Positions 1-22,000 of a stretch of DNA of 22,000 nucleotides are shown here, one piece after another. Location of the stretch: positions 1 through 22,000 of IMG/VR virus record IMGVR_UViG_3300043410_000076; one strand, given 5' to 3'. The notes under the pieces are model-generated. The model saw nothing but the letters and a program-made list of their open reading frames with translations. It searched no databases and had not been told where the DNA came from. Position 1 is the first letter of the stretch. Each line of letters starts with the position of its first letter. The DNA is from a virus. The translations under genes were made by a program, and so were the position numbers.

Positions 1-193
1 CTTGCCAAGCTTCCACAGAACCATGCGAGACCAACGTCACATGCGGATGGGTGTGGACATGCTGAGATAAAACAGTCTTAGACTTTGGAATGGTGTACGC
101 ACGGACCCAGATATCATCTACTTCGACGAACTCGACATAATCAAGATCAATCTTCTTGTAGCTAGGGTTTTTACTAATAGCGTTAAGGTCCAT
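1..193 (-). CDS. Cupin-like protein, N-terminal part (cut by window edge)
   Basis: An ATG at 193 opens a frame that runs off the left edge, giving 64 codons. The visible protein has a mixed N-terminus and then a histidine-rich stretch with His at residues 45, 47, 49 and 51 (H-x-H-x-H-x-H), followed by hydrophobic residues and G-S-V-E-A-W at 58-63. This resembles the first metal-binding strand pair of a cupin beta-barrel (HxH then a glycine). Cupins range from enzymes to sugar-binding proteins, so no reaction can be named. It follows the jelly-roll fibre gene by about 30 bases, with only a weak SD. It could be a small virion or carbohydrate-related protein. The fold call is reasonable; the function is unknown. 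Confidence 0.65.
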   Translation of the reverse strand, partial: MDLNAISKNPSYKKIDLDYVEFVEVDDIWVRAYTIPKSKTVLSQHVHTHPHVTLVSHGSVEAWQ

Positions 194-226
194 GGTGTTA
201 GCTTTAATTAAGGCTAGTTAATATTA

Positions 227-877
227 TCACGGGAACAGCGCGGACACAAATGAAAGTGTGGCTACGACCGAAGCCGTAGATGGGCGTGTTGGCCCCGTTG
301 AAGCGCTGTAGGTTTGGATAGTTACAGATGCAAGTGTAGTTGACCAATAAATCTGTATGTAATCCCCAGCGTTCATGGATACATAATAGTTCCAGCCAAT
401 AATCTCGTGGGCTTCTTCGCCTGCGGAAGCGCTCTTCCTTGCCGGAATAGATACAAACCCAGTTGACCCCGGGATGTCTGTACCGTTTTGGCGTAGCCAA
501 ATACTAATATCTTGGATTTGGTTGTCTGTATTTTGAAACTGAGCGCTGAACTGCAAGTTATATACGCCAGCATTTTCTACTGTAATTTTGGAGCTATTGA
601 TGCTTACGGCATTGGCAAAATCAGTCGTGTTTAACGTCATCAGTGTGGCGGTGTTAGCCGTAGCCGTCTGGTCTACATAACTTGAAAAAGCCCCATAAGG
701 AAAAGCTAAATACCTACCGCCAGTATTTCCTAGTAATTCAGACAACGCATTTTTTAATTGATTGAAGTACAGACGCAATACATTAGCAAACTGATCTTGA
801 TATCGGCGCTCGTACTGCTCTGTGCCCAACGGCAGGTTGGGAGGCGCAGGATTAATAATGCGATTAGGTGTAGCCAT
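227..877 (-). CDS. Short-tail fibre/virion protein with helical N-terminus and jelly-roll C-terminus
   Basis: 216 residues from the ATG at 877, which overlaps the TGA of the upstream nozzle-like gene by one base (TGATG); the TTG one codon upstream is less likely. Residues about 20-48 look helical (YERRYQDQFANVLRLYF...), followed by a beta-rich region with P-Y-G-A-F, a central Q-F-S-A-Q-F strand, and an end repeating T-R-P-S-T-A-S. This layout matches a family frequent in environmental phages in which the C-terminal half is predicted to be a C1q/TNF-like jelly roll, which would trimerise and contact the host surface. Coupling to the nozzle gene suggests attachment at the tail tip. The family match is from memory; the receptor is unknown. 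Confidence 0.65.
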   Translation of the reverse strand: MATPNRIINPAPPNLPLGTEQYERRYQDQFANVLRLYFNQLKNALSELLGNTGGRYLAFPYGAFSSYVDQTATANTATLMTLNTTDFANAVSINSSKITVENAGVYNLQFSAQFQNTDNQIQDISIWLRQNGTDIPGSTGFVSIPARKSASAGEEAHEIIGWNYYVSMNAGDYIQIYWSTTLASVTIQTYSASTGPTRPSTASVVATLSFVSALFP

Positions 878-2937
878 CAACGCCTGCCATCAGCACGAAT
901 ATCTATACGCGGAGCACCAAGCTGCCAAGCTGTACCAATTTGATTGGAACTAATCTTAAATATCATCTGGCGACCGCGAAGACGGGTGTAAATTTGGCCT
1001 GTGAATTCTTCGGTAATGTAGTACGTACTGCCCTTGGCTACAGGTTGGCTGGCGTCGCTTGTCACGCCTGAGCCTGAGTTAGCCAACCCGTACAACTCCA
1101 TAGTTACTGTTGCGGCATCGCCAGTTGGAGAAGTTGTGGCATTTTCAAAAGTTAAGTCTGGCAACATACGCCATACGAAACCAAAGTTGTGCCCATCACC
1201 AATATCAAACTCAGACGAAGAAATATACGCTTCAATTGGCGCAGTCACAGCGGTAGAGTTATCGTCAATACCACTTTCATGATTAACAATATTATTTAAA
1301 TAAGTAGTAGCAATAGGATACTGGATTAAGCCAGAGTCAAGCCACGAAGTGCGGGCCATAGTGCCGTAGTACCAAGCTTTTTCAAGATAGTTAAACACCA
1401 CGTACTTATCAACAGTAGTTGAATCACCCGAACAATAGAACCACCAAATCTCGTTAAAGCCTTCACTAGTACCGCAAAATACTTGTTCGTTTTGTTCTTG
1501 GTTAAGGTCTTGGAATATATACCTACGCAGGTCGCAGTTAAGCGTCTGTATGCGGCCATCATACATATAGAATTTATCTATACCCATCCAATACACAATA
1601 CCAGAAGCAATAATTGCGGCATTAGGCCCCATGATAGATATGTTGTCACCAAGGAGTTGAGAACCCCACACATAGGGAGGTCCTAAATACTGCAATGAAT
1701 AGACAGACGAATCAGTGAACACTATAACCTCTTGGCGAGTTTGCACTGAAGTTATGATTTTTGACCCATGAGATAAACGAACGCTACCAGCTTGATTGGT
1801 AGCCGAAGGCGTCCAGTTATAAATATTGTCCTGATCAGACCAACGAATAAGCAACGGATCAAGCGTAGCACTGCCGTAGTCATTGCAGCCAAAAGCAATA
1901 ATAAAACGTGATGTATCTGATACTGTAAATGTAGTAACGATAGTAGGCACGTCAACGAGCAAAGACACACTGCCAGAACCAGTAGAAGAAGTGCTAACTA
2001 CATTACCAGCGCTATCTACTAAATTAAATGTCAGCCCATCAACCTGGTAGACATAGTACGTAGTACTAGCAGAAACTCCTGTAGGCAAAGAACCGCCTGA
2101 GAATTGGATAGCTGCGCCTTCTGTAAAAAGCACAGTTGATGTGACCAATGTAGGGTTACCGTTTGTAAATGTTACTGTACCGCCAAGAGTATTAAGTAGA
2201 ACGCCTCGCGTACTAATACCAGCTGCAGCATCCCAATAATATATCCCTGCATTGCGTGGACCGTAAAGAAGATTTTGGCCGTAGTTAATTTGATTCCAAA
2301 TTTGTATTCCGATGGCTGAAGATTGACCATATCCCCATGTACCAAGGCCCCAACCACCAACACCCCAACCAACCAAAGGCTGCTGAATTGAAGGTCCTAC
2401 AGCAATCTGATAAGCAGCGACAACAGCAGAGCCACCATAGTTACCTGCGGCAATAGCGCTATCTGTTGTGATCGTATAAGAGTTAGCATCTATAACGGTG
2501 ATTTGAAACTCTGCGTTAAACGTGGAAGCATACGTCCCAGTAGCGCCGCTGAAAGTAACAAAGTCCCCAGTAGCCCCGCCATGAGCGGTGTCTGTCACAG
2601 TTACCGTTGTTGTGCCGTTACCAGCAAAAGGATTGGTATTAATAGTTGACGATGCGCGAATAGGCGTAATGTCGTAATACGCGCCACCTTGGCAAATGTA
2701 GAACTTTAAATTAGTACCTACGCCAATAAGATTCTGACCAATTAACGTGATCCAATTCCACAACGACCTGCAAATACCTAAGAATGTATTAGCAGATATG
2801 CGTTGCCAGCCCCCAATAGTTTCTGGGTTACCTTGACGGAAGCGTACTTTATCGCACTCGTACCAACCACCCTCAGTGGTGTATCGAGTGTTTTCTCGGT
2901 TGACGCCCGGCTTAAACTGAATCTTCTGTAATGGCAT
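877..2937 (-). CDS. Large tail protein, probable nozzle (P22 gp10-like)
   Basis: 686 residues. The N-terminal block (PGVNRENTRY at 10-19, EGGWYECDKVRFR at 22-34, ETIGGW at 39-44) and the R-S-L-W-N-W segment at 57-62 are hallmarks of a conserved family of large podovirus-type tail proteins thought to resemble the P22 gp10/T7 gp12 nozzle, often annotated as phage stabilisation proteins. Two Thr/Ser/Gly-rich beta segments, about 98-178 and 253-327, look like Ig-like insertions. Between them is a W-G-x-G repeat at 190-202. The C-terminus ends in conserved-looking basic sequence (RIDIRADGRR). It follows the endolysin by 30 bases and overlaps the fibre gene by one base. Nozzle assignment is inference; that it is a tail structural protein is fairly secure. 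Confidence 0.62.
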   Translation of the reverse strand: MPLQKIQFKPGVNRENTRYTTEGGWYECDKVRFRQGNPETIGGWQRISANTFLGICRSLWNWITLIGQNLIGVGTNLKFYICQGGAYYDITPIRASSTINTNPFAGNGTTTVTVTDTAHGGATGDFVTFSGATGTYASTFNAEFQITVIDANSYTITTDSAIAAGNYGGSAVVAAYQIAVGPSIQQPLVGWGVGGWGLGTWGYGQSSAIGIQIWNQINYGQNLLYGPRNAGIYYWDAAAGISTRGVLLNTLGGTVTFTNGNPTLVTSTVLFTEGAAIQFSGGSLPTGVSASTTYYVYQVDGLTFNLVDSAGNVVSTSSTGSGSVSLLVDVPTIVTTFTVSDTSRFIIAFGCNDYGSATLDPLLIRWSDQDNIYNWTPSATNQAGSVRLSHGSKIITSVQTRQEVIVFTDSSVYSLQYLGPPYVWGSQLLGDNISIMGPNAAIIASGIVYWMGIDKFYMYDGRIQTLNCDLRRYIFQDLNQEQNEQVFCGTSEGFNEIWWFYCSGDSTTVDKYVVFNYLEKAWYYGTMARTSWLDSGLIQYPIATTYLNNIVNHESGIDDNSTAVTAPIEAYISSSEFDIGDGHNFGFVWRMLPDLTFENATTSPTGDAATVTMELYGLANSGSGVTSDASQPVAKGSTYYITEEFTGQIYTRLRGRQMIFKISSNQIGTAWQLGAPRIDIRADGRR

Positions 2938-2967
2938 AGCTTATTTTCCCATCAATTAGGGGACGCA

Positions 2968-3396
2968 TCAAGCATAAGCTCTAGTGCCTTGTTTGTCGAT
3001 AATCAGCGCTTGTTTTCTTGGTAGCGCCCCCGCCGTGTTAGGGATGCTCACATGAGTCCAGCGATCAAACTCACGAATGACTTGGTCATAACCAAGACCA
3101 GAAGCAATAATGGTTTTGACTACCTCGTCAGGAGTCAGTTGAGGTACTCGGATGTCCACAGCACAACCAATGCGATGCTGACTGCTATCTTTAGAACCCA
3201 CAGCATCATTGACCTGCTTACTGCGAAAAGCTGAGTTAACCATGACTGGTCTTCCGCCCAAGGCTTTTTTGACTTCCTCAAGGAAGGCTGCGAGGCGTTT
3301 AAGGTTTTCCAATTCGGCTTCATTTGGCGTATTGTCAAATTCGCGGTGGTCTGTATGCGTCAGTTCTTCCAGCGTGAAGTGTTCTGTCAAATTCAT
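2968..3396 (-). CDS. Endolysin, peptidase M15 family (D-Ala-D-Ala carboxypeptidase/endopeptidase type)
   Basis: 142 residues. Expected to cleave peptide cross-links of peptidoglycan at the end of infection. The M15A pattern is clear: V-N-S-A-F-R-S at 53-59, S-Q-H-R-I-G-C-A-V-D at 72-81 and R-W-T-H-V-S at 112-117, which places the zinc ligands at His74, Asp81 and His115. There is no signal peptide or wall-binding domain, so it needs a holin to reach the periplasm of a Gram-negative host. The ATG overlaps the holin stop (ATGA), showing tight translational coupling in a lysis cassette. Length matches small single-domain phage M15 endolysins. Family assignment is secure; the exact bond cut is not visible. 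Confidence 0.92.
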   Translation of the reverse strand: MNLTEHFTLEELTHTDHREFDNTPNEAELENLKRLAAFLEEVKKALGGRPVMVNSAFRSKQVNDAVGSKDSSQHRIGCAVDIRVPQLTPDEVVKTIIASGLGYDQVIREFDRWTHVSIPNTAGALPRKQALIIDKQGTRAYA

Positions 3397-3800
3397 TTTT
3401 TCACCCTATCGGCAATTTTTTCCATGGTGCGGCCACCAAAATAAAACGACATGACAAGCATGCCCCACTGACCTAGTAGTTCTACGTATGCGCCGCGCGT
3501 CTCGTATTCAAAGATTGAAGCAATTGCAAACCCGCTGTAAGCCACCAGCAGGAAAATTAGCGTCATAGGGCGAATGTTTTTAGACAGCCATGAATCGCTG
3601 GCCATATCCGCTTGAACACGGGCGGTCAGGTTGTTTTGCTCAGTCTCATACAGCTTGGTTTCGTTGGCCATCTTAGCCAACTCCCCCTCCTGCGCCATCT
3701 TTTGCAGTTCAAGCTGGGCTTTTGCTTTCGCTTCCGGATCCGGAATCAACTTGTCTACTAGTTTCGTTCCGATACTCAAAATCGCATCTAATCCCACCAT
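3393..3800 (-). CDS. Holin, 3-TM type (GTA-holin-like)
   Basis: 135 residues from the ATG at 3800, chosen because GGAGG at 3806-3810 sits five bases upstream; the ATG at 3803 would be only two bases away, and a longer frame from 3827 would place the SD inside the gene. The N-terminal 19 residues are amphipathic, 21-65 are a charged helix, and two membrane helices follow (about 77-97 and 104-122), the first after S-K-N-I-R-P, then S-F-Y-F-G-G-R-T-M-E-K-I. This matches the 'holin of 3TMs, for gene-transfer release' family. It would permeabilise the inner membrane so the endolysin, four bases overlapping downstream, can act. It overlaps the upstream two-TM gene by 92 bases. Confidence 0.82.
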   Translation of the reverse strand: MVGLDAILSIGTKLVDKLIPDPEAKAKAQLELQKMAQEGELAKMANETKLYETEQNNLTARVQADMASDSWLSKNIRPMTLIFLLVAYSGFAIASIFEYETRGAYVELLGQWGMLVMSFYFGGRTMEKIADRVKK

Positions 3801-4056
3801 CATTACCTCCATTTGGTTTATCGTCACCGTCTTGGTTCAGTTTGATACCAGACAGGAATCCAATCATGCCACCGATCAATGTACTGAAAGCTGGCGAAAT
3901 CATCTTGAATATCTCTCCGTTGTCCACTTCCTTGGCCCAAAGGCCCAAAAGAAAGGCTATGACCATGGCCAGCACTGAGACACACAGGGTCACGCTTATC
4001 ATAAAGGTCACCCAGAAAGTCAGCCGCTCGCGTGTGTTTTGCATAGTATCTTTCAT
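3709..4056 (-). CDS. Two-TM membrane protein, probable second holin or antiholin
   Basis: 115 residues from the ATG at 4056, with GAGG a few bases upstream. Helix 1 covers about 13-40 (F-W-V-T-F-M-I-S... to L-G-L-W), helix 2 about 51-71 (M-I-S-P-A-F-S-T-L-I-G-G-M-I-G-F), followed by a hydrophilic Asp/Gly/Ser-rich tail. The last ~30 codons overlap the holin gene in another frame, so the tail may be only weakly constrained. Its size, two helices and position just before a holin and endolysin suggest a lysis role, for example an antiholin or a pinholin-like partner. The family is not recognised with certainty. Confidence 0.62.
   Translation of the reverse strand: MKDTMQNTRERLTFWVTFMISVTLCVSVLAMVIAFLLGLWAKEVDNGEIFKMISPAFSTLIGGMIGFLSGIKLNQDGDDKPNGGNDGGIRCDFEYRNETSRQVDSGSGSESKSPA
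3801..3810 (-). promoter_or_regulatory. Strong ribosome binding site that sets the holin start
   Basis: On the minus strand GGAGG is followed by TAATG and then ATG at 3800, a five-base spacing. It lies inside the coding frame of the upstream two-TM protein, so the holin is translated from within that gene. Confidence 0.75.
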
Positions 4057-4062
4057 GCCACC

Positions 4063-4302
4063 TCATACCAATATGTCAACGTGTTTACGGTTGGCAAACG
4101 CCTCAATTTCAATTGTGTTTTGCCTTGCCCGTTTATCGTACAGCTCAAGCGCATGGGCTTCAATAGAATCCCGCACTTTTTGAGCCTCCATTTCCAATCT
4201 GTACTCCGCTTCTAATCGTTCAACCCTACGTTCAAAAGCCATAGCCTTGACGTCATACTCTTTTGGAAACACAAACGGATACCATTTGTGCAGGGAAATC
4301 AT
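4063..4302 (-). CDS. Small charged helical protein in the lysis cassette, function unknown
   Basis: 79 residues. The start overlaps the upstream stop (ATGA), and GGGAAAAGAA precedes it. After a short hydrophobic start (M-I-S-L-H-K-W-Y-P-F-V-F-P) the protein is almost entirely charged helix, with repeated E-R-R-V-E-R-L-E-A-E-Y-R-L-E-M-E-A spacing that suggests a coiled coil at about 22-65. No membrane helix or signal peptide is visible. Between a secreted protein and a two-TM protein it might be a cytoplasmic regulator or a spanin-like partner, but a spanin would need an N-terminal anchor, which is lacking. I do not recognise the family. Confidence 0.6.
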   Translation of the reverse strand: MISLHKWYPFVFPKEYDVKAMAFERRVERLEAEYRLEMEAQKVRDSIEAHALELYDKRARQNTIEIEAFANRKHVDILV

Positions 4303-4583
4303 TTCTTTTCCCTCTCTGCCGCCCTTGCAAAAAAATACAAAACCTTGGCTCTAACTTCTGCGGAATCCGCCGTTCCAGCCCATAGCGCCAAGTTGTTCCA
4401 GATCACCAATAGCTGTTCTGTATTGCAACTATCGCCATTTGTAGTCAGCCACATGGATAACTGCGAATGGCGTAGCGATGGGTCACCAATCCAACTCAGC
4501 CCATAAAAGTCCGAAACAATGCACGGCGGCTTTGAGGCCGCCCCCGCCAAAAACAGCAACAGTAGCAGAATAAGCCAGCGCAT
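4299..4583 (-). CDS. Small secreted protein with signal peptide, lysis-region gene
   Basis: 94 residues. Residues 1-17 form a clear export signal: M-R-W followed by a run of Leu and F-L-A-G-A-A-S. Cys21 does not sit in a good lipobox, so cleavage near Ala16/Ser17 by signal peptidase I is more likely than lipidation. The mature part has Cys21 and Cys53, which could form a disulfide in the periplasm, and a conserved-looking I-W-N-N-L-A-L-W-A-G at 61-70. Similar short proteins occur near holin and endolysin genes in environmental phages. It may act in the periplasm during lysis or superinfection exclusion; that is inference. The gene follows the glycine-rich protein stop by five bases. Confidence 0.65.
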   Translation of the reverse strand: MRWLILLLLLFLAGAASKPPCIVSDFYGLSWIGDPSLRHSQLSMWLTTNGDSCNTEQLLVIWNNLALWAGTADSAEVRAKVLYFFARAAEREKK

Positions 4584-4588
4584 TCATG

Positions 4589-6226
4589 TTAAAACGTAAT
4601 ACTGCCAGAAGATGTGAACTTGTAGATGTTGTAGCTACCATCAGTTGTAACCGTAGGCGATCCTGTAGTAGACGCCGCAGTAGCAAGAGTTCTAACAATT
4701 ACAACACCCGAGCCTCCGGTATAACCCGTTGAATATCCACCACCTCCCCCGCCGCCGGTATTGGCCGTTCCAGCAGTGCCAGCAGTACTACCTTTAGCAC
4801 CATTACCACCGCCTCCAGTTCCGCCTGTACCAGCAGTACCGCCTAATGAAGGATTGAGTGCTCCGCCACCGCCACCTGCGTAGGTAACAGAAGTTCCGGT
4901 AATAGAGTTGGCAGTGCCGTTTCCGCCTTTTCCTGCGTTAGAACCAGATGCGCTAGAACCAGCCTGTCCTGAGCCCCCACCGCCACCGCCTTGGGTATAT
5001 GAAATGCCGCTACCACCGTCATAGCCTTGAGCACCTTTACCAACAGAGTTGTATCCGCCGCCACCAGAGCCACCGGCTTGACCATCATAGCCATTTGAGT
5101 TATACCCAGCGCCACCGCCGCCACCAAGTGCCATTGCGCCGGCAATATATGAAAAGCTTCCTGATCCGCCCTGATAGTTGCTTTGCCAGTTAGTCGCGCC
5201 GCCGGCGCCTACCGTGACAACATAAGTTGTGTCTTTTTGGAATGATGTGCTTGAGACATATACATAACCGCCACCCCCTCCGCCACAACCAACATTAGAT
5301 GAATTACCGTCAGCACCAGCGCCACCGCCACCAATCGCTAAATAAGCAACTTCAACTGTTGTCCCTTGATAGCCAACATTGGTTGACGGAAAGGCAACTC
5401 CGTCTCCCCAAACAATACGCACAGCGCCTGTTCCAGCAGTTGATTGAGCACCCGCGCCGCCGCCATATACACCGCCATACTGTGTACCTAAAGTAGAGTA
5501 AGCGCCATTACTACCGGGAGCGCCGGGCAATCCATTAGGCGCAACATAACCCCCAGCACCGCTTGAGCCAGCTCCGTAAACACCTACGCCACCTCCGCCT
5601 CCGCCGCTTTCTTGGTTATAGCTGGGACCACCCCCGCCACCGCCACCTCCAGCTCCGCCTGACCCCGATGTACCATTTGTAGCCGCTTGATAGGCTGGCA
5701 CAAAAGCATTACCGCCAGTACCGCCAGTACCAGAATAACCGCCAGCGCCTCCGCCTCCACCACCGTCATAACCTGACGAATAGCTACTGCCTCCGTAGCC
5801 ACCATTACCGCCACCATCGCCGACGTATGTACCGCCAGCCCCACCCGCATCACCTGCAGAAAATCCATATACCGCATTACCACCACCCCCACCTACAACG
5901 GTTGACGTGTTAATAAAATATGTATCAGTTGAGAATGTTGGAGAAGATGTAGCGAATGTTGCATCGCCCACAACAACCGTGTATGAAGTGCCTGGGACAA
6001 CGCTAATGTTGTTTTTGTAGCCTAATCCACCACCGCCACCGCCAGCGCCATAGCTTCCGCTAACGCCGCCCCGACCAATACAGACCGCGCTGACTTTATA
6101 AACACCGGGCGGGCAAGTCCATGAATAAGTGCCGGGTGCTGTATAAAGCTGTTCACCCCTTTGAACTCCGGACCCTAATCCATACCCATACGCAGAGATA
6201 ACGGCTCGTGTAATAAGTGTTGGCAT
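4589..6226 (-). CDS. Glycine-rich tail adhesin-like protein with two Gly-rich domains
   Basis: 545 residues. After a short N-terminus there are two tandem glycine-rich domains. The first (about 28-275) opens with Y-T-A-P-G-T-Y-S-W-T-C-P-P-G-V-Y and closes with T-G-A-V-R-I-V-W; the second (about 290-513) opens with V-E-V-A-Y-L-A-I-G-G-G-G and closes with S-G-V-V-I-V-R-T. Runs of up to eight glycines alternate with Tyr/Ser/Asn turns. A C-terminal hairpin S-Y-N-I-Y-K-F-T-S-S-G-S follows. This recalls phage receptor-binding proteins whose tips are polyglycine-II helix bundles, such as the phage S16 gp38 adhesin. It is most likely a fibre tip contacting outer-membrane protein or polysaccharide. 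Low sequence complexity limits certainty. Confidence 0.72.
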   Translation of the reverse strand: MPTLITRAVISAYGYGLGSGVQRGEQLYTAPGTYSWTCPPGVYKVSAVCIGRGGVSGSYGAGGGGGGLGYKNNISVVPGTSYTVVVGDATFATSSPTFSTDTYFINTSTVVGGGGGNAVYGFSAGDAGGAGGTYVGDGGGNGGYGGSSYSSGYDGGGGGGAGGYSGTGGTGGNAFVPAYQAATNGTSGSGGAGGGGGGGGPSYNQESGGGGGGVGVYGAGSSGAGGYVAPNGLPGAPGSNGAYSTLGTQYGGVYGGGAGAQSTAGTGAVRIVWGDGVAFPSTNVGYQGTTVEVAYLAIGGGGAGADGNSSNVGCGGGGGGYVYVSSTSFQKDTTYVVTVGAGGATNWQSNYQGGSGSFSYIAGAMALGGGGGAGYNSNGYDGQAGGSGGGGYNSVGKGAQGYDGGSGISYTQGGGGGGSGQAGSSASGSNAGKGGNGTANSITGTSVTYAGGGGGALNPSLGGTAGTGGTGGGGNGAKGSTAGTAGTANTGGGGGGGYSTGYTGGSGVVIVRTLATAASTTGSPTVTTDGSYNIYKFTSSGSITF

Positions 6227-6231
6227 GGCAA

Positions 6232-7146
6232 TTAACCAAATGAAGTTTGAGAAGCCAAAACGGTATAAGTAGCTGATCCAGTCTTAATAACAGTGTATGT
6301 GTACGAGTCTATGGTGCTGGCATGCCCAGATGTTGGGGCTACGCCGCCCTGCCATTTTGTAGTTACACCGGTGGTCGTCCCATCTACTTGAACCACACTG
6401 TTGTAATAAGCAGTCGCGCCTTGCGTGACCATGTGAACCATTGTTGCGGCTTGTCCCGTAGATAACAATGTATTCATAGAAGTTGTACCGTTACCACGCA
6501 GATTAATCGTCCAGTTTGCTGAAGCGTTGCTGGTGTAATAAACAACCGATTGAGTTAATAAATCAAAATTAACTGTGCCAGTAGCTGCAGTGGCAGATAT
6601 TGTGACCGGCTCTGCTGCATTTTTAATGACCTCGGCAATTGTTGTTCCGGATCCATTAAAAGTTTGCGTTGCTGAAAATGTATTGGCTGCGGTGAATGTA
6701 TTGGATGAATCAGTAATTGCGTATGTTGAGCCAGGCAAATAGCTGCTACCAGACACCACATCTGTACCATTGTTATAAACCCAAGCCGTTTTCCCTGATG
6801 GAATGGAAATACCGGTCAACCCTGATACTTTGACCGTCACCGCATAGTTTGCGCCATTAATAACCAAGTACGGCTTTTGGATTGCTGGAACGTTGACTGT
6901 ACCGGCGGCACTCAATGTAGCTGTAATGTTCAAACATACCGCCCGAGCATTTTGGGCAGCGTTGGTATTTGTCAGCGTGAGGGTCGCAACGTTGGATGTG
7001 AAATCGCCTGTTGCAAGCGTAGCCATGCCTGCAATCGCCTGCTGGATTGCGGTTCCAATATTAGTATTGGTAGTTGCGCCCCATGTACCGGACTGTTCAC
7101 CAGTACCAATAAGCTCAAATTTTAAATCGGAATAGGTGCTTGACAT
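6232..7146 (-). CDS. Tail fibre-like structural protein
   Basis: 304 residues, start supported by AAGGA six bases upstream. The N-terminal block (Y-S-D-L-K-F-E-L-I-G-T-G-E-Q-S-G-T-W-G at 5-23, then T-N-T-N-I-G-T-A-I-Q-Q-A-I) is a widespread signature in fibre-associated proteins of cyanophages and other environmental phages. The rest is Thr/Ser/Ala-rich beta sequence without cysteines of obvious structural role, ending in Y-T-V-I-K-T-G-S-A-T-Y-T-V-L-A-S-Q. It is probably part of the distal fibre apparatus, encoded just before the glycine-rich adhesin with a five-base gap. The family signature is from memory; the precise position in the virion is unknown. Confidence 0.68.
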   Translation of the reverse strand: MSSTYSDLKFELIGTGEQSGTWGATTNTNIGTAIQQAIAGMATLATGDFTSNVATLTLTNTNAAQNARAVCLNITATLSAAGTVNVPAIQKPYLVINGANYAVTVKVSGLTGISIPSGKTAWVYNNGTDVVSGSSYLPGSTYAITDSSNTFTAANTFSATQTFNGSGTTIAEVIKNAAEPVTISATAATGTVNFDLLTQSVVYYTSNASANWTINLRGNGTTSMNTLLSTGQAATMVHMVTQGATAYYNSVVQVDGTTTGVTTKWQGGVAPTSGHASTIDSYTYTVIKTGSATYTVLASQTSFG

Positions 7147-7209
7147 AACAGTTCCTTGTTAATTGCTTTGATTGTATTCACTGGTCAGGGAATTGGCTAG
7201 TCGGTTGAG

Positions 7210-7503
7210 TTAACTGCCGGGAATTGAGCTTGCACCATTGCCAGAATCAACGACAATGACCTCAACAGGGTCTGGACGAGTGGCCACATTTACTGTGTAG
7301 ACAACACCATTTTCCTCGTAAGGGTCGCACCCGACAAGCATTTCTGTTGATCGGTCGTGTTCTTTAAATACTTTGACCTTTAGGCAACCGTTCTCGGTGT
7401 AGAAGTCATCGTTAGGGCCAGTCACAGGAAATGATGTGTCAGGGAACAAATATCGGTAGTCGCCCACTGTGATGTTGCCGTTGTCAATTTTTGCAATGTC
7501 CAT
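7210..7503 (-). CDS. Small fibre-associated protein, function unknown
   Basis: 97 residues beginning M-D-I-A-K-I-D-N-G-N-I-T-V-G-D-Y-R-Y-L-F-P-D. Proteins with this N-terminal pattern (a short statement of a value, then D-Y-R-x-L-F-P) are found beside tail fibre genes in environmental phages and are sometimes likened to fibre assembly proteins. The C-terminus is Gly/Ser-rich and unstructured-looking. It is encoded 11 bases after the triple-LamG protein with only a weak SD (GGA). A chaperone or minor fibre subunit is plausible but unproven. A 63-base gap follows, in which I find no convincing promoter or hairpin. Confidence 0.58.
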   Translation of the reverse strand: MDIAKIDNGNITVGDYRYLFPDTSFPVTGPNDDFYTENGCLKVKVFKEHDRSTEMLVGCDPYEENGVVYTVNVATRPDPVEVIVVDSGNGASSIPGS

Positions 7504-7514
7504 AATTTATCCAA

Positions 7515-9557
7515 TCAGTTGTTTGGGAACGCCGCAGTAGGCGCAGTAAATGAGCTTGTATAGCGGGCATAGCCTTTGGTAATGCGTACATCATCTAAAT
7601 AACCATTCCATAGATATGTAGTGCTGTAATAGCCACCAATTACTATGTTTTGACCAGTTAGGTCAGCTGTAATTGTTGTTGGGCCGCCAACAAGTGTTCC
7701 ATTTATAAACATTCGAACACTACCAGATGATCTTGTTATAGCAACATGAGTCCATGTGGTCGCAGATATGTATGTTGAACCAGAGTTGACATTTGTTCCA
7801 CCCACATTTGCAACCAATCTATATGGCGAAACATCAATAAGAATAACAATACCAGTTGTATAGCTTGTTTTTAAACCGCCTGCCGTATCTGATGTTTGAA
7901 TAAATCCACGCTCACCAGACAATGTGTTTGGATAAATCCATGCTTCAACAGTAAAGTCACCAGTGCCAAAAGAAACACTAGGGTTAGCTGCTGTAACCAA
8001 TCTATCGTCAGTTCCATCAAAAGAAATTGAGCCTGTACCATACTTTTTGACGCTTGTAGAAATCTGTGCGTTACCCACAGTTTCTAAGTCGTTCATCATG
8101 GCGTTGTCTAAGATGCCAGCGTTGGTGAAGTTGCAAAGCAGTTGAGTATTGGTAATGGCAGTAACAGGTGCAGTTGGCAATGTAAGAGTAGTACCAACAC
8201 CATAAGGATTTGAACCAATCACTATTCTTGCGTCAGTTATGTAACCTTTCTGTGGGTCTGTGCCTGCGCCAATAGCACCAATATCCCAACCACTAGTTGA
8301 AGTACTTATTGTTCCTGAAAATGTAGCAGTACCTTGACGAACTCCATTCACAAAAAAAGCAACAGTAGAACCTGTACGAGTGCAAGCCAAGTGATACCAC
8401 TGTCCTGTAACCAATGTGCCACCACTTATACCAAAGTTTTGAGAGCCACTTGATTGAAACGAGTAGGCGGTTATGCCACCACCATTGGCAATATAAAAAG
8501 CAAACTCATAATTACTATCGTTCTGGCTAATTGGTCTTTGTGCGCCACTTGTTGAAGTTAGATATGTCCAACACTCAATGGAAAAGTCACTTGCACCAAG
8601 ATGAAGTGCAGTTTGATTCGCTATTCCTAAATAATCACCACTACCATCAAAGTACCCAGAGCCACCAATCACGCTTGTGGAGTAGGCAGATGTAGGGCTA
8701 AATGGGCTGAAGCGTTGGACGCTTGGTGTTGTAGCTCCTAATGGGTTAACTGTATATGCATTTGTACTGTTATCAATAAAACGATTTGACTGGCAAGTCA
8801 ATACAGTTGTATTTGCAATTGCTGTTAAAGGTGTTGTGCTTGGTGTAAATGTTGTTGTATAAACCTGCGCTTTTGTGTATCTAAAATTAGACACATACAT
8901 ATTTGGCACAGGAGGCGTACCCGCAGTTCCATTCCCAGTATATGCAGCAATATAAAAATTGTAGGCACTGTCTGCGTAATATGAAGTATTATCAGTTAAA
9001 GAGCCGACAGATGTGCCATTTATATAAAGTGTAAATACTGTACCTGTTGTAGATAATGCTAAATGAAACCATTGACCTACTGGTGGAGTCCAACTTATTG
9101 TTAACCAGCTTGCACTTGCTTTGTCCCAAAATCCAAATGTAGTTGTTCCAAATGAGTATGCTCGACCATTACCGATACTAGTACTGTTTGTAGAAGAACA
9201 CAAAAGCGGCATACTTGTTGTTGCGGTATTGCCTGTTGCTGTGTTGCTGTTAATAAAAATCCAAGCCTCTAAAGTAAAAGCAGTTCCTTGAGCAATCATG
9301 GAACTATTACTATTTACAACTTCAAGCCTTGATGCAGAAGCATTAAAGTAATTAGACCAATTAGACCCATAAGGACTAAATGTGCCTTGGGTTGTATTGC
9401 CGTTGCGGGTAATCGTAAAGTTATTAGTAGATGAATCCAAAAAGGTATTGTTCTGTGCGCCATTAGTCCCGTCGCCATGCAACAACATGGTCACATAGTT
9501 GAATTGGGGGTCTTTAGGCGCTGCCGCTGCACCTGATTTGATGGCTGCACTAAACAT
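7515..9557 (-). CDS. Tail fibre/adhesin with three LamG-like (concanavalin A-like) domains
   Basis: 680 residues, start supported by AAGGA. Three beta-sandwich units can be read. Unit 1, about 21-230: M-L-L-H-G-D-G, F-T-L-E-A-W at 94-99, W-F-H-L-A-L at 163-168. Unit 2, about 252-450: F-S-I-E-C-W at 325-330, W-Y-H-L-A-C-T-R at 387-394. Unit 3, about 472-665: F-T-V-E-A-W at 535-540, W-T-H-V-A-I-T-R at 602-609. Each ends with a D-x-R-I or S-N-F-R-Y strand. These are classic LamG/concanavalin A-like lectin-glucanase marks, so it probably binds cell-surface glycans. No glycosidase catalytic motif is evident. It sits in the fibre gene cluster. The fold is secure; the ligand is unknown. Confidence 0.85.
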   Translation of the reverse strand: MFSAAIKSGAAAAPKDPQFNYVTMLLHGDGTNGAQNNTFLDSSTNNFTITRNGNTTQGTFSPYGSNWSNYFNASASRLEVVNSNSSMIAQGTAFTLEAWIFINSNTATGNTATTSMPLLCSSTNSTSIGNGRAYSFGTTTFGFWDKASASWLTISWTPPVGQWFHLALSTTGTVFTLYINGTSVGSLTDNTSYYADSAYNFYIAAYTGNGTAGTPPVPNMYVSNFRYTKAQVYTTTFTPSTTPLTAIANTTVLTCQSNRFIDNSTNAYTVNPLGATTPSVQRFSPFSPTSAYSTSVIGGSGYFDGSGDYLGIANQTALHLGASDFSIECWTYLTSTSGAQRPISQNDSNYEFAFYIANGGGITAYSFQSSGSQNFGISGGTLVTGQWYHLACTRTGSTVAFFVNGVRQGTATFSGTISTSTSGWDIGAIGAGTDPQKGYITDARIVIGSNPYGVGTTLTLPTAPVTAITNTQLLCNFTNAGILDNAMMNDLETVGNAQISTSVKKYGTGSISFDGTDDRLVTAANPSVSFGTGDFTVEAWIYPNTLSGERGFIQTSDTAGGLKTSYTTGIVILIDVSPYRLVANVGGTNVNSGSTYISATTWTHVAITRSSGSVRMFINGTLVGGPTTITADLTGQNIVIGGYYSTTYLWNGYLDDVRITKGYARYTSSFTAPTAAFPNN

Positions 9558-9566
9558 TAATAGTCC

Positions 9567-10028
9567 TTATTGGGTGTAATTCTGTCCGACAGTCACGCCA
9601 TACCAAGATGTTCCATCACTAAAAAATGAATAAATATCTTGTTTTGATGCTGTGCCTGTGATTGTCGGTGCAGTACCACCCGCCCAATTGACTGTTGACC
9701 AAGTGACAGATCGTGAACCAGTTGCATCTTGTCTCAGGTACATAATGAAAGATTTACCAGAAACAGCGGTTGGCATCGTGATTGTTGCATTACCCGTTAG
9801 CGTAATAATCTGCACAGTACCGTTTGTCAGCGCAATTGTGATTGCTGTGCTACTGTTCGCAGAATATGGTGTTTCTGTGTAGTTTGTAACCGATGGGTTA
9901 ATTACTTTACCCGATGAAAGAACAAGAGCGTCCGTGCCATTGGTTTGAAGAGTCAAGGCACCTGATGCGTCAGCGGTTGTAATAACACCGGTTGTTGCGC
10001 TTGACGATGCGTTAATTGTTGATGCCAT
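9567..10028 (-). CDS. Fibre-region structural protein, beta-rich
   Basis: 153 residues; GAGG precedes the ATG. The N-terminus A-S-T-I-N-A-S-S-S-A-T-T-G-V-I-T-T-A-D-A is of the type that opens many phage fibre or baseplate-associated proteins (residues about 2-40 with L-Q-T-N-G-T-D-A-L). The second half, Q-I-I-T-L-T-G-N-A-T-I-T-M-P then Y-L-R-Q-D-A-T-G-S-R-S-V-T-W, resembles a small beta-domain repeated in environmental phage fibres. It is Thr/Ser-rich and almost devoid of charged residues. It lies directly before the LamG protein with a nine-base gap and could be its attachment subunit. The functional detail is inference. Confidence 0.65.
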   Translation of the reverse strand: MASTINASSSATTGVITTADASGALTLQTNGTDALVLSSGKVINPSVTNYTETPYSANSSTAITIALTNGTVQIITLTGNATITMPTAVSGKSFIMYLRQDATGSRSVTWSTVNWAGGTAPTITGTASKQDIYSFFSDGTSWYGVTVGQNYTQ

Positions 10029-10029
10029 G

Positions 10030-10374
10030 TTAGACCTCTATCCAAGATAATGTTTCTTCGTTCCAAGTGTAACGTTTGTCATCATTAGGGTAAGCAACGG
10101 GACAATCCCACAAGCAAGTGTCATCATTCAATGTCCATGATGCGAATGGTTGTGGCGGAATAAACGCATCGCGGGTTCTATCGTATGTGTAACCAATCCC
10201 CGCATAATTTTTACGCAATGGTGTACCGCCATTAGCGTGAACACCGCCATGCGTGTTGTAAGAAGTTTGGATCCACTCGCCCGGACTTGAATCCACAAAG
10301 GTTTCAAAGAATTCAGGTTCGGCAACGATAACTTGCGAAACCTTGCCATCAACTACTTTTGCAAAATGTGCCAT
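10030..10374 (-). CDS. Conserved small virion-associated protein of environmental phages
   Basis: 114 residues, with AGGAGA seven bases before the ATG. The sequence M-A-H-F-A-K-V-V-D-G-K-V, Q-T-S-Y-N-T-H-G-G-V-H, R-K-N-Y-A-G-I-G-Y-T-Y-D and K-R-Y-T-W-N-E matches a protein I know from cyanophages and pelagic phages, where it lies among fibre and structural genes. No enzymatic motif is visible. Tryptophans near the C-terminus (W-T-L-N-D, L-W-D-C-P, Y-T-W-N-E, L-S-W-I-E-V) look like a repeated beta-hairpin. The family is well recognised but functionally unassigned. It is separated from the next fibre gene by one base. Confidence 0.72.
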   Translation of the reverse strand: MAHFAKVVDGKVSQVIVAEPEFFETFVDSSPGEWIQTSYNTHGGVHANGGTPLRKNYAGIGYTYDRTRDAFIPPQPFASWTLNDDTCLWDCPVAYPNDDKRYTWNEETLSWIEV

Positions 10375-10392
10375 GTTTTTTTCTCCTAAAGA

Positions 10393-11424
10393 TTAAGCCG
10401 TGTAAGTGCCTGATGTTGTAAAAATATGATATGTATAGCCACCAGAAGATACAACTGTTCCACCAGTTGCTCTTTGTGAGCCTGAGTATCTAATAACAAC
10501 AATTCCTTGATAGCCGTTTACAGAATCACCACCCGAATATCCACCATAATATGCGCCACCTCCAGAGCCAGAACCATAAGAAGTTGGCGCACCACCTTGG
10601 CCTGTACTTGCGGAAGATGTTCCATAACCGCCATTACCTGCACCAGTTCCCCCAGTACCACCCGTACTAGTCCAAGGTGAGCCACCGCCTCCACCAGAAG
10701 ATAAAACTGTCATTCCAGTAAATGTGCTTAATGATGACCATCCAGAAGTAATTGTCCAACCTTGTCCACCATTACCCGCTGTTGTTCCACTTGCAGAAGT
10801 TCCAGCGGCAGAATAACCACCACCACCCCCTCCTGAACCAGAACCTCCTGTGCCAGAACCGCCACCAGCACCACCAGAATTACCTTGTCCAGAAGTACCA
10901 GAACCAGCGGCACCAGAAGTAGTAGAACCGCCACCACCAGAACCTCCTGATTGACCAACAGTATTTATATTGCCACCACCTCCAATACAAGTAGTGCCAT
11001 TAAAAGAAGAATTTCCGCCTGAAGTGCCATTACCACTACTACCAGTTCCACCCGCACCAATTGTTACTGTAAGTGCTGTATTAGGTGTAACATTTTGTGA
11101 ACTCAATAAAAGCAAACCACCGCCACCACCGCCACCGCCTCGGTTAGCAGAACCAGAACCACCACCTGCAACGATTAAATAATCAATTGCATATGTAACT
11201 ATTTGTGTTGCAACAGTTACCCATAAAGAAGTGCCGCCTGTATAAACTTCGTAAACACCTGTGGTTGTATTCCAACGAGTCATGCCTACAACGGGGCTTG
11301 AAGGGCGTTGAGCTGTAGTGCCGCTTGGAACAGTCAATGCCCCTGTATTTTCAACAGTAACGCCATCTGTATCACCAGTTAATGTGCCTGTTGTTCCAGA
11401 GCCGCCTTTAAGAATTAAAGCCAT
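10393..11424 (-). CDS. Glycine-rich tail fibre/adhesin with attachment domain
   Basis: 343 residues; AAGGAAAT precedes the ATG. Residues 1-75 form a non-glycine attachment part with the widespread fibre motif T-A-Q-R-P-S-S-P-V-V-G-M-T-R-W-N-T-T-T at 37-55 and V-Y-E-V-Y-T-G-G-T-S-L-W. A glycine-rich region follows from about 80 to 310, with runs of up to eight glycines, closing with Q-G-I-V-V-I-R-Y. The C-terminal hairpin G-G-Y-T-Y-H-I-F-T-T-S-G-T-Y resembles the end of the 545-residue glycine-rich protein. The glycine region probably folds as a polyglycine-II-type bundle forming a receptor-binding tip. Together with that protein it gives the phage three such domains. Confidence 0.72.
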   Translation of the reverse strand: MALILKGGSGTTGTLTGDTDGVTVENTGALTVPSGTTAQRPSSPVVGMTRWNTTTGVYEVYTGGTSLWVTVATQIVTYAIDYLIVAGGGSGSANRGGGGGGGGLLLLSSQNVTPNTALTVTIGAGGTGSSGNGTSGGNSSFNGTTCIGGGGNINTVGQSGGSGGGGSTTSGAAGSGTSGQGNSGGAGGGSGTGGSGSGGGGGGYSAAGTSASGTTAGNGGQGWTITSGWSSLSTFTGMTVLSSGGGGGSPWTSTGGTGGTGAGNGGYGTSSASTGQGGAPTSYGSGSGGGAYYGGYSGGDSVNGYQGIVVIRYSGSQRATGGTVVSSGGYTYHIFTTSGTYTA

Positions 11425-11433
11425 CTTATTTCC

Positions 11434-11898
11434 TTAAATAACAACCCAGCGTTGCCCAGTTGGAACGGTAACCGTTATTCCAGAAGACACCGTAATAGGC
11501 CCCACAGAAAAACCATTATGCCCACTTGGGAACGTAAAACTTTGGTAAATAGTGGCTTGATTTGTAACAACGCCAGAACTACCGCCTCCAAATGCAGAAC
11601 GCCCGGCGGGGTACGTTACAAACACATCTTTTGTACCAGCAGAGAAGTTCACCAGTGATCCGCTATTGGATGAAGCCAACACCGTGTCGCGGGAAAGCGT
11701 TGTGCCGGAGGATGTGTAAGTGCCAATACCTACTTCCCATTCCGAACCTGTCTGGCCAGCAATCGTGTAGTACGTACTGTTTGTGTTGCCAATAGCGGCA
11801 AAAGACTGATAGCCAGTAGCTGCGCCAAGGAGCGTGACTGCGCCTGTACCTGTCGTAGAGGTGGTTTCTTTTACCCGATCAGCAACAACAAGTGCCAT
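11434..11898 (-). CDS. Tail fibre-associated protein (conserved N-terminal fibre domain)
   Basis: 154 residues; AAAGGAAG precedes the ATG. The first two thirds (D-R-V-K-E-T-T-S-T-T-G-T-G-A-V-T-L-L-G-A, Y-Y-T-I-A-G-Q-T-G-S-E-W-E-V-G-I-G-T-Y, L-S-R-D-T-V-L-A-S-S-N-S-G-S) form a very widespread module of environmental phage fibres, where it often precedes variable receptor-binding parts. Here it ends after a short beta extension (V-T-V-P-T-G-Q-R-W-V-V-I) instead of continuing into a long fibre. It may be a base subunit onto which the glycine-rich protein, encoded nine bases downstream, attaches. The module identity is firm; the assembly role is inference. Confidence 0.72.
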   Translation of the reverse strand: MALVVADRVKETTSTTGTGAVTLLGAATGYQSFAAIGNTNSTYYTIAGQTGSEWEVGIGTYTSSGTTLSRDTVLASSNSGSLVNFSAGTKDVFVTYPAGRSAFGGGSSGVVTNQATIYQSFTFPSGHNGFSVGPITVSSGITVTVPTGQRWVVI

Positions 11899-11908
11899 TC
11901 ATCTTCCT

Positions 11909-13264
11909 TTATACAAGCGTATCAATCAATTCCCAGCCGGATTCTTCCTGTGTGTCTACAGTAGACCAGCTCACGGAATCAGCCGCATTTATCAGCGTCC
12001 AACCAGCAGTCTCCGAAGAATCAATAAGCGACCAGCCAGCAGTATCCGCACTGTCTATATTTTGCCAGTTTGCGTTCTCGCTGTCATCAATTAATGACCA
12101 ATAGCGTAACGCAAAATTACCAACAAAGCCAGAGGCTGCAACGCCTGTCAACGCAATAGTTATACCACTGACTGAAATACTTCCAACACTGCCAGTAGCC
12201 TGTACGCCCGTAGCACCAAAAGACTTGCTTCCATCAATTGAGCCAACTTGACCCTGAGCGGCAACGCCTGATAGGGCTTGCGTATTGCTTGCTGTTACTG
12301 AGCCTACCGCACCCGCCGCAGAAACACCAGATAGTTCTGCTGTGCGGGAGAATACAACATTACCTGTCTGACCGGCGGCCTGAACACCAGTCAGCGCAAC
12401 TGAATGGCTTTGAGTAACCGATCCAACTGAGCCGTTGGCTTGAATACCAGATAAGGCTTGGGAGTGACTTACCCCAACCGTACCAACATTACCTGTTGCA
12501 GAAACGCCGGTAGTTCCAACAACAGAATCAACTGTTACTGAACCTACGGAACCCCTAGCGGATACCCCAGTCAGTGCAATAAGCAAGTCTGGCGTAACAG
12601 TGCCTACAGATCCAACCGCCTGAACTCCAGCAATGCCTGTGTTGGGAGTCTCAAATACATCGCCTACAGCGGCATCAGATAACACCCCTGTAAGCGCAAT
12701 TTCTCTATTGCCAACCGCAACTGAGCCAACTGCACCAGAGGCTGAAACGCCTGTGATGGCAACTTCTTGAATAGTCTCAGCGGTTACAGTGCCAACAGCA
12801 CCATTGGCTTGAACGCCCGTAATTGCAATGTTTCTACTGCCAACCGCTACAGATCCTACAGACCCGCTTGCTTGGTTTCCAGAAATCGCTATTGTGTTTG
12901 TGGCCGCGACAGTGCCGACTTGCCCTGCGGCTTGTACGCCAGTAATGGCTATGTTTCTTGCGCCAACAGCTACAGACCCAACAGATCCGCTGGCCTGAAC
13001 ACCTGTGACTGCTTGAGAATGGTTGACCGCAACTGTGCCAACCCTACCTGTTGCAGAAACCCCTGTTAGAGAAGCCCCTGCGTTAGCCCGTGAGACTGTG
13101 CCAACCGCCCCGGATGCCGATACACCCGAGATGGCAACAGTAATGTTGGCCGTGACTGTACCAACCTGGCCAGACGCTTGAACGCCTGTAAGAGCGCCAG
13201 CATTTGCCGCCCCGCCCGCAAGCGAGGAGTACGGAGCACCGGCAAATGGGGCTATACCGAACAT
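11909..13264 (-). CDS. 451-aa dual-repeat protein: 18 x ~20 aa glycine repeats plus 6 x 11 aa Trp repeats
   Basis: Residues 1-23 (M-F-G-I-A-P-F-A-G-A-P-Y-S-S-L) are a short leader typical of small phage structural proteins. Residues 24-386 hold 18 tandem repeats of 20-22 residues with consensus A-[LI]-[TS]-G-V-[QS]-A-x-G-x-V-G-[TS]-V plus a variable tail. Residues 387-451 are six 11-residue repeats centred on Trp (x-x-W-x-L-I-D-x-S-E-T). The first type would form stacked beta-strands, such as a solenoid or fibre shaft; the second may be a binding or capping module. Its place among fibre genes suggests a fibre or surface-display role. No enzymatic motif. The SD lies upstream of a GC-rich hairpin. 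Structural role probable; function unknown. Confidence 0.78.
   Translation of the reverse strand: MFGIAPFAGAPYSSLAGGAANAGALTGVQASGQVGTVTANITVAISGVSASGAVGTVSRANAGASLTGVSATGRVGTVAVNHSQAVTGVQASGSVGSVAVGARNIAITGVQAAGQVGTVAATNTIAISGNQASGSVGSVAVGSRNIAITGVQANGAVGTVTAETIQEVAITGVSASGAVGSVAVGNREIALTGVLSDAAVGDVFETPNTGIAGVQAVGSVGTVTPDLLIALTGVSARGSVGSVTVDSVVGTTGVSATGNVGTVGVSHSQALSGIQANGSVGSVTQSHSVALTGVQAAGQTGNVVFSRTAELSGVSAAGAVGSVTASNTQALSGVAAQGQVGSIDGSKSFGATGVQATGSVGSISVSGITIALTGVAASGFVGNFALRYWSLIDDSENANWQNIDSADTAGWSLIDSSETAGWTLINAADSVSWSTVDTQEESGWELIDTLV
11912..12106 (-). repeat. Six in-frame 33-bp repeats encoding 11-aa Trp motif
   Basis: The last 65 codons of the 451-residue protein consist of five 11-residue units and one of ten, each with Trp at the third position: Y-W-S-L-I-D-D, N-W-Q-N-I-D-S, G-W-S-L-I-D-S, G-W-T-L-I-N-A, S-W-S-T-V-D-T, G-W-E-L-I-D-T. 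Confidence 0.88.
12107..13195 (-). repeat. Eighteen degenerate in-frame repeats of about 60-66 bp
   Basis: Coding repeats of 20-22 codons each (the last one 16), encoding A-[LI]-[TS]-G-V-[QS]-A-x-G-x-V-G-[TS]-V. Units 4, 6 and 8 share the extra G-x-R-x-I tail (V-G-A-R-N-I, V-G-S-R-N-I, V-G-N-R-E-I), which suggests duplication of pairs of units. The copies have drifted at DNA level. Confidence 0.88.
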
Positions 13265-13271
13265 GGTTAAT

Positions 13272-13297
13272 CAGCGGGGATTACCCCGCCGCTCCTA
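13272..13297 (-). promoter_or_regulatory. Hairpin between the SD and the start codon of the repeat protein
   Basis: On the minus strand, after the stop of the preceding gene, AGGAG (13292-13296) is followed by GCGGGG-TAAT-CCCCGC (13289 to 13274), extendable by a G-U and a C-G pair, then ATTAACC and the ATG at 13264. No T-run follows, so it is not a terminator. With the hairpin folded, SD and ATG would be about seven bases apart; unfolded they are 27 bases apart. Confidence 0.65.
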
Positions 13298-13298
13298 G

Positions 13299-13757
13299 TT
13301 AGGTTGTAGCCAAGCGGAGAAGCGCGGTACTTGTAGTGTTGGAAGGCATTGTCAAGGTGAACGTACCAGCAGTCACAGTCTGTGAACCAAAGGTGTGAAC
13401 ACTAACGGCCTTGTTAGATGCAGATGAGTTGTAAATCAACACTGCGTCAAATGCCGTGGTCAGCGTAACGTTCGTGTACACAATGCTGGCCGATGGCGTC
13501 CAATACGCAACCCCCGCCGTAGACGATGAGTTTGTCGAGGACGGGGAAGTACCATTCGTAACCGTCACACCGCCTGCGGTGTAGTTTGTACCAGTCACTT
13601 CACCAGAAGTGCTGTACGCGGTAGTTGCGGCGTTGTATGTAGCGGTTGCCTCATACAAAGCAGCTTTGAAAGTGTTGCCCGTGCCGGTCGTAAAGTTGTG
13701 CGTAGCTGTCAGAAGCTCACCCATAAACGAGGTGCACATTGCCTGTGTATTTGCCAT
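13299..13757 (-). CDS. Virion structural protein, paralogue B
   Basis: 152 residues; AAGGAAAT precedes the ATG. Residues from about 9 onward match the protein encoded at 13971-14417: T-S-F-M-G-E-L-L-T-A-T-H-N-F against T-S-F-K-V-E-L-L-Q-A-V-H-N-F, T-F-K-A-A-L-Y against T-F-K-V-A-L-Y, G-E-V-T-G-T-N-Y-T-A-G-G-V-T against D-E-V-T-G-T-G-Y-T-A-G-G-N-T, and L-I-Y-N-S-S near the C-terminus. Both are Thr/Ser-rich, beta-type proteins typical of tail or capsid-surface subunits. The two genes flank a 64-residue gene. The role is probably structural; the exact location is unknown. Confidence 0.72.
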   Translation of the reverse strand: MANTQAMCTSFMGELLTATHNFTTGTGNTFKAALYEATATYNAATTAYSTSGEVTGTNYTAGGVTVTNGTSPSSTNSSSTAGVAYWTPSASIVYTNVTLTTAFDAVLIYNSSASNKAVSVHTFGSQTVTAGTFTLTMPSNTTSTALLRLATT

Positions 13758-13766
13758 GATATTTCC

Positions 13767-13961
13767 TTATGCAATAGATGCTGCTTCAGCAAACAGCGCG
13801 GGGGACTGTTTTAGATTGACATGAACTGAACGGTGAACAAGTTCCCCTTCCAGCCAATATTCAACCCAAGTTGTAAATTCGATGTCATTATCGACGGAAC
13901 CTTCTCTTTTTTCAAGGAGAGATTCGTCCATTTCGCCTTTGGTGGTGTTTACAAGTGCCAT
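13767..13961 (-). CDS. Conserved 64-aa phage protein, function unknown
   Basis: 64 residues with a good SD (AAGGAT). The sequence M-A-L-V-N-T-T-K-G-E-M-D-E-S-L-L-E-K-R-E-G-S, then T-T-W-V-E-Y-W-L-E-G-E-L-V-H-R-S-V-H is a small acidic protein that I recall from environmental phages in the same gene position. It contains a probable two-stranded hairpin (F-T-T-W-V-E-Y-W-L and L-V-H-R-S-V-H-V). No membrane helix, signal peptide or metal motif is present. It sits between two paralogous structural genes, so it may bridge or regulate their assembly; this is speculation. Confidence 0.65.
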   Translation of the reverse strand: MALVNTTKGEMDESLLEKREGSVDNDIEFTTWVEYWLEGELVHRSVHVNLKQSPALFAEAASIA

Positions 13962-13970
13962 GAATAATCC

Positions 13971-14417
13971 TTATGCGATTCGTACGATTGCGCTGTTGGC
14001 ATCGGCTGTTGGGAAAACAATCTGGAACGTGTCGTTGGACACTGTTTTATCCGCGCCAAAATCCAGTACAGCAACTGACTTGTTACTCTGGCTTGAGTTG
14101 TAAATCAAAGCCCCACGCGCCGTAAATGACGCGCTTGTCCACGATGTATTGCTAAACGAAATGTAGGCCGTTGGTACACCTACAGAATTAACACCGGAAG
14201 TGGGCGATGTACTAATAGTCAATGTATTACCGCCTGCCGTATACCCAGTACCGGTTACTTCATCGGTCGTAGTGTACGCAGTAGTTGCAGTGCCAATATT
14301 TGCCGCTGCTGTATACAGCGCAACTTTAAAAGTATCAGGCGATGTAGGGCCAAAGTTATGAACCGCTTGAAGCAGCTCAACTTTAAATGACGTGGTTGCT
14401 GTTTGCGCTATTGTCAT
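13971..14417 (-). CDS. Virion structural protein, paralogue A
   Basis: 148 residues, starting two bases after the stop of the adaptor gene. Beta-type, Thr/Ser/Ala-rich. It is a paralogue of the protein at 13299-13757, sharing the order of blocks E-L-L-x-A-x-H-N-F, T-F-K-x-A-L-Y, A-T-T-A-Y, E-V-T-G-T-x-Y-T-A-G-G and L-I-Y-N-S-S. This family is common between adaptor and fibre genes of environmental phages. It may form a tail-collar or fibre-anchor ring. SD is weak (GGT), consistent with coupling to the adaptor gene. Structural nature likely; place in the particle unknown. Confidence 0.72.
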   Translation of the reverse strand: MTIAQTATTSFKVELLQAVHNFGPTSPDTFKVALYTAAANIGTATTAYTTTDEVTGTGYTAGGNTLTISTSPTSGVNSVGVPTAYISFSNTSWTSASFTARGALIYNSSQSNKSVAVLDFGADKTVSNDTFQIVFPTADANSAIVRIA

Positions 14418-14418
14418 A

Positions 14419-15084
14419 TCAAGTTACCGCCTGTCTAAATTGACCAGAACGGTAAGCATCCTGACGTTCCATACCATCGCCCAAACGTTTAGCCAGAGCC
14501 AAGGCTTCCATGTATTTAGCGTTATACAACTGCATCATGTCTTGCTCACCCTTCATGTAGGTGTAGGCCTCAACTAATGAACCATACAGTAATACAGTAT
14601 CAAAGTTGTCACCCAACCAAGTTGTCTCAGCAGTTGTGATGGACTCGGGGTAATAGTAGAAATGCAATTCAACATCATAGTTGGCATCAGGTTTTGGGCC
14701 AATCAAAAACGTTAATTCGTTTGTGATCGTGCTACCAGAAACAGTTGGGCCAAACAACGCATAGTATCGGGGCAGGCCTGTATCATTTGGATTTGGATAG
14801 GCTTGGCGTATGAAGTTAACGTCCTTGTTTAGCAAGTACTCATAGTTGCCATTGCCATCAATCACAGCTAAAGAATACGTTGCTAAATAATCATCGGGTG
14901 CAGACAAGTAAGGTGTAGTGGTGGATACCACGCCTGTCATGTTTTTACGAAGCGATGGAAACTGGACATTGTTGTAAATACGCTGCTCAGCCTGCTGAAC
15001 GAAGACAGGAATCTCCGCCACGAAGTTTGCCTCCGTGTTCTCTGCATACGCTTGGATAGCAGCGCTGAGTTGCGTGTAATTCAT
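14419..15084 (-). CDS. Head-tail adaptor protein (SU10-type phage adaptor)
   Basis: 221 residues. The sequence M-N-Y-T-Q-L-S-A-A-I-Q-A-Y-A-E-N-T-E, then F-V-Q-Q-A-E-Q-R-I-Y at 28-37, L-R-K-N-M-T-G at 45-51, D-V-N-F-I-R-Q-A-Y-P at 88-97, and W-L-G-D-N then L-L-Y-G-S-L-V-E-A-Y-T-Y-M-K-G closely matches the adaptor family of podovirus-like phages. It would form a ring between the portal and the tail nozzle. The mix of an N-terminal helical hairpin, a central beta domain and C-terminal helices fits adaptors such as T7 gp11. Its start overlaps the preceding stop (ATGA). Confidence 0.85.
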   Translation of the reverse strand: MNYTQLSAAIQAYAENTEANFVAEIPVFVQQAEQRIYNNVQFPSLRKNMTGVVSTTTPYLSAPDDYLATYSLAVIDGNGNYEYLLNKDVNFIRQAYPNPNDTGLPRYYALFGPTVSGSTITNELTFLIGPKPDANYDVELHFYYYPESITTAETTWLGDNFDTVLLYGSLVEAYTYMKGEQDMMQLYNAKYMEALALAKRLGDGMERQDAYRSGQFRQAVT

Positions 15085-15308
15085 GCCATTGGTCCGCGTG
15101 CCATCACGCCTTTGGTTGCCGCGCCAGTACCACGAATTTTGATGCCAGTTGTTTTAACAGGCTCATCACCAGCCGATTTGCTGATAGCGCCAATTGACAT
15201 GTCTAACGTGTCTGTTTTGCTCATGTTTTTACGAGTGTCAGTCACAGGACCGCCGCTCATAGTATGAGGCTTCGCATAAGTCGAAGCGGGCTTATTGTTA
15301 ATAGCCAT
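15081..15308 (-). CDS. Small basic conserved phage protein (75 aa)
   Basis: 75 residues from the ATG at 15308, chosen because GGAGG at 15314-15318 is five bases upstream; a longer GTG frame would include the SD. The sequence is hydrophilic, with T-L-D-M-S-I-G-A-I-S-K-S in the middle and a C-terminus I-K-I-R-G-T-G-A-A-T-K-G-V-M-A-R-G-P-M. The G-x-G-A-A-T-K-G-x-x-A-R-G-P ending is recurrent in environmental phages. It probably binds nucleic acid or is packaged in the virion, but no domain supports either. It is encoded one base after the 61-residue gene and overlaps the adaptor gene by four bases. Confidence 0.72.
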   Translation of the reverse strand: MAINNKPASTYAKPHTMSGGPVTDTRKNMSKTDTLDMSIGAISKSAGDEPVKTTGIKIRGTGAATKGVMARGPMA

Positions 15309-15309
15309 A

Positions 15310-15495
15310 TTAACCTCCACGCTGGTTCATTGCGCGAGCCATGTTACGACCGTGCTTACGCATAGCCATACCGGTGACACCACCCTTTTTAAGTTTGGTC
15401 ATAGGCTTACCAGGATGCATAGCTTTCTCGTGCTTATGCACGGCTCCAGCAATCATCTTTTTATCCTGCGCCAAGTCCTTTTTATCTTCAGCCAT
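15310..15495 (-). CDS. Small Lys/His-rich conserved phage protein (61 aa)
   Basis: 61 residues with AGGAG eight bases before the ATG. The protein is strongly basic: M-A-E-D-K-K-D-L-A-Q-D-K-K-M-I-A-G-A-V-H-K-H-E-K-A-M-H at the start, then K-L-K-K-G-G and R-K-H-G-R-N. The pattern L-A-Q-D-K-K-x-x-A-G-A-V-H-K-H-E-K-A-M-H is one I recognise from several environmental phages, always in the connector region. It looks like a small helical nucleic-acid-binding or head-completion peptide. The function is unassigned. It shares composition with the other small proteins at 15081-18136. Confidence 0.72.
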   Translation of the reverse strand: MAEDKKDLAQDKKMIAGAVHKHEKAMHPGKPMTKLKKGGVTGMAMRKHGRNMARAMNQRGG

Positions 15496-15496
15496 A

Positions 15497-15928
15497 TTAA
15501 GCTCCTATCTGTACCGTTACTGTACCAATTTGCACACCTAATGCCAAGTAGTTTGGCGTTAAATATGAATCAAAACTCCGTGCCCCACCCACTGGGTTCC
15601 AGCCCCATTGAATGTCCCTACTACCCTGACTTGGGTAACCAAACCCTTGTACAGAAGTACTGTTACCCTGCAAAATCTGTAAGCCGGTAGTTCCAGACTG
15701 TGTATAGCTTACATCAGGACGTGGCTCTCGTACAGCTTGTGGATCATCCACTGGGTACATACCCAACTGTAACTGAGGCTGATCAGGATCCCAACATTCA
15801 GGACACACCTTTAAATTAAAAAGACGTGTCTTAATAATTTCTTTCTTCAGGTCTTTAAGCATGAATCGCTCATCGCAGCGGTCACACTGAGCAATTGCAT
15901 ATTTACCAGAAGCAAATCTACTGGGCAT
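15497..15928 (-). CDS. Zinc-ribbon protein in connector region
   Basis: 143 residues; AGGTGAT precedes the ATG. Cys15-x-x-Cys18 (C-D-R-C) and Cys42-x-x-Cys45 (C-P-E-C) are spaced 24 apart with basic helical sequence between them, a zinc ribbon. The rest is neutral: a Pro/Gln-rich linker (D-P-Q-A-V-R-E-P-R-P at 62-71) and Gly/Ser-rich beta sequence ending in V-Q-I-G-T-V-T-V-Q-I-G-A. The N-terminal part could bind DNA or a partner protein, perhaps in head completion. The family is known from environmental phages beside the gp4-like gene but has no assigned role. It follows that gene by three bases. Confidence 0.72.
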   Translation of the reverse strand: MPSRFASGKYAIAQCDRCDERFMLKDLKKEIIKTRLFNLKVCPECWDPDQPQLQLGMYPVDDPQAVREPRPDVSYTQSGTTGLQILQGNSTSVQGFGYPSQGSRDIQWGWNPVGGARSFDSYLTPNYLALGVQIGTVTVQIGA

Positions 15929-15931
15929 ACA

Positions 15932-16870
15932 TCACCTGTAGAACATCTGACGCGGTACGTAACGATCGGGAGCCTTATCGCGGTCTTCTTGCGATGCAAG
16001 CATCCACTGCTCTTCGTACACAGCCTTGAGCATAGCGATTCTGTCTGGAGACACATCAGCGCGCTTAGAGCCGACGTAATAGGCCAAGCCAGCAACCATA
16101 CAAGGGATCAAACGGAATGGGATGTCTTGGATATTGACACCGTTACCAGCATCTTGCATGCGGCGCATACGCCAGTACACAAATGTGTATTGATCTCCAG
16201 GGGCATTAGGAGTTGGCCACAGATTGATAGACGTGAGATTGTTTACTGTTACGGTTGCGCCAATTGCATGACCAGCGGCAGTTGTATTAGTGCTGCCATT
16301 GTACTGACCGCGACTACAGTTAAGTAGCTGATTGCCGCTGACGTTTGCGTAGTAGATAGTCTCTGTTCCAATTGTGATAAATCCTGTAGCTGGAAGCCCA
16401 ACTGTTGTATCAAGGGTAATGATCGTGTCTGTAGACAGCACTGTTTCCGCAACCAACGAGCTAGATAAATAGCTTTGGTTTGATTGGCGGTTAATCCATA
16501 TCTGAATTGGACGGCCTTGAGCTAATTTGTTCGGTAACGTTGAATATGTCGATTCTGAAATACGACTGACGTTAATATCGATCTGATTAAGTGTAGTAGC
16601 TTGAGTACGGATAACCTGATCTAACAGATCGATTGTATCGTTAGGCAGCGCATAAACTCCTTGCCCCGTATTTAATACAATCTGGCCTTGCTCAATCGTC
16701 CATAGATTAATGCCACGGTTTGCCCACTCAATGGTAAGCATGTTGAACGACCTACGTGCTGTACGAAACTCATAGCCAGTACGAACCTCAAGACCCGCCC
16801 GCTCATACGCTTCCTCAACGATATCGTTGAAGTCTAGATTAAATGCAGTGGTTCCTGAGGTAGAGGCCAT
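15932..16870 (-). CDS. Head-tail connector protein, P22 gp4-like, with beta-insertion
   Basis: 312 residues. The start overlaps the preceding stop (TAATG). Residues 13-60 (F-N-D-I-V-E-E-A-Y-E-R-A-G-L, T-A-R-R-S-F-N-M-L-T-I-E-W-A-N-R-G-I-N-L-W) and Y-A-L-P-N-D-T-I-D-L at 73-82 fit the packaged-DNA-stabilisation/connector family of P22 gp4-like proteins. Residues about 138-210 carry an extra module (F-I-T-I-G-T-E-T-I-Y-Y, then L-L-N-C-S-R-G at 182-188 and A-A-G-H-A), a phage beta-domain insertion. The C-terminal region is helical (L-I-P-C-M-V-A-G-L-A-Y-Y, then A-V-Y-E-E-Q-W). It probably sits under the portal. The family call is moderate to good. Confidence 0.75.
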   Translation of the reverse strand: MASTSGTTAFNLDFNDIVEEAYERAGLEVRTGYEFRTARRSFNMLTIEWANRGINLWTIEQGQIVLNTGQGVYALPNDTIDLLDQVIRTQATTLNQIDINVSRISESTYSTLPNKLAQGRPIQIWINRQSNQSYLSSSLVAETVLSTDTIITLDTTVGLPATGFITIGTETIYYANVSGNQLLNCSRGQYNGSTNTTAAGHAIGATVTVNNLTSINLWPTPNAPGDQYTFVYWRMRRMQDAGNGVNIQDIPFRLIPCMVAGLAYYVGSKRADVSPDRIAMLKAVYEEQWMLASQEDRDKAPDRYVPRQMFYR

Positions 16871-17121
16871 TATTTTTTCGCAGTCTTAGCAGAGTTTACG
16901 AACGCTTGGTTAGTTGGCGCACCTTTGCTACCAGGCTTTCGCATTTTCTCGCCAGAGCCTGAAGCAATTCTTTTACGCTTTGCATTGATATTGGCATACA
17001 GTCCAACCTTTCCGCCTTCAGCGTACATTTCAACTTTGTTAGGATCATCCTTGCGAATGATCGTTTTGCCTTTAGGCATTTTACTAGGAGCTACAGCCCC
17101 CATGCCACGGCTGGCCATCAT
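16870..17121 (-). CDS. Small basic conserved phage protein (83 aa)
   Basis: 83 residues, starting at ATG-ATG at 17121 with AGGGG six bases upstream; the next ATG at 17118 is equally possible. It overlaps the upstream stop by four bases. The sequence is basic: M-G-A-V-A-P-S-K-M-P-K-G-K-T-I-I-R-K-D-D-P-N, then V-G-L-Y-A-N-I-N-A-K-R-K-R-I-A-S-G-S-G-E and K-P-G-S-K-G-A-P-T-N-Q-A-F. This L-Y-A-N-I-N-A-K-x-x-R-I pattern is a recurrent signature of environmental phages upstream of the gp4-like gene. No fold can be assigned. A virion-associated, DNA-contacting role is inferred from charge and position only. Confidence 0.75.
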   Translation of the reverse strand: MMASRGMGAVAPSKMPKGKTIIRKDDPNKVEMYAEGGKVGLYANINAKRKRIASGSGEKMRKPGSKGAPTNQAFVNSAKTAKK

Positions 17122-17378
17122 CTCTTGCCCCTAGCCATGCCGCCACCGCACATGACCATAGTACCGCGAGTTTTACCGCGTTGGGCAATACCGTCAGCAC
17201 GCGAGGAGGCTGAACCACCTTTAGCGTAACCGCGTTGACCGCGAACAGCGTCACGCGGATCTTTTTGCGCAGGGGCGTACTCTGTATTACGCAAAGACTT
17301 TGAGTAAGCTGCCTCAGTAGCAGCTTGCATCTTGCGATCAGCCATTTCTTCCCGCGCTTGTTTTTCTGCTGGACTCAT
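17118..17378 (-). CDS. Small Gly/Arg/Lys-rich protein (86 aa) with D-G-I-A-x-x-G-K-T motif
   Basis: 86 residues with an excellent SD (AAGGAGG, five bases before the ATG). Residues 1-35 are a charged helix (S-P-A-E-K-Q-A-R-E-E-M-A-D-R-K-M-Q-A); the second half is flexible and basic (R-G-Y-A-K-G-G-S-A-S-S-R-A-D-G-I-A-Q-R-G-K-T-R-G) and ends in M-V-M-C-G-G-G-M-A-R-G-K-R. The D-G-I-A-x-x-G-K-T-x-G block followed by V-M and a Gly/Lys end recurs in the adjacent 100-residue protein, so the two share a tail module. No enzymatic motif. A nucleic-acid or virion-packing role is possible but unshown. Confidence 0.72.
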   Translation of the reverse strand: MSPAEKQAREEMADRKMQAATEAAYSKSLRNTEYAPAQKDPRDAVRGQRGYAKGGSASSRADGIAQRGKTRGTMVMCGGGMARGKR

Positions 17379-17393
17379 GTGAGCCTCCTTAAA

Positions 17394-17696
17394 TTAGCAC
17401 TTGCCGCCTTTTTTCATGCCTTTGTTACCAGACATGACGATTTGTTTGCCTTTGGTTTTGCCTTTTTCAGCAATACCGTCACGGCTAGGAGCCGCTGTTT
17501 TTACTTTGCCCATTGGAGTTGTAGCAACTTTTTTCTCTGTAGCCATGGTAGTTCCACCTTTTGAAAATTTGCGGCCCTTGTCCGCAGTTGAAAAATCTTT
17601 GCCCACTGATTGTGGGACTCCCGCTTTCTTGGCAAACGCTGGATTGTGGGCCACCGCTTCCATGAAATTATGTTGTTTTTTACTGACGCTCGGCAT
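17394..17696 (-). CDS. Two-module small basic protein (100 aa) with probable internal start
   Basis: 100 residues from the ATG at 17696 (AGGA upstream); a frame from 17720 lacks a suitable SD. Module 1, residues 1-46 (S-V-S-K-K-Q-H-N-F-M-E-A-V-A-H-N-P-A-F, then Q-S-V-G-K-D-F-S-T-A-D-K-G-R-K), is a conserved small phage domain. Module 2, residues 51-100, is Lys/Gly-rich and contains D-G-I-A-E-K-G-K-T-K-G and ends G-M-K-K-G-G-K-C, like the downstream 86-residue protein. An ATG at 17546 with AGGTGG seven bases upstream marks the start of module 2, so a 50-residue product may be made separately. Overlaps the upstream gene by 17 bases. Function unknown. Confidence 0.75.
   Translation of the reverse strand: MPSVSKKQHNFMEAVAHNPAFAKKAGVPQSVGKDFSTADKGRKFSKGGTTMATEKKVATTPMGKVKTAAPSRDGIAEKGKTKGKQIVMSGNKGMKKGGKC
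17547..17559 (-). promoter_or_regulatory. Probable internal ribosome binding site
   Basis: On the minus strand AGGTGG (17554-17559) is followed by AACTACC and the in-frame ATG at 17546, a seven-base spacing, inside the 100-residue gene. Translation from here would give a 50-residue protein (17394-17546) holding the D-G-I-A-E-K-G-K-T module alone. Confidence 0.55.
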
Positions 17697-17889
17697 CGTT
17701 TTTTCCTTTCTTCCATCCAATGACTTCAGAAAATGGTTTGCCTGTCACCATTTCGACAATGCGCATCGCACCAACCACTGCGCCAATAAGAGCGAACAAG
17801 GGGTTAAACAACTCTAAAAAAGAACCAAACGTAGAAAATATCGCTATGAAATCTAGCGTATTTTTTACATTATCGTGGTGTTCGCTCAT
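17680..17889 (-). CDS. Small membrane protein (69 aa), holin-like in form
   Basis: 69 residues with a weak SD (GGAAT). After a polar start (M-S-E-H-H-D-N-V-K-N) there are two hydrophobic stretches, 12-28 (L-D-F-I-A-I-F-S-T-F-G-S-F-L-E-L-F) and 30-48 (P-L-F-A-L-I-G-A-V-V-G-A-M-R-I-V), then a charged tail (W-K-K-G-K-N-D-A-E-R). It could be a small holin or an infection-stage membrane protein, but it lies 13 kb from the lysis cassette in transcription order, among small virion-type genes. Similar short membrane proteins occur at this place in environmental phages. The role is unknown. Confidence 0.65.
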   Translation of the reverse strand: MSEHHDNVKNTLDFIAIFSTFGSFLELFNPLFALIGAVVGAMRIVEMVTGKPFSEVIGWKKGKNDAERQ

Positions 17890-17890
17890 G

Positions 17891-18136
17891 TTAGCAATTC
17901 CAAGCTCTAAGAGATTTATTGATGCGTGAGTTCGGATCTTTTGCCGTCTTCTCGCTTGTCAACTTCTTTTTCATTCCACTCATCCTCGCACAGAAAGAGT
18001 CGCGCCGGGAGCCGCCTTCGGGCTGGGGCGGTTTCAAATTCATGCCTTGCTTTTTCGCGGAGGCCCGTCCCTTGGCATTTAAGCCACCATTCGGGTTCTT
18101 CCCTTCTTTTCTCTGCCATGCGGGTGATTTAGCCAT
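17891..18136 (-). CDS. DUF6321-like small basic protein
   Basis: 81 residues. The start at 18136 overlaps the glycosyltransferase stop by eight bases, so it is probably coupled. Motifs A-W-Q-R-K-E-G-K-N-P-N-G-G-L-N-A-K-G-R-A at 6-25, L-K-P-P-Q-P at 34-39, and R-R-D-S-F-C-A-R-M-S-G-M-K at 44-56, ending in S-L-R-A-W-N-C, match the family I know as DUF6321, common in environmental phages. It is strongly basic, with Cys49 and a C-terminal Cys81. The family has no established function; small basic virion or DNA-associated protein is a guess. Confidence 0.8.
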   Translation of the reverse strand: MAKSPAWQRKEGKNPNGGLNAKGRASAKKQGMNLKPPQPEGGSRRDSFCARMSGMKKKLTSEKTAKDPNSRINKSLRAWNC

Positions 18137-18866
18137 TGGCCACTTTCAATTTGGATTTACGAACCATATCAAGAAGCGGAATTACAACCTCCTCACGGAA
18201 ATTGTTCTCAAATGTATCCGTCCCAACATGGGGCAAACTAATGTCTACGTCAATATAAATTTTATACCCATGCTCCCTTGCACGGTCACAAAATAAATAG
18301 TCTTCGCCAACATATTTTCCATCTTTTAGCGCAAAGTCAAAGATAGATGTAATCTGCTCACCTTTAAACTCGTATGTCCATTCTGGATGGCTCTTGGCCA
18401 TATTCTCGAGGACATGCCTTTGGATCAACATAAAGCCTGTACCAACGCGCTCTACGCGCATCAGTGAGCCATCAAACTCAAGGTCTTTGGCTTCATTGAA
18501 ATACAGATCGGCAAAGAAATAACGATCCTTGGCTCTACGTGGGTAGGCTCCAGCCGTAATATCCTTGCCTGAACTCTGAGCCATCAAACGAAGAATATCG
18601 TCTGGTGTGGCAATAACATCGGAATCGACAAACAGCAGTTCCGTGCAATCTGACTTGAGAAACTCATGCACCAATTGGTTTCTAGCCATGGTGATAATTG
18701 AGCATCCAGACACATCGCCCATATTGACAGATACACCTAACTGCATAGCTTTAGGCATAAGCGCCGCTATGTTGTATGCAGTCTTAATGTTGATCCTGCC
18801 GTCATACGCAGGGATCGCAATGAACAACTTACGCCCTGTTAGAACTGCTTGTCTTGCTTCAGCCAT
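18129..18866 (-). CDS. Glycosyltransferase, GT-A fold, phage-encoded
   Basis: 245 residues. The Rossmann-like start is K-L-F-I-A-I-P-A-Y-D-G at 13-23; I-I-T-M-A-R-N-Q-L-V at 57-66 is a conserved helix; D81-S-D83 (L-L-F-V-D-S-D-V) is the DxD nucleotide-sugar/metal motif; V-G-T-G-F-M-L-I at 141-148 and Y-V-G-E-D-Y at 185-190 fit the acceptor/catalytic region, and L-P-H-V-G at 211-215 gives a late metal-ligand His. This matches GT2-like/ANP1-type phage glycosyltransferases. It would transfer a sugar to DNA, a virion protein or host glycan in the cytoplasm. It overlaps its neighbours by eight bases on each side. Family secure, acceptor unknown. Confidence 0.87.
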   Translation of the reverse strand: MAEARQAVLTGRKLFIAIPAYDGRINIKTAYNIAALMPKAMQLGVSVNMGDVSGCSIITMARNQLVHEFLKSDCTELLFVDSDVIATPDDILRLMAQSSGKDITAGAYPRRAKDRYFFADLYFNEAKDLEFDGSLMRVERVGTGFMLIQRHVLENMAKSHPEWTYEFKGEQITSIFDFALKDGKYVGEDYLFCDRAREHGYKIYIDVDISLPHVGTDTFENNFREEVVIPLLDMVRKSKLKVANG

Positions 18867-19146
18867 AGAACACCGTTACAGATGCCATATTTGTAAGAGA
18901 AGCATACACGCTTGTAGAGCAGAGTACACCCTCACCTGGAATCAACATGTAAAACGAGTTTGGATTTGAGTTTGATGGGATATCAATCTCAATAACTGTT
19001 GTGCCGCTAGAGCCGCCGTCTTTAATAACAAGCGTACCAACAACACTGGCAGAAGCACAGACAGAAATACCTTTAACACGTGCGCGGCCACCAAAAACGG
19101 AACCGGATGCGTTTAAGTGCGTACTCTTAACGTCAGTTTGCATCAT
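18859..19146 (-). CDS. Small beta-rich structural protein (95 aa)
   Basis: 95 residues beginning M-M-Q-T-D-V-K-S-T-H-L-N-A-S-G-S-V-F with AAGGAG eight bases upstream. It shows beta-strands separated by Gly (V-F-G-G-R-A-R-V-K-G-I, T-L-V-I-K-D-G-G) and ends in L-T-N-M-A-S-V-T-V-F-Y-G. The pattern with a M-Q-T-D-V start and a V-F-Y-G end is a recurrent protein following the capsid genes in environmental phages. It is probably a virion structural or decoration protein. It lies just after a terminator and overlaps the glycosyltransferase start by eight bases, so it may be translated from read-through or from a new transcript. Confidence 0.72.
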   Translation of the reverse strand: MMQTDVKSTHLNASGSVFGGRARVKGISVCASASVVGTLVIKDGGSSGTTVIEIDIPSNSNPNSFYMLIPGEGVLCSTSVYASLTNMASVTVFYG

Positions 19147-19160
19147 GATTGAATCTCCTT

Positions 19161-19184
19161 TAAAACAAGGGGGCCGAAGCCCCC
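19161..19184 (-). terminator. Rho-independent terminator after the 165-aa gene, UUCG loop
   Basis: On the minus strand GGGGGC-TTCG-GCCCCC (19184 to 19169) is followed by TTGTTTTA (19168-19161). A six-pair GC stem with the very stable UUCG loop and a T-rich tract is a classic terminator, located just after the stop at 19193 and ending before the SD of the next gene. Confidence 0.85.
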
Positions 19185-19192
19185 GGAGTCAA

Positions 19193-19690
19193 TTAGACGT
19201 TTTGTTGGCCGAGCAATGGATCAGCAACGAAGTACAAGATCGTACCAGAGATAGAACCACCTGTAGGAGCGTCACCAGATGTGCCGCCACCGGTGATTGT
19301 CACCAAGTTGCTTGTAGACATTGTTGTGCCCATGTTTGCGCCAGCAGTAGCAGAAGCTTGGTTAATAACCAGCTTGCCAGTTGTAGCAACAGCGGCAGAG
19401 ATCAGGCCAGTGTTTGTAGCAGTAGAAGTACCGTACAAAGTGAAGCCCATATCAAAGGTAGGAGTTGTACCGCCAGTAGCAGCGCAAACAGCTTGAATCT
19501 CAACGACGATTGCGCCAGCAGGCAAAACCACATCTGCGGAATTAGAAGAAGAAACTGACACTGCTGTGCCAGCTGCGTCTGCGCCAGAAATGTAAAACTG
19601 CGCAGCCATCAAGCCGGAGCCACAATAAGAAGTGCGAGTTTGATCGCCGCCGCCAGAACGCCAAATACTTTGGGTGGTAGAAATAGCCAT
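19193..19690 (-). CDS. Virion structural protein between two terminators (165 aa)
   Basis: 165 residues; AAGGA is nine bases before the ATG. The protein begins M-A-I-S-T-T-Q-S-I-W-R-S-G-G-G-D and is otherwise Ala/Thr/Gly-rich, with D-V-V-L-P-A-G-A-I-V-V-E-I-Q at 53-66 and an end in I-L-Y-F-V-A-D-P-L. The composition and position after the capsid gene suggest an abundant capsid-surface or tail protein. The gene is bounded by a terminator on each side and has a structured leader of about 130 bases, suggesting separate control of its amount. I recognise similar proteins in environmental phages without an assigned function. Confidence 0.72.
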   Translation of the reverse strand: MAISTTQSIWRSGGGDQTRTSYCGSGLMAAQFYISGADAAGTAVSVSSSNSADVVLPAGAIVVEIQAVCAATGGTTPTFDMGFTLYGTSTATNTGLISAAVATTGKLVINQASATAGANMGTTMSTSNLVTITGGGTSGDAPTGGSISGTILYFVADPLLGQQNV

Positions 19691-19717
19691 TTTAAATTGT
19701 CCTTACATACAAGATCA

Positions 19718-19773
19718 GTGCATCAATCGGTATGTCGTCTGCCGGGTCAGTATGATGCACCGGGAGCCCCGGT
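19718..19773 (-). promoter_or_regulatory. Structured leader upstream of the 165-aa gene
   Basis: Two inverted repeats lie in the 132-base gap after the capsid terminator. One is ACCGGG-GCT-CCCGGT (19773 to 19759). The other has 8-base arms GTGCATCA (19760-19753) and TGATGCAC (19725-19718) around a 27-base loop. The two share two bases, so they compete. No good -35/-10 pair is seen. Function unproven. Confidence 0.5.
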
Positions 19774-19790
19774 TTGAAACAATATACAAC

Positions 19791-19816
19791 AAAAGAAAAG
19801 GGGGCGCAAGGCCCCC
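19791..19816 (-). terminator. Rho-independent terminator after the major capsid gene
   Basis: On the minus strand GGGGGC (19816-19811), a five-base loop CTTGC and GCCCCC (19805-19800) form a stem followed by TTTTCTTTT (19799-19791). It begins six bases beyond the capsid stop. A terminator after the capsid gene is a known way of raising capsid mRNA, as in phage T7. Confidence 0.85.
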
Positions 19817-19822
19817 CTCTCA

Positions 19823-20731
19823 TTAGGCTCCTTGTGAGCCGTACATGCCCAGAGGGTCAGACCAGCCGAAGCTGTAACGCTCACGAGACTTGTAACGAAC
19901 GTTACCTGTGTCGAAGTCACCGTCCATGCTATTTTGCAAGGGAGTACGAACGAAGTGCTTCATACCGTTAGGTACGTCTGTAGTCAAGAACCAAGCATTG
20001 GTGTCTGTCAAGAAGTGGTTAACGGTGTAGCCTTCAGCCACAGAACCGTTATTCTTCAAGGCGTTGATATCGTTGTCGTTAGTACCGACGCGGAGTTCAG
20101 TTTCCAACAAGCGTGTTGCAACGAATTGCAAAGCTGTAGGAACGACCAACTTCTTGGGCTTAGCAGCGATCAGCAAACCACGCTCATCTGTCCAACCAGC
20201 GATCTGAATAACAGCGTTTTCCAACGATGTTTCATTCAAGTCAGCAGCGGTAGAAGGAATGTTGCTGTTAGTACCACCAGAGATCAAGGGATGTGAAGCG
20301 CTGAACAAAGCCACACCGTCACCACCAACGTAGTTAGATGAGAAGCCGTTGTTCAAGACTGCAGCAGCCTTAACTTGCTTGGTATAAGCCATAGCACGAG
20401 CCAAACCTTTGGTGTAGCGAGCAGACAAGCTGTCGTACAAGTTATCTTCGATAGCCTCTTCAGTCAAGCTGAAGCCCAAAGCAATGGTTTCGTGGTTGTA
20501 TCGAGCAGTCCATGCTTCTTGTGCATTGTCATAAGCGATGGCTGAGCCCTCGTTCTTAACAGGTGCAGCAGAGAAGCCAGAAAGCTTGGTCTCTTCTTCG
20601 AATGAACGCTCAGAAGTCTCTGTTTCGTAGATTTCTTTGTGTTCTTCGCCGTAGCGAGCATATTCCAGACCGAACAATGCGTTCAAACCTGGGAGCAACT
20701 CTTTAAGTAGTTGTGCGCGTGAAATAGCCAT
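19823..20731 (-). CDS. Major capsid protein (Mu gpT-like)
   Basis: 302 residues, with GGAG before the ATG at 20731. The sequence opens M-A-I-S-R-A-Q-L-L-K-E-L-L-P-G-L-N-A-L-F-G, has an acidic E-loop-like segment at 28-49, and shows F-S-L-T-E-E-A-I-E-D-N-L-Y-D at 87-100 and A-L-F-S-A-S-H-P-L at 141-149. The C-terminus has R-Y-S-F-G-W-S-D-P-L-G. This matches the Mu gpT-like major head subunit family, which has an HK97-type fold. The length is normal for that family. Its own downstream terminator and the adjacent decoration gene support the assignment. No prohead-protease domain is fused to it. Confidence 0.87.
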   Translation of the reverse strand: MAISRAQLLKELLPGLNALFGLEYARYGEEHKEIYETETSERSFEEETKLSGFSAAPVKNEGSAIAYDNAQEAWTARYNHETIALGFSLTEEAIEDNLYDSLSARYTKGLARAMAYTKQVKAAAVLNNGFSSNYVGGDGVALFSASHPLISGGTNSNIPSTAADLNETSLENAVIQIAGWTDERGLLIAAKPKKLVVPTALQFVATRLLETELRVGTNDNDINALKNNGSVAEGYTVNHFLTDTNAWFLTTDVPNGMKHFVRTPLQNSMDGDFDTGNVRYKSRERYSFGWSDPLGMYGSQGA

Positions 20732-20744
20732 GGTAAGTTACTCC

Positions 20745-21362
20745 TTAAATGCCAGTAGTATCAGTGTACTGGTGCAAGTTGAACTTGACCAAGAACTCAT
20801 AATAAGTCGTGCTAGTGTTATCACGAGCGCCAGTCGCAGTGTCAGGCACAACGTCAACTACACGGACGGGAAGGGTTGCAGTAGTACCAGCAGAAGCACC
20901 GTCGATACCGTAGTAGGAATCGCCAGTGGTTGTTGAGCCGGTGTTAACAGACAAAGCAACGTTAGAACCAACCAGGGCACGTGAGTACGCTGTAGGTGTA
21001 GTTGTTTGACCGCTAGTTGCCACAACTTTGAACAGTGCGTTAGGATCATCCACAACATAGCCAAAAGCCAAAGCTGTAGATGTAGAGGTAGCAGCTGGGT
21101 AGTACTGGCCCTGAACGGTTTGACCGCTAGAGTTCACATACTGACAGCCCACCAACACACCGACGCTATCGCCAGAGTTAGAAGTGGTATTAGCAACCAA
21201 GTAGCCATTAGTGTCAACTTTAACGGTATCACCGTTCAAGATGGCAGTGGCGTAGGCAGCCGCGATTGGGATTTGACGGATCGCTCCGGCGTAGGGCAGT
21301 CCATCCAATCGGTTGATTGGTTTTAGGCCATACGTCTTAGTAACGCTAGGATAAGCAGCCAT
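20745..21362 (-). CDS. Probable capsid decoration/structural protein (205 aa)
   Basis: 205 residues; GGAGC precedes the ATG. The N-terminus (Y-G-L-K-P-I-N-R-L-D-G-L-P-Y-A-G-A-I-R) is the signature of a structural family found directly before or after the capsid gene in environmental phages (typically G-L-R-P-I-R-x-L-x-G-S-P-Y). The body is Thr/Ser/Gly/Val-rich with Y-V-V-D-D-P-N-A-L-F-K-V at 122-133 and ends in Y-E-F-L-V-K-F-N-L-H-Q-Y. Immediately upstream of the capsid gene with a 13-base gap, it is most likely a head decoration or cement protein. That role is inferred from position and family memory. Confidence 0.68.
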   Translation of the reverse strand: MAAYPSVTKTYGLKPINRLDGLPYAGAIRQIPIAAAYATAILNGDTVKVDTNGYLVANTTSNSGDSVGVLVGCQYVNSSGQTVQGQYYPAATSTSTALAFGYVVDDPNALFKVVATSGQTTTPTAYSRALVGSNVALSVNTGSTTTGDSYYGIDGASAGTTATLPVRVVDVVPDTATGARDNTSTTYYEFLVKFNLHQYTDTTGI

Positions 21363-21382
21363 TTTTAAAGCTCCAAAAGATT

Positions 21383-21832
21383 TTAAATACCCTTGCCAAA
21401 GCTAGTCGTAGATTTCCGCTCGTTAAAGATCGGCATCCGCGCATCGCTCTGACGCATGAGATTGTTATCTACAGCTTCCGTTTGGGCTTGTGTTTGAGCA
21501 GCAAAGTGCGCGTTTCGCTGTTCAACAAACTCAGAAGGAGTCTTACAGAGTAACAACCCGCCAATCTCAATGCTGTCTTTAAAACGGCTATTGGGATCGA
21601 CTAGCAGTCTAAATTTAGGTTGCTCTTCCACACTTACCACCTCCCAACCTTCGCGCAATTTGGCGGAGAGGTTACGAGGATCAGCATTGTTCAAAGTAGA
21701 AACCCGAATCCATCTGTACGCAAAGCCCGGAGCCTTATCGGGTTCCGGTAGAAGTTCCGCCTGCTGCCACTGCTTGGGGCGCTCTTGAGAAGCTCTATTT
21801 GTAATCTCGCGTTGTAATCTGCTTTCAGCCAT
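21383..21832 (-). CDS. Conserved head-region protein (149 aa), function unknown
   Basis: 149 residues. Blocks E-R-P-K-Q-W-Q-Q-A-E-L-L-P-E-P at 17-31, A-Y-R-W-I-R-V-S-T at 38-46, N-A-D-P-R-N-L-S-A-K-L-R-E-G-W-E at 49-64 and I-G-G-L-L-L-C at 91-97 form a family I recognise from environmental phages in the head module. It ends in a polar stretch with S-D-A-R-M-P-I-F and S-F-G-K-G-I. It contains no enzymatic motif and no membrane helix. Between a probable scaffold and the decoration gene it may be a minor head or assembly protein. It starts directly at the stop of the upstream gene (TAA then ATG). Confidence 0.7.
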   Translation of the reverse strand: MAESRLQREITNRASQERPKQWQQAELLPEPDKAPGFAYRWIRVSTLNNADPRNLSAKLREGWEVVSVEEQPKFRLLVDPNSRFKDSIEIGGLLLCKTPSEFVEQRNAHFAAQTQAQTEAVDNNLMRQSDARMPIFNERKSTTSFGKGI

Positions 21833-22000
21833 TTAGGCCTCCAATTTCATAAGTTCACGAGCATATTGCTCGTTGGTTAGTCCAAGTTTCTTTGCCAAGC
21901 CCACCTGCGTCTTAGAAAGAACCACTTTTTTAGGAGCGGTGCTCCGTTTCGCTGGTGCGACCACCGTGCTTGGTTTTGTACGCTGAGGTTTTTCTTCCTC
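21833..22000 (-). CDS. Scaffold/protease-type head protein, C-terminal 55 residues
   Basis: The window starts inside this gene; 55 codons and a TAA at 21833-21835 are visible. The tail is Lys/Pro/Ala-rich (E-E-E-K-P-Q-R-T-K-P-S, A-P-K-K-V-V-L) and ends in S-K-T-Q-V-G-L-A-K-K-L-G-L-T-N-E-Q-Y-A. The pattern T-x-x-Q-x-x-x-A-K-K-L-G-x-x-x-E-x-Y-A is typical of the C-terminus of scaffolding or prohead-assembly proteins of environmental phages just upstream of the capsid gene, where the helix would contact the capsid. With the rest missing, protease or scaffold cannot be told apart. Confidence 0.55.
   Translation of the reverse strand, partial: EEEKPQRTKPSTVVAPAKRSTAPKKVVLSKTQVGLAKKLGLTNEQYARELMKLEA

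Follow-up and report, generated by a model that had tools for sequence, protein, structure and literature searches.

Positions 11909-13264 (minus strand) of a 22,000-base virus record, IMGVR_UViG_3300043410_000076 (positions 1 to 22,000; hereafter the window), encode a protein made up largely of short glycine-containing repeats. The open reading frame starts with ATG and runs uninterrupted for 451 aa, which divide into three parts:

13196..13264, minus strand: N-terminal peptide MFGIAPFAGAPYSSLAGG.., residues 1-23, the proposed virion-docking peptide
12107..13195, minus strand: 18 glycine-type units (G-units) of 20-22 aa each, residues 24-386
11912..12106, minus strand: C-terminal tail, six 11-aa units W-x-x-[IV]-[DN]-[DN]-x-[QE]-[TS]-[PA]-[GN], residues 387-451

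The G-unit has the core [TS]GVxAxGxVGxV, and cores start at residues 27, 47, 68 and onwards to 374. This core motif occurs 18 times, whereas shuffling the residues of the protein 20,000 times never gave more than one occurrence per shuffle, and its positions are strongly conserved between units (G0 18/18, V1 16/18, A3 17/18, G5 17/18, V7 17/18, G8 18/18, V10 15/18). A sequence-only reading of this DNA had claimed eighteen in-frame units of about 20 residues, and the 18 cores, their 20-22 aa spacing and the shuffles confirm it. The same reading called the repeat "dual", implying a second array that it did not describe; we identify this array as the six tryptophan-initial 11-mers (W units), which span residues 389-449.

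The window protein has no match in Pfam, PHROGs or NCBIfam, and a sequence search of solved structures likewise returned no match. When 17 diverse members of the family were compared with Pfam and PHROG, single weak hits only were obtained, one of them to a minor tail protein family (E 0.002). An hmmsearch hit to an IgA1 protease (7uvk, E 7e-4) was attributed to shared composition. Neither Curlin_rpt nor the YadA_head repeat of Pfam matched at E up to 1; the conserved positions of the G-unit differ from those of Curlin_rpt, and its period is 20 to 22 residues. A literature search for the G-unit motif found none. The earlier statement that the repeat has no established function was correct, the family being named in no library.

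Comparison of the G-units with each other bears on the age of the array. Between units of the window protein, residue identity is 61% while third-codon-position identity is 31%, and two thirds of the identical residues are encoded by different codons. Because third positions are near random between units, a DNA tandem-repeat finder reported nothing at the repeat gene. The dN/dS of the gene, estimated against two 85% identical relatives, is 0.15-0.16. The low third-position identity and the low dN/dS together indicate that the G-unit array is old and constrained, maintained by selection at the protein level. Recent tandem duplication, DNA slippage and phase variation were rejected on the grounds of the near-random third positions.

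A scan of IMG/VR found 109 places that encode relatives, and the best 80 of the 109 were fetched. Three further homologues are present in the annotated phage genomes DSL-LC04, ct7L0027 and HTVC023P (gp68, a diverged member from a cultured pelagiphage), all of them annotated "hypothetical protein". A bacterial genome scan matched the repeat protein in only two MAG contigs, and for this reason we withhold a host assignment. The repeat family is real, widespread and uncatalogued.

Unit number in complete relatives, counted with a profile of the window units and approximate for diverged units, ranges from 6-7 to 44-45. The length differences between near relatives, 41, 61, 61 and 62 aa, are equivalent to two or three units. 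Pairs whose 2-kb upstream flanks are at least 95% identical are equal in length bar one residue, which also disfavors recent duplication or phase variation; at flank identities of 85-90%, unit count differs in 6 of 12 pairs, several being near-duplicate contigs. Unit number changes through whole-unit gain and loss, and the suggestion of the sequence-only reading that copy number varies between relatives is borne out.

The two ends of the protein also vary within the family. An N-terminal form [FL][GS]..[PA]F...P[FY] is found in 37 of 58 distinct complete relatives, five of which also carry WGxGxWG-type motifs; the remaining 21 carry the WGxGxWG-type motifs alone. W units mostly number two to six per relative and are C-terminal in nearly all complete relatives. 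Among the fetched loci, a regular W array is absent from every ORF outside the repeat family.

The repeat gene of the window lies within a run of tail genes, whose landmarks are as follows:

14419..15084, minus strand: SU10-type tail adaptor (PF24175, SU10_adaptor, E 4e-21; PDB 7z47 adaptor, E 2e-5)
13971..14417, minus strand: PHROG 644 paralogue, 148 aa (E 2e-16; 51% identity to the 13299..13757 protein)
13767..13961, minus strand: 64-aa ORF flanked by the PHROG 644 genes; it belongs to the exchanged cassette discussed below
13299..13757, minus strand: PHROG 644 protein, 152 aa (E 1e-13), adjoining the repeat gene upstream
11434..11898, minus strand: short protein resembling tail fibres, 154 aa (C-terminal match to PHROG 5342, tail fiber, E 3e-5)
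877..2937, minus strand: nozzle / tail hub protein (PHROG 3287, E 8e-59), the downstream limit of the fibre interval

The gene order is SU10-type adaptor, PHROG 644 pair, repeat gene, fibre genes and nozzle; downstream of the repeat gene are fibre-like genes and genes for glycine-rich and LamG-like proteins, and then the nozzle gene. The adaptor and PHROG 644 genes are located upstream at 62/62 loci with at least 2.6 kb of upstream DNA, and the nozzle gene is downstream on the same strand in all 12 of the relatives' contigs that include both genes. These counts place the repeat protein in the tail structural module. In 21/21 records searched, the repeat gene occupies the tail-cluster position between adaptor and nozzle. 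Elsewhere in the window, the structural cluster also includes a glycosyltransferase-like protein (18129-18866, minus strand; PHROG 1574, weak Anp1 match), and in the head-gene region a GGGGGC-UUCG-GCCCCC stem followed by TTGTTTT (19147-19192, minus strand) is a likely terminator.

This interval has a counterpart in phage SU10, where the long fibres gp12 and gp13 and the short fibre gp16 are numbered between the adaptor gp11 and the nozzle gp17 (PMC9509320). The SU10 fibres and the repeat protein share the tail-module interval from an SU10-type adaptor to the nozzle, where an elongated structural protein is expected. Descriptions of the SU10 fibres, however, mention no arrays of 20-aa G-units, and the window protein lacks a sequence match to solved structures. 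In HTVC023P, gp68 shows the plan of N-terminus, repeats and W tail seen in the window protein, and downstream of it come a fibre-like gene and a nozzle homologue. This protein shares with the DSL-LC04 and ct7L0027 homologues an N-terminal peptide or WG motif, G-units and tail-gene neighbours; regular W units are present in gp68 and in the DSL-LC04 homologue. The units of these three homologues are diverged, at about 25-43% identity.

The place of the repeat gene among tail genes suggests a tail-fibre shaft, and this is the most likely role of the family in SU10-like and pelagiphage-like podoviruses. We consider it probable that the window protein is a structural virion tail protein of a short-tailed phage, an elongated beta-rich rod that serves as the shaft of either a fibre or a spike attached to the tail. 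Against a tail function, the repeat protein itself matches no Pfam or PHROG tail model, and no recognized receptor-binding domain lies C-terminal to the predicted shaft. We infer that the protein is carried in the virion as a rod-shaped trimer. Docking to the tail would fall to its N-terminal peptide (MFG..PF..PFSSLAG; WGxGxWG in relatives), and the G-units would stack into a shaft, probably as intertwined chains. The C-terminal W units may serve as the distal tip or as an oligomerization nucleus. Unit number would then determine shaft length and the virion interface would stay fixed.

G-units are also found outside the repeat protein. In some relatives a separate protein encoded directly after the nozzle has a C-terminus consisting of exactly two G-units:

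L101, 112-507
L102, 615-1010, minus strand
L103, 65-457
L104, 44-865

The window counterpart of this post-nozzle protein (227-880) lacks G-units and has a weak BclA_C match. Since two G-units terminate a tail-region protein in these relatives, the G-unit is a module of tail proteins. A separate observation concerns the nozzle protein, which contains the sequence WGxGxWGxGxWG in the window (877-2937) and in 11 of 12 relatives (L087-L098). In many relatives the same motif stands in place of the N-terminal peptide of the repeat protein, and the sharing is suggestive.

The sequence-only reading had proposed a beta-solenoid or a fibre shaft. The fibre shaft now leads, on account of the tail-fibre interval between adaptor and nozzle and of the whole-unit variation, while the solenoid draws on structure prediction. 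AlphaFold2 modelling of the window protein as a monomer, from a 17-sequence alignment, gave regular beta structure with two strands per unit, and the best-predicted parts of the middle units had pLDDT values of 82-88; pLDDT was below 50 for the N-terminal 23 and the C-terminal 66 residues. A curli-like reading follows this model: the G region would be a single-chain beta-solenoid with two strands per turn, in which each unit makes one coil, and the product would be a short rod or an edge-stacking filament. Among Foldseek candidates aligned with VIA-align, the curli subunit CsgA (8c50), with its two-strand-per-turn solenoid, ranked first (Z 25.6 over 308 residues), although the rmsd was 8.5 and the match rests on a repeat model to which the bias of AlphaFold2 applies. 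This program is documented to predict false solenoids with high confidence from repeats (PMC11795689); the mean pLDDT of a 7-unit relative was 47 compared with 66 for the window protein. Foldseek found nothing in the PDB better than E 0.96, and its best matches in BFVD were uncharacterized Caudovirales proteins. The window protein further differs from CsgA in lacking a Curlin_rpt match, in its conserved positions and in having no secretion signal apparent on inspection by eye. The post-nozzle proteins that end in two units only are also difficult to reconcile with a single-chain solenoid, as two units could hardly stand alone as one; an intertwined fibre is therefore favored, tentatively, over a single chain, and we regard the latter as unlikely. 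Triple-stranded beta-helix and triple beta-spiral shafts are built from short hydrophobic strands and glycine turns at a fixed period. The G region resembles them in this strand and glycine-turn periodicity, but the window protein has no sequence match to solved structures; the T4 gp5 spike is one example of such a shaft (PMC4576200).

The low confidence of the 7-unit model would suit a flexible, largely disordered spacer whose copy number sets tether length only, as would the composition of the G region, about three quarters of which is A, G, S, T or V. Typical disordered linkers, however, do not combine an almost complete absence of charge with 17% valine, nor would a spacer readily account for strictly periodic V, A and G residues that have been maintained at a dN/dS of 0.15 with near-random third codon positions. 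We consider a spacer very unlikely. Least probable of all is a non-virion protein, for example a host-displayed protein or an assembly factor, located in the tail cluster by chance: HTVC023P-type phages do encode curli-type fibre genes as auxiliary genes, i.e. non-virion fibres (PMC9599517), but the adaptor-nozzle interval is near-invariant in the records searched and no signal peptide is apparent.

The junction between the PHROG 644 and repeat genes contains two further features:

13292..13297, minus strand: Shine-Dalgarno-like UAGGAG, upstream of the stem-loop
13272..13291, minus strand: RNA stem-loop CGGCGGGG-UAAU-CCCCGCUG, located after the PHROG 644 stop codon and before the repeat-gene ATG

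Across 20 relatives, 99.2% of cells in the stem-loop are paired, compared with at most 66% in slid controls, and in 5 of 7 pairs both partners have changed; the z of the stem-loop is -2.45. No other short junction between genes along the tail-gene run has a strong GC stem. An intrinsic terminator was rejected, as no U-tract follows the hairpin. No Shine-Dalgarno-like sequence was seen between the stem-loop and the ATG, and in the MFG form the only such stretch is the one upstream of the stem. WG-type relatives have a different stem, in which a Shine-Dalgarno AGGAGG is paired in the 3' arm. It is plausible that the stem-loop sets translation of the repeat gene relative to PHROG 644. A broader proposal can be made, in which the G-unit would be an undescribed trimeric beta-shaft motif serving as a modular ruler in aquatic podovirus tail proteins, with two interchangeable N-terminal docking peptides, and in which a conserved intercistronic RNA hairpin, located at the ribosome-binding site, would set its dose relative to the PHROG 644 protein; taken as a whole, we hold this to be rather improbable.

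Part of this region has been exchanged between phages. From the 64-aa ORF, across the repeat gene and as far as the beginning of the gene that follows it, the window is mostly 83-99% identical to two relatives (L003 and L004), whereas identity in the flanking DNA drops to about 55-70%, and we conclude that the cassette moved between divergent phages. Exchange of a cassette inside divergent flanks is typical of host-contact genes. Within the cassette, the PHROG 644/repeat gene junction (13175-13324, minus strand) is nearly 100% identical in DNA to the same two relatives and both sides diverge; the junction is perhaps a favored recombination point.

The repeat family is common in the freshwater and marine phages of IMG/VR, including those of pelagiphage type. 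Its fixed neighbourhood offers a handle on PHROG 644, a family of unknown function. If the repeat protein is the tail-fibre shaft proposed here, its relatives would constitute a natural shaft ladder, from 6 to about 45 units on a fixed virion interface, which would allow the role of fibre length in host contact to be asked.
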